From: an uncultured Sphingomonadaceae bacterium
Lineage (GTDB): Bacteria > Pseudomonadota > Alphaproteobacteria > Sphingomonadales > Sphingomonadaceae
DNA: 64,000 nt
Direction of reading: 5' to 3'
NCBI GenBank assembly: GCA_947497315.1
Contig: CANMFX010000001.1
Span: 496,001-560,000 of the forward strand
A program made the position numbers and the translations under genes. Below are positions 1-64,000 of this stretch, one piece after another. The notes beneath the pieces are model-generated. The model was not told where the DNA came from, did no database searches, and saw only the letters and a program-made list of their open reading frames with translations. Each line of letters opens with the position of its first letter. Positions within the stretch are counted from its first letter, which is position 1.

Positions 1-149
1 GTCTTGTCAGATGATCGCGCAGATGACACGCCGTCCGGTGGAGCCGCACATAGCCGACACTGCGCCGCAGCACTGTCCGGCGCAACAAGCATCCAGCCGC
101 ACAGCAGCATCAAAGCCGGAAAAACCAGCCGAAATGTCGCATTAATCAT
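1..149 (-). CDS. Secreted protein, N-terminal part only (cut by window edge)
   Basis: An open frame runs leftwards from an ATG at 149 off the window edge, so only 49 residues are visible. They begin with a clear Sec signal peptide: a basic start, a hydrophobic stretch (LVFPALMLLCGWMLVA) and an Ala-rich end near residue 29. The mature part opens with a CxxC pair (QCRLCA). Sphingomonads often have DUF4402 proteins with a similar CxxC start, but too little is visible to assign the family. It is divergent from msrB across a 339-bp gap. The signal peptide is clear; the family is a guess. Confidence 0.6.
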   Translation of the reverse strand, partial: MINATFRLVFPALMLLCGWMLVAPDSAAAQCRLCAAPPDGVSSARSSDK

Positions 150-488
150 CACCACATTCCGGTTTTACCGCAAAGCACTGAAAAAATGGTTAATTATTTA
201 TGATCACGGCCTCTTGCAGACCGGATATCCGGCTTTCCTACACCAATGCCATTGTGATATTTTCCATCCGCTCCTTCTCAACTTTTGAATTATATACAGC
301 TCGTTTTTGGCCGAAAATGTCAAAATTCTGCCCAAAACTGACTGTGACTTGTGTGAACTTTGGTCGGGAACAGCCACTTCCAGCCACTGTTACAAGACCA
401 CAAAAAACACCCGAAAGGACATTGTGCACATTGTAAACTTCGCCCGCCGCCGCTTGACGCCAGCAGCTTTTCTCCCCACCTTGGGTTC
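150..488. other. Intergenic region between two divergent genes
   Basis: This 339-bp stretch must hold the promoters of both the leftward secreted-protein gene and msrB. Open frames crossing it show no recognisable protein. An AT-rich patch lies near 188-205. I see no convincing operator, RNA gene or terminator. Confidence 0.5.
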
Positions 489-887
489 ATGGAAAAAATC
501 GTCTTGAGCGCTGATGAATGGCGCGACAAACTTACCCCTGAACAATATCATGTGCTGCGCGAAGCGGGGACAGAGCGCGCCTTTACCGGAAAACTCAACG
601 CGGAAAAACGCGACGGAGAGTTTTTCTGCGCCGGATGCGGCACAAAATTATTTGATGCAGGAAAAAAATTCGACAGCGGCTGTGGGTGGCCAAGCTTTAC
701 AGAACCTGCCGAAGCCGAAGCCGTTACCGAAATTGAGGATCTCAGCCACGGCATGCGCCGTATCGAGGTGCGCTGCACCGGCTGTGACGGGCATTTGGGT
801 CATGTTTTCCCGGATGGTCCGGCGGAAAACGGCCTGCGTTATTGCATGAACAGCGCCGCATTGGATTTTGAACCCAAAGATAGCTGA
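489..887 (+). CDS. msrB: Peptide-methionine (R)-S-oxide reductase MsrB
   Basis: A 132-residue cytoplasmic repair enzyme that reduces the R-epimer of methionine sulfoxide in proteins, recycled by thioredoxin. The whole protein is one SelR/MsrB domain. The zinc site is seen as Cys47-x-x-Cys50 and Cys96-x-x-Cys99. The catalytic cysteine is Cys119 in the RYCMNS motif, and the GCGWPSF and HLGHVFPDGP blocks are intact. An upstream in-frame start at 360 would add 43 residues unlike any MsrB, so the ATG at 489 is chosen. It appears monocistronic, with the PBP gene 88 bp downstream on the same strand. The length is normal for the family. Confidence 0.96.
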   Translation: MEKIVLSADEWRDKLTPEQYHVLREAGTERAFTGKLNAEKRDGEFFCAGCGTKLFDAGKKFDSGCGWPSFTEPAEAEAVTEIEDLSHGMRRIEVRCTGCDGHLGHVFPDGPAENGLRYCMNSAALDFEPKDS

Positions 888-975
888 AAATTTCGCTGTC
901 CTACAACGTTCAGCCTGCAGTAAGACGACAACACGCTAAACAGACGCATAGTAAGCGTATGGTGAATGGGACAAT

Positions 976-3075
976 ATGGCGCGGGGCAAAAAACGCAGCA
1001 AACAATCGGGAGCAGTCCGAAAATGGCTCTCCCGGATCATAAAAACCGGGCTCGTCGTCGGCTTGCTCGGTTTCATTGCGCTTGTCGTCGCGGTGATGGT
1101 CATCCGGTCATCGCTGCCGGGCTATGAAGACCTGAAATCCTCGCCCAACGGGCAAATGATCCGCGTATTGGACGTAAACGGAAAAGAATTATTTTCCATG
1201 GGGCCCAGCTATGGCCAATGGCTGGACTATGAAGATATTCCCCAGGTTATGAAAGACGCCATGATAGCTGTGGAAGACCGCCGCTATGAAAGTCACCCTG
1301 GCGTTGATCCCATCGGAATTGCGCGTTCGTTCAAAGTACGTCTGGAACGTGGACATTGGGCCCAGGGTGGTTCGACCATCACCCAGCAACTGGCGCGGAA
1401 CATCTTCCTCAACAGCAGCCGGACATTCGGCCGCAAGGGCAGGGAAATGCTGATTGCTTTGGCGATGGAGCGCAAGTTTTCCAAGGAGCAGATACTAGAG
1501 CTTTATCTGAACAAGGTTTATTATGGTGGCGGAGCCTATGGCATTGATGCCGCCTCTCGCCGGTTCTTTGCACATGGCGCCGGAGAACTGAGCCTTGCCG
1601 AAGCGGCGATTATTGCGGGGTTGGTCAAAGCCCCATCACGCTATTCGCCCACTGCCGATGCGCAAGCCGCTATCGACCGCGCGACTGTTGTTTTACGGGT
1701 GATGCAGGATGCCGGAGCCATCACCGCATCCCAGGCGGCTGAAACCAAACCAACTGCTGTCGAACTTGCGCCAGAACCGCGCCAGAATAGCGTGCGCTAC
1801 TTTACCGATTGGGCGCTGCCGCAACTTGACCTTCTTATCGACGAAGCGGTGGAGCCGATTGAGGTTTGGACAACCCTGGACCTTGATATGCAGCGGGCTG
1901 CCACCAACGCTATCCAGACCGGCGCCCCTGCTGGCACACAAGGTGCATTGGTTGCCATTGATCGCGACGGCGCGGTGCGTGCGATGGTTGGCGGAACCGA
2001 TTACGTAACATCCAACTATAACCGGGCGACACAAGCCGTGCGTCAACCGGGATCGGCATGGAAAATCTTCGTCTACATGGCTGCGCTGGAGGCCGGCTAT
2101 ACGCCCAATGATATTGTCACGGATGAACCGATCAAGATAGGTAACTGGACGCCGCGAAACAGCGGTGGGCGCTATGCCGGTGATATCACTCTGCGCTCCG
2201 CTTTCGCTTATTCGAAAAACACCGTTGCGGCGGCTATTGGCAATGATATCGGGACGACTACCATTGCCAATATGGCCCGCAGGTTCGGGGTAACCACACC
2301 GATTGATACCAATCCGTCAATGGTATTGGGAACATCTGACGTCCGGCTTCTGGACATGACCAGGGCATTTGCCTCGGTCAATGCCAAGGGTGTGGCGATC
2401 ACGCCCTATGCGATCACCAAGGTCAGCACGATGGACGGGGACGTTCTCTACCAGAGCAAATTTGATGGAAGCCGGGTGCTTGTCGATCCATGGGTCGCAG
2501 CCGGTATTACCGATCTGATGCAGACCGCAGTCAATGCGGGTACCGGTCGGGCCGCCCAGATTGGCCGGCCCGTGGCCGGTAAGACGGGTACCACCAGCAG
2601 CAATAAAGATGGCTGGTTTCTGGGCTTTTCAAGCGGTTTGACCACAGGTGTATGGATGGGCCGGGACGATGCCAAGGCGGTTCGCGGACTGCAAGGAGGC
2701 CGCGCGCCTGCTGCGGCTTTTGCATCCTTCATGAAAGTCGCCGTGGCCAAACGGAAAGCGGAAAAATTTGATACCGAGCTGATCTTGCCCGACTGGCAAC
2801 TGGAACCGGATGAAGAAGAATTTTATGGCGCGCCGGAAGACGGCATCTATGTGGACGAAAACGGCATGCCCATCGAGACGGGGCAAGGCCTGGAATATGA
2901 TTTGGAGGGCGGACAGGCGGAAGACGGACCGCCCCAACTGGATCAGGACTGGATTGACTCGGTTTTGGGTCGGGGCGAAGAAGAGGACAGCAATCCTGCA
3001 GGGGAACCGGATGATCCGCTGGCTGACCGCCCTGATGGACCAGTTTCGATCTTGCCCAAACCAGCCGAAGAATAG
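976..3075 (+). CDS. Class A penicillin-binding protein (PBP1A-type glycosyltransferase/transpeptidase)
   Basis: A 699-residue bifunctional enzyme of the inner membrane that polymerises and cross-links peptidoglycan in the periplasm. A basic N-terminus precedes one membrane segment (about 22-44). The GT51 domain (about 60-230) has catalytic Glu100 in EDRRYESH, the GGSTITQQLARN block at 131-142 and the LYLNKVYYGGGAYG block. The transpeptidase domain has SxxK at Ser360 (SAWK), SxN at 413-415 and KTGT at 536-539. The C-terminal 100 residues are acidic and low-complexity. At 699 residues it is shorter than E. coli PBP1A. It converges on the YgjP-like gene with only 6 bp between stop codons. Confidence 0.93.
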   Translation: MARGKKRSKQSGAVRKWLSRIIKTGLVVGLLGFIALVVAVMVIRSSLPGYEDLKSSPNGQMIRVLDVNGKELFSMGPSYGQWLDYEDIPQVMKDAMIAVEDRRYESHPGVDPIGIARSFKVRLERGHWAQGGSTITQQLARNIFLNSSRTFGRKGREMLIALAMERKFSKEQILELYLNKVYYGGGAYGIDAASRRFFAHGAGELSLAEAAIIAGLVKAPSRYSPTADAQAAIDRATVVLRVMQDAGAITASQAAETKPTAVELAPEPRQNSVRYFTDWALPQLDLLIDEAVEPIEVWTTLDLDMQRAATNAIQTGAPAGTQGALVAIDRDGAVRAMVGGTDYVTSNYNRATQAVRQPGSAWKIFVYMAALEAGYTPNDIVTDEPIKIGNWTPRNSGGRYAGDITLRSAFAYSKNTVAAAIGNDIGTTTIANMARRFGVTTPIDTNPSMVLGTSDVRLLDMTRAFASVNAKGVAITPYAITKVSTMDGDVLYQSKFDGSRVLVDPWVAAGITDLMQTAVNAGTGRAAQIGRPVAGKTGTTSSNKDGWFLGFSSGLTTGVWMGRDDAKAVRGLQGGRAPAAAFASFMKVAVAKRKAEKFDTELILPDWQLEPDEEEFYGAPEDGIYVDENGMPIETGQGLEYDLEGGQAEDGPPQLDQDWIDSVLGRGEEEDSNPAGEPDDPLADRPDGPVSILPKPAEE

Positions 3076-3081
3076 GGCTTG

Positions 3082-3843
3082 CTATCTGATTGGTGCACCA
3101 ATCAGGTGCAGCGCGGCGCCATGTTGCTTCAACCAACTATCCGCCTCATTGCGTTTGCCTTCAAAAATCCGGTCCAGCAGTGCGTAGAAAGCAGGGCTGT
3201 GGTTCATGTGCCGCAAATGGGCCACTTCATGGGCAACGACGGAGCGCCTTACCATCGGCGGGGCCATGATGAGACGCCAGCTGAGCCTTATGGATTTGCG
3301 CCCTGAACAGCTGCCCCATCGCCTGCGCGCGTCACCCACCGATAGCGCGGGCAGATCGACCTCTGCTCGATCACAATAAAATGCCAGATCCTCCGCATAA
3401 ATGTCCCGCGACTGATCTTTCATCCAGCCGATTACACGCGCTTCAATCCGGTTTTCAGGGCCGCCAACGCGGATTTCGCCATCGGTTTTCAGAGGTTTCC
3501 GGGAATATTCAGCAGACCATCTTATGGCATGACTTTCCCCCGCAAAGGCAATTTCAGCGCCATTGATAATCGGTACCGCTGGCAAGGCATCGGCAAAGCG
3601 CTCCGCCAACCAATCCGATTTGGACTGCGCAAAACGCAGCGCCTGGGCGGTACTGGCATAGCGCGGCATGGTCAGTTTTACCTCCCCCTTAACTGTGTCA
3701 GCTGACACAGCAATAGAGCGCGCCTGCGCCAATTTTCGGACTTGCAGCGGGTAAAAGCTACCTTCGAGTTCAATCTCGAATTCATCCCTTTCGGTTGGGA
3801 CTGGTCGTGCCTTAGAGCGGTCTGTCCAGAATATGCTGTTCAA
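3082..3843 (-). CDS. YgjP-like zinc metallopeptidase (SprT/M48-related)
   Basis: A 253-residue protein of the YgjP-like metallopeptidase family (formerly DUF45), a WLM/SprT-like zinc protease fold with poorly known substrates. The C-terminal half carries the RRWGSCS family motif near 175-181 and the zinc site HEVAH at 205-209, with a third histidine at 215. No signal peptide is seen, so it is cytoplasmic. It is the last gene of a leftward trio with SCO1 and the YcgN-like gene. Its annotated start lies 32 bp inside the YcgN-like gene, which suggests either translational coupling or a start further downstream. The last codons contain a perfect 20-bp palindrome. Confidence 0.88.
   Translation of the reverse strand: MNSIFWTDRSKARPVPTERDEFEIELEGSFYPLQVRKLAQARSIAVSADTVKGEVKLTMPRYASTAQALRFAQSKSDWLAERFADALPAVPIINGAEIAFAGESHAIRWSAEYSRKPLKTDGEIRVGGPENRIEARVIGWMKDQSRDIYAEDLAFYCDRAEVDLPALSVGDARRRWGSCSGRKSIRLSWRLIMAPPMVRRSVVAHEVAHLRHMNHSPAFYALLDRIFEGKRNEADSWLKQHGAALHLIGAPIR
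3086..3105. repeat. Perfect 20-bp palindrome at a convergent gene junction
   Basis: The sequence CTGATTGGTGCACCAATCAG is its own reverse complement. It lies in the last codons of the YgjP-like gene, 10 bp past the PBP stop. As RNA it could fold into an 8-bp stem with a 4-base loop on either strand. No clear T-run follows, so a terminator role is only possible. Confidence 0.5.
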
Positions 3844-4258
3844 TCGGCCCAGCTTCCACCTCCGTTATCACCTTGCCCCGAATTGAATTCCCGGTTTCGT
3901 GAATGGTCTCGCGATCACCAGAGACCAGATAATGCCATTGCGGCAACGGCAAATTGCGCGCCCGCATCTTATAAGCGCAACTGTCCGGAAGCCAGGTAAA
4001 TTGATCTAGTTTGCCGCGGGTTAGCCGGACACAATCCGGAACATAATAGCGCCGACGACGATAGTCGCTGCACCGGGCGCTCTGTGTGTCCAAAAGCTTG
4101 CAGGCAATGTTGGTCATATAGACCTTACCATCATCTTCATCTTCGGCCTTCAGCAAGCAGCACTTGCCACAACCATCGCACAAGGCTTCCCACTGCGCAC
4201 GGTCTAGCGTTTCCAGTGGTTGTTCCCAGAACGGAAGCTCGGTGTTTACCGCGTCCAC
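3812..4258 (-). CDS. YcgN-type (UPF0260) cysteine-cluster protein
   Basis: A 148-residue protein of the YcgN/UPF0260 family, which carries a CxxCxxCC cluster of the putative zinc/iron chelating type. Here the cluster is Cys27, Cys30, Cys33 and Cys34, with further cysteines near 53, 63, 76 and 94 that could complete a metal site. No signal peptide is present. Its biochemical role is not established. Its start overlaps the SCO1 stop region by 13 bp and its end overlaps the YgjP-like gene by 32 bp, so the three are probably one transcript. Association with the copper chaperone SCO1 hints at a metal-related role (inference). Confidence 0.9.
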   Translation of the reverse strand: MDAVNTELPFWEQPLETLDRAQWEALCDGCGKCCLLKAEDEDDGKVYMTNIACKLLDTQSARCSDYRRRRYYVPDCVRLTRGKLDQFTWLPDSCAYKMRARNLPLPQWHYLVSGDRETIHETGNSIRGKVITEVEAGPIEQHILDRPL

Positions 4259-4860
4259 CGCTTAATCTCATCCGCAACTTGCTGGGGGGTACCGTCAAAC
4301 GGGAGCAGCGCAATTGGTTCGCCCTCTGGTCCGAACAAATAGCCTTGTCGGCTATGGTCAACCAGATATTCGCTAAAACCCGGACTTTCGCGTTTATTGT
4401 AGATGATCAGATATTTCTTTGCGACAGCGGCAATCTCATCGACACTGCCCGTCAGGCCGATCAACCGGGGGTGAAAATTCCCGACATATTGTTTCAGTTG
4501 TTCCGGACGATCACGCTCCGGATCGATCGAAATAAAGATCGGCTGGATTTTCTCCGCAAGAGAAGGGTCTTCTTTTTCGGCCAGGGTCAAGCCGTTCATC
4601 AGATTCGCAAGATCTATCGGGCAGACATCGGGGCAATAGGTAAAACCAAAATAGATGATCCGGTATTTTCCGGTAAAATCGGCATCGGAACTTGTTCCGC
4701 CATCTTGATTGGTTAGCATAAAGCTGCCACCAATATCTGCTCCCGCGAGAGGAGCTTCGGTTTCCGCGCTGCCGGAAGAGGCCGGGTTGCAAGCGGCGAG
4801 AAGCAACATTAAAAGGGTAGCAGAAACAGATAGTAAATTATTCATCATGCGGCCAGACAT
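4246..4860 (-). CDS. SCO1/SenC-type copper chaperone lipoprotein
   Basis: A 204-residue periplasmic thioredoxin-fold protein of the SCO family, which delivers copper to the CuA site of cytochrome c oxidase or maintains its cysteines reduced. The N-terminus is a lipoprotein signal with lipobox LAAC (Cys24). The copper-binding CxxxC is seen at Cys76/Cys80 (TYCPDVC), and the conserved histidine lies in the VDHSRQGYLF segment near residue 167. Starts at residues 5 or 6 would give a shorter, more typical signal peptide. It is the first gene of a leftward trio and is divergent from an ankyrin-repeat gene. Confidence 0.92.
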   Translation of the reverse strand: MSGRMMNNLLSVSATLLMLLLAACNPASSGSAETEAPLAGADIGGSFMLTNQDGGTSSDADFTGKYRIIYFGFTYCPDVCPIDLANLMNGLTLAEKEDPSLAEKIQPIFISIDPERDRPEQLKQYVGNFHPRLIGLTGSVDEIAAVAKKYLIIYNKRESPGFSEYLVDHSRQGYLFGPEGEPIALLPFDGTPQQVADEIKRWTR

Positions 4861-4873
4861 GGTCTGCTATGGA

Positions 4874-4894
4874 CAATTATTCAACTGATAATTG
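4874..4894. promoter_or_regulatory. Inverted repeat between divergent SCO1 and ankyrin genes
   Basis: CAATTAT-N7-ATAATTG is a perfect 7-bp inverted repeat just upstream of the SCO1 start and 119 bp before the ankyrin-gene start. Its position fits an operator serving one or both divergent genes. No regulator can be named from the sequence. Confidence 0.3.
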
Positions 4895-5013
4895 ATGGAT
4901 TCTATTGTCAGGCGGCAACTGGTTTTCGAGTTTACGCGCGTTAAATTTATATAAGGCAGCTCATTATGCTTCGGGGCAGAAACAGATTTTCAAACATCCG
5001 CAAGGGAAACCAG

Positions 5014-5622
5014 ATGGTTCGTTTTTACGCGCTGATATTGGCAGCTTTTTCGCTGGTAGCTCCAGATGCCGCAAATGCCCAGTTTTCCACGAGTTACAAT
5101 TTTCTGAAAGCAGTGAAAGACCGGGATGGCACCGAAGCCACAAAATTCCTGAATGAGCCAGGCACAGTTATTGTTAACACAAAGGACCTTTCGACAGGCG
5201 AGACGGCGCTGCATATTGTTGTAGCGCGGCGAGACGCCACCTGGACCGGGTTTCTTTTGCAAAAAGGTGCTAATCCGAATGTTCGGGATAAAAGCGGCAC
5301 AACCCCTCTCATGCTCGCCACCCGATTGCGGTTTATCGAAGGGGCGAGAGTACTTCTGCAAAAAAAGGCCGATGTCAATCAGACGAATAACCGGGGCGAA
5401 ACAGCCTTGATACGTGCTGTCCAGTTGCGCGATTCTGAAATGACGCGGCTATTGTTGAAAAACGGTGCAGATCCAGATCGCACCGATACTCTGGCCGGCC
5501 TGTCAGCGCGCGATTATGCAACCCGCGATCGCCGCGCTTCTGCGATATTGGCTGAAATTGAAAAAGCGGATAAAGAGAAAAAACCGGAAACCACTGGACG
5601 ATTTTTTGGTCCTGAAGGCTAA
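5014..5622 (+). CDS. Secreted ankyrin-repeat protein
   Basis: A 202-residue protein with a Sec signal peptide (residues 1-22, ending AANAQ) followed by about four ankyrin repeats (roughly 28-160), recognisable from GETALHIVV, GTTPLMLAT, GETALIRAV and the LLQKGANPN / LLLKNGADPD turns. A charged linker and a GRFFGPEG tail close the protein. Ankyrin repeats mediate protein binding; in the periplasm the partner is unknown. An upstream start at 4966 is rejected because the ATG at 5014 begins the signal peptide and follows a purine-rich AAGGGAAA. It is convergent with mmcB, 16 bp apart. Confidence 0.85.
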   Translation: MVRFYALILAAFSLVAPDAANAQFSTSYNFLKAVKDRDGTEATKFLNEPGTVIVNTKDLSTGETALHIVVARRDATWTGFLLQKGANPNVRDKSGTTPLMLATRLRFIEGARVLLQKKADVNQTNNRGETALIRAVQLRDSEMTRLLLKNGADPDRTDTLAGLSARDYATRDRRASAILAEIEKADKEKKPETTGRFFGPEG

Positions 5623-5638
5623 GTCTTTCACCCAAATT

Positions 5639-6181
5639 TTAGTAGAATTCCCGTGCCTGTGGGTCGATCCAACCATGGGCTACCGACAATCGCTGCATGG
5701 AGCGACGTGCCAGACGCATTGTCTCTGTTTTCCGCCGTGCAGGGGCAAGTGCATGAGTTGCTGCAGAACGGACCATTTCCGCATCATAAGCATCGGCGAT
5801 GATCAACCCGGCGCGTTCTGGCATAAAATCCGGTCTATCCAAGGGAGACGCATCAAAATCGCTTGGCAATGCCCAGTAGAAGCGATCACAATAGTCGAGA
5901 TATTCTGTCCACTTATTGTCGCCCAGCAAATCACCGCGCGCGACCTTGATCTCCACAATCACGATCTGCCCCTTGGCATCAACACCCATCAGATCCGCTC
6001 GCCTCTTATTAGGCAGGCTGACTTCAGACAGAACCATTATATCGTGACGGGAAAAGAGGCGCGCCACACCTCGGGCAACTGCAGCCGCCCCCGTTAATGA
6101 CACCGTATTTTCCTCGATCTGATCGGGATTCAGTGTCAGAGCGGCGACTGATAAGGGCGAATCGCTTTGTTCTATCATCAT
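5639..6181 (-). CDS. mmcB: MmcB family DNA repair nuclease-like protein
   Basis: A 180-residue protein of the MmcB family, first named in Caulobacter for a role in mitomycin C resistance and controlled there by LexA. The fold is PD-(D/E)xK nuclease-like: Asp63 in RADLMG, and Glu77-Ile-Lys79 in IVEIKVARGD, form the expected catalytic pattern. The DRFYWALP and ERAGLIIAD segments are family hallmarks. A perfect LexA box sits 13 bp upstream of the ATG, so SOS induction is very likely. The ATG at 6181 is used; 6178 is an alternative. It is convergent with the ankyrin gene. Confidence 0.92.
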   Translation of the reverse strand: MMIEQSDSPLSVAALTLNPDQIEENTVSLTGAAAVARGVARLFSRHDIMVLSEVSLPNKRRADLMGVDAKGQIVIVEIKVARGDLLGDNKWTEYLDYCDRFYWALPSDFDASPLDRPDFMPERAGLIIADAYDAEMVRSAATHALAPARRKTETMRLARRSMQRLSVAHGWIDPQAREFY

Positions 6182-6193
6182 GAAAAGAGACTA

Positions 6194-6208
6194 GAACATA
6201 AATAGAAC
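6194..6208 (-). promoter_or_regulatory. LexA (SOS) operator of mmcB
   Basis: On the minus strand this reads GTTC-TATTTAT-GTTC, an exact match to the alphaproteobacterial LexA consensus GTTC-N7-GTTC. It lies 13-27 bp upstream of the mmcB start, where LexA would block transcription. The match is seen directly; LexA control of mmcB is known in Caulobacter. Confidence 0.85.
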
Positions 6209-6211
6209 AAA

Positions 6212-6239
6212 ATAAAGGCCCCCGATTGGGAGCCTTTAT
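6212..6239 (-). terminator. Rho-independent terminator of the SleB-type hydrolase gene
   Basis: A perfect 8-bp outer stem (ATAAAGGC/GCCTTTAT) closes over an inner CCC/GGG and a GATT loop. On the minus strand it is followed by TTTATTTTGTT, a good U-tract. It starts 22 bp after the hydrolase stop and abuts the mmcB LexA box. Confidence 0.8.
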
Positions 6240-6261
6240 GAAATCAGTTTGTAAATCAGTA

Positions 6262-6963
6262 TCACCGATAGAAGATATGATTATCAATCGTTGCCATCCG
6301 CTTTAACCGCCAGCCGGGCGATACATAGCGGGCATGGAAGAACAGTGCGCCTTCGACAGGGCTTTTCCAACCATCGTTCATAGCGATTTTTGAAATGGCA
6401 ACTGCATTGCGCCAATGACGGTGTCCTTTATCAATCCGCGGCATTTTGCCATTACGGATGAAGGAAAATTGCTTACGCTGATACACAACACCGCAAAGAG
6501 TGTCAGGAAAGCGTGAAGATTTGGCCCGCGCCATTACAACCCGTGCGACGGCTAGCTGACCCGCCAGTGTTTCACCTTTGGATTCAAAGTAGACGGTTCC
6601 AGCGAGGCACTGCATCTCTTTGCTGAGCGCCCCGTCCACCGATTGCTGCCGGACCAGTTCTCGTAGTGACCCAGCGCCATTATTGGTAAAATCAACTGCT
6701 TCAACAGCATCACGCTGTTCGTTAGCAAGCCGATCTGCCTCGATCACGTCTTGGGGAATAGCAGCCGCTACTTCCTTCAGTTCCCCGAAAATTACCGGCG
6801 CCGTTTCATCGGTAGTTTCCAGCATATCAGGATCAATAATGATCTCGGATTCTGGAGTAGTATCATTGGCTTCTAACGCGAATGACACATCGGTCACAGC
6901 GAGAGCGGCGACCGTAGAAAATGCAAGCGACAACACGCTTGCAGCTTTAAAAATTTTGCTCAT
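6262..6963 (-). CDS. Cell wall hydrolase, SleB type (Hydrolase_2 domain)
   Basis: A 233-residue exported peptidoglycan hydrolase. Residues 1-30 form a signal peptide (ending near VSFALEA). Residues 31-115 are an acidic, low-complexity linker. The C-terminal part (about 118-233) is the SleB/Hydrolase_2 lytic transglycosylase-type domain, with the AGTVYFESKGE motif giving catalytic Glu127 and nearby Glu131, then RKQFSFIRNG and the C-terminal HARYVSPGW block. In alphaproteobacteria such proteins are thought to act in wall remodelling rather than spore germination. It stands alone, 194 bp downstream of the DUF1491 gene, and ends in a strong terminator. Confidence 0.9.
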   Translation of the reverse strand: MSKIFKAASVLSLAFSTVAALAVTDVSFALEANDTTPESEIIIDPDMLETTDETAPVIFGELKEVAAAIPQDVIEADRLANEQRDAVEAVDFTNNGAGSLRELVRQQSVDGALSKEMQCLAGTVYFESKGETLAGQLAVARVVMARAKSSRFPDTLCGVVYQRKQFSFIRNGKMPRIDKGHRHWRNAVAISKIAMNDGWKSPVEGALFFHARYVSPGWRLKRMATIDNHIFYR

Positions 6964-7157
6964 AAACCTGTTATTTTATGCGGCGAGTCCAGTGCGGGCC
7001 AAAAACCCGCGTAAATAAGCCTAAAAAACCAACCAACGGCTTATCCCTGTTCCCTCCGTCTGCATGTTTATTCCGCGTCCTTGTGGACAATCCCTCGGAA
7101 CAACCTTCGCTTCAAAGTTGGTCGCGAAATAGGGTGCAGTGCAGCAAAGTCAAGAAA

Positions 7158-7493
7158 TCAGGTCATTTCAGCGATGAGCCGTTCCGCATCCGCGACGTCC
7201 AGTTCAATTAACCATAAGTCCGGATCAAATCTGCTCCGGCGTTCCAGATATCCGTCTAAATTTTGTTTATTATCAGTGCTTTGCGGCCATATCACCTGCC
7301 AGGTCGAAGGACCATCAAGACTTGGCATTTTCTCCAAAAGTCGCGGATCTTTACCTTTTTCAACGCATATTATGAGGATCGCGCCAGAGATTCGATCGCC
7401 TTTTCTAAGTACCGCTGCAAAGCCGCCCTCCTGATTTACTTTGCGCAACAAGGACTGCACAATCATCTCCGCAGACAACCGCGGCTCTATCAT
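7158..7493 (-). CDS. DUF1491 family protein
   Basis: A 111-residue small cytoplasmic protein that fills the DUF1491 family length. It is recognisable by the start (RLSAEMIVQSLLRKVNQEGG), the VLRKGD segment and the C-terminal RRSRFDPDLWLIELDV block. The function is unknown, and the family is largely restricted to alphaproteobacteria. Its start overlaps the end of the PaaI-type thioesterase gene by 4 bp, so it is the last gene of a ptsN-thioesterase-DUF1491 operon with translational coupling. Confidence 0.86.
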   Translation of the reverse strand: MIEPRLSAEMIVQSLLRKVNQEGGFAAVLRKGDRISGAILIICVEKGKDPRLLEKMPSLDGPSTWQVIWPQSTDNKQNLDGYLERRSRFDPDLWLIELDVADAERLIAEMT

Positions 7494-7975
7494 AGACCCT
7501 GCTTATATCCGGGGAGAGACGCTAGCGGGATATGCGACCGCATGAACGTACCGGTACCGCGGGCAATTTCTTCACCTTCCTCATCAATAAGCCGGGAGTC
7601 AGCAACAAAAACCCGCCTTTTTCCGCTGACCCAGCGGCCTTCAGCAGTCACGGTGCTGGACTTCAATGGCCGGGTAAACAGCAGGTTGAACGCAGTGGTA
7701 AGCAAAAAACGGTCGGAAACCAAACTGTTAGCAGCATAAAAGGCAGCATCATCTAGCATCTTGAAATAGCTGGTACCATGAACCGCGCCGGCTGCATGAT
7801 AATGACGCTCATCTACCGCAAATGTAATGCGCGCAAAACCACGTTCGGAAATTTCGAGATCGGATTCGAACAGTTGATTGATCGGCGCCGCCTTATAGAG
7901 CCGCTCTAAAGCCCGAAAATGTTCGTGTGACCCGTTATTTTCCTGATCTGAATCATTCCGGACAGCCATGGTCAA
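7490..7975 (-). CDS. PaaI-type hotdog-fold thioesterase
   Basis: A 161-residue protein of the hotdog-fold thioesterase superfamily (PaaI/4HBT type), which cleaves acyl-CoA or aromatic-CoA thioesters. The HAAGAVHGTSYFKMLDDAAFYAAN block carries the usual substrate-site residues (given in parts: HAAGAVHG at about 60-67, Asp in LDDAA). The TAEGRWVSGKRRVFVAD strand is typical of the second half of the fold. The substrate cannot be read from sequence. It overlaps ptsN and the DUF1491 gene by 4 bp each, marking one operon. Confidence 0.85.
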   Translation of the reverse strand: MTMAVRNDSDQENNGSHEHFRALERLYKAAPINQLFESDLEISERGFARITFAVDERHYHAAGAVHGTSYFKMLDDAAFYAANSLVSDRFLLTTAFNLLFTRPLKSSTVTAEGRWVSGKRRVFVADSRLIDEEGEEIARGTGTFMRSHIPLASLPGYKQGL

Positions 7976-8439
7976 GCCGCTTGCTGGTCCTGTTGTCCCG
8001 TAAGCAGCGCATATAGGGCATCCTCCGACGCTGCGCCGCGTAACTTGGTGACGACGGAATCATCGCGCAAAAACCGAGATACTTCTGCCAGCGCTTTCAA
8101 ATGAGTGGCGCTACCTTGTTCCGGAGATAATAAGCCAAAGACCAAATCAACATCCTGACCGTCATGAGCATCAAAGCCAATAGGTTCCTCAAGGCGAACA
8201 AAAAGTCCGACACATTTGTCGAGTTGTTTGATCCTTGCATGGGGAATCGCAACCGATCCGCCAAAACCAGTAGAACCTATGGCTTCACGGTCATGAAGCC
8301 GTTCCAGCACCAAATCTGCGTCCAAACCATATGATTGAGCCGCGTTTTCCGCCAATGCGGTAAAAATCTGCTGCTTTGATAGAACCGTGGCGCTCGCCAT
8401 AATAGCGGCAGGGTCAATGTGAACTGACAAATATTCCAT
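7972..8439 (-). CDS. ptsN: Nitrogen-PTS EIIA component PtsN
   Basis: A 155-residue EIIA(Ntr) protein, the terminal phosphoacceptor of the nitrogen phosphotransferase system, which acts as a regulator and not in sugar import. The phosphorylated histidine is His67 in VAIPHARI, preceded by the GSTGFGGSVAIPH block typical of EIIA(Ntr). The DLVFGLLSPEQ strand and the LKALAEVSRFLRD helix are conserved. As in many proteobacteria it lies just downstream of hpf, but no rpoN is present upstream. The gap to hpf is 144 bp; it overlaps the thioesterase gene by 4 bp. Confidence 0.92.
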   Translation of the reverse strand: MEYLSVHIDPAAIMASATVLSKQQIFTALAENAAQSYGLDADLVLERLHDREAIGSTGFGGSVAIPHARIKQLDKCVGLFVRLEEPIGFDAHDGQDVDLVFGLLSPEQGSATHLKALAEVSRFLRDDSVVTKLRGAASEDALYALLTGQQDQQAA

Positions 8440-8536
8440 TTTTTCCTCTCAGACCCACTGGTCTGAATTTTCACTACGCAAAACATCATAAGAGGCGAAT
8501 CGCCATCACAGGATGCAGCTGATCACAAACATCTGA

Positions 8537-8556
8537 TCGCCAGGTTTTTCTGGCGA
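8537..8556 (-). terminator. Hairpin between hpf and ptsN (possible attenuator or terminator)
   Basis: TCGCCAG-N6-CTGGCGA is a perfect 7-bp stem lying 27 bp past the hpf stop. On the minus strand the loop is A-rich and no strong U-tract follows, so it could instead be an mRNA processing or stability element between the two genes. Confidence 0.35.
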
Positions 8557-8583
8557 ACCGGGGGAATCAAAATCGAAAAGACG

Positions 8584-9156
8584 CTATTTCTGTGGTTCGA
8601 CCCAGCCGATAGTGCCATCCGAGCGGCGGTAAACCATATTATGTGATCCAGTTCCAGCATTTTTAAACAATAGCGCGCTGGTATTACGCAAATCCATCAT
8701 CATCACAGCATCGGATACGCTTGCTTCGGGGATATCGGTGCTGGTTTCAGCGATAATGGCGGGTGCTTCGGAACTTGTTTCCACCTCTATCTCGTCATCA
8801 CCGGCGTCAAAAACACGATAAGCGGCCTCTTCCTGTTTTGCAGCATATTGCGCCTGGACATGATGGTCATTCAACCGGCGCATGTAGCGGCGCAGCTGCT
8901 TTTCAATCTTGTCAGCGGCTTGTTCAAAGGCCTGGTGGGCATCACCGGCTCGCGCTTCCGATTTCAGCATAAGACCGGTCATGATGTGGGACACAATATC
9001 GCATTGGAAGTGATTATGGGGCGCCTTACCAAATGTTGCCTGCGCAGAAATTGCCTTGGGGAAATATTTGTCGGCTATCGCATTCATTCGATCGTCAACA
9101 TGGCCTTGTAGCGCATCGCCGGTGTCCACCTGATGTCCTGAAACACGAATTTCCAT
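8584..9156 (-). CDS. hpf: Ribosome hibernation promoting factor, long form (HPF/RaiA)
   Basis: A 190-residue ribosome-binding protein that inactivates ribosomes in stationary phase; the long form drives 100S dimer formation. The N-terminal S30AE domain (about 1-105) begins MEIRVSGHQVDTGDALQ and includes the LRRYMRRLNDH end. A variable acidic linker (about 110-150) leads to the C-terminal dimerisation domain, ending in the conserved MVYRRSDGTIGWVEP. It is followed by ptsN, a common proteobacterial pairing. The start is preceded by GGAGAAAAA on the minus strand. Confidence 0.94.
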   Translation of the reverse strand: MEIRVSGHQVDTGDALQGHVDDRMNAIADKYFPKAISAQATFGKAPHNHFQCDIVSHIMTGLMLKSEARAGDAHQAFEQAADKIEKQLRRYMRRLNDHHVQAQYAAKQEEAAYRVFDAGDDEIEVETSSEAPAIIAETSTDIPEASVSDAVMMMDLRNTSALLFKNAGTGSHNMVYRRSDGTIGWVEPQK

Positions 9157-9221
9157 ATTTTTTCTCCATTATGGTTACGCACTATTTTATAGATATTCAG
9201 CTGGAAAAGATATCTCGCTGG

Positions 9222-9920
9222 TCAGGTTTCAGCCCACAACGGATCCTTTATATCTTCCATGAAAGTGGCATGACGCTCCAGTTCTTCTGTGCTGGGACTA
9301 TGCGGTCGCGGTGCAATAAACTGCCTGCGCAGCGCCGCTTCCTTTTGTGAAGGCTGTCGCTCGTTAATTTCCGGAGCTGGCTTGTCATCCGCCAGACCAA
9401 GGCCGATTTGCCTGCCGCCAGTAAGCTCAATATAAAGCTGTGTCAGTAGCTCCGCATCCAGCAACGCGCCATGCTTTACCCGATGACTGCGGTCAATGCC
9501 GTATCGGCTACAGAGCGCGTCGAGAGACAACTTTGCGCCCGGATGCTTTACCTTCGCAATAGCCAGGGTATCGACCATACGAAATTGCGAAATTGCTGTT
9601 TTGCCACACAAGACCAGCTCGGCATTGAGGAAATTAAAATCAAATTGCGCATTGTGGGCGACCAGATTGGCATCGCCCAGGAATTCAAGCAATTCTTCCG
9701 CACCATCGGCAAATAGTTTCTTATCCGACAGGAAGACATCGGAAAGCCCGTGTATTTCTTCAGCTGATTTGGGCATTGGGCGCTGGGGATTATAATAACA
9801 GTGAAAACTGTTACCTGTTTCAACCCGGTCGATCATTTCAATGCAACCTATCTCAACCATCCGGTCGCCGCTTTGGGGGTCGAATCCGGTAGTTTCGGTG
9901 TCGAAAATTATCTCGCGCAT
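9222..9920 (-). CDS. dnaQ: DNA polymerase III epsilon subunit (proofreading exonuclease)
   Basis: A 232-residue DEDDh-type 3'-5' exonuclease that proofreads for the replicative polymerase in the core with DnaE. Exo I is seen as Asp7-x-Glu9 (FDTETTGFDP), Exo II in LVAHNAQFDFNFL and Exo III in HGALLDAELL. The C-terminal tail after about residue 185 is variable and would hold the polymerase-binding segment. It lies 27 bp downstream of coaE in a leftward run maf-aroE-coaE-dnaQ next to the candidate origin, a conserved alphaproteobacterial order. Confidence 0.95.
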   Translation of the reverse strand: MREIIFDTETTGFDPQSGDRMVEIGCIEMIDRVETGNSFHCYYNPQRPMPKSAEEIHGLSDVFLSDKKLFADGAEELLEFLGDANLVAHNAQFDFNFLNAELVLCGKTAISQFRMVDTLAIAKVKHPGAKLSLDALCSRYGIDRSHRVKHGALLDAELLTQLYIELTGGRQIGLGLADDKPAPEINERQPSQKEAALRRQFIAPRPHSPSTEELERHATFMEDIKDPLWAET

Positions 9921-9947
9921 AAGACCAATATCGGACTCAATTTCCGG

Positions 9948-10547
9948 TTACGCAAGGGAAGCTTTCAATTTTTCTATGGTATTTTGCACTTGCTGCCGTG
10001 TTTCTTCGAGAGGCCTTGATGTATCAATGACAAAATCAGCACGTTTGCGCTTTTCTTCATCCGGCATTTGCAAGGACTTAATCTTCTCAAACTTGTCCAC
10101 GGTCATGCCTGGCCGGCGCAAAACCCGTTCACGCTGGTCATCCTCTGAGGCGGACACCACGATCACATAATCGACACCGGCCGCGCCGCTTTTTTCGAAC
10201 AGGAGCGGAATGTCGAAAAGGATCATGGGTGCCGCCTTATTATCTTCCAAAAATTCCATCCGCATCGCACCAACAGCCGGGTGAATGAGCGCTTCGAGCT
10301 GTTTTAGGGCATCTGGATTATCGAGCACCGCAGGACCAAGTTTCTGACGATCTACTCCTTTTTCGTCAGTTGTGCCGGGAAACAGGGCTTCAATCTGCGC
10401 GACAAGAGCGCCGCCCGGACCCTGCAAGACATGTACGGCGGCATCAGCATCAAATATCGGTACCCCTTCATCGGCAAACATTTGCGCAACTGTGGATTTT
10501 CCCATGCCGATAGAGCCGGTAAGTCCGATGATCATAGGACCAGTCAT
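9948..10547 (-). CDS. coaE: Dephospho-CoA kinase
   Basis: A 199-residue kinase for the last step of coenzyme A synthesis, phosphorylating the 3'-hydroxyl of dephospho-CoA. The P-loop GLTGSIGMGKST sits at residues 8-19. The FDADAAVH segment, the HPAVGAMR block and the DIPLLFEKSG motif are those of CoaE. It overlaps aroE by 4 bp, so the two are translationally coupled. Confidence 0.95.
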   Translation of the reverse strand: MTGPMIIGLTGSIGMGKSTVAQMFADEGVPIFDADAAVHVLQGPGGALVAQIEALFPGTTDEKGVDRQKLGPAVLDNPDALKQLEALIHPAVGAMRMEFLEDNKAAPMILFDIPLLFEKSGAAGVDYVIVVSASEDDQRERVLRRPGMTVDKFEKIKSLQMPDEEKRKRADFVIDTSRPLEETRQQVQNTIEKLKASLA

Positions 10548-11362
10548 GTGACAAGCAGCTTTCTGAGCTCAGCATCATGTTCGAGCGGCGGAGCTTGTCC
10601 AAAGAAAATTTCAAAAGCGACAGCAGCTTGCCCGATTAGCATTGTCAATCCATCAATCGTATCAAGACCACGAGACTCCGCAGCTCTCAGCAATTTGGTC
10701 TTCAGCGGAACATAGACAAGATCGTAAATAATCGCGTCGTCCGGTTGTCCATCGAGATCAATGGTCAATTCGTCCTGCCCCTTCATGCCGAGTGCGCTGG
10801 CATTTACCAGGAGCCGGGCGGGCGGAAGCGTCGAACCATGTTCCAACGCCTGCCCCTTCAAGCCAAAGCGCGCCAAAAGGGCCGATGCCTTCAATACGTT
10901 GCGGTTGATGATAGTCACCGATCCAACCTCGATACGGGATAGGGCAAACAACACTGCCTGTGCAGCACCGCCAGCACCGACAACAATCACATCCTGACCG
11001 CTTAGCGGCACATCAGCGATCGGCGCAAAAAAACCGCCTGCATCCGTATTGGTGCCAAAAAGATCCCCGCTGTCATTACGTGCGATGGTGTTCATGGCAC
11101 CGATAGACGCCCGCACATCTCCCGGGTCGGATACATGATCCATCACCGCCAATTTATGTGGAATCGTGACGTTGCAACCCTGCCAGTTTGGATCATCCCG
11201 ACGATCAGAAATATAATCCGCCAGTTCATCCGGTTTCACGCGGAAAGTCTGATAATTGGCTTTTATACCCAGTTTCTTGAGCCAGAAATTATGAATGATC
11301 GGTGATTTGCTATGGGCAATCGGATCACCAATCACTTCGGCATATGGGAGCGTTTCGGTCAT
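10544..11362 (-). CDS. aroE: Shikimate dehydrogenase
   Basis: A 272-residue NADP-dependent enzyme reducing 3-dehydroshikimate to shikimate in aromatic amino acid synthesis. The N-terminal substrate domain has the SKSPIIHN shikimate site and the catalytic lysine in NVTIPHK. The NADP domain has GAGGAAQA, and the C-terminal half shows DLVYVPLKTKLL and GLTMLIGQAA. Overlaps of 4 bp on both sides (maf upstream, coaE downstream) place it inside one operon. Confidence 0.95.
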   Translation of the reverse strand: MTETLPYAEVIGDPIAHSKSPIIHNFWLKKLGIKANYQTFRVKPDELADYISDRRDDPNWQGCNVTIPHKLAVMDHVSDPGDVRASIGAMNTIARNDSGDLFGTNTDAGGFFAPIADVPLSGQDVIVVGAGGAAQAVLFALSRIEVGSVTIINRNVLKASALLARFGLKGQALEHGSTLPPARLLVNASALGMKGQDELTIDLDGQPDDAIIYDLVYVPLKTKLLRAAESRGLDTIDGLTMLIGQAAVAFEIFFGQAPPLEHDAELRKLLVT

Positions 11363-11976
11363 GACGTCATCACGCCCCTGACGCGCAAATAGTCGAGCAA
11401 ATAAAGCAGTGGCAGGCCCATGATTGTAAAGTGATTCCCCTTAATGTCAGAAAAAAGCTGCGCGCCGCGGGCTTCAATTTCATAACATCCAACACAATGG
11501 CGGATATTATCCCATTCTGCCTCAACATAGCTGTCAATAAACGTGTCGCTCAATGGCCGCATGGTCAAAGTCGCGATATCAACATGCCGCCAGACCGGTG
11601 ATCCCTGATCCGCGATCACCGCAGCACTGAATAGTTTATGCTTCTTGCCAGATAGCAATTGTAAATGTGCCTTGGCGTCATCGCGATCCACTGGCTTATC
11701 AAGCATGGAGCCGTCTTCCAGGGCAAGAACCTGATCGCCACCAAGTACTAACGCCGGACCTATCCTCCGCGACAAGCGTACGGCTTTTGCTTCGGCCAGG
11801 GCGTCAGCCAGATTTCGCGCTGTGACACCATCAGCTTGCAAACCTTCTTTCAAAGCTTCCTCGTCAACATTGGGAGGGAGGGATTCAATGACTACACCCG
11901 CCGCTTCGAGCATGGCGCGGCGCGCCATGCTCTTGGAGGCCAGAACAAGCATGGGTTCCGTCACCGGATCATCCAT
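11359..11976 (-). CDS. Maf family nucleotide pyrophosphatase
   Basis: A 205-residue Maf/YhdE-type house-cleaning enzyme that hydrolyses non-canonical or methylated nucleoside triphosphates. Family motifs are LASKSMARRAML near the start, LGGDQVL with the acidic metal site, and the SGKKHKLFSA block. An upstream in-frame start at 12021 would overlap the neighbour by 53 bp. The ATG at 11976 follows AGGATGAGG at suitable spacing and overlaps the regulator gene by only 8 bp, so it is preferred. The substrate class (dTTP/UTP or 7-methyl-GTP) is not decided. Confidence 0.9.
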   Translation of the reverse strand: MDDPVTEPMLVLASKSMARRAMLEAAGVVIESLPPNVDEEALKEGLQADGVTARNLADALAEAKAVRLSRRIGPALVLGGDQVLALEDGSMLDKPVDRDDAKAHLQLLSGKKHKLFSAAVIADQGSPVWRHVDIATLTMRPLSDTFIDSYVEAEWDNIRHCVGCYEIEARGAQLFSDIKGNHFTIMGLPLLYLLDYLRVRGVMTS

Positions 11977-12814
11977 TACCCTCATCCTTTGCGTTTTTTG
12001 TCGAGCTAATGTGGCGCTCATTATAGAAATTTATGATCGCGGCTGCAGATTCCTCAATCGAACGCCGCGTCACATCAATCGTAGGCCACCCGTTATCCGC
12101 AAACATGCGCCGGGCATATTGGATTTCCGCTTTCACCTTTTCCTCATCCACATAGTCCGTTTCCGGTGCCTGATTGAGAGACAATAGCCGGTTACGCCTC
12201 ACCTGAACCAATCGGCCAGCGCCTGCCACCAATCCGACGACCAGAGGATTTTTCAAATGATAAAGCGCATCCGGTGGCGGAGATTCCGGGACAATCGGGA
12301 TATTGGCGGTCTTATAGCCCCGATTGGCGAGATAAATGGAAGTCGGCGTTTTAGATGTGCGCGAAACACCTGCCAGAACAATATCTGCTTCTTCCCAATT
12401 CTCCCAACCAATCCCGTCATCATGGGCGATGGTGAACTGAATGGCTTCCACCCTTTCAAAATAGGCGGCATCCAATATATGTTGGCGACCTGGCCGCGCT
12501 TTCGCTTCCTGACCCAACATGTTGGACAGGGCATCGGTCACGGTATCCAGCGCTGGCACCACCGGCAGGCCCAAATGGCGGCATTCCCGTTCCAATCGCG
12601 CCCTTATGTCACTGTTTACCAAAGTAAAAATGACCAGTCCCGGATTATCTGCAACTTCCACCAATATCCGGTTCAGATGGATTTCGGAGCGCACCATCGG
12701 CCAGAAATGTTTGATAATTTCCACGCCATCAAATTGCGCCAAAGCCGCTTTTGCGATATTTTCCAGTGTCTCTCCCGTCGAGTCAGACAGCATGTGAAGG
12801 TGAAGCCTATTCAT
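11969..12814 (-). CDS. PPDK/PEP synthetase regulatory kinase-pyrophosphorylase (PDRP family)
   Basis: A 281-residue bifunctional regulator (DUF299/PpsR family) that phosphorylates and, by phosphorolysis, reactivates pyruvate phosphate dikinase or PEP synthetase. The N-terminus LHLHMLSDSTGETLE and the P-loop-like GVSRTSKTPTS (near 151-161) are diagnostic, followed by the ANRGYKTANIP block. It is the first gene of the leftward run and borders the candidate oriC. Rickettsia and Caulobacter also have a gene of this family (RP001) beside hemE at the origin. It overlaps maf by 8 bp. Confidence 0.94.
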   Translation of the reverse strand: MNRLHLHMLSDSTGETLENIAKAALAQFDGVEIIKHFWPMVRSEIHLNRILVEVADNPGLVIFTLVNSDIRARLERECRHLGLPVVPALDTVTDALSNMLGQEAKARPGRQHILDAAYFERVEAIQFTIAHDDGIGWENWEEADIVLAGVSRTSKTPTSIYLANRGYKTANIPIVPESPPPDALYHLKNPLVVGLVAGAGRLVQVRRNRLLSLNQAPETDYVDEEKVKAEIQYARRMFADNGWPTIDVTRRSIEESAAAIINFYNERHISSTKNAKDEGNG

Positions 12815-12836
12815 ACCCGCAACCCTGTGATTTCAT

Positions 12837-12845
12837 TGTGGATAA
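12837..12845 (-). promoter_or_regulatory. DnaA box 1 (perfect)
   Basis: TGTGGATAA, the exact complement of the DnaA consensus TTATCCACA, on the minus strand 23 bp from the PDRP start codon. Confidence 0.8.
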
Positions 12846-12904
12846 AGCAAGGGATGAATGCGGGATTTTTGGAGCCTCCATTTTCATCCCCATCATCCCA
12901 AATT

Positions 12905-12913
12905 CTATCCACA
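12905..12913 (+). promoter_or_regulatory. DnaA box 2 (one mismatch)
   Basis: CTATCCACA differs from the DnaA consensus TTATCCACA at the first base only. Confidence 0.65.
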
Positions 12914-12934
12914 GTCCGTCAAGTTTTGGAAATT

Positions 12935-12943
12935 TCATCCACA
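12935..12943 (+). promoter_or_regulatory. DnaA box 3 (one mismatch)
   Basis: TCATCCACA differs from the DnaA consensus at the second base. It is separated by 3 bp from box 4 in opposite orientation. Confidence 0.65.
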
Positions 12944-12946
12944 GAT

Positions 12947-12955
12947 TGTGGATAA
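12947..12955 (-). promoter_or_regulatory. DnaA box 4 (perfect)
   Basis: TGTGGATAA, a perfect DnaA box on the minus strand, facing box 3 in a head-to-head pair. Confidence 0.8.
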
Positions 12956-13070
12956 TGGGGACCAAATTCGGGAATCGGTAAAATTTTCGTTAACAGCCAT
13001 CTGTCAATCTGTTTGTAATCTCGGTAGAGCAGCGTTACCGCCTCTTTCCACGCTCTATCATCATCAACAA

Positions 13071-13099
13071 GATTCTATAAATATACTATATTATTATAT
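13071..13099. other. AT-rich tract, candidate DNA unwinding element
   Basis: Twenty-six of these 29 bases are A or T, far above the surrounding composition. It starts with a GATTC (GANTC-type methylation) site and ends 17 bp before hemE. In an origin this would be the site of first strand opening; it may also hold the hemE promoter. Confidence 0.6.
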
Positions 13100-13116
13100 G
13101 GGATGACCCTTATCTT

Positions 13117-14151
13117 ATGTCTGACGGTACCGACTCTCCAAAAACTTTGCTCAACACTCTGCGCGGCAAGAAACAAGATCAAACACCCGTCTGGCTTATG
13201 CGTCAGGCCGGACGCTACTTGCCGGAATACCGAGAGCTGCGCGCACAAAAAGGCGGTTTTTTGGAACTTTGCTACGATGCACAGGCAGCTGCCGAGGTAA
13301 CCATACAACCGATAAAGCGATTTGGCTTTGATGGAGCGATCCTGTTTTCCGACATTTTGATCGTGCCCCATGCCATGGGTCAGAAGCTCTGGTTTGAGAC
13401 GGGAGAAGGGCCCCGTCTGGCACCAAGGCTCGTCGATGCCGATTTATCGTCTCTTGAGGCTGCTCCGGAGCATTTTGAGGCTATTTATGCCACGGTTCGA
13501 AAGGTAGCCGCGCAACTGGACGACAAAACGACCTTCATGGGCTTTGCCGGCAGTCCCTGGACCGTCGCAACTTACATGTTGCATGGGCAGGGCAGCAAGG
13601 ATCAGGGTGTCGCGCGGCGCTATGCCTATAGTGATGAAGTGGCTTTTTCAGAACTGATCAGTGCGATTATCGATAATACCGTTACCTATCTGCTCGGTCA
13701 GATTGATGCGGGTGTGGATGCGGTTCAGCTTTTCGACAGCTGGGCAGGGTCACTTTCTCCTGCACAGTTTGAAAAATGGGTGATCGCCCCCAATGCAGAA
13801 ATCATATCACGGCTGAAAGCCGTCCACGCCGATCTGCCGATTATCGGTTTTCCCAAGGGAGCAGGGGCCAAGCTGGCCGCTTATGTCAATGAAACAGGCG
13901 CGGATGCCATCGGTCTGGATGAAACCGTAGATCCGGTCTGGGCTCATGAGACCCTGCCAGCGGATTTGCCGTTGCAAGGCAATTTGGACCCTCTTGCGCT
14001 GATTACAGGCGGAGAAGCGCTTGAAAAAGCGACACAAAATATCTTGCAAGTTTTTGCAGACCGCCCGCATGTTTTCAATCTGGGTCATGGGATATTACCT
14101 GACACGCCCATTGAACATGTTGAAAAGCTGCTTACACTTGTCCGGCAATGA
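13117..14151 (+). CDS. hemE: Uroporphyrinogen decarboxylase
   Basis: A 344-residue cytoplasmic enzyme converting uroporphyrinogen III to coproporphyrinogen III in haem synthesis. The diagnostic N-terminal block MRQAGRYLPEYRE, the FSDILIVPHAMG segment with the conserved aspartate, and GFAGSPWTVATYMLHG are all present. The C-terminal NLGHGILPDTP motif is intact. It overlaps hemJ by 4 bp. Its position next to the candidate origin is the same as in Caulobacter and Rickettsia. Confidence 0.97.
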   Translation: MSDGTDSPKTLLNTLRGKKQDQTPVWLMRQAGRYLPEYRELRAQKGGFLELCYDAQAAAEVTIQPIKRFGFDGAILFSDILIVPHAMGQKLWFETGEGPRLAPRLVDADLSSLEAAPEHFEAIYATVRKVAAQLDDKTTFMGFAGSPWTVATYMLHGQGSKDQGVARRYAYSDEVAFSELISAIIDNTVTYLLGQIDAGVDAVQLFDSWAGSLSPAQFEKWVIAPNAEIISRLKAVHADLPIIGFPKGAGAKLAAYVNETGADAIGLDETVDPVWAHETLPADLPLQGNLDPLALITGGEALEKATQNILQVFADRPHVFNLGHGILPDTPIEHVEKLLTLVRQ

Positions 14152-14591
14152 ATGAATATCTGACCATGCTCTATCTCTGGCTAAAATCCGCTCATATCAT
14201 TTTTGTCATCTTCTGGATGGCCGGCCTTTTCATGATGCCGCGCTTTTTCGTCTATCATCAGGAATCGGCGGTGGGGTCAGAAGAAGATTCCAAATGGATC
14301 GAGCGGGAGAACAGGCTTCGCAAGATCATTCTCAATCCTTCGCTGATCATCACCTGGGTTTTGGGATTGCTGCTGGCTTATCATATCGATGCGTTCAGCC
14401 AGGGCTGGTTTCACGGGAAGTTACTTATTGTCCTGCTGCTCTCTGGCTATCATGGCTGGATGATGGGCTATGTTAAAAAACTCGCCCGGGGCGAACGGAC
14501 GATGACTGATAAAAAGCTACGGTTGGTTAATGAAGTGCCCGGAATTGCGGCGGCCATAACCGTGATTTTGGTGATTGTGAAACCGTTTTAA
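14148..14591 (+). CDS. hemJ: Protoporphyrinogen oxidase HemJ
   Basis: A 147-residue inner-membrane protein of the HemJ (UPF0093) family, which oxidises protoporphyrinogen IX to protoporphyrin IX in bacteria lacking HemG/HemY. About four membrane helices are visible. The conserved His16 lies in KSAHIIFVIFWMAGLF, followed by MMPRFFVYH, then GYHGWMMG and the C-terminal NEVPGIAAA and VKPF. The 4-bp overlap with hemE makes a haem operon and supports the assignment. A hairpin begins at the stop codon. Confidence 0.93.
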   Translation: MNEYLTMLYLWLKSAHIIFVIFWMAGLFMMPRFFVYHQESAVGSEEDSKWIERENRLRKIILNPSLIITWVLGLLLAYHIDAFSQGWFHGKLLIVLLLSGYHGWMMGYVKKLARGERTMTDKKLRLVNEVPGIAAAITVILVIVKPF

Positions 14592-14607
14592 TCGGCTTTA
14601 TCCGATT
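14590..14607 (+). terminator. Possible terminator after hemJ
   Basis: AATCGG-CTTTAT-CCGATT is a perfect 6-bp stem starting within the hemJ stop codon. The downstream sequence is T-rich but interrupted (TTGGATTCGGCTTTTGTT), so termination may be partial. Confidence 0.4.
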
Positions 14608-14757
14608 TGGATTCGGCTTTTGTTGACAGCTTCGGAGCAAAGGCGTAATTGACCGCTAAAGCCCGTCCGGGCGACCTTTCATGTGAAAATTTGACGGCGC
14701 ACACGCTGCACACATGCAAAACAAACATAACTTCCTATTATTTCTGGATAAACCTCC

Positions 14758-16014
<1,257 letters not shown>

Positions 16015-16032
16015 ATTTGCGGATCCACCGCG

Positions 16033-16329
16033 ATGATTATGGAACAGGCCTTGTTGCAGGTAAAACCCGGCCAGTCAGACGAATTTGTTGCAGCGATGCA
16101 AAAGGCGCGGCCGCTTATCGCGGTCCAGCCCGGCTTTCAGTCCATAGACGTTCGTCCCTCTGTAGATTGTCCAGACCAGTATCTGTTGCTGGTCGTGTGG
16201 GACTCGGTCGAATCCCATCGCGACGGTTTTCGCAAATCACCGGAGTATGAAAAATGGCGCCGCTTGCTTCATGACTTTTATGACCCTATGCCTAGCGTAA
16301 CCTATTTTGGAAATTCGATTTTTTCATGA
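16033..16329 (+). CDS. Antibiotic biosynthesis monooxygenase (ABM) domain protein
   Basis: A 98-residue small ferredoxin-like alpha/beta barrel protein. It shows the ABM pattern: a first strand EQALLQVKPGQ, a helix, GFQSIDVRPSVD, the LLLVVWDSVESH strand and the YEKWRRLLHDFY helix. Such proteins are dimeric and range from quinol monooxygenases to haem-degrading enzymes; which activity applies here is unknown. Either ATG 16033 or 16039 may be used. It overlaps the TerC-like gene by 4 bp and follows rho by 18 bp. Confidence 0.8.
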   Translation: MIMEQALLQVKPGQSDEFVAAMQKARPLIAVQPGFQSIDVRPSVDCPDQYLLLVVWDSVESHRDGFRKSPEYEKWRRLLHDFYDPMPSVTYFGNSIFS

Positions 16330-17054
16330 TTGACCTTCTTTCTATTTTATCCGCAGCAGCACCGGCTGGACTTGGTAGCCTTTCAGAAATGTGGGCAGCC
16401 ATCGTCCATGATTTTTCCAATATCGGAACCCCAGAGGCTTTGGCCGCTTTTGGGCAAGTCATCCTGATTGACCTGGTTTTTGCAGCCGACAATGCCATTG
16501 TTGTGGGCGCTCTAGCAGGTGGTTTACCTGCTGATCAGCGCCGCAAAGTCATTCTGATTGGCATAGGTGCCGCTTTGGTACTGCGCATAGTCTTTGCGTT
16601 AATCGTGGTGCAATTGTTGCAGATTGTTGGGCTGGTTCTGGCTGGTGGCCTATTGTTGTTATGGGTGGCGTGGAATTTCTATCGAGAAATCTTTCATCAA
16701 GGTGAGTCTCCCGGTTCACCTGAGATAGAAGGCGATGAACATAGTGGTGTAAAGCCTACAAAAACCTTCTGGGGCGCTGTTTGGGCCGTTACCGCGGCGG
16801 ACGTCTCGATGAGCCTCGACAATGTCTTGGGCGTTGCCGGAGCCGCGCGCGAGCATCCCGGCATATTGATTGTGGGATTGCTCTTGTCGGTGGCTCTCAT
16901 GGGTCTGGCAGCCAATGTGATCGCCAAATATATCGAGCGCTATAAGTGGATCGCTTATCTTGGTCTCGCGGTGATCATCTATGTCGCTGGCAAGATGATT
17001 TACACCGGCTGGGTAGGGGACGCGCAGACAATTGGTCTGATGACGCTTTTTTGA
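16326..17054 (+). CDS. TerC family integral membrane protein
   Basis: A 242-residue inner-membrane protein of the TerC/YjbE family. Seven or so helices are visible. The two family repeats each carry acidic metal-site motifs: VFAADNAIVVGALAGGL near residues 56-72 and ADVSMSLDNVLGVAGAA near 158-174. Related proteins export manganese or supply metal to secreted enzymes, and the family name comes from tellurite resistance. A hydrophilic loop (about 122-145) separates the halves. It overlaps the ABM gene by 4 bp. Confidence 0.9.
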   Translation: MIDLLSILSAAAPAGLGSLSEMWAAIVHDFSNIGTPEALAAFGQVILIDLVFAADNAIVVGALAGGLPADQRRKVILIGIGAALVLRIVFALIVVQLLQIVGLVLAGGLLLLWVAWNFYREIFHQGESPGSPEIEGDEHSGVKPTKTFWGAVWAVTAADVSMSLDNVLGVAGAAREHPGILIVGLLLSVALMGLAANVIAKYIERYKWIAYLGLAVIIYVAGKMIYTGWVGDAQTIGLMTLF

Positions 17055-17095
17055 ATTAAATTGAACTGATTCAGTTGTTCAAATAGCCTTATATT

Positions 17096-17533
17096 ATGTC
17101 CGATAGAATGATTCCAATTGCCATAATCTATTCGCGTAGCGAGGCGATGATTGTTTCCTCCCTATTGGATTCTGCCGGGATATTGGTGCATATTGGTGGT
17201 TATAACCATGCTTCTGTTTCTATATGTCAGCTTGCGCTGGGTGGATTCAAACTAACCGTTCCAGAATTTCAATATGCTGAAGCGTGCCGTTTGATTTCGG
17301 CTACCCCTGGCTTTGGTGAAGATATATTCAGCAAGGCATTGCAGCAAGCCGTTGTAAAAATGATGGTATTTTGGACCGTTATATTTGGACTACCAATGAG
17401 CTATGTGATCGCGATGGAAGGAGATGGCTCATCGCCATTCTCAATTTTTTTAGCGCCACTGGCTGCCCTAACAATTCCTGTAAATCCACAAGGAAATAGC
17501 GAGTATTTTCTGGCTAAAAGGACAAACGACTAA
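17096..17533 (+). CDS. Hypothetical protein, DUF2007-like N-terminus plus membrane segments
   Basis: A 145-residue protein I do not firmly recognise. Residues 8-70 (IYSRSEAMIVSSLLDSAGI, then the LGGFKLTVPEFQYAEACRLI part) resemble the small DUF2007 ligand-binding-like domain. Residues 88-125 contain two hydrophobic segments, so the C-terminus is probably membrane-embedded. The stop codon shares 4 bp with the convergent NTF2-like gene. A TTGAAC/GTTCAA inverted repeat precedes it. The function is unknown. Confidence 0.6.
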   Translation: MSDRMIPIAIIYSRSEAMIVSSLLDSAGILVHIGGYNHASVSICQLALGGFKLTVPEFQYAEACRLISATPGFGEDIFSKALQQAVVKMMVFWTVIFGLPMSYVIAMEGDGSSPFSIFLAPLAALTIPVNPQGNSEYFLAKRTND

Positions 17534-17931
17534 GCCTTCATTATCTCCAACATTTTACCCATTTCATCCCAGACTTTATTGATCGCCTTTAACGGTCGAA
17601 CCATGACCTTGAAATCCTGAATCTTGCCGTCATCATTCCAGCTGATGATATCGACGCCATTTACCTTTATGTCATCCAGTTGCAGCTCAAATTCCAGCAT
17701 CGCCATATTGGCACCATCGTCGACAATCTCGCGGACATAGCGAAAGCTGTCATTTCCCAGGACATTGTCAGCCGCCAACAGATAGGCCATGACAATGGGC
17801 TTTCCGGCCTGCGGCGTATGTACGACAGGGGAGTGGAACACTGCATCATCGGCGAGTTGCGCGCTTAGTGCTGCTTCGCTCTTATCCGCCATGCGTGCGT
17901 GCCAGACCTTCAGATTATCTTGTGTGTTCAT
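17530..17931 (-). CDS. NTF2-like/SnoaL-type protein
   Basis: A 133-residue cone-shaped alpha+beta barrel protein of the SnoaL/NTF2-like superfamily. It shows the typical N-terminal helix (LKVWHARMADKSEAALSAQL), a DDAVFHSPVV strand and the C-terminal IISWNDDGKIQDFKVMVRPLKA strands. Members are isomerases, hydrolases or binding proteins, so the activity is not predictable. It overlaps the dienelactone hydrolase gene by 4 bp, and the two probably act together. Confidence 0.8.
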   Translation of the reverse strand: MNTQDNLKVWHARMADKSEAALSAQLADDAVFHSPVVHTPQAGKPIVMAYLLAADNVLGNDSFRYVREIVDDGANMAMLEFELQLDDIKVNGVDIISWNDDGKIQDFKVMVRPLKAINKVWDEMGKMLEIMKA

Positions 17932-18626
17932 GCCAGATGTTCCTTGAAAAATTCTATCGTGCGGCTGTCCGCCAATGTTGCCGCGGCTTCGTCACGGCGC
18001 GCTCCAAATTCGGCGGCAAAACCATGATCGAGGCCGTCATAATCGTGCAAGGTGACCTTGGGATGGTCATCCAGTCCTTCATGCATCGCTGCCTGTGCAT
18101 CGGCGGGTACAAAGCCATCAGCGGTGGGGATATGCAGCATGACTTCATGGGCAATTGCGTGACTCTCGCGCAGTAAGCCATCAATACCCACACCATAATA
18201 GCCGACAGAGGCATTAATATCGGTTCTCGCCGCTGTCATGAAAGCCAGTCTGCCGCCCAGACAATAGCCGACACAGCCCACTTTTCCGCCGTTTACACCT
18301 GCGCGGGCAAAATGAATCGCGGCTTCAATATCTCTTATGCCCTGATCCTGATCAAATTTGCCCATCAGATCGAGCGCAACCTGAAACTCTTCCTCGACAT
18401 CGGCATCGAGATCGGTGCCTTCGTGGATTCGCCAGAATAAATCGGGTGCGATAGCGAGATAACCGGCTTTTGCCCAATGATCGCATTTGGCTTTTATGCC
18501 CGGATTTACGCCAAATATTTCCTGTATCACGATGATTGCCGCTTTCGCTTCGCCATCCGGGCTTGCGACATAGCAAGGAAATTCTGCATCTCCGCTAAGC
18601 GTTTTAATCGGTTTCATTGCACCCAT
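17928..18626 (-). CDS. Dienelactone hydrolase family protein
   Basis: A 232-residue alpha/beta hydrolase of the dienelactone hydrolase family, which uses a Cys-Asp-His triad. The nucleophile cysteine is in GYCLGG, the acid probably in PTADGFV and the histidine in GLDHGFA. The VIQEIFGVNPGIK segment with its glutamate is typical. Natural substrates of these housekeeping homologues are mostly unknown. An ATG nine bases inside (MKPIK) is an alternative start. It is followed with a 4-bp overlap by an NTF2-like gene. Confidence 0.88.
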   Translation of the reverse strand: MGAMKPIKTLSGDAEFPCYVASPDGEAKAAIIVIQEIFGVNPGIKAKCDHWAKAGYLAIAPDLFWRIHEGTDLDADVEEEFQVALDLMGKFDQDQGIRDIEAAIHFARAGVNGGKVGCVGYCLGGRLAFMTAARTDINASVGYYGVGIDGLLRESHAIAHEVMLHIPTADGFVPADAQAAMHEGLDDHPKVTLHDYDGLDHGFAAEFGARRDEAAATLADSRTIEFFKEHLA

Positions 18627-18762
18627 TTTTCCAGCTCCTTTGCATCATGACTTGATTAATGGTGCACATTATCCCCATATCCCGTTGTGGCAAGGTGGAA
18701 GATCATCTGTTGCGGTGAGGGGGGAACTTCGCTTCAACGACAAGGATAAGAGGAAGCATATA

Positions 18763-19026
18763 ATGAAAGTAACCGTAGAACTGGATTGCACGCCGGAAGA
18801 AGCACGCCGGATGATGGGTTTGCCTGATGTCGCAAAGCTTAACGAGACTTATGTGAAGGAAATGTCGAAGTTTCTGCAGGGGGCGAGTTCGGTTGAGCAA
18901 CTGCAAAATTTCACGAAGATCATCGCTCCCATGGGTGAAGCCGGCATCAAGATGTTCTCTTCCTTCTTGGGCGGAGCGATGAGTGGCGGTAACGGAAAAT
19001 CTTCTTCTTCGAAGAAAAAAGACTAG
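18763..19026 (+). CDS. Small DUF6489-like protein
   Basis: An 87-residue protein starting MKVTVELDCTPEEARRMMGLPDV, which matches the DUF6489 family of sphingomonads and relatives as I remember it. The middle is a helix (ETYVKEMSKFLQ), followed by a hydrophobic stretch and a Gly/Ser/Lys-rich tail. In-frame sequence upstream of 18763 shows no conservation, while the ATG at 18763 has AAGAGGAAG in front of it. The function is unknown. It sits 18 bp before mnmE on the same strand and is likely co-transcribed. Confidence 0.78.
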   Translation: MKVTVELDCTPEEARRMMGLPDVAKLNETYVKEMSKFLQGASSVEQLQNFTKIIAPMGEAGIKMFSSFLGGAMSGGNGKSSSSKKKD

Positions 19027-19044
19027 ATATCAAATAGATAGAAC

Positions 19045-20340
19045 ATGTCTGCTGGTGATACAATCTTTGCGCTGTCGAGCGGACAGCCACCAGCAGCCAT
19101 TGGTATCATCCGGATTAGCGGCCCAAAAGCATCAAATGCTCTGCAGGCTTTGAGCGGATCATTGCCAGAGGCGCGCCGCCCCTGTCTGGCAGAGTTGACG
19201 GACCCGATAACTAGGCAGCTGCTGGATAAAGCACTGGTTTTATGGTTTCCCGGCCCCAATAGCGCGAGCGGAGAAGACCTGGCCGAAATTCATTGCCATG
19301 GCGGCCGGGCGGTTGTGCGCGCTATCGAAGCTTCGCTTGAGAATATGGATAGTCTGCGTCAGGCGGAGCCAGGAGAATTTACTCGCCGGGCCTTCACTCA
19401 TGGGCGAATGGATTTGGCTGAAGCAGAGGGCTTGTCTGATCTGTTATTTGCAGAAACGGAGCTACAACGCCGCTCTGCCATTCAGGCGGCCGGTGGCGCG
19501 CTGTCTCGAAAAGTGGAAGATTGGCAAAGCGCCATCTTGCGCCTGTCTGCGATGGTAGAGGCAGAGCTCGATTTTTCGGACGAAGATGATGTCACTCCAG
19601 CGCAGTTAGAGGTGGTGCAATCATCGGCGGCTGATCTCGCGGAGGAGATGAGCAATATACTCGATCGTCCACGTGCGGAAAAGCTGCGTGAAGGGGTGAG
19701 GGTGGTTTTGGGTGGTCCGCCCAATAGCGGCAAGTCGACGTTGCTCAATGTCTTGGTGGAAAGAGAGGCAGCGATTGTTTCAGCTATCGCCGGAACCACA
19801 CGGGATGTCATTGAGGTGCCTATTGCGATAAGCGGCATACCTTTTCTGTTTATTGATACAGCCGGTATCAGAGATGAGGGGGCGGAGGAAATTGAACGGA
19901 TAGGCATTGATCGTGCCCGCGCGCAATTTGATGCGGCTGATATCATCCTGTGGCTTGGGCCGGAGGGTGAAGGACCCGATAGCTCAAAACTGATTGAAAT
20001 CGCATCGCGTCAGGATCATCCCGAATATCAGTCCAAGTCGTCCACCGTGCTTTCCGTATCTCCGCTGGCGGGGGCAGGGATGGACGAGCTTGTGAAGCTG
20101 CTTGTTGAACGCGCGAAAGAAATTGTACCGCGCGGAGATGAGATCAGCGTCAACAAGCGACAGGCCGATCATCTTGCCGAAGCACAGATCAGCCTTGGTC
20201 AGATACCAGAGGTGCAGGATTATCTGATCATCGCCGAGCAATTGCGCCTGGCCCGGGCTGCGCTTGATGGACTGACGGGCAGGGCGAGCACCGAAGATAT
20301 GTTAGACAGCCTGTTCGGGAAATTCTGTATCGGCAAATAA
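19045..20340 (+). CDS. mnmE: tRNA modification GTPase MnmE
   Basis: A 431-residue GTPase that, with MnmG, makes the 5-carboxymethylaminomethyl modification of wobble uridine-34 in tRNA. The N-terminal tetrahydrofolate-binding domain is seen in [23 protein letters not shown] and EIHCHGG. The GTPase domain has P-loop [15 protein letters not shown] and DTAGIRDE. The C-terminus ends in the family's FCIGK. The P-loop carries PP where GRPNVGKS is common. It is directly followed by parS and mnmG in the classic mnmE-mnmG-rsmG-parA-parB order. Confidence 0.97.
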
Positions 20341-20343
20341 GAC

Positions 20344-20359
20344 TGTTCCACGTGGAACA
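20344..20359. other. parS centromere site 1
   Basis: TGTTCCACGTGGAACA is a perfect 16-bp palindrome matching the bacterial parS consensus (TGTTTCACGTGAAACA) at 14 of 16 positions, with the two changes symmetric. It lies 3 bp after the mnmE stop. ParB encoded nearby is the expected ligand. Confidence 0.88.
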
Positions 20360-20429
20360 AGACCGTCACTGTTTCTCACCAGCGCGAGATCATTTTGACC
20401 TGAAACCCCCATTCCGCTATGGGCGTAGC

Positions 20430-22295
20430 ATGAATCGCGATTTTGATCTTATTGTCGTTGGGGGCGGACATGCCGGCTGTGAAGCCGCAGCTGTTGCTGC
20501 GCGCATGGGCGTGCGTACGGCTTTGGTCAGTTTTACCAAAGACAGTATCGGTGCGATGTCCTGCAACCCGGCAATTGGCGGGTTGGGCAAAGGTCATCTT
20601 GTGCGCGAAGTGGACGCGTTTGACGGGTTGATCGGGCGCGCCGCAGACGCTGCCGCAATCCACTACCGCATGCTCAATCTGTCCAAGGGAGCGGCGGTTC
20701 AGGGGCCACGAGTTCAGGCAGATCGCAAGCTTTACAAAGCTGAAATCCACCGGATGCTTGGGGCGCAAAACAATTTATCCATCGTTGAAGGTGAAGTTGC
20801 ATCGCTGATCTTTGATGGTCAAACGGTCAGCGGGATTACCCTCGCAGATGAAAGCCAAATTACGGCAGCGGCTGTCATATTGGCGACCGGAACGTTCCTG
20901 AACGGCAAGCTGTTCCGGGGCGAAGAAACAGTGGCTGGCGGCCGGACCGGTGAAGCCAGTGCCATCTCCCTTGGCCAGCAGATTCGCGACGCAGGCCTTC
21001 CGATTGCGCGTTTAAAAACCGGAACACCGCCGCGCATCGACGGCCGCACGATTGATTGGGCTGCGTTGCCGGAGCAGCCATCGGATGATGATGACTGGAC
21101 GATGTCGCCCATGTCATCACGCCGGGATGTACCGCAGATATTCTGTGCGGTCAGCCGGACCAATGCCGCGACGCATGATATCATTCGTGATAATCTCGAT
21201 CGATCACCTCTGTTCAGCGGAGCGATTGATGCACAGGGGCCACGCTATTGTCCGTCGATAGAAGACAAGATCCACCGCTTTGCAGACCGGGATTCCCACC
21301 AGGTATTTCTGGAGCCGGAAGGGCTCGACACCAATCTCGTCTACCCCAATGGCATCAGCACATCTCTACCCGCTGATGTTCAGGAAGCGTTTGTTCGGAC
21401 AATGGACGGTCTGTCGAAAGTCGAAATAATCGTGTCGGGCTATGCGGTGGAATATGACCATATCGATCCGCGCGCTTTGGATCGGTCGCTGAAGGTTCGT
21501 GACCTCGATGGCCTTTATTGTGCGGGCCAGATTAATGGCACTACCGGATATGAAGAAGCAGCGGCGCAAGGTCTCATTGCCGGTATCGGTGCCGCTTGCT
21601 CGATACAGCGGAAGGATGCTCCGCAACTGGATCGCGGCACCAGCTATATGGCCGTGATGATTGATGACCTGGTGCTCCAGGGCGTGACCGAACCCTATCG
21701 GATGCTCACGGCGCGAGCGGAATATCGTCTGCGGTTGCGGGCAGATAATGCGACAACGCGACTTAGCCCGATTGCCGCATCTATCGGCTGTCTGGGCGAT
21801 GAAAGAAGGCGCTGGTTCGATGACAGGCAATCGCGGCGCGCCCAGGTTCTGGAAGAATTGGAGACGGTATATAGCTGCGAAGCTATTGCTGATCAGGGCA
21901 TAGAGGTCAGGCGTGATGGTACCAAACAGTCGCTTTTTGACTGGTTGCGTTTCCCCAATATCTCGATAGCGGCGCTTAAGGGTCTGGGTCTATCTGTTGA
22001 TAATTTTAATCCCGGCTTGCTGGCTGAGGTTGAAGAAGACGCGCGCTATGCGCCCTATCTGCAGCGGCAGGAATCGGAACTGAAAGATTTGCGTGCCAAT
22101 GAGCAGATCCGTTTGGGTGATGATCTGGACTATGCGGCAATTGCTGGGCTGTCGAATGAAATGGTTGAGCGCCTGAACGGGGCGAGGCCTGAAACACTCG
22201 CAGCTGCTTCACGGGTCCGAGGTATCACGCCTGCGGCGCTGGCCGCCATCCTGGTTCATGCGCGTCGTCGCGAAGCCAAGAATCTCGCGGCATGA
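20430..22295 (+). CDS. mnmG: tRNA uridine-5-carboxymethylaminomethyl(34) synthesis enzyme MnmG
   Basis: A 621-residue FAD enzyme, the partner of MnmE in wobble-uridine modification. The FAD-binding motif [12 protein letters not shown] is at residues 8-19. The [18 protein letters not shown] block, the [10 protein letters not shown] motif, and the catalytic-region [11 protein letters not shown] and LEPEG segments are present. The C-terminal domain ends near [20 protein letters not shown] at 20352 in frame falls inside parS and would add 26 unrelated residues, so the ATG at 20430 is preferred. Confidence 0.96.
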
Positions 22296-22302
22296 TCATA
22301 GT

Positions 22303-22920
22303 ATGACGGAACAAGAGGCGCAGGACTGGCTGCGCAACACATTCGATGTTCCACGTGAAACATGGGATCGGTTGGAGCATTTCCTGGTAATATTGGCAGA
22401 GGAAATGCAGCGCCAAAACCTCATCTCCAAATCGAGCGCGGACCATGTCTGGGAGCGCCATGTTGTCGATAGCGCACAACTTTTACTCCATGCTCCCAAG
22501 GGCGAAAGCGACAAAATATGGATGGACCTTGGAACGGGCGCTGGCTTTCCGGGGATCATCATTGCCATATTGGGTGAATATAAGGTGCAGATGGTTGAAT
22601 CACGCACCCGGCGGATAGCCTTCCTGGAATCTGTCGTGGCAAAACTGGGGCTGGCCGAAAAAGCCTTGGTTTTAGGGGATCGATTGGAGAATGTTGAAAG
22701 CCATTCCGTCGATGTCATTAGCGCCAGAGCCTTTGCCCCATTGCAAAAATTGCTTTCACTTTCGCACCGGTTTTCCACAGAAAATACGGTTTGGCTCTTA
22801 CCAAAAGGCAAAAATGCGGTAAGGGAGTTAAAAGGTCTATCCCCAAAACGGCAAAAAATGTTCCACGTGGAACATAGTTTGACCGACCCGGAAGCGGGAA
22901 TATTGGTGGGATTGGGCTGA
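22303..22920 (+). CDS. rsmG: 16S rRNA (guanine527-N7)-methyltransferase RsmG
   Basis: A 205-residue SAM-dependent methyltransferase for G527 of 16S rRNA. The SAM site is DLGTGAGFPG, with SARAFAPL and the PKGKN motif downstream. The ATG at 22303, 7 bp after mnmG, is chosen over one at 22258 that overlaps mnmG by 38 bp. Two parS sites are embedded: one encodes the VPRET segment near residue 16, the other the MFHVEH segment near 187-192. The gene therefore doubles as centromere DNA. Confidence 0.95.
   Translation: MTEQEAQDWLRNTFDVPRETWDRLEHFLVILAEEMQRQNLISKSSADHVWERHVVDSAQLLLHAPKGESDKIWMDLGTGAGFPGIIIAILGEYKVQMVESRTRRIAFLESVVAKLGLAEKALVLGDRLENVESHSVDVISARAFAPLQKLLSLSHRFSTENTVWLLPKGKNAVRELKGLSPKRQKMFHVEHSLTDPEAGILVGLG
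22347..22362. other. parS centromere site 2 (inside rsmG)
   Basis: TGTTCCACGTGAAACA matches the parS consensus at 15 of 16 positions. It lies 44 bp into rsmG and reads through the codons for Asp-Val-Pro-Arg-Glu-Thr. Confidence 0.88.
22859..22874. other. parS centromere site 3 (inside rsmG)
   Basis: TGTTCCACGTGGAACA, identical to site 1, sits near the 3' end of rsmG, 89 bp before parA. It encodes Phe-His-Val-Glu-His. Confidence 0.88.
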
Positions 22921-22962
22921 AAACGTTATTTTATATCAGCTTAGCGAAGGGTTCTGCGTAAA

Positions 22963-23745
22963 ATGGTCCGGATAGCGATAGCAAATCAAAAAGGCGGCGT
23001 TGGTAAAACGACAACAGCCATTAATATGGCTACAGCTCTTGCCGCGAGCGGGTGGAAGGTTCTGCTGATTGACCTCGATCCACAGGGCAACGCGTCCACA
23101 GGCCTTGGCTTGAATCAGGCGGAACGCACGCATAGCAGCTATGATCTGCTGATTTCCGATACGCCATTGGCGGATTGCGTCATCAACACTCCGGTACCGG
23201 GCCTAGATATTGTACCAGCCGTTGTTGACCTTTCTGGTGCAGAAGTCGAGTTGGTAGAGTTTGAAGAGCGCACTCATCGGCTGAAGAAAGCTTTGGATGC
23301 TGGCGATGATGGTCAGTGGGACATCTGCCTGATCGATTGTCCGCCGTCTCTTGGATTGCTGACGCTCAATGCCATGGTTGCGGTCGAATCTCTGCTCGTG
23401 CCGCTGCAATGCGAGTTTTTTGCATTGGAAGGATTGAGCCAGTTATTGCAGACCGTCGAACGCATCAGGGCGCGGTTTAATCGCGGCCTATCGGTCATGG
23501 GCGTAGTTCTAACCATGTATGATCGCCGCAACAAACTGACCGAGCAGGTGTCTGACGATGTGCGGGCCTGTCTTGGCAATGTCGTCTTCGATACAGTAAT
23601 CCCCAGAAATGTAAGGCTTTCAGAGGCACCAAGCCACGGTTTGCCCGCATTGATTTATGATCATCGGTGCCCCGGATCTGAAGCCTATATCAATTTGGCA
23701 CGGGAATTGATTTCCCGTCTGCCGGAACGGAAGGTGGCCGCGTGA
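22963..23745 (+). CDS. parA: Chromosome partitioning ATPase ParA
   Basis: A 260-residue deviant Walker-A ATPase that moves ParB-parS complexes during chromosome segregation. The motif KGGVGKTTTAIN is at about residues 9-20. Walker A' (DLDPQGNASTGLG) and the DCPPSLGLLTLNA Walker B segment follow. No N-terminal helix-turn-helix is present, so it is the short chromosomal (Soj) type. The stop overlaps the parB start as TGATG. Confidence 0.97.
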   Translation: MVRIAIANQKGGVGKTTTAINMATALAASGWKVLLIDLDPQGNASTGLGLNQAERTHSSYDLLISDTPLADCVINTPVPGLDIVPAVVDLSGAEVELVEFEERTHRLKKALDAGDDGQWDICLIDCPPSLGLLTLNAMVAVESLLVPLQCEFFALEGLSQLLQTVERIRARFNRGLSVMGVVLTMYDRRNKLTEQVSDDVRACLGNVVFDTVIPRNVRLSEAPSHGLPALIYDHRCPGSEAYINLARELISRLPERKVAA

Positions 23746-24704
23746 TGGCGAAAGAAGAGGAAGCTCCATTGCCCAAAAAAGCTGCAATCAAGAAAGCCAC
23801 CGGCTTGGGCAGGGGGTTAAACTCGCTTTTTGGCGAGATTCAACGGGAAGAACCGCTGATCCAGGCCCCTGAAACCGAGATAGATGACGATGGTCCGGCG
23901 ACCCGGGGGGATGGACTGCGCTCCATAGCTATATCAGATATCCGCCCCAACCCGGATCAGCCACGCCAGACGTTCGATAATGAGGCGCTGGATGAACTGG
24001 CTGACAGCATGAAGCTGCGCGGCGTGATTCAGCCAATTGTTGTTCGCCCCCATGGCAAGAATTTCCAGATTGTCGCCGGTGAGCGCCGCTGGCGTGCGGC
24101 ACAGCGGGCAAGGCTGCACCGTGTTCCAGCAATTGTCCGCAGTCTCAATGATGCGGAAACTCTTGAAATAGCGATTGTTGAAAATGTTCAACGGCGCGAT
24201 CTCAATGCTGTTGAAGAAGCAGAAGCCTATGTGAAGTTGAAAGATGATTTCGGCCACAGCCAGGCGAAGCTGGCAGAGCTGGTTGGGAAATCCCGCAGCC
24301 ATATTGCTAATCTGATGCGACTTCTGGAGCTACCGGAATCGGTTCGGACGCTGGTCGGTGAGGAAAAGCTCACCATGGGTCATGCCCGGGCGCTTATTAA
24401 CGCACCTGATTCGGCTGAACTGGCCAGGCAGGTTGTAAAACAGGGGCTTTCCGTTCGGGATACCGAGAAACTGGTGCGCAAGGCGCTGGGTGGACCGCGG
24501 CGTAAAAGCAAGACTCCTTCGACCGGGATTAGCGAAAGTGATGCCGATATCCGTGCGGTTGAGAGTCATCTCGGCGATTTATTGGGCCTGAAAGTGACCA
24601 TTCAGTCCAAAGGCCACACGGGTGCAGGCTCGATGACCATTGAATATAGCAATCTCGATCAACTGGATCTGATTTGTCAGCGCCTAACAGGTGAACATAT
24701 TTGA
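23745..24704 (+). CDS. parB: Chromosome partitioning protein ParB
   Basis: A 319-residue CTP-dependent DNA clamp that loads at parS. An N-terminal GLGRGLNSLFGE segment, which contacts ParA, is followed by the CTP-binding core with PNPDQPRQ and GERRWRA. Next come ENVQRRDLNAVEEA and a helix-turn-helix (SQAKLAELVGKSRSHIANL). The C-terminal dimerisation domain is at about 265-319. GTG 23742 is one codon upstream; ATG 23745 is chosen because it overlaps the parA stop by one base. Three parS sites lie within 3.4 kb upstream. Confidence 0.97.
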   Translation: MAKEEEAPLPKKAAIKKATGLGRGLNSLFGEIQREEPLIQAPETEIDDDGPATRGDGLRSIAISDIRPNPDQPRQTFDNEALDELADSMKLRGVIQPIVVRPHGKNFQIVAGERRWRAAQRARLHRVPAIVRSLNDAETLEIAIVENVQRRDLNAVEEAEAYVKLKDDFGHSQAKLAELVGKSRSHIANLMRLLELPESVRTLVGEEKLTMGHARALINAPDSAELARQVVKQGLSVRDTEKLVRKALGGPRRKSKTPSTGISESDADIRAVESHLGDLLGLKVTIQSKGHTGAGSMTIEYSNLDQLDLICQRLTGEHI

Positions 24705-24845
24705 TTTTTCGTGGGATTTTGTTTGGATTCAAGCCCCGAATCACTTCTTTTGAAATCTATAATCCTGTAAAATCGCCTGATTAAACCTATATTTATCAGC
24801 GTATTAGCTGGTTTAGAATTTCTTAACCATGACTGGCAGCAAAGC

Positions 24846-24867
24846 CTTATCCTTTCCCGTGGATAAG
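24846..24867. repeat. Inverted repeat upstream of the DUF4402 gene (first)
   Basis: CTTATCC-N8-GGATAAG is a perfect 7-bp inverted repeat about 106-127 bp before the DUF4402 gene. It partly resembles a DnaA box but is more likely an operator or hairpin. Confidence 0.3.
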
Positions 24868-24868
24868 C

Positions 24869-24897
24869 AATGTCGAATGTTGGCGTATAGCGACATT
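24869..24897. repeat. Inverted repeat upstream of the DUF4402 gene (second)
   Basis: AATGTCG-N15-CGACATT is a perfect 7-bp inverted repeat immediately beside the first. Together they suggest a regulated leader or promoter in the 268-bp gap after parB, where no gene is seen. Confidence 0.3.
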
Positions 24898-24972
24898 TGG
24901 CCAGTGGGTTTGGTCGGATGCACCGTAGGCGCCCTTTCGATGTAAAGTAGTGAAATATAGGGACCAGAAAAT

Positions 24973-25473
24973 ATGTCTAAATTTATTAAAGCCGCTTTGG
25001 CTTCTTCCGTTCTTGCCGCTTCGGTTATGGGTGCAAATGCCGCTCACGCCGCTACCGCAAACGCAGATGCGCGCGCAAATATCCTGGAAGAACTGACCGT
25101 TACCAAAGATGCCGGTACGGATCTTGACTTCGGTACGATTGTTACAACCGGAACGGCTGAAACCGTAACTGTTGGTACAGACGGTGTCCGCGCCGCTTGT
25201 GTGAACGTTGTTTGTTCAGGTGCATCTGACGCAGCCGACTTCTCGGTTACCGGTTCGGCTTCTGAAGCTGTAACGCTGACCGTACCTGGTTCAGTTACTT
25301 TGTCTGGCCCTGGTGGCGCGATCATGAACGCTAACCTGTCTTCTTCCGCGCTGACCGCGCTGGATGCTTCAGGTAATGGTGCCTTTTCTGTAGGTGGTGC
25401 GCTCGACGTTGCCGCTACTCAGGCCGATGGCGCCTATCTCGGTACCTTCACGGTAACCGTTGACTATCCTTGA
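24973..25473 (+). CDS. DUF4402 secreted protein, putative pilin-like subunit
   Basis: A 166-residue exported protein with a clean signal peptide (MSKFIKAALASSVLAASVMG up to the AHA-A site near 26). The mature part fits DUF4402: it starts with ANILEELTVTKDAGTDLDFGTI, has a Cys pair (CVNVVC, possible disulfide), a Gly/Thr/Ser-rich beta sequence, and ends in YLGTFTVTVDYP, the typical C-terminal strand. DUF4402 proteins are often found beside PapD-like chaperones, as here. The start has AGGGA upstream. A strong terminator follows, so it may be made in excess over the chaperone and usher-like protein. Confidence 0.85.
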   Translation: MSKFIKAALASSVLAASVMGANAAHAATANADARANILEELTVTKDAGTDLDFGTIVTTGTAETVTVGTDGVRAACVNVVCSGASDAADFSVTGSASEAVTLTVPGSVTLSGPGGAIMNANLSSSALTALDASGNGAFSVGGALDVAATQADGAYLGTFTVTVDYP

Positions 25474-25515
25474 TTTCTTCATAGCCCTGTTAGCAGGGTA
25501 ATGACTGTCAATAAC

Positions 25516-25560
25516 AAGAAACCCGTCCGCGACATATGTTGCGGGCGGGTTCTTGCTGTT
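25516..25560 (+). terminator. Terminator after the DUF4402 gene
   Basis: A long GC-rich imperfect hairpin (arms around AAGAAACCCGTCCGC and GCGGGCGGGTTCTT) with a short loop around CATATG, followed by TTCTTGCTGTTT. It lies 42 bp past the stop and would separate a major transcript from chaperone/usher expression. Confidence 0.75.
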
Positions 25561-25711
25561 TGATCCAGGGGCATCCCATTCGCGTTGGTTTGTAAGCAAA
25601 TAATGCGAGTGGTTAGCGCTTTGGTAACCCTCTTTCGGCATAGTCATCGCGTGGGGATATGCGCGGGAGACCGCCTGTCCGGATGACCAGTATTTAAAAC
25701 CGGAGAACAAG

Positions 25712-26554
25712 ATGACGATCAGGGGTCTAAAACGACTGCGTAATATATGTGTGGGATTGGGAGCAGCTGCATCAGCCGTTGCACTTTCGCTGTCCCCGGC
25801 TCAGGCCGCTGGAGACCTTCTGGTTGCTCCTACCCGTATCGTTCTCGATGGTCAGCGTGGAACCGAGATTATTCTGAACAATATCGGCTCAGAAACAGCA
25901 ACTTACCGCATTTCATTGGAACTTCGTCGGATGACCGCAGAGGGCCGGCTGACAGAAGTTAGTCCTGAAGACGCGAATGAGCTGGAGCAGGCGGCGAAGG
26001 AAATGATCCGCTATGCCCCGCGCCGCGTAACTCTGCCACCCAATCAACCTCAAGCGATCCGTCTTGGCGTCAGAGCGCCGAAGGATCTGGCAGATGGCGA
26101 GTATCGTGTCCATCTGCTGTTCCGGGCGATTCCAAAGGCCAGGTCTGTCACCGCTTCACCGGAGCAGGCAGATGGCTTTTCCATCGCACTTACTCCAATA
26201 TATGGTGTAACCATTCCGGTTATTATTCGTCAGGGTAACTTGAGCGCCACCGCCGCTATTGCAAATGCCCGCATTGAGCAAGGAGATGAGGGACAAGCCT
26301 TTGCTTTCGACCTCAGCCGTACCGGTGATCGTTCTACCTATGGCGAGATTCGTGTGATGAAGCAGGGTGTGAATGAACCTCTGTTGCTGGTCCGCGGGAT
26401 CGCGGTATATCCGGAGTTAGCGAGCCGGAAGGTTTCTCTGCCGGTGCCGCCGGAGGTTGCTGCACAGCTGAAAGGGCCGCTGTCGATCGAATATTATGAA
26501 CCGCGAAATATTGGTGGCGGGTTAATTACCAAGACCGAGCTGGTTCTCAGGTAA
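25712..26554 (+). CDS. PapD-like periplasmic pilus chaperone
   Basis: A 280-residue exported protein with a signal peptide ending near SPAQAAG (about residue 33). The mature protein shows the first PapD-like Ig domain: LLVAPTRIVLDGQRGTEI, a YRISLELRRM strand and YAPRRVTLPPNQPQAIRL with the arginine-rich G1-like strand. FSIALTPIYGVTIPVIIRQG and a second domain follow. It would donate a strand to the DUF4402 subunit in the periplasm (inference from family). GGAGAACAAG precedes the ATG. It is 59 bp upstream of the usher-like gene. Confidence 0.85.
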   Translation: MTIRGLKRLRNICVGLGAAASAVALSLSPAQAAGDLLVAPTRIVLDGQRGTEIILNNIGSETATYRISLELRRMTAEGRLTEVSPEDANELEQAAKEMIRYAPRRVTLPPNQPQAIRLGVRAPKDLADGEYRVHLLFRAIPKARSVTASPEQADGFSIALTPIYGVTIPVIIRQGNLSATAAIANARIEQGDEGQAFAFDLSRTGDRSTYGEIRVMKQGVNEPLLLVRGIAVYPELASRKVSLPVPPEVAAQLKGPLSIEYYEPRNIGGGLITKTELVLR

Positions 26555-26613
26555 GCATTTTATATCAATGGCTTGAAATGACTTCAATTCGTTAAGCCGC
26601 CAAGATATTCGCA

Positions 26614-29370
26614 ATGAAGCAGCAACTCACCATATTCCGCCAGCGGTTAAAATCGCTGGCCTTGGCCGCAGGGATCACCATGACCTCTGCGGCTTCGCCG
26701 TTTATGGTGCCTGCAGCTCAGGCCCAGGACGTCCAGCCCCAAAGCAGTTGGTCGGCCAATGATGATGATGCGCTGCTGTTTGATCTGCGATCGGGAAAAT
26801 ACCGTCTTGGCGATGGCATAAGAGGTTATCAGACAGATAAAGGTGTCTGTGTTGACTTTGCCGATGTTATCATCGGGATGGATTTACCAATAAGGTTAGA
26901 TAAAAAGTCGCGCCGCGCAACTGGATGGGTGTTTGCGGAGCGCGAAACGCTTACCATTGAACGCGACGCCAACAGTGCGCAAAGGATGAATGACCGCAGA
27001 AAACTGGCGCCTGGCGAGATTTACGACACGCCGGAAGGCTGGTGCGTCAATGTCAAAACACTTTCACGCTGGCTTGATATCGAATTGCGGCCAGATCTGT
27101 CCAACGCGCTGCTGGTTATCGAGACAGAGCGGAAATTGCCGTTTCAAAAGGCTCTTGAGCGTAAAGAACGCGCGGCGAAAATCCGTCCGCGCAGGAATTT
27201 CGACCTTTCCAGCCTGCCGCAATCAACCGAACCATATAAATTCTGGAGAACTCCGTCGGTGGATGCCGTCGTGTCCGCTGGCGGGCTGCACGACAAGCGT
27301 TCGGGGCAGGAACTGGATGTACGTTACGAGCTGTTTGCCGCCGGGGAAGTCGGAAAAGCCTCTTTCGATGCGCGATTGTCGTCGGATGACAAAGGCGTAC
27401 CGGAAAGCCTGCGGCTTCGTGCCTATCGCACAGATCCGAAAGGAGAGTTGCTGGGTCCTTTGAAAGCGACCCATGTCGCTATCGGCGATGTTTCGAGCTT
27501 TGCAACGCCGCTGGTTTCGCAAAGCGCCGCGGGACGCGGTGCGATAATCACGAACCGGCCGGTTGATCGCCCGGACAGCTTTGATCGCACCAGTTTTCGC
27601 GGGGAATTACCGGCAGGCTGGGATGCGGAACTATATCGCAACGGGCAATTGCTTGCCTTTGCCGAGAATCGCTCCGATGGCCGTTATGAATTTATCGATG
27701 TACCGCTGCTATACGGCCAAAACCGGTTTGAAGTGGTGCTCTATGGCCCTCAAGGCCAGATTCGCAGGGACAGCAAGTCCGTTCCTGTCGGCTTGGATTC
27801 CATCCCGCCACGTAAAACCTATTATTGGGCCGGCGGACAGGAGGCTGGCAAAGACCTGATCAACTTCAATAATTTTGAAAATATGCGTCAGGCAGGTTGG
27901 CGTGGCGGTTTTGGTGTGGAGCGCGGGCTGAATGCAAAAACGTCAGTCGCAGCTTCGCTATTCAGTCTTCAGATTGACGGGAAGCGGTATAATTTTGCCG
28001 AAGGGTCGGTGCGCCGTGCGGTGGGACCAGCGCTTGTCGAGCTGACAGCTTCATCCGACCTTGAAAATGGTATGGCTTTCCGAGGTCAATTGCTTGGCGA
28101 ACTCGGTGATACCCTGATTACCGCCGAAACTATCTGGGCCAGGGGCGGCTTTCGGTCAGACCGCATTGAACAAAACGTGAACGAGAGGCATCGACTCTCG
28201 CTGGACCACAATTTCAAATTTGGCAGCAAGCTCGTTCCCTTTCATATTGATGCCCAATATGAAACGCGGACGGATGGACGATCTATATTGGATTTCACCG
28301 GCCGGACTTCATTGAATTTGCGCCGTTTTTCGCTGACGGGCGAGGTAAATTGGGAAAAGCAGTTTGTCGACGGCGGCGGCTCCACAGACCGCATTGAAGC
28401 GCGGCTCCTCGCCAATGGGCGGGTTGCAGGTGTGCGGTTGCGCGGTGAGGCAACTTATCGCCTGGCACCGGAAAAACGTTTCGAAAGGGTTAATTTTACC
28501 GGTGAATGGCGCGCGGGTGACCGTGCCGACTGGCGCGCGGAGCTTGGCTATGATGTTGCGCTTGACCGGGGCAGGGCCGGCATCGGCATCATCCGCCGCT
28601 TTGATAAATTCTCGCTGACCGCCAGCGCAGAAGTGGCAACCGATGGGTCTATCGCCGCCGGATTGAATTTGGCCTTCAGCTTTGGTCCGGATCCGCGTAA
28701 TGGCAAATTCCGCCTATCGAATAACAAGCTCGCCAATAGCGGGCAGGCCCTGGCCATTGTTTATCGGGACGAAAATCGCGACGGCAAAAGACAGCCGGAC
28801 GAAGAACTCGTTGAAAATGTTGAGTTGACGGCCGGGCAATCCACCGCTCTGACGCCTACGGATGCGACCGGACAGTCGATTATCGACAATCTTGCGCCTT
28901 TCCGTCCGATATTAATCGGTATTGATAGCAGCAGCTTGCCCGACCCCTATGTGCAGCCGGCACTTCCCGGCGTGGTTGTCACGCCGCGCCCCGGTGTCGC
29001 CGCGACTGTGGAACTTCCGCTGGTTAGCGCAGGTGAGGTGGAGGGCACCTTGATGCGCAAAGGCGGCGGCGCGCTGGCTGGCGTGGGGCTGGAGCTGCTG
29101 GATGTCGAAGGTCGGGTCACGCATGAGACTCAAAGTGAATTTGACGGGTTTTTCCTTTTCGAAGGAGTACCCTACGGCGCCTATAAACTTCGCATTCAGG
29201 ACCTCTCGGCACAGGCGATAGGAGTTACGCCGATCCTCAATATCCGTGCGGTTGTGGATGACAACAATCAGGTGGCTAAACTTGGCGCTGTTGTTGCGCA
29301 GTCTGATGCGGTCATGGCAAAATTGTCCGATGTGCCAACTGGTGCACCGGTCGGATCACCGGAGCCCTGA
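26614..29370 (+). CDS. Usher-like outer-membrane protein of a non-canonical chaperone-usher locus
   Basis: A 918-residue exported protein with a signal peptide ending near AAQAQD (residue 39). Residues about 50-190 form a beta-rich N-terminal region with two cysteines. Around 315-400 a segment GELPAGWDAELYRNGQLL, then FIDVPLLYGQNRFEVVLYGPQGQ, is like the usher core. A long beta-barrel-like region (about 400-690) with alternating residues follows. The C-terminus has an SdrD-like YRDENRDGKRQPDEE loop and a carboxypeptidase-regulatory-like domain (about 810-870). Not a textbook PapC, but position and motifs suggest secretion of the DUF4402 subunit. Confidence 0.75.
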   Translation: MKQQLTIFRQRLKSLALAAGITMTSAASPFMVPAAQAQDVQPQSSWSANDDDALLFDLRSGKYRLGDGIRGYQTDKGVCVDFADVIIGMDLPIRLDKKSRRATGWVFAERETLTIERDANSAQRMNDRRKLAPGEIYDTPEGWCVNVKTLSRWLDIELRPDLSNALLVIETERKLPFQKALERKERAAKIRPRRNFDLSSLPQSTEPYKFWRTPSVDAVVSAGGLHDKRSGQELDVRYELFAAGEVGKASFDARLSSDDKGVPESLRLRAYRTDPKGELLGPLKATHVAIGDVSSFATPLVSQSAAGRGAIITNRPVDRPDSFDRTSFRGELPAGWDAELYRNGQLLAFAENRSDGRYEFIDVPLLYGQNRFEVVLYGPQGQIRRDSKSVPVGLDSIPPRKTYYWAGGQEAGKDLINFNNFENMRQAGWRGGFGVERGLNAKTSVAASLFSLQIDGKRYNFAEGSVRRAVGPALVELTASSDLENGMAFRGQLLGELGDTLITAETIWARGGFRSDRIEQNVNERHRLSLDHNFKFGSKLVPFHIDAQYETRTDGRSILDFTGRTSLNLRRFSLTGEVNWEKQFVDGGGSTDRIEARLLANGRVAGVRLRGEATYRLAPEKRFERVNFTGEWRAGDRADWRAELGYDVALDRGRAGIGIIRRFDKFSLTASAEVATDGSIAAGLNLAFSFGPDPRNGKFRLSNNKLANSGQALAIVYRDENRDGKRQPDEELVENVELTAGQSTALTPTDATGQSIIDNLAPFRPILIGIDSSSLPDPYVQPALPGVVVTPRPGVAATVELPLVSAGEVEGTLMRKGGGALAGVGLELLDVEGRVTHETQSEFDGFFLFEGVPYGAYKLRIQDLSAQAIGVTPILNIRAVVDDNNQVAKLGAVVAQSDAVMAKLSDVPTGAPVGSPEP

Positions 29371-29457
29371 TCCTCTTCCGTTCTGTCTTGTGCGATCTTC
29401 CGGTTCTGCTAAGGTTTTGGGCTGTTTTATCATCCGGAACCTTATCAGGATAAGAAT

Positions 29458-30348
29458 ATGCAAGTCACCGCCAATGGCATCAATATCGAGGTCGAAGATC
29501 ACGGAAATGCCGAAGATCCCGCAATCCTGCTCATCATGGGTTACGCCACGCAGCTGATCTATTGGCCGATGGATTTCGTCAACGGGCTGGTCGAAAAAGG
29601 GTTTCGCGTCATCCGCTTTGACAATCGTGATGTGGGACTTTCCTATAAATATGATGGCGTTAGGGCTCCCGGGCCGATCAGGCAGCTATTTGCGAAACGG
29701 TTTTTTCCAAACCGCAATCTGGCGCCTTATGACCTTGGCGATATGGCGCGGGACACGGTCGGCGTTCTGGATGCGCTTGATATCGACAAGGCGCATATTG
29801 TCGGTGCATCCATGGGCGGTATGATCGGGCAGCTGGTTGCCGCCGATCATGCAGAGCGGGTTTTGTCTTTTACCCCGGTTATGTCGTCAACCAATGCTCC
29901 GGGCCTGCCTGGTGCCGATCCGGCGGTACGCAAAGCATTAATCCAGTCGGCGCGCGCAAAAGCCAGCACGATCGATGAAGCGCTAGCAACCGGTATGGTC
30001 TTTTCCAGCATCGTCGCGTCCGAAGAAGGACGCGCACGTGAAGAGGAGCGGGAAGCGTTGATGAAAACGGCGCTTGAGCGAAATTTCTATCCCGCCGGTC
30101 GTCGCCGACAAATGGCGGCGATTATCGAGACCGGTAACCTGCGGCCCAAGGCGCAGAGCATATCTGTGCCGACCATGGTGATCCATGGGACAGCTGATCC
30201 GCTTATCCCGCATCCTTGCGGTGCCGATATCGCAGCGAATGTAAATAATGCGCGGTTTGAGCTCGTCGACGGAATGGGTCATGACCTGCCGCCGAGCAAG
30301 TTGCCGTTAATGGTCGAGATGATCGCCGAGCATTGCCGCGCCGCCTGA
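29458..30348 (+). CDS. Alpha/beta hydrolase
   Basis: A 296-residue alpha/beta hydrolase-fold enzyme. The nucleophile elbow is GASMGGM (Ser near 119), the acid is in HGTADPLIP and the histidine in GMGHDLPPS. The N-terminal QVTANGINIEVEDHGNAEDP and LLIMGYATQL (oxyanion region) are typical of the esterase/haloperoxidase-like branch, often annotated as hydrolases of unknown substrate. It stands alone between the usher-like gene and a convergent lipid kinase gene. Confidence 0.87.
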   Translation: MQVTANGINIEVEDHGNAEDPAILLIMGYATQLIYWPMDFVNGLVEKGFRVIRFDNRDVGLSYKYDGVRAPGPIRQLFAKRFFPNRNLAPYDLGDMARDTVGVLDALDIDKAHIVGASMGGMIGQLVAADHAERVLSFTPVMSSTNAPGLPGADPAVRKALIQSARAKASTIDEALATGMVFSSIVASEEGRAREEEREALMKTALERNFYPAGRRRQMAAIIETGNLRPKAQSISVPTMVIHGTADPLIPHPCGADIAANVNNARFELVDGMGHDLPPSKLPLMVEMIAEHCRAA

Positions 30349-30367
30349 ACCGGTTTGGTCCGCTGGT

Positions 30368-31276
30368 TCAATCGTCCAGCGGCAGGCAATATTCCACGGT
30401 ATAATCGGTCATTTTTATCTGCATCGGGACATGCCTCATGCTGTCTCCATCTTCTTGATAAAAAAGAATATTCGCTGGTTCCTCACCAGCCCAGATCGTC
30501 ATGGAGATCGCGGGATATTGACGGGCGAAAGACAGGTTTCGTGGATGACGGCCACGTGCGATCGACAGCATGAACCGGATAAAATTCCAGCGGCCCGCGC
30601 GGGACAGGGCGATCAGGTGGAAAACATCGCCGCCCAGGCCAGCCTCTGGCGTAAGCGTCCATGGCCCGGCAAAATATCGTCCCTTGGCAATATAAAAAGC
30701 TTCACAGGCCAGACTATTTTCCGATCCGTCCCGTGCGATAATCTCCAATGAATATTGCTGTCGCGGCCAGCGCAGGAAGAGTTTGGCAAATGACCAGGCA
30801 TAGGCCGCGCGGCCGATTTTCTTTTTGAGCGTGGGAGAATGTTGGGCCACCGCAACTCCATCGGGACCAGCGCTCAAACAGGCGGCAAAGGGACCATGGT
30901 CACTGGTAACAATGGGTTCTTTCAAACGCGCATCTGTGCCGGCAAGAAAACCGCGCATGACTTCGCTCGCAAACTGCTCCGGCTCTGATGCGTAGCCAAT
31001 TTCACGGGCAACCAGATTCACGGTTCCTGCAGGAAAAATACAAAGCGGTGTTTGCGACCCGCTTTTCTGCATCGCGGCGATCACCAGGCGCAATGTGCCG
31101 TCACCGCCCGATACACAGATCAGATCACTGTTGCTGGCCAGTTTCATACTACCATCAATTTCTGTTGTCCCCATGACGACTTTTGCTCCGCATGCTTCAA
31201 AAGCCTGTGCAAGAATACCAAGGCGCAATTCGTGATGGGTACCGGATGCCGGATTGTGGATCAGTTGAACAATCAT
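30368..31276 (-). CDS. Diacylglycerol kinase-type lipid kinase
   Basis: A 302-residue protein of the diacylglycerol/sphingosine kinase catalytic family (YegS-like). The start IVQLIHNPASG, the nucleotide-binding SGGDGTLRLV and the FPAGTVNLVAREIG block are diagnostic. The C-terminal half holds the beta-sandwich lipid-binding part. Its substrate could be diacylglycerol or another lipid. An upstream start at 31339 would add 21 residues and leave only 17 bp to the divergent gene, so 31276 is preferred. The stop region forms a TGAACC/GGTTCA inverted repeat with the convergent hydrolase stop. Confidence 0.85.
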   Translation of the reverse strand: MIVQLIHNPASGTHHELRLGILAQAFEACGAKVVMGTTEIDGSMKLASNSDLICVSGGDGTLRLVIAAMQKSGSQTPLCIFPAGTVNLVAREIGYASEPEQFASEVMRGFLAGTDARLKEPIVTSDHGPFAACLSAGPDGVAVAQHSPTLKKKIGRAAYAWSFAKLFLRWPRQQYSLEIIARDGSENSLACEAFYIAKGRYFAGPWTLTPEAGLGGDVFHLIALSRAGRWNFIRFMLSIARGRHPRNLSFARQYPAISMTIWAGEEPANILFYQEDGDSMRHVPMQIKMTDYTVEYCLPLDD

Positions 31277-31356
31277 TGGATCGACATGGCGACAGTTTTC
31301 CCGCCGCGTCAATGACCAAGGTGGAATAGAGTTGTCCATCGCGGCGAAACCGTTTT

Positions 31357-32460
31357 ATGAATCACCCCATGACCAAAAAAATTACAATCATTGGCGGCGG
31401 TTATGCCGGAACCATGTTGGCCAGGGAGCTGGACCAGCATGCCGAAATCAGTCTGATCGAACCGCGGGAAAAATGGGTCCATAATGTCGCGATGATCCGG
31501 GCGATGGCACGGCCGGAACTGCTGGATGAGATTGTCATTCCCTATGACGGCCTGTTGAAAAACGGCAAAATCATCCGCGGCCGTGCAGCTTCGATTGATG
31601 GCAATGTCGCAATATTGGAAGATGGAACCGAGATTGCCGGAGACATGATCATCATCGCCACGGGATCAGCGTATGCGGCCCCGTTTAAAATGCAGGACGA
31701 TGATGAAGCGGCGTTTCTGACCAAAGCCAAGCGGGTGATTGCGCAAATCGACAAGGCGAAAAACATTGCGATTGTCGGCGCGGGCGCGGTGGGCAGCGAA
31801 CTGGCCGGGGAACTGGCTTTTGTGCGACCAGAGAAACAGGTCACGTTGATCTCGGCTGATGAAAATCTGTTTCCGGACTATCCGGCCAAGCTTGGACGTT
31901 CGATGCTGCGGCAATTAGGCGAGTTGGGCGTGAAGGTCCGGCTGGGCGAACGGATTGCAAAAATGAAACAGACCGATGCGCCTTTCGTGCCGACCAAGAA
32001 CAAGATCAAATTGTCCGACGGATTTCCGATTGATGCCGATCTGGTGATCCCGGTTATCGGGTCGAAACCGGTGACGGAGCTTTTGCAGGCTCTGGACGGC
32101 GTGAGCTTTGATGATCATGGCCGCGCCAAGGTGGACGGCTGGCTGCGGCCAACGGCCAATCCCGATCTGTATATCATTGGCGATATTGCCAGCACTGGTG
32201 ACACGATGACAATTGTCGGCCTGACGCGTCAGGTGGGGTGGCTGAAAAAAGCCCTGAAAGCCCATCTGCGCGGCAAGCGGATCGAGGATATCAAGCCTTA
32301 CAAGCCGTGGCTCAAGCCTTTGATATTATTACCATTAGGACCGGACAAGGGCGCTAGCGCACTGCCTTTTGGTGTAACGGGGCCGTTTTTAACCTCCGCC
32401 ATCAAGGGCAAGAAACTGTTCATCCCGCGCTATCACCGGGAATTTGACTGGAAGCCCTAG
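31357..32460 (+). CDS. FAD/NAD(P)-dependent oxidoreductase (NDH-2/AIF-like)
   Basis: A 367-residue flavoprotein with two Rossmann folds: FAD motif IIGGGYAGTMLA near the start and NAD(P) motif IVGAGAVGSELAGE in the middle. The YIIGDIASTGD segment closes the FAD site. The layout is that of type II NADH dehydrogenase, AIF or FSP1-like quinone reductases. No transmembrane helix is evident. The electron acceptor is unknown. A start at residue 5 (MTKK) is possible. Its stop overlaps the convergent acyl-CoA synthetase stop by 4 bp. Confidence 0.87.
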   Translation: MNHPMTKKITIIGGGYAGTMLARELDQHAEISLIEPREKWVHNVAMIRAMARPELLDEIVIPYDGLLKNGKIIRGRAASIDGNVAILEDGTEIAGDMIIIATGSAYAAPFKMQDDDEAAFLTKAKRVIAQIDKAKNIAIVGAGAVGSELAGELAFVRPEKQVTLISADENLFPDYPAKLGRSMLRQLGELGVKVRLGERIAKMKQTDAPFVPTKNKIKLSDGFPIDADLVIPVIGSKPVTELLQALDGVSFDDHGRAKVDGWLRPTANPDLYIIGDIASTGDTMTIVGLTRQVGWLKKALKAHLRGKRIEDIKPYKPWLKPLILLPLGPDKGASALPFGVTGPFLTSAIKGKKLFIPRYHREFDWKP

Positions 32461-34097
32461 GCGGCGACCATATCCAGCATTTTTAGAGCCAGATCCTTGG
32501 CATCCTTGTAACCGGGCTTGCCATTGGCGGCGCGCGGTACATCATCGACCACCAGAAACGCGCGCGGCGACTTATAGTCGGCGAGTATGCCATGGACATG
32601 ATTGTTAAGAGCGGTTTCGTCCAGCCCATGCCCATCGGCCAGCGATAAGACCGCCGTGACCTTCTCGCCAAACCGGTCGTCCGGGACACCCACCACCAGA
32701 CAATCGTAGATGCTATCATGGGTTTTGAGGGCTTCTTCCACCTCTTCGGGGAAAATCTTCTCGCCGCCGCTATTGATGCAGACCGAACCACGGCCGAGCA
32801 AGGTGACACTGCCGTCGGCCTCGACCATCGCGAAATCACCGGGAATCGAATAGCGCACGCCGTCAAACGTCTTGAATGTCTCGGCGCTCTTTTTCTCATC
32901 CTTGTAATAGCCGATCGGAACCATCCCGCCATTGCAGATCATACCGATTTCGCCAGAGCCTGGTTTGACCTCTTTTCCATCTTCGGTCAGAATCTTGGTG
33001 GTATCGGCCATGTCAAAGCTCGCGGTTTTGACGATCTGGCTGTTTTCACGGGTCATGACCGATGCACCCATACTGCCTTCGGTTGATCCCATGCTATCGA
33101 CAATCACCATTTCAATATGGTCGAGCAGGCCTTGCTTGACCTCCGAAGACCACATCACGCCGGATGATCCCATCATTTGAACGGACGATAAATCATAAGG
33201 CTTGCCGGCTTCCCTTGCTTCGTTGAGAGCGGCCAGCATTGGCTTTGCAAACACGTCACCGACAATGGTCAGGTCGGTTACTTTTTCATCGTCGGTCAAT
33301 TTCCAAAGCGCGTGCGGATCAAAATGCCGGTTGTTGAACAGGATGACACAGCCGCCGAGCGCGTGTGGGATCATCGCGCCAATCCACATGCCGGTTCCGT
33401 GCATGATCGGGCAGGCAGGGATGGCGCGGCTGGTGGCGCCTGCGGCATGAAGTGCCTGAACCAATGGGCCAAAACCTTCGGCGCCTTCCGGCAGGGCCAT
33501 TTCCCGCATTTCAAAGCCCTTGGTGAACAAGGCGCTGGAAAACGTCTGGTGATCATACATCACGCCCTTGGGCATGCCGGTCGTTCCGCCCGTATAGAGC
33601 ATGTAGAGATCTTCACCGGAGCGCGGGATGATCGGCATCGGATCAGCAGCATTTAAAGCCGTTTCATAGTCCACCGCGCCTTCGAGATGTTCGCCGGAGC
33701 CATCATCAATTTCCAGGAAAAGCTTCACATGCTCCAGCCGATCCTTGATCGCTGCGACACGCGGGGCGAACTGGGCATGATATACCAAGGCTTCGCTGTC
33801 GCTATTGTTGATGACATGAGTCAATTCGGCTTCGAGATAGCGGTAATTGACGTTGACCGGACAGATCCGGGCTTTGAAGGCGGCAAATTGAGCCTCCATA
33901 TATTCGGCGCAATTATAGGCATAAATAGAGAGCTTCGCGCCGGGCTTCAGGCCATGATCCGTATAAACTTGCGCCAGCCGTGCGGCACGCTCTTCATATT
34001 CGGCCCAGCTATAACGCTTGTCGCCGTCCACAATTGCGGGTTTGTCGGGTATCGCCTGGGCAATATTTTCCCAGATGTCGGCCATTTGCCAGCTCAT
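32457..34097 (-). CDS. Acyl-CoA synthetase (AMP-forming)
   Basis: A 546-residue ANL-superfamily enzyme activating a carboxylic acid to its CoA thioester with ATP. The P-loop is LYTGGTTGMPKGVMYDH, and the MGSTEGSMG and INSGGEKIFPEEVEEAL motifs follow. The C-terminal lysine is in AANGKPGYKDAK. It is the last gene of the Atu-like operon, and corresponds in position to AtuH of Pseudomonas (inference). Its ribosome-binding site lies partly in the arm of a 9-bp inverted repeat. Confidence 0.92.
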   Translation of the reverse strand: MSWQMADIWENIAQAIPDKPAIVDGDKRYSWAEYEERAARLAQVYTDHGLKPGAKLSIYAYNCAEYMEAQFAAFKARICPVNVNYRYLEAELTHVINNSDSEALVYHAQFAPRVAAIKDRLEHVKLFLEIDDGSGEHLEGAVDYETALNAADPMPIIPRSGEDLYMLYTGGTTGMPKGVMYDHQTFSSALFTKGFEMREMALPEGAEGFGPLVQALHAAGATSRAIPACPIMHGTGMWIGAMIPHALGGCVILFNNRHFDPHALWKLTDDEKVTDLTIVGDVFAKPMLAALNEAREAGKPYDLSSVQMMGSSGVMWSSEVKQGLLDHIEMVIVDSMGSTEGSMGASVMTRENSQIVKTASFDMADTTKILTEDGKEVKPGSGEIGMICNGGMVPIGYYKDEKKSAETFKTFDGVRYSIPGDFAMVEADGSVTLLGRGSVCINSGGEKIFPEEVEEALKTHDSIYDCLVVGVPDDRFGEKVTAVLSLADGHGLDETALNNHVHGILADYKSPRAFLVVDDVPRAANGKPGYKDAKDLALKMLDMVAA

Positions 34098-34107
34098 GCG
34101 AATCTCT

Positions 34108-34138
34108 CCTTTTTCTTTTGAACATAACCAGAAAAAGG
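34108..34138 (-). promoter_or_regulatory. Inverted repeat covering the acyl-CoA synthetase ribosome-binding site
   Basis: On the minus strand CCTTTTTCT-N13-AGAAAAAGG forms a perfect 9-bp stem whose last GG begins the GGAGAG Shine-Dalgarno sequence upstream of the ATG at 34097. It could tune translation or act as a partial terminator after the TIGR03084 gene. Confidence 0.4.
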
Positions 34139-34170
34139 CGATTCACAATAGATAGACGCGATAGATTTAT

Positions 34171-34989
34171 TTACCCGGTTTTGATAGAACGCATGCCCGG
34201 TGCTGGGGGTTTTTCCGCACCCCCGGCAAAACATTGGGCTATGGCCATCCATCTTGTGGCATTTGGTCCGGTAACCTGCAGGTCCGTATCGGCAATGTTG
34301 CGGGTCTGTGTGACGACCTGGCAGAACTCCTGGGCCAGCCCCTCAATCCGCTCTTCCGTACTCTCATCCCCATAGTCCCAGACCACGCCGGATGGAGCGG
34401 TGAGTTTCAGATAGGGGACTGGTTCGGGTGCTTCTTCGCCATTGACTTTGAACGTCCAGCCATAGGTGTTGAGGCCAATCATGACTATGTTTCGGATGCG
34501 GTCGGCATTCTCCCGCTTGAGGCCCAGTACATCATAAATGGCCTGTGCGTGGGACCAATTTTCCATCAACCGCGCGGTGATGGAAGAGCGCACACTCATT
34601 GACGGACCCGCCCATTCTACCCGTATCGCCGGGTCGGCAGCGCCAAATTCCGGCGCCATTTTCTGATAGGAATCTCTCCAAACTTTCACCAATGCGGCAC
34701 CGGATAGATTGTCGAGATATTCGGCTTCAAAAAAGCGCATGGATGTCTGACCCTTTTTTGCGCTCTCTTTCATCCCGGTCATCGCCTCTTTGAAAAAGGC
34801 GTGAAATTTTTCCGGCTCGGTCAGCGACCAATAGGCCGCCATGTTCCAGATATGCAGATGGCGGAGGATCGCATTGATCGTCCAGCTTTTGAAACCGGTT
34901 TCCTGTTCCATCTGCTCATCGGACAGATCTTTGACGAGCGCATAAATGGCTTCGCTTTCGTCGAGAAAATCTTGTGCCTGCTCCATCAT
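34171..34989 (-). CDS. TIGR03084 family (DinB-like) protein
   Basis: A 272-residue protein of the TIGR03084 family, related to mycothiol-dependent maleylpyruvate isomerases and DinB-like four-helix metal proteins. The helix segment LSDEQMEQETGFKSWTINAI with HLHIWNMAAYW holds the likely metal ligands (His in ILRHLHIW and a later His in ENWSHAQAIYD). It is often found in acyl-CoA catabolic clusters, but its reaction is not established. It overlaps the CaiB/BaiF stop by one base (TAATG) and so is translationally coupled. Confidence 0.83.
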   Translation of the reverse strand: MMEQAQDFLDESEAIYALVKDLSDEQMEQETGFKSWTINAILRHLHIWNMAAYWSLTEPEKFHAFFKEAMTGMKESAKKGQTSMRFFEAEYLDNLSGAALVKVWRDSYQKMAPEFGAADPAIRVEWAGPSMSVRSSITARLMENWSHAQAIYDVLGLKRENADRIRNIVMIGLNTYGWTFKVNGEEAPEPVPYLKLTAPSGVVWDYGDESTEERIEGLAQEFCQVVTQTRNIADTDLQVTGPNATRWMAIAQCFAGGAEKPPAPGMRSIKTG

Positions 34990-36143
34990 TACTTAGTTCC
35001 TATTTCCTGCAATATTTCTTCGCTATGCTCGCCGAGCGCCGGGCTGGGTCCAGTGGCGGGCAGTTTCTGGCCATTGATATGCACCGGTGAGGCGGCATTA
35101 TGGATGGTGCCCAGCAGCGGGTGATCCTGTTCCTCAAACGCCTCGATTGCGATGATCTGCGCATGTGATTTCACATCTTCGAGGCGCAAGCAGGGCGCAG
35201 CCGGTACATCGCCTTTGGTCAAGCCCGCTATCATCGTGTCGGTATCATGGCGCGGCGGTTCGCTGGAAACAATTTGCGCGAGCTCAGCCATATGCATGCT
35301 GCGATTTTCCAGGCCTTGATATTTTTCTTCCGATTTCAGATCTTCGCGGCCGACCATTTCGAACACAACCTGCCAATGTTCATCGCTCATCGCGGCATAG
35401 GCAATTGCCCCGTCGGTGGTGCGCAGCGGCATTTGGTAATAATCGGCAAAGGGCGCGGCATGCATCACATCATTGTCCATCAGCGTGAGGTGCATGCCGC
35501 CGTCGGGCCACAGAAAGGCAATGCAGCTTGCCAGCATAGACAAATCTATATGCTGTCCTTCGCCTGTGCGTTCGCGCGCAAATAGAGCAGCAGTTATCGC
35601 TTGCGCCGCAGTATAGGCGGTCAGCTTATCGCAGAGCAAAGTCTTCACATAGGCAAAGCCGTCGGGGTGACCCTGCGTCCCCATGAATCCCGCCATGGCC
35701 TGCATCACATGATCATAGGCGGGGCGATCCGCCATCGGCCCATCGCGGCCAAAGCCGGTAATGGCGCAATAAATTAGTTCCGGTTTTTCGGTGCGCAGGC
35801 TGTTGCTGTCGAGCCCAAGGCGCTGCATCACACCGGGGCGATAATTGTGGATGACAATATCGGCATCGAGACACAGTTTGCGGGCCGTAGCCACGCCCTC
35901 TTTGCTTTTCAGATCCAGTGTGATTGAGCGCTTGGCGCGATTGCAATTGTTGAACAGGCCGGAGATGCTTTCCTTTCGGCTGCCGAGCCAGCGCATCGGA
36001 TCACCAATGCCGGGTGGTTCCACCTTGATAACGTCCGCCCCTTGTTGCGCAAACATCATCGTCGCGAGAGAAGCGGTGATCATGGTCGAAAATTCCACGA
36101 CCTTGATCTCGGCCAGCGGCTGCTGTGCTGTCACCTCTGCCAT
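34989..36143 (-). CDS. CaiB/BaiF family CoA transferase
   Basis: A 384-residue class III CoA transferase, moving CoA between carboxylic acids through an aspartyl-CoA intermediate. Motifs include VVEFSTMITASLATMMFAQQGADVIKVE, given here only in outline (positions about 14-41), GLFNNCNRAKRSI, and VIHNYRPGVMQRLGL. The AITGFGRDGPMADRPAYD segment contains the expected catalytic aspartate. The ATG at 36143 follows GGGAGACA; a start at 36188 would overlap the upstream gene by 32 bp. It lies within the Atu-like operon. Confidence 0.9.
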   Translation of the reverse strand: MAEVTAQQPLAEIKVVEFSTMITASLATMMFAQQGADVIKVEPPGIGDPMRWLGSRKESISGLFNNCNRAKRSITLDLKSKEGVATARKLCLDADIVIHNYRPGVMQRLGLDSNSLRTEKPELIYCAITGFGRDGPMADRPAYDHVMQAMAGFMGTQGHPDGFAYVKTLLCDKLTAYTAAQAITAALFARERTGEGQHIDLSMLASCIAFLWPDGGMHLTLMDNDVMHAAPFADYYQMPLRTTDGAIAYAAMSDEHWQVVFEMVGREDLKSEEKYQGLENRSMHMAELAQIVSSEPPRHDTDTMIAGLTKGDVPAAPCLRLEDVKSHAQIIAIEAFEEQDHPLLGTIHNAASPVHINGQKLPATGPSPALGEHSEEILQEIGTK

Positions 36144-36156
36144 ATTGTCTCCCGGT

Positions 36157-37299
36157 TCATTCTTCCAGATTGGCGGCAAGCCTTTCATAGGCGGCGATAA
36201 AATCTTCCTTGAATCCTTGCACGACCTGCGCAGTCGACATCGGCTGGTTCATCAGGCCGACCCCTTGGCCAACCCAATAGGTTGCCAGATCTTTTGCGCC
36301 CTGATTGTCGCCCTGACTCAATTTGTCGATAGAGCGGAGAGGTGGTTCGGCCACCAATGATTGCAAAGGCATGGGCAGGGGCTGCGGCGCTTCTTCCGCC
36401 TCCCAGGCATCGGTCCAAGGTGACCGTAACTGCCGCGATGGTTTGCCGGTGCGCGATCGCGCCCGCACCGTATCGCGCGATGTGGCGCTGAGCATTTTTT
36501 CTTTCACGACTGGGTTGGTTTCTGCCTCTGCAGTGGTTAGCCAGACCGATCCGCACCATACGCCGCTTGCGCCCATGGCCATGGCGGCGGCCATTTGCGA
36601 TCCGGTGGCGATACCGCCTGCTGCAAGTACCGGTGTATCATCACCCATCTCACGCAAGGCATTACAGACTTCCGGGATCAGCACCATCGTCGCGACATCG
36701 CCCGTATGACCGCCTGCTTCTCCGCCCACCGCGATCAGGATATCCACGCCGGCGGCGACTTGGCTCATCGCATGTTCCTTGGTGCCGATAAGTGCTGCCA
36801 CTGGCACACCATGTTCCCGGCCCATATCGGTCATGACCTGCGGCGGTATGCCAAGCGCATTGGCGATCAGCTTGATCGGATGCCGAAAGGCAACCTCCAG
36901 CAAGGCCCCCGCATTGCCGCCGCGCAGATTATCTGCACCGACCGCATGCTCCCGGCGAAGCTCTTCCAAGTCACCGGGATCGACGCCATGACGCGCCATG
37001 ATGTCCTTGGAAAATTGTTTATGTTCATCGGGAATCATCGCGAGCGTGGTATCGACGTCGATCTGCTCGCCTTTGCCCTCAACCTTGTTAGGCACGATGA
37101 TATCGAGGCCATAAGGCTTGCCATCGACATGATCGTCAATCCAGCTCAATTCCTCTTCCAGCGTTTCGGGCGTGCAGTTTACGCCGCCAAAAACCCCCAT
37201 GCCGCCTGCTCTCGAAACCGCAGCGACAACGTCGCGGCAATGGCTGAACGCAACCAGCGGAAATTCGATGCCGAGCATATCGCAAATCGGGTTTTTCAT
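36157..37299 (-). CDS. Nitronate monooxygenase-like FMN protein
   Basis: A 380-residue TIM-barrel flavoprotein of the 2-nitropropane dioxygenase/nitronate monooxygenase family. Signs are IEFPLVAFSHCRDVVAAVSRAGGMG at the start, the GGEAGGHTGDV motif with the conserved histidine, and AAGGIATGSQMAAAMAMGASGV for phosphate binding. The inserted charged region at about 75-120 is unusual. Homologues in acyl-CoA operons are probably enoyl reductases or detoxifiers; the substrate is unknown. The start overlaps the carboxylase alpha stop as TAATG. Confidence 0.87.
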   Translation of the reverse strand: MKNPICDMLGIEFPLVAFSHCRDVVAAVSRAGGMGVFGGVNCTPETLEEELSWIDDHVDGKPYGLDIIVPNKVEGKGEQIDVDTTLAMIPDEHKQFSKDIMARHGVDPGDLEELRREHAVGADNLRGGNAGALLEVAFRHPIKLIANALGIPPQVMTDMGREHGVPVAALIGTKEHAMSQVAAGVDILIAVGGEAGGHTGDVATMVLIPEVCNALREMGDDTPVLAAGGIATGSQMAAAMAMGASGVWCGSVWLTTAEAETNPVVKEKMLSATSRDTVRARSRTGKPSRQLRSPWTDAWEAEEAPQPLPMPLQSLVAEPPLRSIDKLSQGDNQGAKDLATYWVGQGVGLMNQPMSTAQVVQGFKEDFIAAYERLAANLEE

Positions 37300-39311
37300 T
37301 ACGCGTCGTCCTCTTCGCCCGCTTCATCAGCGGCAATTTCCATGATCAGGTCATCGGCCGCAATCTGGTTTCCGGCGGCTGCCGCAACGGTTTCGACGGT
37401 GCCGTCAATCTCTGCCAAAATCTCATGTTGCATCTTCATCGCTTCCAAAACCGCCAGCTTGTCGCCTTTTGCCACAGCTGCGCCTTGCTCGACGAGTATC
37501 TCAAGTAATAGGCCGTGCATCGGTGCAACCACTGTGCCGCCGCCGGCCATGTCCTCCATCGCGCTGAGGCCGGTCATGTCGGTCACCGACAGCGATCGCT
37601 GCGGCAGCGCGAGATGCAGGTTGCGGCCGCCCGCATGATAAATGGCATCGACCGTCCGGCCATTGGCGCGCAGCTTCGCGGTGTCACCGGTAATGGCCAG
37701 CAGCGCAATCTGCACCTCTTGTCCAGCACCTTCGACATGATAGTGCCCGGGCTGTTTCACATGCACATGGATGGCGCCATCACTACCGGTCGCTTCGCCA
37801 AGACTCGCATATTGAGTCACGGTTTGCAGGTTGGCATTGGTCGACCAATCCAGCATTTCCGGATTGACGTTGAGCGCCAATCCATGCGCCGCCTGTTGGC
37901 GAAATTTATGCTGCAGCACGGCAGCAATGGCAAAGGCCGAAAAATCATGGGCGCCAAGATCAACACCCTCCTCGCCATAATTTTCGGCGATAAAAGCGGT
38001 AGTTGCCTGACCGTCGACAAAATCCTGTTTGGCGAGTGCGTCTATCAGGAAGTCGCGATTGGTTTTCGGACCGAACAGGGCAGTCTGCGACAAGGCCTTG
38101 ACCATTTGTCGCCGGGCATCTTCACGGGTTGCGCCGTGGGTGATGATCTTGGCGACCATGCTGTCGTAAAAGGGAGAAACTTCGCCACCGGTGGCGATGC
38201 CGCTATCGATGCGGGCCATATCCGATGGATGCCACAAGTCGATATGGCCGGTGCTGGGCAGAAAATCATCGGCTGGATCTTCGGCATAGAGCCGCACTTC
38301 CATAGCGTGACCGGTCAGTGTGACATCCTCTTGGCTCAGCCCTAATTTGTCGCCTTGCGCGACTTTGAGCTGCAGCGCGACGAGATCGAGGCCGGTTATT
38401 TCTTCGGTGACCGGGTGCTCTACCTGCAGCCGCGTGTTCATTTCGAGAAAGTAGAAACTGCCCGATTGGTCGAGCAGAAACTCCACCGTCCCCGCTCCGC
38501 GATAATCGACCGCGCGAGCCGCTTCCACTGCTGCTGCACCCATTTCGGCGCGCAGTTCTTCGGTCATCACCGGGCAGGGCGCTTCTTCGATGACCTTTTG
38601 ATGTCGCCGCTGGACCGAACAATCGCGTTCGCCCAGATGGATGGTGTTGCCATGGCTATCGGCAAAAACCTGAATCTCGACATGGCGCGGTTTGATAATC
38701 GCTTTTTCAAGAATCAGTTCACCGTTTCCAAAGGCATTTTCTGCCTCTGATCGCGCGAGCTTGATCGCATTGGGAACCTCATCCTGATCATGGACCAGCC
38801 GCATACCACGGCCACCGCCGCCTGCGGCCGCCTTGACCATCAGCGGCACACCGATTTTCGCCGCTTCGGCAACCAATGTCGCATCGGATTGGTCATCATC
38901 CTGATAACCGGGGACGCAGGGGACACCCGCCTCGATCATCGCGCGCTTGGATCGCGCCTTGTCGCCCATGACATCAATGGCTTTTTCCGGCGGTCCGACA
39001 AAGATGATATCTGCGTCGGTGCAAGCTTGCGAGAAAGCGGCATTTTCCGACAGAAAACCATAGCCCGGATGGATGGCGTCCGCGTCGCTATCCTTCGCCG
39101 CTTGTATGATGGTGTCGATCAGCAGGTATGATTCATTAACCGGCGGACGACCGATATGCACCGCGTCATCGGCTTGCCGGACATGAGGTGCATCGGCATC
39201 GGCATCGGAATAGACGGCGACGGTTCGGATGCCCTGCGCTTTGGCCGTGCGCATGACGCGGCACGCAATTTCACCGCGATTGGCAACAAGGAGGGTGGAT
39301 ATTTGTGTCAT
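37299..39311 (-). CDS. Acyl-CoA carboxylase alpha subunit (biotin carboxylase plus BCCP)
   Basis: A 670-residue subunit with biotin carboxylase and carrier domains. The N-terminal part (1-450) has LVANRGEIACRVMRTAK, the glycine-rich ATP loop KAAAGGGGRGMR and EMNTRLQVEHPVTE. The C-terminal carrier domain holds the biotinyl lysine Lys626 in EAMKMQHE. Homologues are MccA, PccA and AtuF. Pairing with the beta subunit and an AtuA-like gene favours a geranyl-CoA-type carboxylase. It lies 10 bp after the hydratase gene. Confidence 0.93.
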   Translation of the reverse strand: MTQISTLLVANRGEIACRVMRTAKAQGIRTVAVYSDADADAPHVRQADDAVHIGRPPVNESYLLIDTIIQAAKDSDADAIHPGYGFLSENAAFSQACTDADIIFVGPPEKAIDVMGDKARSKRAMIEAGVPCVPGYQDDDQSDATLVAEAAKIGVPLMVKAAAGGGGRGMRLVHDQDEVPNAIKLARSEAENAFGNGELILEKAIIKPRHVEIQVFADSHGNTIHLGERDCSVQRRHQKVIEEAPCPVMTEELRAEMGAAAVEAARAVDYRGAGTVEFLLDQSGSFYFLEMNTRLQVEHPVTEEITGLDLVALQLKVAQGDKLGLSQEDVTLTGHAMEVRLYAEDPADDFLPSTGHIDLWHPSDMARIDSGIATGGEVSPFYDSMVAKIITHGATREDARRQMVKALSQTALFGPKTNRDFLIDALAKQDFVDGQATTAFIAENYGEEGVDLGAHDFSAFAIAAVLQHKFRQQAAHGLALNVNPEMLDWSTNANLQTVTQYASLGEATGSDGAIHVHVKQPGHYHVEGAGQEVQIALLAITGDTAKLRANGRTVDAIYHAGGRNLHLALPQRSLSVTDMTGLSAMEDMAGGGTVVAPMHGLLLEILVEQGAAVAKGDKLAVLEAMKMQHEILAEIDGTVETVAAAAGNQIAADDLIMEIAADEAGEEDDA

Positions 39312-39321
39312 CTCTGGTTCC

Positions 39322-40134
39322 TTATTCCGGCTTCACGACCCAATTGGGTTTGCGCTTTTCAAAGAAGGAGGCGACGCCCTCTTTGGCTTCGTCGCTGACC
39401 ATGCGGTCGGCGAAATTCTCGGCGGCGAGGCGGATCACCTCTTCGCGCGGTTTGCCCGCGATCTGGCCCAGCAGTTCCTTGGTTGCGGCCACAGCGCCCG
39501 GTGCTGCGCCCAGCACCTGTTTCCTGAGCTGCATCTCGATGGCTTCCAATCCTGGCACGTCATCCGCAATGAAATCGGCAAAGCCAAGTTCATGCGCCTG
39601 TGTGCCGTCGAAGCGCGCAGCGGTCAGCATCAACCGGCGGCCCGTGGCATAGCCAAGCTTTTGAATGACAAAAGGCGATATCTGTGCCGGGGTCACCCCG
39701 ATCGCGGTTTCGGTCATCGCAAAACGCGCGCCAGATTCGCAGATCACAACATCGGCGCAGCAGGACAGGCCAAAGCCGCCCGCCATCGCTGCGCCCTCAA
39801 TCAGGACGATGACGACTTGCGGTGCGGTGTTGACCAGGTCGAATATTTCGGCGGCTCCCATCGACATGGTGATGGTCGCTTCACGATCGCCACTCGCCTG
39901 AAAATTCTCTTTGAAATTTTTCAAATCCGCACCGGCACAAAACACCCCGCCGCGTCCGCGCAAGGTGATGCCCCTGATCGTCCGGTCATCACGAACGCCT
40001 TTTAAAACAGAGGCTAATTCTGCCACCAAGGCGTCGCTCAGGGCGTTTCGATTATCCGGCTGGTTGAACCAGATGGTGAGCCAGCCTTGCCGAAGATCAA
40101 GCTCCAGCGTTTTGGCTTCAGGAAGATCGGTCAT
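39322..40134 (-). CDS. Enoyl-CoA hydratase family protein (AtuE-like)
   Basis: A 270-residue crotonase-fold protein. The oxyanion-hole segment FCAGADLKNF and the EGAAMAGGFGLSCCADV block are present, then a glutamate-bearing ARFAMTETAIGVTPAQ. Lying between the two carboxylase subunits, it likely hydrates the carboxylated product (for example isohexenylglutaconyl-CoA, as AtuE does, or 3-methylglutaconyl-CoA). The choice is inference. It overlaps the beta subunit gene by 4 bp. Confidence 0.9.
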   Translation of the reverse strand: MTDLPEAKTLELDLRQGWLTIWFNQPDNRNALSDALVAELASVLKGVRDDRTIRGITLRGRGGVFCAGADLKNFKENFQASGDREATITMSMGAAEIFDLVNTAPQVVIVLIEGAAMAGGFGLSCCADVVICESGARFAMTETAIGVTPAQISPFVIQKLGYATGRRLMLTAARFDGTQAHELGFADFIADDVPGLEAIEMQLRKQVLGAAPGAVAATKELLGQIAGKPREEVIRLAAENFADRMVSDEAKEGVASFFEKRKPNWVVKPE

Positions 40135-41759
40135 ATGCGCGCAACTCCGAAAGCGTTGGGGTGAAGCGTGCGGTTCTGCGATTCAAAAATTGTCTCCAGC
40201 GCAAAGCCAAGTACTTTGCGCGTGTCCCGTGGATCGATCACGCCATGGTCGAGCACGCGGCCGGAGGTGAAGAAAGCGCTTTCCTGCGCCTCGAAAATAT
40301 CACGGATGCGCTGGTTCTGTTTGGCAATGGCTTCTTCGTCGGGCTCAATGCCTTTGCGCTGCGCCTGCACTTTTGCGACATGGCTCATGGTATTCGCTGC
40401 AGAAGCGCCCGCCATCACACCGGTTTTGGCATTGGGCCATGAGAAGAGAAAATCCGGTTCAAAGGCGACACCGCTCATCCCGTAATTGCCCGCACCAAAG
40501 CTTGCACCGATATAGAGCGACAATTTTGGCACGCGCACATTTGACACCGCCTGGATCATCTTGCTGCCCAGCTTGATCATGCCCTTATGTTCGGACTCCG
40601 TGCCGACAATATAGCCGGTCGTATTGTTCAAGAAGATGATCGGCAGCTCTGACTGGTCGCAAAGCTGGAAAAAGTGCGTTGCCTTGGCCGCGGCTTCGGG
40701 ATCGAACGGGCCGTTATTACCGATCAGCCCGACCGCATGGCCCATGATGCTCGCCTGCATACAGACGGTGCCGGGCCCATAGCGGCTTTTAAATTCTTCA
40801 AAATCGGAACCATCGACAATCCGCGCCGCGACTTCACGCACATCATAGGGAATGGTGTAATCGGTTGGTACGATGCCGGCGATTTCGTCAATATCATAGA
40901 CGGGTTCGTCGTAATCATTCTGCCGGATCGGCGCGGTATTCTTGTTCCAGTCAATCCGCCCCATAGTGTCGCGAGCAATCTCGATACCGTGGGCATCATC
41001 ATCCGCCAGATATTCGACTGTGCCGGTGGTGCTCGCGTGCATTTCCGTGCCACCCAGTTCGCGGTCATCGGCCACTTCGCCGGTTGCCGCGTGGACCAAG
41101 GCCGCACCGCCCAAGGCCGCCATGCCATTGTCGCGCACGCCGATCACATAGTCGGACATGCCGGGCATATAAGCACCGCCTGCGGTGGAGGGGCCGTGCA
41201 GGACCACCATTGTGGGAATGCCAGCCGCGCTCAGCCAGGCAAGATTGCGGAACAGCATCCCGCCATAGGCCCATAGCTCGACCTTATATTCCATCAGGTT
41301 GGCGCCCGCGCTCTCGACGAGATGGATGAAGGGCAGTTTCAAATCCTGCGCCATTTTTTGCGCGCCTTTTGACGCATCCCACCCGCCGGTGGTCGCAGCG
41401 CCGGCGCGAATGCCGCTATCATCGACCCAGATCATGCAGCGCACGCCTTTGACAAAGCCGATGCCGAGAATGACACTGCCGCCCGGAATGCTAGTATCGG
41501 GATTGGGATCTTCGACCAGATAATTGGCCATATTATAAAGCTGCAAAAACGGCATGCCGGGATCGAGCAGCCGGATCAGCCGTTCATGAGGGGTCAGCTG
41601 GCCGCGTTTTTCAAAAGTCGGGCGGCGTTTTTCGGATGCCGCCACGGCGCGCTCTTCCAGGCTGCGCAATTGATCAATCAGCGCCAGCATATCCTTGCGG
41701 TTCTGGACAAAGCTTTCGGAACTGGTGGATATTTTCGATTTAAACTGGGGCATGGTCAA
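40131..41759 (-). CDS. Acyl-CoA carboxylase beta subunit (carboxyltransferase)
   Basis: A 542-residue carboxyltransferase subunit that moves the carboxyl group from biotin to an acyl-CoA. The N half has LTPHERLIRLLDPG and VESAGANLMEYKVE. The second half has IGNNGPFDPEAAAKATHF and GASFGAGNYGMSG with FSWPNAKTGVM. It belongs to the MccB/AtuC type rather than PccB. Substrate specificity (geranyl- or 3-methylcrotonyl-CoA) cannot be fixed by eye; the AtuA neighbour and the absence of an HMG-CoA lyase gene favour an Atu role. It overlaps the AtuA-like gene by 4 bp. Confidence 0.93.
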   Translation of the reverse strand: MTMPQFKSKISTSSESFVQNRKDMLALIDQLRSLEERAVAASEKRRPTFEKRGQLTPHERLIRLLDPGMPFLQLYNMANYLVEDPNPDTSIPGGSVILGIGFVKGVRCMIWVDDSGIRAGAATTGGWDASKGAQKMAQDLKLPFIHLVESAGANLMEYKVELWAYGGMLFRNLAWLSAAGIPTMVVLHGPSTAGGAYMPGMSDYVIGVRDNGMAALGGAALVHAATGEVADDRELGGTEMHASTTGTVEYLADDDAHGIEIARDTMGRIDWNKNTAPIRQNDYDEPVYDIDEIAGIVPTDYTIPYDVREVAARIVDGSDFEEFKSRYGPGTVCMQASIMGHAVGLIGNNGPFDPEAAAKATHFFQLCDQSELPIIFLNNTTGYIVGTESEHKGMIKLGSKMIQAVSNVRVPKLSLYIGASFGAGNYGMSGVAFEPDFLFSWPNAKTGVMAGASAANTMSHVAKVQAQRKGIEPDEEAIAKQNQRIRDIFEAQESAFFTSGRVLDHGVIDPRDTRKVLGFALETIFESQNRTLHPNAFGVARI

Positions 41760-43588
41760 AGCGCCTTTGCCAAAGAAGATTGGAGTGATTGCGGTATGGA
41801 AACGGGAGCGGCGAGCAGGATCTGAGCATAGCTCTTACCCTGCGGATCATTGCGCATGGATGCAACCCCGCCGCCGCCGAGAATGTCGTGAAGCAGAAAA
41901 TTGATCGCGCCGGTGCCGGGCATATAGAAACGCTCTACGCTGTCCGGTGCTTCGGGTTTCGCCAGGAAGTGGGCAAAGCGTTCACGCACTTTATCTTCGC
42001 TCAACGCCGCCCAGATGTATGGCGCGAATTTCAGATCGCGGGGCAATATGCCGATATTGGATTTGTCACCCTTGTCTCCGGATCGGCCCCAGGCAAGATC
42101 AATCAGAGGTACCTCTGTCATCGGCTCTGCGTTGCCGGGATGCGCAGGAGGATCAGGGCGTTGGATAGATGCGGCATCAAACTTGGTTCCATCGGCTTGG
42201 GCGAATTCCTGGCGATCATCACCTACTGTCACCGAAACGGAAACTTCGGATTTCGGGACCAGCAACGAAAATAACCGCACCACTGGAGAGGGCTTGGGCC
42301 TCCCACCAGCGAACAGCGCCAATCCCGGCGGCGTGGCGAGGCCCATGCCGGTTGCTTCCTTGAGCAGTAACATGGTTGCTTTCGGATCGCGATGTTTGAC
42401 GCCGATTTTCAGAACCAGTTCGCGTGTTTCCGCAGCCTGTCCAAAGGCACCAAAATGGCTGTCATCACCCAGTGTCTCAATCAGCACCTCGTCAAAATCA
42501 CCGGCATTGGACGCGCGCAATTTGGCGCACGTGCGCTTCAGGGCATTTTCGGCAAAGCTTTCCGCTTTTCTTTTCGCTTCCATGCCGATGAAGAAAAACG
42601 GCGCGACCATCTTCCAGCCATCGGAGTAGGTGGCACAAGCCTTATATGTATCCGGCGCGGCATGGCCGATGGCACCGGAAACGGCGACGCGGTTATCGCC
42701 TATCTGCTCCAAAGTCACCGCGCTGAGATCGCAGACGACATCCGGCAGCATATAGGCTTGCGGATCGCCAATTTCATAGAGCATCTGCTCGCCGACCGTG
42801 CCGATATTGACGATGCCGCCTGTGCCTTCCGGTTTGGTGGCGGTGAAGCTACCATCCCCGGAAATTTCCGCAATCGGGTAGCCGGCATTGTCCATGCTGT
42901 CCGCGATGCTATCCCAGTCCGTGAAATTGCCGCCGGTGGCTTGCGGTCCGCATTCCAATATGTGCCCGGCCAAGCTGGCGCCTGCCAATTGGTCCAGATC
43001 ATCGCGGCTCCAACCAAATTCATAGATGCAGGCACCGAGTGTCACGGCGCTATCAACACAGCGGCCGGTGATCACTATGTCTGCTCCCTGATCGAGAGCG
43101 GCTGCAATCGGAAAAGCGCCGAGATAGGCGTTGATGCTTGCGATGTTCTCCGGGTCTGGAAAAGTTTCGCCGGAAAACATTTCATGAGCGCCGGCAAAGT
43201 CCGCGGCACGGGCGGTCAGGTCATCGCCAGTCACCACGGCGACTTTAATATCCAGCCCGGCTTCTGCAATCACCTCACGCACGGCCGCTGCACAGGCAAC
43301 CGGATTGGTACCGCCAGCATTGGAAATCAGCTTGATACCCTGTTTGGCGAGGGCACCAATATGCGGCTTGATCACCGCAGAGACGAAATCGGTCGCATAG
43401 CCGAGATCGGGATTTTCCGCCCGCGCCCGCGCCATGATCGACATGGTAATTTCCGCGAGATAATCGAAGACGATATAATCAAGACCGCTGCCCTTCTCAG
43501 CCGCTTTCAGAAGCTGCGGCACCGCCATGTCGGACTCGCCCCAGAAACCACTGGCCCCGCCAATCCGGATGATCTTGTCATTTGACAC
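41756..43588 (-). CDS. Acyclic terpene utilisation AtuA family protein (DUF1446)
   Basis: A 610-residue protein of the AtuA/DUF1446 family. The N-terminal core (1-460) starts with KIIRIGGASGFWGESDMAV and contains FDYLAEITMSIMARA and ISNAGGTNPVACAAAVRE. The C-terminal ferredoxin-fold part (about 490-600) has LAWGRSGDKGDKSNIGI. AtuA is required for growth on citronellol in Pseudomonas, but its chemistry is not resolved. It is first in the leftward operon and divergent from a TetR gene. Confidence 0.92.
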   Translation of the reverse strand: MSNDKIIRIGGASGFWGESDMAVPQLLKAAEKGSGLDYIVFDYLAEITMSIMARARAENPDLGYATDFVSAVIKPHIGALAKQGIKLISNAGGTNPVACAAAVREVIAEAGLDIKVAVVTGDDLTARAADFAGAHEMFSGETFPDPENIASINAYLGAFPIAAALDQGADIVITGRCVDSAVTLGACIYEFGWSRDDLDQLAGASLAGHILECGPQATGGNFTDWDSIADSMDNAGYPIAEISGDGSFTATKPEGTGGIVNIGTVGEQMLYEIGDPQAYMLPDVVCDLSAVTLEQIGDNRVAVSGAIGHAAPDTYKACATYSDGWKMVAPFFFIGMEAKRKAESFAENALKRTCAKLRASNAGDFDEVLIETLGDDSHFGAFGQAAETRELVLKIGVKHRDPKATMLLLKEATGMGLATPPGLALFAGGRPKPSPVVRLFSLLVPKSEVSVSVTVGDDRQEFAQADGTKFDAASIQRPDPPAHPGNAEPMTEVPLIDLAWGRSGDKGDKSNIGILPRDLKFAPYIWAALSEDKVRERFAHFLAKPEAPDSVERFYMPGTGAINFLLHDILGGGGVASMRNDPQGKSYAQILLAAPVSIPQSLQSSLAKAL

Positions 43589-43589
43589 A

Positions 43590-43635
43590 TCGAGTCTCCT
43601 ATGGTTATTTGAATAGCACTCGGCATTTTCGAGTC
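43590..43635. promoter_or_regulatory. Direct TCGAGTC repeats between AtuA-like and TetR genes
   Basis: TCGAGTC occurs at 43590-43596 and again at 43629-43635 in the 68-bp divergent gap. It may mark operator half-sites of the adjacent TetR regulator, but the spacing (39 bp) is loose. Confidence 0.2.
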
Positions 43636-43656
43636 AAGCTCAATAAGGGACAGGTT

Positions 43657-44388
43657 TTGGCCACCAAAGCAGTCAATCCGGAGACTCAGCGCGCCAAGCT
43701 GGAGCGCAAGGAGCGCGCTATTCTGGAGGCCGCACGTGGCGTCTTTGTTGAGCATGGCTTTGATGGCGCACGCATGTCCGAAATTGCCCGCCGTGCCAGC
43801 ATCGGCGAAGGTACGATTTACAGCTATTATGAATCCAAGGCGGAATTGATGCTGACGGTGTTGCAGCAATTCTGGGATGGCCTGACTTTGGAGGCGGAAG
43901 CTGTCATGGCGTCCAGCCAAGTGGATGGATTTTTTGAACGATTGCAGGCACTGGCCCAATATCATCTGAGCACGGTGATCGAGAATGCGGACTTTATCAA
44001 CCTGACCTTTGCCCTGCGCCGCAACAATAGCGAAGTCAGCGTGTCGCGGGATCATTTGCGCCATTATGTCGCGGTGTTTGACCAGTTGTTTCGGCGCGGA
44101 CAGGATCGCGGCGAAATCCGGCAAGATGCGGTGCTCTGGCAGGCGCGTGATGTGTTTTATGGCACGCTGGAATATAGCGCGCGGTCGATTGAAATGACAA
44201 TGGATAGCAATCGCACGGAGAGGCAGCAGGGACCGGTCGTTGATGAGATGATATCCCTGTTCCGCAGCCATTATGCGGCGGCGCATGATGCGGTTGAAGC
44301 CGACAGGGCAACGTTGGATAGCCTGTCGTCGAAACTGGATCAGCTTTCCGAACAATTTGACGTGCTTGCCAAGCGGCTACCCCAATAA
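43657..44388 (+). CDS. TetR family regulator (likely controls the Atu-like operon)
   Basis: A 243-residue repressor. The N-terminal helix-turn-helix is clear: ERAILEAARGVFVEHGFDGA, then MSEIARRASIGEGTIYSYYESK. The C-terminal ligand domain is helical, ending in a coiled-coil-like SLSSKLDQLSEQFDVLAKRL. The TTG at 43657 follows AAGGGACAGG and is preferred; a TTG at 43582 overlaps the divergent AtuA-like gene. By position it resembles AtuR, which represses the atu operon and responds to terpenoid-CoA (inference). Confidence 0.87.
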   Translation: MATKAVNPETQRAKLERKERAILEAARGVFVEHGFDGARMSEIARRASIGEGTIYSYYESKAELMLTVLQQFWDGLTLEAEAVMASSQVDGFFERLQALAQYHLSTVIENADFINLTFALRRNNSEVSVSRDHLRHYVAVFDQLFRRGQDRGEIRQDAVLWQARDVFYGTLEYSARSIEMTMDSNRTERQQGPVVDEMISLFRSHYAAAHDAVEADRATLDSLSSKLDQLSEQFDVLAKRLPQ

Positions 44389-44401
44389 ACGGCCCAATAA
44401 A

Positions 44402-44425
44402 AAAGGGCCCCCGAAGGAGCCCTTT
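44402..44425. terminator. Bidirectional terminator between TetR and FadJ-like genes
   Basis: AAAGGGC/GCCCTTT arms enclose an imperfect inner stem. On the plus strand TTTCATTTTCGTTT follows; on the minus strand TTTTTTATTGGG follows. It fits termination of both converging genes. Confidence 0.8.
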
Positions 44426-44446
44426 CATTTTCGTTTGTAAGCTGGC

Positions 44447-46636
44447 TTAAGCTGCTTTGTAGAAGCTCTCGCCCGCGTCCGCTTTCTCGCGAAAGCTCAT
44501 CGGCGGCTTGAACCGCTCGCCATATTTCTGGGCGAGCATATCGGCGGTGCGCACGAAATTATCGACGCCGATCGTATCGATATGGCTCATCGGGCCGCCG
44601 GTCCATGGTGCAAAGCCCCAACCAAAGATCGCACCCAGATCAGCAGATTGCGGATCAGAAACAACGCCTTCGTCAAAACATTGCGCCGTGGCAATCAGCT
44701 GGATGTACATCAACCGCTGTTTGACTTCCTCAACTGTTGGCTGGTCTTCCGCGAGCGGGAAATGCTCTTTCAGACCCGGCCAAAGTTTCTTGGAACCATC
44801 ATCGGCATATTCATAGAAACCGCCACCGAAACGACGTCCGCGACGGTCGATCTTCTTGACCATCAACTCCATCAGGTCCTCGGTCCCGCTAGGAACATAG
44901 GCATCGCCCATTTCTTCCTTGGTTGACGTCATGATGTCGTAACCGAGTTGCAAGGTCGTTTCGTCGACAATCGCCAGCGGACCGATGGGCATGCCCATGG
45001 AAATCGCGGCATTTTCGATCAGCGCCGGGTTCACGCCTTCGGCCACCATCATGGTTGCTTCATTGGCATAAGGCGGGAAGACGCGGTTGGTATAGAAACC
45101 GCGCACATCTTTTACGACAATCGGTGTCTTGCGAATCTTGGCGTTGTAGTCGAGCGCCACGGCAAGGGCCTTGTCGCCGGTTTCTGCGCCGGGGATGATT
45201 TCCAGCAATGGCATTTTCTCAACCGGTGAGAAAAAGTGCATGCCGATAAACTGATCCGGCCGCTCGCTGTTTTTGGCAAGACCGGTGATAGGAAGCGTCG
45301 AGGTGTTGGATGCGAAGACCACATCCTTGCCAATCACTGCTTCGGTTTTCTTGATCACATCGGCTTTCACATCCGGGCGTTCAAACACCGCTTCGATGAT
45401 CAGGTCGACATTTTTCAGATCGTCATAATTATCGGTCGGGGTGATCCGCGCCATGAAAGCATCGGCTTTTTCCTGCGTCATCTTGCCGCGCTTCACGCCT
45501 TTGTCGACGATCTTCTGGCTATAGTCGATCGCCTTTTGTGCTTCTTCCATATTGCGGTCGAGGACGATGACATTCATCCCGCCCTTGGCCGTGACATGGG
45601 TGATACCAGAGCCCATCAGACCAGCGCCGAGGACACCAACAGTCTTGAGTTCGGTGGGCGGAACGCCTTCCGGACGCATTGCGCCTTTGTCCGCCGCCTG
45701 CTTGTTCACGAACAAGGTGCGGATCATGTTCTTGGCTTGCGGGCCACTCAGCAGCTTGGTGAAATATTTGCTTTCCACTTTGAGCGCGGTATCAATGGGC
45801 AGCATCGAACCTTCATAAAGGCAGGACAGGATCGCCTTAACCGCTTCGTAATTGCCCTTGCTCTGTTTCAGCGCCATCGCGGATGAACCGAGATAAAGCG
45901 GCACGGCGCGCGGGTCCATCGAACCGGCACCGCCAGGGAATTTCCAGCCCTTCTTGTCCCAGGGCGCCGAAGCTTTCGGATTGGCTTTGACCCACTCTTT
46001 CGCCTTGGCAACAACGTCTTCGGCCGGGGCGACTTCATCGACAATTTTTTGCGCGAGGGCTGCCTGCGGGTTCATTGGCTGCCCCATCATGATTGCCATG
46101 CCAGCTGCTTGCAGGCCAGCGAGACGCGGCAGACGCTGTGTTCCGCCACCACCGGGCAGCAGACCAACTTGTACCTCAGGAAGGCCGAGCTGCAATTTCG
46201 GATGGTCGGCACAGACGCGATAGTGGCAGGCCAGCGCCAGTTCCAGACCGCCGCCCAGAGCCAGACCGTTGATTGCGCAGGCAACCGGTTTTGCATGTGC
46301 CTTGCCTTTTAACAGGTCTTTCGCGCTGTTGCCGCCTGTTTCCATCTTGCGCAAAATAGCGTTCAATCCCCAAGCCTGTTCAAACGCTTCTTTCATCGTT
46401 TCGGCCTTGGAAGAACCGAGCATGTTGAGGTCGGCACCGGCGAGGAAACCGGATTTTTTACCCGATGTAATAACCGCGCCTTTGATATCATCATTGGCAA
46501 TCAGCTCGTCGACGAATTTCGGGAAGTCAGCCATCAGGCCTTCGTTCCAGACGTTCATCGACTGGCCGGGAAGGTCGATGGTGACAAGGGCAATGCCGTC
46601 GCTGTCAATATCGACGGTGAGTGTTTCGTAAGTCAT
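44447..46636 (-). CDS. FadJ-like enoyl-CoA hydratase/3-hydroxyacyl-CoA dehydrogenase
   Basis: A 729-residue multifunctional beta-oxidation enzyme. Residues 1-200 are a crotonase domain with SGKKSGFLAGADLNML and LGLPEVQVGLLPGGGGTQRLP. The NAD-binding domain has GVLGAGLMGSGITHVTAKGG, and the dehydrogenase catalytic histidine is in MHFFSPVEKMPL. C-terminal 3HCDH domains end with GWGFAPWTGGP. It pairs with the thiolase 54 bp upstream, forming an FadJ/FadI-type module. Confidence 0.93.
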   Translation of the reverse strand: MTYETLTVDIDSDGIALVTIDLPGQSMNVWNEGLMADFPKFVDELIANDDIKGAVITSGKKSGFLAGADLNMLGSSKAETMKEAFEQAWGLNAILRKMETGGNSAKDLLKGKAHAKPVACAINGLALGGGLELALACHYRVCADHPKLQLGLPEVQVGLLPGGGGTQRLPRLAGLQAAGMAIMMGQPMNPQAALAQKIVDEVAPAEDVVAKAKEWVKANPKASAPWDKKGWKFPGGAGSMDPRAVPLYLGSSAMALKQSKGNYEAVKAILSCLYEGSMLPIDTALKVESKYFTKLLSGPQAKNMIRTLFVNKQAADKGAMRPEGVPPTELKTVGVLGAGLMGSGITHVTAKGGMNVIVLDRNMEEAQKAIDYSQKIVDKGVKRGKMTQEKADAFMARITPTDNYDDLKNVDLIIEAVFERPDVKADVIKKTEAVIGKDVVFASNTSTLPITGLAKNSERPDQFIGMHFFSPVEKMPLLEIIPGAETGDKALAVALDYNAKIRKTPIVVKDVRGFYTNRVFPPYANEATMMVAEGVNPALIENAAISMGMPIGPLAIVDETTLQLGYDIMTSTKEEMGDAYVPSGTEDLMELMVKKIDRRGRRFGGGFYEYADDGSKKLWPGLKEHFPLAEDQPTVEEVKQRLMYIQLIATAQCFDEGVVSDPQSADLGAIFGWGFAPWTGGPMSHIDTIGVDNFVRTADMLAQKYGERFKPPMSFREKADAGESFYKAA

Positions 46637-46690
46637 GATTTTTGTCCTGCTAAATATGGGATTGGAGTGATTGGAGGCTCTCGCCGCGCT

Positions 46691-47905
46691 CTAGTTCACC
46701 CGCTCAATGATGGTGGCAATGCCCATGCCGCCGCCGATGCACAGCGTCGACAAAGCGGTCTGCTTGTTGGAGCGTTCCAGCTCGTCCAGCACCGTGCCAA
46801 GGATCATCGCGCCCGTGGCGCCCAAAGGATGGCCCATGGCAATCGCGCCGCCATTCACATTGATATCGCTATGATCGACATTCATCGCTTCCATGAAGCG
46901 CAGGACGACAGCTGCAAAAGCTTCGTTCAACTCCCACACGTCAATGTCGCTGGCTTCCATGCCCGCGCGTTTGAGCGCTTTTTGGGCGGCAAATTCAGGG
47001 CCGGTGAGCATGATGGTTGGCTCTGATCCGATCGACGCCATGGAAACAATCCGCGCCCGTGGCTTCAGCCCATATTTTGTGCCTGCTTCTTCGTTGCCGA
47101 TCAGCACGGCTGCTGCACCGTCAACAATACCGGAGCTGTTGCCGGCATGGTGGACGTGATTCATTTTCTCGACATCAGGATGCTTGAGGATCGCAACATC
47201 ATTAAAGCCGGGCATCTGCTCACCCATCATCTGGAAAGCGGGGTTGAGTGAACCCAAAGACTGCATGTCGGTTTCGGGGCGCATCAACTCGTCATGGTCG
47301 AGAACGGTTTCGCCAATAACATCCTTGATCGGCAGGATCGATTTTTCGAAACGCTTTTCTTCCCAGCTTTTGCCAGCACGTTTCTGGCTCTCGACCGCAT
47401 AGGCGTCGACATCATCGCGGCTATAGCCATATTTGGTGGCGATCAGATCGGCGGAAATACCCTGCGGCACGAAATATTCCTGAAACACGAGGGTGGGGTC
47501 AGCCATGCCGCCCAAACCGTCGCTGCCCATCGGGATGCGGGACATCGACTCAACGCCGCCGCCAACGGCCAGATCTGCTTCGCCAGATTTAACCTTGCCA
47601 GCTGCGATATTTACGGCTTCGAGGCCGGAACCGCAGAAACGGTTGACCTGGATCGCGGAGGTTGTGTCGGCATAGCCAGCTTTGAGGGCTGCCATACGGC
47701 TGATGACTGCGCCCTGTTCGCCAACGGGGGAGACACAGCCATAAGCAATATCTTCGACTTCATGACCGTCCAGTTCGTTGCGGTCATTGACTGAAGCAAG
47801 CACCTGAGATGCAAGATCAAGGGCGGTGATTTCATGCAAGCTGCCGTCGCTGCGGCCTTTCCCGCGCGGGCTGCGCACAGCGTCATAAATATAGGCTTCG
47901 GTCAT
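46691..47905 (-). CDS. Acetyl-CoA C-acyltransferase (thiolase)
   Basis: A 404-residue thiolase. The acyl-accepting cysteine is in [13 protein letters not shown] (near residue 88). The conserved histidine is in [15 protein letters not shown] and the second cysteine in LCIGGGMG. It catalyses thiolytic cleavage of 3-ketoacyl-CoA at the end of each beta-oxidation round. Two candidate operators lie upstream (47934-47952 and 47981-47996). It is followed by the FadJ-like gene on the same strand. Confidence 0.94.
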
Positions 47906-47933
47906 GCGATATTCCTTATTTTGAAAAAATCTG

Positions 47934-47952
47934 AACTATTAAGTGCATAGTT
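47934..47952. promoter_or_regulatory. Inverted repeat upstream of the thiolase gene
   Basis: AACTAT-N7-ATAGTT, a perfect 6-bp inverted repeat 29-47 bp before the thiolase start. It has the size of a TetR-type operator and probably overlaps the promoter. Confidence 0.35.
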
Positions 47953-47980
47953 AATGTTGCGCTGCAGCACAGTCAAGCAG

Positions 47981-47996
47981 TTTACGTAAACGTCAA
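47981..47996. promoter_or_regulatory. Candidate LiuR-like operator upstream of the thiolase gene
   Basis: TTTACGTAAACGTCAA contains a 12-bp palindrome (GTTTACGTAAAC with the preceding G) and, from memory, resembles operators of MerR-type LiuR regulators of branched-chain and fatty acid catabolism. No liuR gene is in the window. Confidence 0.35.
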
Positions 47997-48078
47997 TCAA
48001 GAAAGAGAGCGACTCGCCTTGTCCTTCTTCTGCTTCCGACCAGTCTAGCCGGGCTCAAGAGCTATTCAAGCCAGAAGC

Positions 48079-49239
48079 CTATTCAAGGATGCTTTGATAT
48101 TTCTGGCTGAAGACATCACGGCCGACAATATAGCGCATGATCTCGCTACTACCGGCATAGATCCGGCTCATCCGCGCATCGGTGAAAATGCGGCTGATCT
48201 CATATTCCTTCATATAGCCCGCGCCGCCATGCAATTGCAGACCCAGATCGGCCATTTCCCATTCAATCTCACTGCCCAGCATCTTGCCCTTCGCCGCGAT
48301 ATTGGCATTGAGCCCGCCCTGATTATGCACCTCGACGCAATGGTCGATATAGACTTGCAGCATATCAATCTTGGCATCCATCTCTGCCATCTTGAACTGG
48401 GTGTTCTGCATGTCCGACAGCTTCTTGCCAAATACATCGCGTTCCATGACAAATTCCCTGGTCACGTCAAAAGCCCGCCGCGCAGACGCGCCATAGCCGA
48501 CCATGCCGATCAGTCGTTCCTCGGCCAAACCTTCCATCAGATGGATAAAGCCCTTGCCCGGTGTACCGAGCTGATTTTCCTTTGGAATTCTGACGTTATT
48601 AAAAAATAGCTCCGCTGTATCCTGCGCATGCAGACCGATTTTCTCCAGATTCTGACCGCGTTCAAAACCTTCCATGCCGCGCTCGACAATCAGCAACACC
48701 ATTGCATGCTTGTCGTCGACGCCGGCAATCTTCGCGGCAACAATCACGACGTCGGCATTGATACCGTTGGAGATATACGTCTTCGACCCGTTCAGCACCC
48801 AGTGATCGCCATTATCGGTGGCGGTTGTCTTCATGCCGGACAAGTCACTGCCGGCGCCAGGCTCGGTCATGGCGACGGCGAGGATAGTTTCACCGCTGAC
48901 GCATTTGGGCAGGAAGCGCTCACGCTGTTCCTCGTTTCCGATATTCTTGAAATAGGGGCCAACCAGACGGCTATGCAGCGTGTTATACCATTCGGCGCAG
49001 CCCGCCCGGGTGGTTTCCTCAATGATAATCTGCTCATAGCGGAAATCATCATCACCCATGCCGCCATATTTTTCATCCGGCCAGATCATCAGGAAGCCCT
49101 GATCACCGGCTTTTTTGAAAATCTCGCGGTCGACTATGCCTGCTTCGCGAAATTCGTCCATGCGCGGAGCAACTTCATCTGCCAGAAAGCGGCGATAAGC
49201 ATCGCGGAACATATGCTGTTCTTCGGTAAATTTACGCAT
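48079..49239 (-). CDS. Acyl-CoA dehydrogenase
   Basis: A 386-residue FAD enzyme introducing the alpha-beta double bond in acyl-CoA. The N-terminal helices include FLADEVAPRMDEFREAG. FAD/substrate motifs are AMTEPGAGSDLSGMKTTA and WVLNGSKTYISNG, and the C-terminal block is LHGGAGYMKEYEISRIFTDAR. The usual IYEGT is IYAGSSEIMR here. In an Atu scheme it could be a citronellyl-CoA dehydrogenase (AtuD), but long-chain acyl-CoA is also possible. It is a separate unit, 173 bp upstream of the thiolase gene. Confidence 0.92.
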   Translation of the reverse strand: MRKFTEEQHMFRDAYRRFLADEVAPRMDEFREAGIVDREIFKKAGDQGFLMIWPDEKYGGMGDDDFRYEQIIIEETTRAGCAEWYNTLHSRLVGPYFKNIGNEEQRERFLPKCVSGETILAVAMTEPGAGSDLSGMKTTATDNGDHWVLNGSKTYISNGINADVVIVAAKIAGVDDKHAMVLLIVERGMEGFERGQNLEKIGLHAQDTAELFFNNVRIPKENQLGTPGKGFIHLMEGLAEERLIGMVGYGASARRAFDVTREFVMERDVFGKKLSDMQNTQFKMAEMDAKIDMLQVYIDHCVEVHNQGGLNANIAAKGKMLGSEIEWEMADLGLQLHGGAGYMKEYEISRIFTDARMSRIYAGSSEIMRYIVGRDVFSQKYQSILE

Positions 49240-49421
49240 GGGAGGAATCCTTCGAATTTATCTGATAAGCGCCAATATGGCCATCAAGCGCGATATCGAA
49301 TCGGCTTTAACCGGTCAATTAAAACATGGGTCGGACACCGGCTGCAACCTGTTCTTTTTGCCATGAGCGCTGATCCCAGTTGGCCGTTGCAATTGTTTGA
49401 AAAGCCTTGTTAAGAGGTTCA

Positions 49422-50006
49422 ATGGCGAAAAATGAAGACAGACCATTCATATTGGGCCTTGGCGGCACAACCAATCCGCACAGCTCGACCGAACAGGCAT
49501 TGGCCATTGCCCTGAAGACTGCGTCGGAAGCTGGTGCAGAGACAGAATTGTTCGGATCGGAGCGGCTTTGCGCTCTTCCTCATTATCTTTCGGATCCTGC
49601 CGGACTCAATGAAACCGGTAAGGCGCTTGTAGAATCCGTCCGCCGCGCTGACGGGATCATATTGGCCAGTCCCGGTTATCATGGGACCATCTCGGGTCTG
49701 GTCAAAAACGCCGTTGATTATATTGAGGAAACGGCGGGCGATGACCGGGTCTATCTCGATGGCCTGCCCGTCGGATTGATTGTTACCGCCTATGGCTGGC
49801 AAGCGACTGGTTCAACCTTGGCGGCGATGCGCTCGATTGTTCATGCGCTGCGCGGCTGGCCGACACCGCTTGGTGTGGGGATCAATGCGTCGGGCGGGAT
49901 ATTCAAAGACGGCCTGTGTGCGGACGAAAGTGTGAACGAGCAGCTCTGCCTTGTCGCCCAACAGGTTATGCGTGGTTCGCACCGGCGAGAATATCGCGAT
50001 CAATAA
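49422..50006 (+). CDS. NADPH-dependent FMN reductase family protein
   Basis: A 194-residue flavodoxin-fold reductase. FMN-phosphate binding is by LGLGGTTNPHSSTEQ, and SPGYHGTISGLVKNAVDYI is the family's second motif. The ATG at 49422 follows AAGAGG; a TTG five codons upstream is rejected. Such enzymes supply reduced FMN to monooxygenases or reduce quinones. Its stop codon directly abuts the stop of the convergent epimerase gene, with no base between. Confidence 0.87.
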   Translation: MAKNEDRPFILGLGGTTNPHSSTEQALAIALKTASEAGAETELFGSERLCALPHYLSDPAGLNETGKALVESVRRADGIILASPGYHGTISGLVKNAVDYIEETAGDDRVYLDGLPVGLIVTAYGWQATGSTLAAMRSIVHALRGWPTPLGVGINASGGIFKDGLCADESVNEQLCLVAQQVMRGSHRREYRDQ

Positions 50007-51023
50007 TTATTCCGGCGGTGAATTGCCGTAAAAGTCCCGATACCAGCCGACAAAGCGTTTCAAACCGTCTTCCAGCATGACTTCCGGCTCATAGCCGGTC
50101 AGCGCATGCAGCTTTGACACATCAGCATAGGTTGCCGTGACGTCCCCGGGTTGCATGGGGCGCATGATCTTCTCTGCTTTCATCCCAAGCGCTTGCTCCA
50201 GGGCCTCGATCATGTCCATCAGACCGACGGGCCGACTATCACCGATATTCAAGACCCGATGTTCGCCAGAGGCTGGCGGATTGTCCAGTGACCCCAATAT
50301 GCCGTCAACGATATCGTCAATATAGGTGAAGTCCCGGGCCATTTTACCTTCGCCGTAAACTTCGATGGGCTCGCCAGCGAGGATCTTTTTGGTGAATCCG
50401 AAATAGGCCATGTCCGGCCGGCCCCATGGCCCGTAGACAGTGAAAAACCGCAGACCGGTTTGCGGAAAGCCGTATAGCTTTGCATAGGATGCGCTCATCA
50501 ATTCGCAGGAGCGTTTGGTCGCTGCATAAAGCGACACAGGATCAACAGCGGGCTCTTCTTCTACAAAACCCTCGCCGCCCATCGGTTTGTCGCCATAGAC
50601 GGAGCTGGAAGAGGCGTAGACGAGGTGCTCAAAATCCGGCGCATGGCGGCTGGCTTCCAGCAGGCTTAAATGGCCTTCCAGATTCGACTTTTGATACGCG
50701 AATGGATTGTCGATGCTATAACGCACACCGGCCTGGGCGGCGAGATGGATGATGCGCTTCACGCCGTTATCCTGCACCAGTTTACGCACGCCCTCAGCGT
50801 CGGAGACATCCAGTTCGGCAAATTGAAACCCTGTCAATTTCTGCAAGTTTTCAAGCCGCGCCGCTTTTAGCTTCGGATCATAATAGTCATTCAGATTATC
50901 GATACCGATGACGCTCTCTCCGCGCGCGACCAGTTGTTGAGAAACCGCGTGGCCGATAAATCCCGCTGCGCCGGTAACCAATACGGCGTCAGAACGACAT
51001 AATTTATCATCCATTTGGTTCAT
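50007..51023 (-). CDS. NAD-dependent sugar-nucleotide epimerase (UDP-glucuronate 4-epimerase-like)
   Basis: A 338-residue extended SDR. The NAD motif is GAAGFIGHA, the active site YAATK preceded by ASSSVYGDKPMGGEGF, and FTVYGPWGRPDMAYF plus GKMARDFTYIDDIV are typical of UDP-glucuronate 4-epimerases. It would provide UDP-galacturonate for surface polysaccharide or glycolipid. A start at residue 4 is possible. It lies 91 bp downstream of the deaminase gene on the same strand. Confidence 0.9.
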   Translation of the reverse strand: MNQMDDKLCRSDAVLVTGAAGFIGHAVSQQLVARGESVIGIDNLNDYYDPKLKAARLENLQKLTGFQFAELDVSDAEGVRKLVQDNGVKRIIHLAAQAGVRYSIDNPFAYQKSNLEGHLSLLEASRHAPDFEHLVYASSSSVYGDKPMGGEGFVEEEPAVDPVSLYAATKRSCELMSASYAKLYGFPQTGLRFFTVYGPWGRPDMAYFGFTKKILAGEPIEVYGEGKMARDFTYIDDIVDGILGSLDNPPASGEHRVLNIGDSRPVGLMDMIEALEQALGMKAEKIMRPMQPGDVTATYADVSKLHALTGYEPEVMLEDGLKRFVGWYRDFYGNSPPE

Positions 51024-51114
51024 AAATTCATTCCTCGATCATTCAGGATCATCGTCCTGCGCAGTAACAGCAAAAAACAAAGATTTCCAATGGGGTGACT
51101 TCGGTTCAGCCCGT

Positions 51115-52149
51115 TTATCCATCAAATCGCGCAACATAGTCGTCAATATGGCGGAGAGATTGCGCAATGGTTTCCTCGTCGAGAAACGAACCGCGGAAGC
51201 TATTTTTAGCCAGCGCGATGATGTCATCCTTGTCGAGGTTCAGGGCAGATGCGGTCGCCTCGTAATTATCATTCAGATATCCGCCAAAATAGGATGGGTC
51301 GTCGGAATTGATGGTGGCGTGCAAGCCAAGGTCCAGCATTTTTTTCAGCGGGTGGTCTTTGAGATTATCGACCACGCACAGCGACAGATTGGACAAGGGA
51401 CAGACAGTTAGCGTCATTTGATTGTCTTGCAGTCTTTGAACAAGCCGAGGGTCTTCCAATGACCGGTTGCCGTGGTCCATGCGCTCTATCTTCAAAATGT
51501 CGAGGGCTTCCCAGACATAGTCCGGTGGCCCTTCTTCGCCAGCATGGGCCACTGCCTTGAGGCCAAGGGCTTTAGCTTTGGCGAAGACTTTCGCAAATTT
51601 GGAGGGCGGATGACCCAGTTCGGATGAATCGAGCCCAACCCCGGATATTCTGTCGAGATAAGGCGTTGCCTCCTCCAGCGTTGCGAGCGCATCCTCTTCA
51701 CTCAAGTGACGCAGGAAGCACATGATCAGCTGCGATGATATATTCAGGTCCGATTGCGCATCATCCATTGCGCGCAATATGCCGTCTATTGCGGTTGAAA
51801 AGGCGACCCCGCGCTCGGTATGACCCTGCGGATCGAAAAATATCTCGGCATGGATTGCATTGTCAGCGTGGATACGCCGAAAATAGGCCGTGGTCAGGTC
51901 ATAGAAATCCTGCTCGGTACGCAGGACATTCATTCCTTGATAATAGATATCCAGGAAATCCTGCAGATTTGAGAAGGCATAGGCCTTGCGCACTTCTTCG
52001 GCCGAAGCAAAGGGTATGTCGATGGCGTTGCGCTGAGCCAGCGCAAACATCATTTCCGGTTCAAGCGATCCTTCAATATGCAGATGCAGTTCGGCTTTCG
52101 GAATACCGGCAATGAAGGCGCCGCGCTGTTCGGGGGATGCAAAAGACAT
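51115..52149 (-). CDS. Adenine/adenosine deaminase
   Basis: A 344-residue zinc amidohydrolase. Metal ligands are His22/His24 in AELHLHIEGSLEPE, the histidine in AVAHAGEEG with the catalytic glutamate, and the aspartates in NSDDPSYFGGY. The GLDSSELGHPPSKF and CPLSNLSLCV blocks are closer to the adenine deaminase (Aah1-like) branch than to classical adenosine deaminase. The adjacent phosphoribosyltransferase, which could use hypoxanthine, supports adenine as substrate (inference). It starts 2 bp after that gene. Confidence 0.9.
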   Translation of the reverse strand: MSFASPEQRGAFIAGIPKAELHLHIEGSLEPEMMFALAQRNAIDIPFASAEEVRKAYAFSNLQDFLDIYYQGMNVLRTEQDFYDLTTAYFRRIHADNAIHAEIFFDPQGHTERGVAFSTAIDGILRAMDDAQSDLNISSQLIMCFLRHLSEEDALATLEEATPYLDRISGVGLDSSELGHPPSKFAKVFAKAKALGLKAVAHAGEEGPPDYVWEALDILKIERMDHGNRSLEDPRLVQRLQDNQMTLTVCPLSNLSLCVVDNLKDHPLKKMLDLGLHATINSDDPSYFGGYLNDNYEATASALNLDKDDIIALAKNSFRGSFLDEETIAQSLRHIDDYVARFDG

Positions 52150-52151
52150 AT

Positions 52152-52754
52152 CTAGCTCTTTATCATGACAGGGTTGCGGATTTCTTCTTCATCAAAAATG
52201 ATCGCAGCATCCGATTTATTTGCGCATATTTCGTCTTTGGTCAGTCCGTCCAGCTCGTGCGGAAAGATCAACCAGTCCTCGGTCTCGTGAATAAAGAAAT
52301 CGGGCTTCAGAGCCGTCTTGTTACGCGAAGGTTTACTATAGACCGTGGCCACCCGAACATCCTTCGGCATATTATGGCGGCATCGCTCACCCAGTTCTTT
52401 GAGGAACGCTTCTATGCTTCGGCCACTGTCAAACACATCATCGACAATCAGCAAATTATCTTCCGGATTGAGCGTATCGATCAAATAGCCGAGCGCAAAT
52501 ACCCGCACGGATCGTTCCTGTTTATCAATACCGGAATAGGAAGATGTCCTAATGGCAATATGATCCGTCGAGACGCCATGGAATTCCAATATCTCCTGGA
52601 CCGCAATGCCGACCGGTGCACCGCCGCGCCAGATGCCGACAATATGAGTTGGCGAAAAATCGCTTTTCAATATCTGCATGCCCAGCCGAAAGCTGTCCGA
52701 CAATAAGGCGTCGGCAGTGATATATGTTTTTGCGATGGGTGTTTCTGAGACCAT
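52152..52754 (-). CDS. Purine phosphoribosyltransferase (hypoxanthine/guanine-type)
   Basis: A 200-residue type I phosphoribosyltransferase. The PRPP motif is LLIVDDVFDSGRSI, with VGIWRGGAPVGIAVQE as the first phosphate-binding loop and PDFFIHETEDWLIFPHEL near the end. It likely converts hypoxanthine or guanine to IMP/GMP. The ATG at 52754 is used; a GTG three codons upstream has the Shine-Dalgarno sequence too close. It is first in a salvage operon with the deaminase, 2 bp apart, and divergent from the GST gene. Confidence 0.87.
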   Translation of the reverse strand: MVSETPIAKTYITADALLSDSFRLGMQILKSDFSPTHIVGIWRGGAPVGIAVQEILEFHGVSTDHIAIRTSSYSGIDKQERSVRVFALGYLIDTLNPEDNLLIVDDVFDSGRSIEAFLKELGERCRHNMPKDVRVATVYSKPSRNKTALKPDFFIHETEDWLIFPHELDGLTKDEICANKSDAAIIFDEEEIRNPVMIKS

Positions 52755-52892
52755 ATTGATCACATTCTCCGGCTGCCTTTGGGAACGCTATCACGAACAA
52801 AATCCTAGGATATTATCGCATTAGCATTATGCAGGGAGATAAGTAGCCGCTGTTTCACACATGTTAAACCCATATTTCCCGGAGAGCCGAAT

Positions 52893-53525
52893 ATGACACT
52901 GATCGTCCACCATCTTAACAATAGCCGGTCCCAGCGGATATTATGGCTGCTTGAGGAAATCGGCCGCCCTTATGAGATTCGCCACCATCAGCGTGATGCC
53001 GTAACCAATCAGGCGCCGCCCAGCCTGACTGCGCTGCATCCTTTGGGCAAGTCGCCAATGATCGAAGATGACGGACGCATGATCATCGAATCCGGCGCGA
53101 TTGTGGAACATATCTGTGCGCATCACGGCGGCGGGCAATACGTGCCAGAGCGCGGGACGGATGACTATGTTCGTCATCTTGAGCTGATGCATTTTGCCGA
53201 AGGGTCGGCAATGACGCCAATTTTGCTGAACCTCTATGTGGGCCGGCTGGAAGAGGCTGGCGCGCCGTTGATGCCGCGGATCAACGAACAGCTGACCAGC
53301 CACTTTGACTTCATGGAAAACGAACTCAGCCCGTCCGGCCATTTTATTGGCGACAATCTTAGCGCCGCCGATTTCATGCTCAGTTTTCCTGCAGAAGTGG
53401 CGATTGCCCAGGGCCGCGGGAAAACCCATCCTAAGCTGGCCGCATTTGTTAAGGAATTACAATCGCGCCCTGCTTATCAAAGAGGTCTTGAGAAAGGCGG
53501 AGAATATAGCTTCGCCTCGACCTGA
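52893..53525 (+). CDS. Glutathione S-transferase family protein
   Basis: A 210-residue GST. The thioredoxin-like N-domain starts TLIVHHLNNSRSQRILWLLEEIG, with the cis-proline/ESGA glutathione site seen in LGKSPMIEDDGRMIIESGAIVE. The all-helical C-domain has GDNLSAADFMLSFP. The catalytic residue is probably the Asn/Ser near residues 9-11. It may conjugate electrophiles or act as a peroxidase; the substrate is unknown. It is monocistronic, 114 bp before the TonB receptor gene. Confidence 0.9.
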   Translation: MTLIVHHLNNSRSQRILWLLEEIGRPYEIRHHQRDAVTNQAPPSLTALHPLGKSPMIEDDGRMIIESGAIVEHICAHHGGGQYVPERGTDDYVRHLELMHFAEGSAMTPILLNLYVGRLEEAGAPLMPRINEQLTSHFDFMENELSPSGHFIGDNLSAADFMLSFPAEVAIAQGRGKTHPKLAAFVKELQSRPAYQRGLEKGGEYSFAST

Positions 53526-53555
53526 AGCAGTGGGCACAATAAAACTGCAATAGCA

Positions 53556-53573
53556 CCGTCACAGCAGAGTCAC
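53556..53573 (+). promoter_or_regulatory. Possible Pho box upstream of the TonB receptor-phytase operon
   Basis: CCGTCAC-AGCA-GAGTCAC is a pair of 7-mers with an 11-bp period, as in PhoB sites (CTGTCAT-N4-CTGTCAT). The matches are only 5/7 and 4/7, so the layout and the phytase gene are the main arguments. Confidence 0.35.
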
Positions 53574-53612
53574 GAACAACGCATATTTTTGGAACAAGCA
53601 ATCCCTAGGGCA

Positions 53613-53627
53613 CCCTCAAATCGAGGG
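53613..53627 (+). promoter_or_regulatory. Small hairpin in the TonB receptor mRNA leader
   Basis: CCCTC-AAATC-GAGGG is a perfect 5-bp stem whose 3' arm contains the GAGGGAG Shine-Dalgarno-like sequence upstream of the ATG at 53640. Folding could limit translation. Confidence 0.3.
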
Positions 53628-53639
53628 AGTTCTTAAAAT

Positions 53640-56510
53640 ATGTCTGCACAAAAAAATATCCGCCGCCTTGCCGTTTACTCAGCGCTGTTTGCTACCGCAG
53701 CTATGCCGGTGACGGCTTGGGCGGGGACGATTGTCGGCACGGTCAGCGATCCAAGCGAAACCCGCGGTTTGCAATCCGCGCAGGTGCGGATTGTCGAGCT
53801 GGACCGGACGGCCACAACCGGCCGTGACGGCAGCTATCGCTTTCCCGATGTTCCTGCGGGCAGCTACACGCTTGAAACACGCTATGTCGGGGCGGACACG
53901 ATCCAGACTCGGGTCACGGTTTCTGAGACAGGTCTGACCCGTACAGATATTGTTCTGCGGTCTGGTGACAACAATGAGATACTGGTGATCGGGCAAAGTG
54001 CGAACCAGGCGAGCGCTCTGTCCCGCAAGCGTGAGGCCGACGGGGTTTCATCCGTTCTGACGCGCGATGCAATCGGACAGTTTCCTGATCAGAATGTTGC
54101 AGAATCGCTTCGTCGTTTGCCGGGACTCAATGTACTCAATGACCAGGGTGAAGGACGCTTTGTATCGGTTCGCGGCCTGGACCCAAGCTTGAACAGTTCG
54201 TCGCTGAACGGCGTTCGCATTCCCTCGCCCGAGGATGACGTCCGGTCGGTGGCGCTGGATGTTATTTCCAGTGATCTGATTGAATCGATCGAAGTCAAAA
54301 AATCGCTTACACCGGACATGGATGGCGACACGATCGGGGCTTCTATCGAGATTAATACGGTCAGTGCTTTTGACCGCAAAAAGGACCTGCTCACGGCGAA
54401 AGTGGAGGGCAGTTATAATGACTATTCGGGCGAGGTTACACCTAAGGCAAGCGTCGATTTTTCGACGCGGCTGACAGATGACATCGGCATTGCGGGCGGC
54501 TTCTCTTATTATAATCGCGAGTTCGAGACGGATAATATTGAAGCCGAAGGTTGGGACATAAATGACGACGGTGTGGTCTATGCCGATGAAGTTCAATATC
54601 GCGACTATGATGTCGAGCGCGAACGGATCAGCGCGTCGCTTTCTCTTGATTTCCGCGCCAGCGACAGCACCGAACTTTATGCTCGCGGCGTTTACAGTCA
54701 GTTTGACGATCAGGAGTTTCGTCGGCGTACGACGTTCAAATTGGACGAAGAGGCGAGTAGCGGCGATGCGAATAGCGCATTGTTTGATGATGCCGGTGGT
54801 GAGATAGAGATTGAGCGGGACAATAAGGATCGCTTTGAAAGTCAAAAAATCCGCTCTGTTGTCTTGGGCGGCAAGACCGAAACCGGACCATGGAAAATTG
54901 AATATTCCGGCAGCTGGGCCAAATCGAGCGAGTTTGAAGATGGTTCCGTAGATCCCACGAAATTCTCGAATGATTTTGATGGCAACGGCGTCAGCGTGCT
55001 ATTTGACTATAGCGACGACCGGACACCGTTTTTCAGCTATCCCACAGGAGCGGCCCTTGCCAATGATGCCAGTATCTACGCACTGGACGATGTTGAGCTG
55101 ACAACTCTTTCGGACTCACAAGATGAAGAATTTGCTGCCCGTCTCGACGTGTCACATGTCTTCGCAATGGGCAGCGGCGAATTCACCGTGCAAGGCGGCT
55201 TTAAAGGTCGTTGGCGTGAAAAGAGTTTCGATAAGGATGTCGAGTTTTATGAAGATGACAGTGGAAACTATTTTCTCGATGATGTGCTGGGAGAGCAAAC
55301 CTATCGCTTGACCGACCTCGGGCCATTTACCAGTCGTCGGGGCCCGACGGAATATTTCCGCGCCAATTTCAGTGATTTTGAGTTGCAGGAAATTGACAGC
55401 CAGTTTGACTCTGCAGTGTCCGACTATGTCAATCAGGAAGATATTTACGCAAGCTATTTGCTGGGCCGCTGGGATAGCGACAAGCTACGGGTCATTGGCG
55501 GCGTTCGTTTTGAACGGACCGAGAATGATATCTCGGCCAACACTGTGACCTTGGGTGAAGAGGGTGCAACTGTGGATGGGGTAGAGCTGACCGATGACAC
55601 TGTCTTCGTGACGCCTAATAATTTTGCCCGCAGCTATGATGACTGGCTGCCGAGCCTGAACATCCGTTTTGAACCACAGCGCAATCTGGTGTTGCGAGCC
55701 GCTGGATATCGCAGTTTGGTCCGACCGAATCTGCAGGATCTGGCGCCCCGTTTTGCGGTGGAGCAGAATGATGATGATGAACGGGAAGGCGAATTTGGCA
55801 ATCCTGACCTTCTTCCTTACGAGGCCTGGAATTTTGACGCGTCGGCTGAATATTATTTCAGCTCCAACGGTGCGATTACGGCCAATGTCTTTTACAAGGA
55901 TATCAAGAATTTTATCGTCGATAGTTTTAACGAAGCCGAAGAAGAAGATGCAAACGGTGATCTGATCCCACTACTCTTTCAGGGCATTCCTTATACCGAG
56001 GCTGTGATCCCTGTTAATGGGCCGAGCGCGGAAGTATTCGGATTTGAGTTTGGATTTGCGCAAGCCTTTACCTTCCTGCCCGGCCCGCTTGATGGCCTGC
56101 TGTTCAATTTCAACTATACCTATACGGATGCAACCGGATCGGTGTTTGCCGAACCCAACAGCACGGCGACCAGAGACATACCGTTGCCAAGCAGTTCCAA
56201 GCATACGTTTAATGCGGTTCTGGGCTATGAAAAAGGGCCGGTAAATTTCCGGCTCGCGGGCACATACCGCGATCGGTATCTGGATGAACTGGGGGCTGAG
56301 GCCAGCGAAGACCGCTATGTCGACAATCACTTCCAGCTGGATGCCAGTATCAAATTCAAATTGACCAAGAACATCCGGCTGTTCGGGGAGTGGATTAACA
56401 TCAACAACGCCAAATATTTTGCCTATCAGAATTTCGACACACGCAAACGACTGCTGCAATATGAAGAATATGGTTCGACATTCAAATTCGGCGCGAAGGT
56501 GAATTTCTGA
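53640..56510 (+). CDS. TonB-dependent receptor
   Basis: A 956-residue outer-membrane receptor. A signal peptide (1-28, ending AWA) precedes a carboxypeptidase-regulatory-like domain (about 29-108), a TonB-box-like EILVIG near 113, and a plug domain with LTRDAIGQFPDQNVAESLRR and VSVRGLDPSLNSS. The rest is a 22-stranded barrel ending in KFGAKVNF. It is of the TIGR01782-like large receptor type seen in Caulobacter and sphingomonads. Its stop overlaps the phytase start (TGATG), so it may import a phosphate ester or inositol phosphate (inference). Confidence 0.92.
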   Translation: MSAQKNIRRLAVYSALFATAAMPVTAWAGTIVGTVSDPSETRGLQSAQVRIVELDRTATTGRDGSYRFPDVPAGSYTLETRYVGADTIQTRVTVSETGLTRTDIVLRSGDNNEILVIGQSANQASALSRKREADGVSSVLTRDAIGQFPDQNVAESLRRLPGLNVLNDQGEGRFVSVRGLDPSLNSSSLNGVRIPSPEDDVRSVALDVISSDLIESIEVKKSLTPDMDGDTIGASIEINTVSAFDRKKDLLTAKVEGSYNDYSGEVTPKASVDFSTRLTDDIGIAGGFSYYNREFETDNIEAEGWDINDDGVVYADEVQYRDYDVERERISASLSLDFRASDSTELYARGVYSQFDDQEFRRRTTFKLDEEASSGDANSALFDDAGGEIEIERDNKDRFESQKIRSVVLGGKTETGPWKIEYSGSWAKSSEFEDGSVDPTKFSNDFDGNGVSVLFDYSDDRTPFFSYPTGAALANDASIYALDDVELTTLSDSQDEEFAARLDVSHVFAMGSGEFTVQGGFKGRWREKSFDKDVEFYEDDSGNYFLDDVLGEQTYRLTDLGPFTSRRGPTEYFRANFSDFELQEIDSQFDSAVSDYVNQEDIYASYLLGRWDSDKLRVIGGVRFERTENDISANTVTLGEEGATVDGVELTDDTVFVTPNNFARSYDDWLPSLNIRFEPQRNLVLRAAGYRSLVRPNLQDLAPRFAVEQNDDDEREGEFGNPDLLPYEAWNFDASAEYYFSSNGAITANVFYKDIKNFIVDSFNEAEEEDANGDLIPLLFQGIPYTEAVIPVNGPSAEVFGFEFGFAQAFTFLPGPLDGLLFNFNYTYTDATGSVFAEPNSTATRDIPLPSSSKHTFNAVLGYEKGPVNFRLAGTYRDRYLDELGAEASEDRYVDNHFQLDASIKFKLTKNIRLFGEWININNAKYFAYQNFDTRKRLLQYEEYGSTFKFGAKVNF

Positions 56511-57550
56511 TGCGGCGGTTGAGAAAAGCCCTGTTGATCGGCAGCTGTTTCTTCGCTGGTGCTTGTGGCGAACAGGCTGCTCCAGGTCCGGATATTACCG
56601 CTGTGCCTGCTGTCGCGGAAACCGAAAGCGTTGGCACGGTCGGTGATGATGCGGCCGATGATCCGGCCATCTGGCGAAACCCGAACGATCCTTCGCAGAG
56701 CCTGATCATTGGGACGGACAAAAAGGCCGGCATCCATATTTATGATCTGAAGGGACAACAAAAATCGTTCCTTGCAGCTGATGCTGTGAATAATGTTGAT
56801 ATCAGAACGGTGTCTTCCGCGTCCGGTGACGTGATCCTGGTTGGCGCCAGTGATCGTAGTGATCGCACGCAACCTCGTCTCGCGCTCTACACGCTGGATA
56901 GCGAAAACATAAAATTGAAAGCGCTGACCAATATCGCAGTGGGCACGGGCGAAGCATATGGGTTCTGCTTTGGCCTATTGGGCGATAGCAATTTGCGTGC
57001 TTTCATCGTGACCAAAGAAGGCAGCATCATCGATATGTCTGTCGGGATTTCAAAAGCCATGCCGACTGTTAACGTAAACCGCACTTTCAAACTGGAAACA
57101 CAGCCGGAAGGCTGCGTGGTCGATGATCGTACGGGCATGCTTTATGTCGGCGAAGAAAATGTCGGAATCTGGTCGTTCAATCTCAAGCAAGACGCGCCTG
57201 AACCGGTGCAGTTTGCTGTGCTGAAGGCGGGTGAATTGACCGCTGATGTCGAAGGTCTGGCGCTGGCTCCGGAGGGTGCATCCGGCGGCTATTTGCTGGC
57301 GTCGAGCCAGGGCGACAACAGCTATGCGATTTATGAACTTGAAAGCGGTATATTTCGCGCGCGTTTTGCGGTTGAAGATGGTGTCATAGACACGACATCA
57401 GATACGGATGGCATTGAGCTGATCCTTGGCGATTTTGGCCCGGACTATCCCGGCGGGCTTTTTGTTGCACAGGATGGTGACAATGGTGAAGGCACGCAGA
57501 ATTTCAAATTCCTGTCCTGGGACGCCATCCGCAAGTCTTTGAATCTCTAA
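56510..57550 (+). CDS. Beta-propeller 3-phytase
   Basis: A 346-residue secreted phytase, probably a lipoprotein (signal ending FFAGAC at Cys20). The six-bladed propeller shows DDAADDPAIWRNP, which holds calcium-binding residues, LIIGTDKKAGIHIYDL, ASDRSDRTQPRLALY and GDNGEGTQNFKFLSW. It cleaves phosphate from phytate. It is translationally coupled to the TonB receptor, a common arrangement in aquatic alphaproteobacteria. The end forms a 9-bp inverted repeat with the convergent amidohydrolase end. Confidence 0.91.
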   Translation: MRRLRKALLIGSCFFAGACGEQAAPGPDITAVPAVAETESVGTVGDDAADDPAIWRNPNDPSQSLIIGTDKKAGIHIYDLKGQQKSFLAADAVNNVDIRTVSSASGDVILVGASDRSDRTQPRLALYTLDSENIKLKALTNIAVGTGEAYGFCFGLLGDSNLRAFIVTKEGSIIDMSVGISKAMPTVNVNRTFKLETQPEGCVVDDRTGMLYVGEENVGIWSFNLKQDAPEPVQFAVLKAGELTADVEGLALAPEGASGGYLLASSQGDNSYAIYELESGIFRARFAVEDGVIDTTSDTDGIELILGDFGPDYPGGLFVAQDGDNGEGTQNFKFLSWDAIRKSLNL

Positions 57551-57581
57551 TCCGTGGTGTTCTGAATGCCGGTTAGAGATT
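57542..57581. terminator. Inverted repeat spanning two convergent stop codons
   Basis: AATCTCTAA (57542-57550) and TTAGAGATT (57573-57581) pair perfectly over a 22-base loop. Both proteins end in Asn-Leu-stop, so the repeat is made of the final codons of the phytase and amidohydrolase. It may work as a weak bidirectional terminator. Confidence 0.35.
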
Positions 57582-58385
57582 GAACACGCGGCGGGCATTG
57601 CCAAACAGAAAGGCATCCTCTTGTTCGCGGGAAAGGTCGAGCTGATCCAGATGCTGCAGGCACTGTTCTGGAGAAAGCATGGGCCAGTTCGTTCCGAACA
57701 TTACCCGCTTGGACCCGATCCCCTTCATGAAGCTGACGAAGTCGTCGGGAAGACGATGAACGGCATAAGCCGACGTATCGGCATGGAAATTGGGAAACTT
57801 GATGGTTAGCGATGTCAGCTCGTCAATCCATGGAAAGCCGACATGACCGCCGACGACCACCAGTTCCGGGAAGTCCAGTAAGACATCTTCAAGATAGGGA
57901 ATGGGGCGTCCTGTTTCTGATCGCAGCAGCGGCCCGGTATGCCCGACCTGCGTGCAGAACGGTACGCCAAGATCAACACAGGCTGCATAAACGGGATAAT
58001 AATGGCGGTCATTGGGCGGCAGATCCCACAACCATGGGACTACGCGAACGCCGACAAATTTTTCACCGTCCACCCATTTGCGGATATCCCGGACGGCCTG
58101 CATCGGATTGCTGAGATCAACGGTGGCGAGGCCGCGAAACCGATCCGGCGCGCTGTCGATTTGATCGCTTACTTCTTCATTGCTGATCAGAGAGCCTTGC
58201 GGTCCATGCCAGGCCGACAAAAGGGAGATATCCACGCCCGCTGTGTCCATTGCCCGCAAAGTGGACTCGGTAGACGGGATGAGGGGGGCTCCGGACTGAC
58301 CTGTCCACCGTAGCAAGGTTTCCAGCCATGGGGCCTTGGCCATCCGCTCCGTTGTCATCTGCGCCCAGACATCAATCGCGCCCAT
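57573..58385 (-). CDS. Amidohydrolase family 2-like protein lacking usual metal ligands
   Basis: A 270-residue TIM-barrel protein of the amidohydrolase 2 (ACMSD-like) family. The usual N-terminal HxH is replaced by IDVWAQ, and the late metal aspartate position reads FGTNWPM instead of GSDYP. His in QVGHTGP and VGGHVGFPW remain. It may be a metal-independent lactonase/decarboxylase or have lost activity. The ATG at 58385 follows AGAGGAG; an ATG at 58415 is less likely. It is divergent from a SnoaL-like gene with an operator-like repeat between. Confidence 0.85.
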   Translation of the reverse strand: MGAIDVWAQMTTERMAKAPWLETLLRWTGQSGAPLIPSTESTLRAMDTAGVDISLLSAWHGPQGSLISNEEVSDQIDSAPDRFRGLATVDLSNPMQAVRDIRKWVDGEKFVGVRVVPWLWDLPPNDRHYYPVYAACVDLGVPFCTQVGHTGPLLRSETGRPIPYLEDVLLDFPELVVVGGHVGFPWIDELTSLTIKFPNFHADTSAYAVHRLPDDFVSFMKGIGSKRVMFGTNWPMLSPEQCLQHLDQLDLSREQEDAFLFGNARRVFNL

Positions 58386-58406
58386 ATCAATCTCCTCTTG
58401 CAATAA

Positions 58407-58422
58407 ACTACACATATGTAGT
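58407..58422. promoter_or_regulatory. Operator-like inverted repeat ACTACA-N4-TGTAGT
   Basis: A 16-bp perfect inverted repeat in the 117-bp gap between the divergent amidohydrolase and SnoaL-like genes, 22 bp from the amidohydrolase start. Its size fits a TetR- or MarR-type operator. No regulator gene lies close by. Confidence 0.45.
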
Positions 58423-58502
58423 AATTGGATATGAGTAAAATTGTCAACAAGAAAAAAATGCCGCTATAACTGGGTGGAGAGATTGGGAATGAAAGGTTCG
58501 TA

Positions 58503-58883
58503 ATGCCAAGCCGCAAGAGAGTTGAGCAGTTTATTGACGCCGTGGTGCATGGGGATCATGCTGAGGCCATAAAAGAATTTTATCATGCAGATGCAACAAT
58601 GCAGGAAAATTGTGAGCCGCCACGCTGCGGCCGCGATAATCTGATTGCACATGAAAAGCAGGCGATGGGCCGGTTGCAAGAGATGAAAACACATCCACCT
58701 GAATCGGTGCTGGTGGATGGTGATGAGGTGATGATCATGTGGACATTTGATGCAACGGACAAGCAAGGTGTGACGCGCAGGCTCAATGAAATTTCTCATC
58801 AGGTCTGGTCCGCTGATGGCATCATGAAAGAGCGGTTTGTCTATGACAGTGCAACCGCCTGGCAAATTGTTGAACCGGCTTGA
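58503..58883 (+). CDS. SnoaL-like (NTF2 superfamily) protein
   Basis: A 126-residue NTF2-fold protein. The helix VEQFIDAVVHGDHAEAIKEF, a YHADATMQENCEPP strand and LVDGDEVMIMWTFDAT with the C-terminal EISHQVWSADGIMKERFVYD follow the family pattern. The RGRDNL segment common in polyketide cyclases appears here as CGRDNLIAHE. The function is unknown; it may act on the same substrate as the neighbouring SDR and amidohydrolase. Confidence 0.82.
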   Translation: MPSRKRVEQFIDAVVHGDHAEAIKEFYHADATMQENCEPPRCGRDNLIAHEKQAMGRLQEMKTHPPESVLVDGDEVMIMWTFDATDKQGVTRRLNEISHQVWSADGIMKERFVYDSATAWQIVEPA

Positions 58884-58966
58884 TCAGAAAAGCCCATCGC
58901 GGTCTGTTTATTTCCGAAGCCATCCTCTAACGTCCTGAGGAACAGTTTGAACAGGACATCAAATTT

Positions 58967-59740
58967 ATGAATCTCAAAGACAAAATCATCATTATCACGG
59001 GAGCCGCAAGCGGCATCGGGGCTGCTATGGCGCGGTGTTTTGCCGCAGCGGGCGCCAAGCATGTTGTATGTGCCGACCGGGACATGGCAGGCGCGCAATC
59101 CGTTGCCACTGAAATCGACGGAACGGCGATACAGACGGATGTGTCTTTGGAAGCTGATATCACATCTCTTATCGAGACGGTCGAGCGGGACATTGGTCCA
59201 ATTGACCTGTTCGTGTCCAACGCCGGAATCATCATGGAGGGCGGCGTCGAGGTCGGCGACGATGGCTGGCAGAAAATCTGGGACATTAATGTCCTGGCGC
59301 ATATTCGTGCCGCCCGTATCCTCGTTCCTAAAATGCTGGCCCGCGGCGGTGGATATATTTTGAGCACCGCGTCTGCCGCCGGACTGCTCGCACAAATCGG
59401 ATCTGCGCCTTATTCCGTCACCAAACATGCGGCAGTCAGTTTTGCCGAATGGCTCGCGATCACTCATGGAGATGACGGGCTGAAAGTATCAGTGCTTTGT
59501 CCGCAAGGTGTGGCAACGGCAATGACGGCCGATATTGATACGTCAACGGTAGCGAAAGACGGTATGCTGACAGCCGAAGCGGTTGCGCAGATCACATTGG
59601 ATGCCATTGAAGAAGAACGCTTTTTGATCCTGCCGCATCCGCAAGTGGCCGACTATATCAAGCAAAAGGGCAGTGACCCGGAGCGCTGGATTTCAGGCAT
59701 GCAAAGATGGCAAGCAATGCTGACCGAGCAGGCATCCTAA
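58967..59740 (+). CDS. Short-chain dehydrogenase/reductase (first)
   Basis: A 257-residue classical SDR. The cofactor motif is TGAASGIGAA, then NAG in SNAGIIMEGG. The catalytic serine is in STASAAG and the YxxxK in YSVTKHA. Asp at the end of strand 2 (VVCADRD) favours NAD. The substrate is unknown. It starts 83 bp after the SnoaL-like gene, with a GTCCTG/CAGGAC inverted repeat in the gap. Confidence 0.9.
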   Translation: MNLKDKIIIITGAASGIGAAMARCFAAAGAKHVVCADRDMAGAQSVATEIDGTAIQTDVSLEADITSLIETVERDIGPIDLFVSNAGIIMEGGVEVGDDGWQKIWDINVLAHIRAARILVPKMLARGGGYILSTASAAGLLAQIGSAPYSVTKHAAVSFAEWLAITHGDDGLKVSVLCPQGVATAMTADIDTSTVAKDGMLTAEAVAQITLDAIEEERFLILPHPQVADYIKQKGSDPERWISGMQRWQAMLTEQAS

Positions 59741-59823
59741 CACTAATGTCCTGATAAAATGGAGCATTGGGCAGAGGTGCCAGTGCGACTAGCCTCCCGA
59801 TTAAATATAAAGGAGGATTCGAG

Positions 59824-60756
59824 ATGGCATTGGTATCAGTGGTCGGCGCAACCGGGCGTCAGGGATTGGCACAAATCAGACAACTGGGCGCAACGGGCCA
59901 TAGGGTACGGGCGCTGTCACGGAGCGAAACACCTGATTTGGGCGGGAGCAATGTCGCTGATGAAGCGCGGATTTTTGATCTGTATGATGAGGACACCTGG
60001 GTCCCGGCTTTCGAAGGATCGGACGCAGTTTTCTATACCCATCCCTTGCAAGCACGAGAGGACCGGGCGACTCTAACTGGCCGGGTTGCTGCGGCTGTAC
60101 AAACAGCAGGCGGCAAACGTTTTATCTGGAATACGTCCAGCTGGATCCCCGAGCGTCCTGGCGATCCGTTCACCTATGGCAATAACACGATCGCGGTAAA
60201 TTCGATTTTTCGTTCAGGTGTTCCGGCTACAGTTTTCGGTTCGGTGCTGTTCATGGACAACCTGCTCACCAACTGGGCCCGTCCGTTCATTGTCGACGAA
60301 AGTCGCTATGTCTATCCGCATGAGGCGCATTTGGAAGCGAACTGGATCAGCCTGGATGATGTCGGCAAATGCATGGTGGCAGCAATGGAGCGGCCCGATT
60401 TTGAAGGATCATGGATGAATATCGGCGGGCCCCAACGGATCAAGCCGCCACAGGTCGCCAAAATCCTGTCCAAGGTTTTTGGTCGCGAGATCAAATATGA
60501 TCCCTGCACGCCAAAGGAATTTGGTGACCTGTTAGTGGGTGCATTTGGTGATGACGTGCCGGAAGAAAATCGCGCCACCATGTCTGCGGGAATCGCGGCC
60601 TTCTACGAATATAATAACAAGGCCGAGACCAAACCTTTTGAGGTATGTACAGATTTCATGCAGCAACGCTTGCCAGAGGTAGAGTTTGAAACGCTGGAGC
60701 AATGGGCGATGCGGCAAGACTGGTCAGACGACGCGCACAGACCACCTGCAGGTTAA
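59824..60756 (+). CDS. NmrA-like NAD(P)-binding protein
   Basis: A 310-residue atypical SDR of the NmrA/HSCARG type. The N-terminus is ALVSVVGATGRQGLAQIRQL; RALSRSE carries a basic residue suited to NADP. WNTSSWIPERPGDP and the C-terminal helices follow. Many members are redox sensors or reductases without the YxxxK. A very good Shine-Dalgarno (AAGGAGG) precedes the ATG at 59824, so an earlier in-frame start is rejected. It lies 4 bp before the next SDR gene. Confidence 0.88.
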   Translation: MALVSVVGATGRQGLAQIRQLGATGHRVRALSRSETPDLGGSNVADEARIFDLYDEDTWVPAFEGSDAVFYTHPLQAREDRATLTGRVAAAVQTAGGKRFIWNTSSWIPERPGDPFTYGNNTIAVNSIFRSGVPATVFGSVLFMDNLLTNWARPFIVDESRYVYPHEAHLEANWISLDDVGKCMVAAMERPDFEGSWMNIGGPQRIKPPQVAKILSKVFGREIKYDPCTPKEFGDLLVGAFGDDVPEENRATMSAGIAAFYEYNNKAETKPFEVCTDFMQQRLPEVEFETLEQWAMRQDWSDDAHRPPAG

Positions 60757-60760
60757 TTTG

Positions 60761-61528
60761 ATGACCAAACGATTGGAAGGCAAGGTCGCGCTCGTCACGG
60801 GCGGTGCCTCTCGCCCCGGTATCGGTGCTGCCATTGCGGAACGGTTGGCGGAAGAAGACGCGATCGTCGTGGTTAGCGATATCGATCATCTTGGAGTGGA
60901 GGAAACCGCTGCTTTGATCAGCGAAAAGGGCGGCAATGTAACAGCAGTCAAACAGGATGTGACCTCGCAGCAGGACTGGGAAGAAGTGATGGCGGCTGTG
61001 CTTGCCGAGCACGGACGGCTGGACGTGCTGGTGAATAATGCCGGTATATTGGATGTGGCGGCGATTAACAGCGACAGAGCTGTGCCGGCGCTGCGCAAGC
61101 AGTTTGAAGTTAATGTTGAGGGTAGTTTTATCGGAACCCAGGCAGCTGTCGCGGCGATGCGGCAATCCGGCGGGGGATCGATTATCAATCTGTCGTCTGT
61201 GGCCGGGCTAGTCGGTTTCCGTGGCAGTGCCAGCTATGCAGCATCGAAAGGTGCGGTAAAACTGTTTAGCAAATCGGTGGCGCTGGAAGTGGCGGAAGAG
61301 AATATTCGGGTCAATACAGTGCACCCGGGGATCATTCGCACCAATATGCAAAGCGCAGGTGCAGACACAAACTCGGACAATTATGCGGCGATAGAGGCGG
61401 CAATTCCGGCCGGCAGATTAGGTGAACCAAGGGATATTGCGAATTGCATATTATTTCTGGCATCGGATGAATCGAGCTATATCACTGGTGCGGAATTTGT
61501 TGTCGATGGGGGCTACACGGCGCAATAG
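60761..61528 (+). CDS. Short-chain dehydrogenase/reductase (second)
   Basis: A 255-residue classical SDR. The cofactor motif is TGGASRPGIGAAI, with two extra residues in the glycine loop compared with TGxxxGIG. VVSDIDH, NNAGIL, NLSSVAGL and YAASKGA give the rest of the site, and the C-terminus FVVDGGYTAQ is typical. The extra-length loop is found in a known subset of SDRs. The ATG at 60761 follows the NmrA-like stop by 4 bp; earlier in-frame codons overlap that gene. Confidence 0.9.
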   Translation: MTKRLEGKVALVTGGASRPGIGAAIAERLAEEDAIVVVSDIDHLGVEETAALISEKGGNVTAVKQDVTSQQDWEEVMAAVLAEHGRLDVLVNNAGILDVAAINSDRAVPALRKQFEVNVEGSFIGTQAAVAAMRQSGGGSIINLSSVAGLVGFRGSASYAASKGAVKLFSKSVALEVAEENIRVNTVHPGIIRTNMQSAGADTNSDNYAAIEAAIPAGRLGEPRDIANCILFLASDESSYITGAEFVVDGGYTAQ

Positions 61529-61602
61529 CGTATATTTTTTTGCCAGAATGAACCTTTTGGCGCTTTGCTTCGACTATAGGGGTAAAGGCCATCAGGATAT
61601 CT

Positions 61603-62160
61603 ATGCGCTACAGTGTTACAGACCGGGTTTATGACGAATTGTTGCTCAACCGCATTCAGGCCGGAGACCGGCGCGCGGGAGAGCGATTAGCGGCGAGATG
61701 GCATCCGCGTCTGATGCGCACATCCTACCGGCTTTTGCGTGACGAAGAACAGGCGCGTGCCGCCGTGCAAGAAGCATGGAGCGGCATTTGCAAAGGGTGG
61801 CGCAGGTTACGCAATCCCTCCCGATTTCCGGCATGGGCTTACACGATCCTGCACCGCAAATGCGCAGACCAGATAAGCAAGAACCAGAAGCATAGAAGCC
61901 TTCATGCCGTTGCAGTTGAAGATGCGGACATTTCCGTAGCGCCGCGCGGCGAAGATAAGGTTACCATTGATCAAGCCTTTGATCGTTTGAGCGATGACCA
62001 CCGCATGGCGGCTCTGCTCTATTTTGGTGAAGGCCTGACGATCAAGGAAATTGCCGAGGTAACGGGCACGGCAATTGGCACAGCAAAATCCCGACTGTTT
62101 CATGCGCGCCGACAGTTAAAGGCAGCGCTTGATGACGAACCAAATGAAGGAGAAACATGA
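61603..62160 (+). CDS. ECF-type RNA polymerase sigma factor
   Basis: A 185-residue sigma-70 family protein with only regions 2 and 4. Region 2 (about 20-90) has LLRDEEQARAAVQEAW and FPAWAYTILHRKCAD. Region 4 (about 125-175) has LSDDHRMAALLYFGEGLTIKEIA and the helix-turn-helix GTAIGTAKSRLFHARRQLK. It would direct polymerase to stress or envelope promoters. Its stop overlaps the DUF6768-like membrane protein start by 4 bp, suggesting that protein is its regulator. Confidence 0.93.
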   Translation: MRYSVTDRVYDELLLNRIQAGDRRAGERLAARWHPRLMRTSYRLLRDEEQARAAVQEAWSGICKGWRRLRNPSRFPAWAYTILHRKCADQISKNQKHRSLHAVAVEDADISVAPRGEDKVTIDQAFDRLSDDHRMAALLYFGEGLTIKEIAEVTGTAIGTAKSRLFHARRQLKAALDDEPNEGET

Positions 62161-62534
62161 TGACAAAATTTGATGATAAGCTTGGCGCCTCACTCAGCGC
62201 CGATGATCGAGCGTTTTTGGAAGATCTGGAAGACGGGCGCGGATTGTTCGAACAACTGGGCACCGCTTTTCAGGGGCCAATGCGCTTCTGGTCCTATTTG
62301 ATGGGCCTCTACACACTGGGTTTTACCATATTGGCTTTTTTCTGCGGATGGCAGGCGATTGCAGCCGTGGAAGTTCGCGAAACCATCTTATGGTCGGCGG
62401 GCTGTATCATTTCATTCATTGCCATCGGCCTGCTGAAAATGTGGCTGTTCGACCGGATGAACACACTTACTATTTTGGGTGAGCTCAAAAAGATCGAACT
62501 GCGCGTCGCTCAAATTGGAGATGCACGCGGCTAA
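62157..62534 (+). CDS. DUF6768-like membrane protein, possible anti-sigma partner
   Basis: A 125-residue protein with a 44-residue acidic cytoplasmic-type N-terminus, two membrane helices (about 45-66 and 77-97) and a short charged helix at the end (LGELKKIELRVAQI). It matches DUF6768 proteins as I recall them. It is coupled to the ECF sigma gene (ATGA overlap; GGAG before the ATG). No zinc anti-sigma (HxxxCxxC) motif is present, so an anti-sigma role is inferred from position only. Confidence 0.75.
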   Translation: MMTKFDDKLGASLSADDRAFLEDLEDGRGLFEQLGTAFQGPMRFWSYLMGLYTLGFTILAFFCGWQAIAAVEVRETILWSAGCIISFIAIGLLKMWLFDRMNTLTILGELKKIELRVAQIGDARG

Positions 62535-62540
62535 AACGGC

Positions 62541-63539
62541 TCAGGCGATCATCCGTTCGATAAACCAATAGGTGGCGATGATGCCGATGGCATAGGAGGT
62601 CGCTGTCTTGGCGGGTTGTAGCCATGATTGCTGAAAGCGGCGGATCAAAGCCAACACAGCAAAGGCAATCGCAACGATGATCAACTGTCCGATTTCGACA
62701 CCCAGATTGAATGTGAGCAGCGCCATTGGCACATCATCCTGCGGCAATCCGATTTCAGCCAACGCGCCTGCAAAACCAAAGCCGTGGAGCAAACCGAAGA
62801 GGAAGGCGACGATCCACGGGAAGCGTTCCGACAGACGCGGCCCGTGGGTTTCATCATCCCTTTGTGCTTTGACGATTTCAACCGTGAGGAAAATAATCGA
62901 CAGGGCAATTATCGCCTCGACGGGCTGCGAGGGCAGGGACAGATAGCCCAGTGTGGAGCCGATCAGGGTGATGCTGTGTGCAATGGTAAAAGCGGTCACC
63001 GTTTTGGCGACCAGCCAGCCGCCTTTCAGCAAAAGGACAAGCGCCAGCACGAATAGCAGATGATCAAAACCGAACACAATATGCTCAATCCCGATGACGG
63101 TATAGGTCCATGCGACATTGGCGATCGCTTCCTCCCGAACGATTGTGGCAATCGGTGCATCGGGTGTCAGGCGCAATGTTTGCGTTTCTTCATCAAGCGG
63201 TGCGATCCGCACCAGCGCATCAGTTGTGGCGAGTTCCAGTCCTTTAAGGCCAATGGACTGCCCGGCAAGGGAGCCGGAACATTTTAATGTTTGGCGGGTC
63301 AATATATTGGATGCGGCAAAGCGCCGTTCGGCTTCGCCAACGGGTGTACAGGATTCAGGAATTATCACGTCCCCCGTACGGCCCAATCGGGAGCGCGCGG
63401 ACGCTTTCCACAGCACGGACCACTCGCCTTGAGATATCTGGTTCAGCTCCACATAAGCGGGGCGCAGTTCATCGGCATGGGCGTGAGATGCCCAAAACAG
63501 GCCGACGAAACAGACAAGAGCGAGCAGGCAGGTCTTCAT
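62541..63539 (-). CDS. HupE/UreJ family membrane protein
   Basis: A 332-residue protein with a signal peptide (1-22, SHAHA), a periplasmic domain (about 23-140) and some six membrane helices. The family's histidine motifs are GIEHIVFGFDHLLFV, FTIAHSITLIG and LLHGFGFAGAL. Classic HupE/UreJ proteins move nickel or cobalt, but this long form with a periplasmic domain has no proven substrate. It overlaps the peptidyl-prolyl isomerase gene by 4 bp and ends 6 bp from the DUF6768-like stop. Confidence 0.88.
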   Translation of the reverse strand: MKTCLLALVCFVGLFWASHAHADELRPAYVELNQISQGEWSVLWKASARSRLGRTGDVIIPESCTPVGEAERRFAASNILTRQTLKCSGSLAGQSIGLKGLELATTDALVRIAPLDEETQTLRLTPDAPIATIVREEAIANVAWTYTVIGIEHIVFGFDHLLFVLALVLLLKGGWLVAKTVTAFTIAHSITLIGSTLGYLSLPSQPVEAIIALSIIFLTVEIVKAQRDDETHGPRLSERFPWIVAFLFGLLHGFGFAGALAEIGLPQDDVPMALLTFNLGVEIGQLIIVAIAFAVLALIRRFQQSWLQPAKTATSYAIGIIATYWFIERMIA

Positions 63540-64000
63540 TCCCGGCCAGAAACTTTAATATCATATTGCTTGCGATATTTTCCGAAGGCAGCTTCCTCCA
63601 AACGGGCTGTTTGTGCGGCCTGCCAATCATTGGTGACTGATTTTCGAACATCTTCCAGCGCCGGTGCTTTGCCGGGTATTTTCGCGGTAACTTTTACGAA
63701 ATGTTGCCCAAATCCTGACTCCACCGGCCCCTGCCACTGACCAACGGGCAGGGTGCTAAGCTTTGCCGCGAACCTTTCTCCAAACTGGCGCGTAATTTGA
63801 GAAGCTTCCGTCTGTACCAGTTTGGCGGGGAGCGAAATGGGCTGTCTGATTGTGTTGGGCTCTACGGTTCCTTGATTCAAGTCATCCAGCTGGGCCAAAG
63901 TAGAGGGCTCCGGATCCTGGCCGAGATAGACCTGTTCGAGGTCATAAACTGAGGACAGAGCATATTTGTCAGGATGGTCATCCAGCCATTTCTGCAACAA
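63536..64000 (-). CDS. Peptidyl-prolyl cis-trans isomerase (parvulin type), N-terminus missing
   Basis: The last 154 residues of a parvulin-type isomerase; the gene runs past the window edge, and the TTG at 64000 is not a real start. The segment FGERFAAKLSTLPVGQWQGPV, then SGFGQHFVKVT, is the C-terminal half of the rotamase domain, followed by a helical end (DVRKSVTNDWQAAQTARLEE). Such proteins are usually periplasmic or membrane-anchored folding helpers. Overlap with the HupE-like gene shows an operon. Confidence 0.87.
   Translation of the reverse strand: MLQKWLDDHPDKYALSSVYDLEQVYLGQDPEPSTLAQLDDLNQGTVEPNTIRQPISLPAKLVQTEASQITRQFGERFAAKLSTLPVGQWQGPVESGFGQHFVKVTAKIPGKAPALEDVRKSVTNDWQAAQTARLEEAAFGKYRKQYDIKVSGRE

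Follow-up and report, generated by a model that had tools for sequence, protein, structure and literature searches.

Organisation of the locus

The window analysed in this study is a 64,000-nucleotide stretch (C1:496001-560000) of an uncultured Sphingomonadaceae genome assembly of 3,417,547 bp in 9 contigs. Within it, a gap of 302 bp at positions 12815-13116 (C1:508,815-509,116 in contig coordinates) lies between a PDRP gene and hemE. The features of the gap and its surroundings, in window coordinates and with the strand where one applies, are as follows.

11969..12814, minus strand: PDRP gene (kinase/pyrophosphorylase, PF03618; COG1806/DUF299 type), left flank
12837..12845, minus strand: DnaA box 1, exact TTATCCACA; place shared with close relatives
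12837..12913: nested inverted repeats, outer 12837-12857/12893-12913 (76%) and inner 12851-12858/12883-12890 (8/8)
12905..12913, plus strand: DnaA box 2, CTATCCACA; place shared with close relatives
12935..12943, plus strand: DnaA box 3, TCATCCACA; place shared with close relatives
12947..12955, minus strand: DnaA box 4, exact, then GGGGA; 76 of the 78 anchored gaps of the family have a box within 2 mismatches at this place
12972..12976: GANTC (CcrM-type) site, conserved upstream of the 16-mer
12979..12993: CtrA-like TTAA-N7-TTAA, one mismatch
13003..13018, plus strand: conserved 16-mer GTCAATCTGTTTGTAA, family form GTCAAGCTGTTGGCAA; family conservation
13035..13040, plus strand: TTACCG, holding the T(A/T)A place, 32 nt after the 16-mer start
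13044..13052, plus strand: degenerate DnaA box CTTTCCACG, 3 mismatches; such a box in about half of the relatives
13055..13104: AT-rich, predicted duplex-unwinding element, with the lowest stability of any 50-mer in the 64 kb
13059..13070, plus strand: triplet array CATCATCAACAA; bottom strand 3'-GTAGTAGTTGTT-5', reading away from the boxes
13117..14151, plus strand: hemE (uroporphyrinogen decarboxylase, PF01208), right flank
20344..20359: parS-like site TGTTCCACGTGGAACA
22347..22362: parS-like site TGTTCCACGTGAAACA
22859..22874: parS-like site TGTTCCACGTGGAACA
22963..24704, plus strand: parA and parB

The nearest HemE sequences were from uncultured Sphingomonadaceae (96 and 94% identity), followed by Sphingorhabdus sp. 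EL138 (93%), Parasphingorhabdus flavimaris (88%) and P. marina (85%), and the host is, as judged by sequence, a Parasphingorhabdus-like sphingomonad. The first-pass annotation of this DNA had named the gap a candidate oriC with the same flanking genes as the mapped Caulobacter origin, and the two families identified here, PF03618 and PF01208, do correspond to the COG1806/DUF299 and hemE genes found there (PMC1914354). This intergenic location, which marks hemE-type origins, was found in the window and in its relatives alike. The gap had also been called compact; its length is ordinary, the median over 88 distinct family gaps being 305 bp.

Comparison of related loci

The locus was compared with 109 other HemE loci (80 named and 29 unnamed), in 105 of which PDRP is divergent from hemE. 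In the other four (L047, L067, L101 and L105), which were left out for lack of PDRP in the stretch, the contig or stretch stops 125-483 nt before hemE. Loci L001-L093 without L047, L067 and the window's own copy (L081), together with the window, gave 91 family gaps, and removal of 3 duplicates left 88 distinct ones. Family membership of L001-L080 was judged from HemE identity and the titles of the records, not from a tree, and a few titles give no more than Proteobacteria or Alphaproteobacteria. L095, whose label places it in the family but whose HemE is only 53% identical, was kept out of the 88; it carries the 16-mer only at 3 mismatches. Alignments were made with 78 gaps (34 clusters) anchored on the 16-mer, up to 2 mismatches being allowed; conservation inside the 16-mer is partly given by this construction, and fixed features are also present outside it. 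Of 143 class-level genomes searched outside the order, the 40 with the best scores were used; 34 of these have a divergent PDRP-hemE pair within 1.2 kb, with at least one DnaA box in 29 of the 34 gaps and none in 5.

DnaA boxes and AT-rich element

Within 119 bp we recovered four 9-mers that differ from TTATCCACA at no more than one position, two being identical to it, and boxes 3 and 4 form a head-to-head pair with a 3-nt gap, both as described in the first-pass annotation. The nested inverted repeat noted there is also real, although its outer part is largely the opposed DnaA boxes themselves; the right arm of the inner repeat is kept in part of the genus only. At least two boxes with no more than one mismatch were found in 76 of the 88 family gaps, and the closest relatives have all four boxes at the same positions. 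Directly after box 1, AGCAAGGGATGAA (12846-12858) is invariant in 21 genus-level gaps, and its AAnCAnGGGA form is recognisable in several other genera.

By number alone, the genome shows no excess of exact boxes (19, versus 17 for a reversed control pattern). The pair in this gap is the only exact pair in the genome less than 12 kb apart. Boxes with at most one mismatch numbered 577 in 3,417,547 bp versus 394 for the control, and the comparison of their places with this cluster covers the first 100 of the 577; by our own Poisson estimate, four boxes would fall within 119 bp somewhere in the genome by chance with a probability of about 2e-4.

The AT-rich end adjoining hemE holds the least stable 30-, 40- and 50-mers of the 64 kb, starting at 13070, 13060 and 13055, respectively. 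As expected of an unwinding element, the AT-richest 30-mer lies no more than 110 bp from hemE in 84 of the 88 family gaps. GANTC sites are present in the gap at 12972 and 13071, with 0.62 expected per 302 bp. Over the whole window the GANTC count is 132, about half the equal-base-frequency expectation by our own estimate.

GC skew, parS sites and dnaA

GC skew was sampled over 814 kb of the 3,418-kb assembly, a figure that includes the window and counts a 4-kb overlap twice; the sample was drawn from C1, C2 as far as 680 kb, C3, and C4 as far as 20 kb. On C1, 8 of 10 stretches to the left of the site were negative and all 14 to the right were positive (window halves included); the left-arm skew is weak, the remaining 2 of its 10 stretches being positive. 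Seven of the eight sampled C2 stretches were positive and the remaining one was -0.0005, all seven sampled C3 stretches were positive, and the single sampled C4 stretch was negative. Within the sampled stretches, the negative-to-positive turn thus falls at the gap, and no second such switch was seen in the sampled parts of C2 and C3. Inside the right replichore, skew is negative again for about 20 kb (at about 31-53 kb of the window, or 30368-52149), where the larger ORFs are mostly on the minus strand; this dip could stem from a block that was inverted or inserted, or from a bias of the coding strand.

Three parS-like sites, defined by at most 2 mismatches to the parS consensus, lie within about 2.5 kb beside parAB and 7-10 kb from the gap, parAB itself being within 12 kb. 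Because the parS pattern and its control gave equal counts genome-wide (3 and 3 versus 3 and 3 matches), the evidence here is the clustering of the sites and not their number.

The dnaA gene is 489 kb from the gap; a dnaA gene far from the origin is usual in Alphaproteobacteria. The dnaA domain match (C1:20066-20548; L131) is preceded, at a distance of about 0.8 kb, by an exact DnaA box (C1:19287-19295) that possibly serves dnaA autoregulation.

A conserved right half

The first-pass map overlooked a conserved right half. The 16-mer pattern GTCAANCTGTNNGNAA was present at no more than one mismatch in 76 of 88 family gaps; at up to 2 mismatches, its reversed control matched 0/88 and reverse complements 1/88. 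A stricter form, GTCAANCTGTTNGNAA, was found in 37 of 50 cluster representatives (one gap per cluster) and never in shuffles. At up to 2 mismatches the 16-mer was found in none of 34 gaps from other orders of the class and in none of 14 from other families of the order. Its sole exact match in the host genome is the origin gap. The 16-mer was also considered as a genome-wide regulator site and rejected, since one-mismatch matches numbered 7 versus 9 for the control and the one exact match is at the origin. No report of the 16-mer was found in the main texts of the papers searched.

Further features are fixed relative to the 16-mer. A GANTC site lies 20-35 nt upstream of it in 77 of 78 anchored gaps, versus 14 of 78 for the next 15 nt, and T(A/T)A occurs exactly 32 nt after its start in 75 of 81 gaps (the 78 anchored plus L028, L033 and L035). 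Of 298 family genomes, 65 matched the composite of 16-mer, T(A/T)A and C, with 66 matches in all versus 5 for the control, counted irrespective of a neighbouring hemE; the composite was discarded as too strict, as it misses the host genome and all 5 sampled congeners. Five family members (L086, L087, L088, L090 and L093) lack the 16-mer and have a GGGAGAA-type sequence instead, and in their alignment the downstream box-like and CCAACA parts are still recognisable.

In L028, L033 and L035 the 16-mer reads GTCATT(A/C)TGTGGA(T/C)AA; there a DnaA box, exact in L028, occupies the place of its right half in the same orientation. The same three gaps carry an exact TTATCCACA at the offset of the degenerate box, +41 from the 16-mer. 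Among the 78 anchored gaps, a plus-strand degenerate box at +38 to +52 was found with at most 2 mismatches in 35 (about 1.3 in shuffles), while 30 have at least 4 mismatches at that place. We take these three relatives as the best hint that the right half of the 16-mer and the +41 place are weakened DnaA sites in the others, comparable to the weak boxes of Caulobacter (PMC4468827).

Tandem CA(A/C/T) triplets precede the AT-rich element in 43 of 50 representatives, versus 14.2 in shuffles (maximum 20), and are found on the opposite strand in 3 of 50. Two or more triplet pairs are present in 28 of 50, versus 2.4 in shuffles (maximum 7); this CAHCAH count was defined after the alignments had been seen and is post hoc. 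An earlier and stiffer pattern, CCAWCWNNNNCAWCAW, was set aside for its only moderate specificity (at most one mismatch in 25/88 gaps; reversed 4/88; reverse-complemented 0/88). In the class-level gaps, a CA(A/C/T) pair in a 90-nt stretch was found in 15 of 34, a raw count without shuffle control.

DnaA-trios are 3'-GAT-5' units on the 5'-tailed strand; none are found in 15% of genomes, deviant trios without the middle adenine are suspected, and a looser search rule accepts three 3'-NAN-5' units no more than 16 bp from a DnaA box (PMC8287927). At least three canonical 3'-(G/A)A(T/A)-5' units in a row were absent from the window gap, and in the 50 representatives they were at chance level (2 on the plus and 3 on the minus strand; shuffles 1.5 on the plus strand). 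Under the looser rule, applied by eye, ATCATCATC gives 3'-TAG-5' three times, the adjacent box being degenerate, while the CAACAA type of other genera does not fit. The fit of the triplets to deviant trios is suggestive only.

Candidate regulator sites

Of 21 genus-level gaps, 19 carry the CtrA-like site of 12979-12993 with no more than one mismatch, 7 of them in exact form. Exact TTAA-N7-TTAA was found in 10 of 88 family gaps and not in the window gap, where this one-mismatch site stands in place of the several CtrA sites of a Cori-type array. Genome-wide, the exact pattern gave 17 matches, below the 60 of its control, and CtrA was rejected as the main regulator at the window gap on both counts. 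The genome encodes one RAMA-domain protein (410-aa frame), which we infer to be CcrM; among 14 control genomes, Caulobacter alone has the domain. One GcrA-like protein is encoded as well, in a search that also matches in the control Sulfolobus. Caulobacter cells that lost CcrM kept their normal control of initiation (PMC3973325), which disfavours the assumption that the conserved GANTC is a replication timer; if it does matter, the sphingomonads would contrast with Caulobacter.

Discussion

The skew switch, the box pair, the parS cluster and the instability minimum agree on one place, and for this reason we regard the 302-bp gap as very probably the chromosomal oriC, of the hemE type of Alphaproteobacteria. 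The relatives point the same way, so that the candidate of the first-pass annotation gains support from each of these lines. The other view makes the gap a divergent promoter region whose DnaA boxes are relics, with replication starting at another locus. It can draw on the fact that some annotations have assigned origins to other places; PMC4741004 wants one Sphingopyxis DoriC entry moved to the hemE region. It must contend with three lines that converge on the gap (the turn in skew, the clustered parS-like sites and the one close pair of exact boxes) and with box positions that are kept in relatives, and we hold it to be extremely improbable.

We read the right half, with its GANTC site, 16-mer, T(A/T)A, degenerate box and triplets, as a putative origin-opening module. 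The main alternative, which leaves the locus an oriC, makes the right half primarily the hemE promoter, with a -35 element at 13012-13017 and a -10 element at 13035-13040. With the exact +32 spacing, seen in 75 of 81 gaps, the usual family sequence becomes TTGGCA-N17-TAARCC; its spacer shows little conservation, and the element is directed towards hemE. In the window, however, the hexamers are poor (TTTGTA and TTACCG), and a sigma-70 scan did not return this promoter, finding two other promoter-like sites with 1.0 expected. Conservation of GTCAA-CTG upstream of the -35 also exceeds what a promoter needs, L028, L033 and L035 have a DnaA box in place of the 16-mer's right half, and L086-L088, L090 and L093 lack the 16-mer with hemE still in place. 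A promoter can explain the 32-nt spacing as well as an opening module does, and the two are compatible: transcription through the AT-rich element may help opening, and at the Caulobacter origin a strong promoter does so. We give this promoter reading serious weight, somewhat short of an even chance. The 16-mer could also be an IHF-type bending site, as in the origins of Caulobacter, Rickettsia and Wolbachia. The family 16-mer fits the core TCAANNNNTTR of the IHF consensus, WATCAANNNNTTR, with one mismatch, and it is placed between the strong boxes and the unwinding element. Against this, the window 16-mer has 2 mismatches to the consensus, position 0 is G and not A throughout the anchored set, and the TG in the free N4 and the trailing GCA are as conserved as the core (partly by anchoring). 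No clean IHF site was found in the window gap, which has one further match, at 12820, with one mismatch. We consider IHF binding at the 16-mer unlikely.

With the right half taken as an opening module, DnaA would load at the four left-half boxes (12837-12955), of which two are exact and two nearly so, spread over the GANTC site, the 16-mer and the degenerate box towards hemE, and open the AT-rich element at 13055-13104 beside the triplet array. The helicase would then enter and forks depart both ways, and ParB on the nearby parS sites would move the new origins apart. A more specific proposal is a lineage-specific route in which DnaA passes from the strong boxes to a weakened box in the 16-mer and, past the GANTC site, to deviant 3'-GT(A/T)-5' trios; it is speculative and, in our estimate, only a little better than a one-in-four proposition. 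L028, L033 and L035 would then be a natural swap in which the weak right-half boxes have been made strong.

If these assignments are right, the replication start of a draft genome is fixed by agreeing independent lines, and the comparison provides a sphingomonad origin map with named, testable bases. The location itself is already published for the family: most Sphingomonadaceae in DoriC have an oriC predicted on the hemE side (PMC4741004), and what is added here is the map of the right half. The predicted oriC of Sphingopyxis granuli TFA agrees in family, hemE side, neighbourhood, DnaA boxes and a putative unwinding element, while the main text of that paper describes no 16-mer, fixed GANTC or triplets (PMC4741004). 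It was the only account of the family's origin found in the main texts of the papers searched.

Wolbachia/Rickettsia-type origins share the hemE flank, DnaA boxes and AT-richness; they differ in that IHF and CtrA sites have been called there, and the Wolbachia origin has a COG1253 flank instead of COG1806 (PMC1914354). Cori of Caulobacter crescentus is likewise flanked by hemE and COG1806 (PF03618) and has an AT-rich region, GANTC and DnaA boxes, but it carries five CtrA sites, compared with one imperfect match here, and only moderate or weak DnaA boxes (G- and W-boxes), compared with two exact ones (PMC1914354, PMC4468827). With the BUS/DnaA-trio system the gap shares a box, a spacer and triplets that read away from the boxes on the 5'-tail strand by the opening site, although the units here are 3'-GT(A/T)-5', with a middle T, rather than 3'-GAT-5' (PMC8287927). 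Should these triplets function as trios, a group whose origins lack the canonical motif would join those that use the BUS mechanism.
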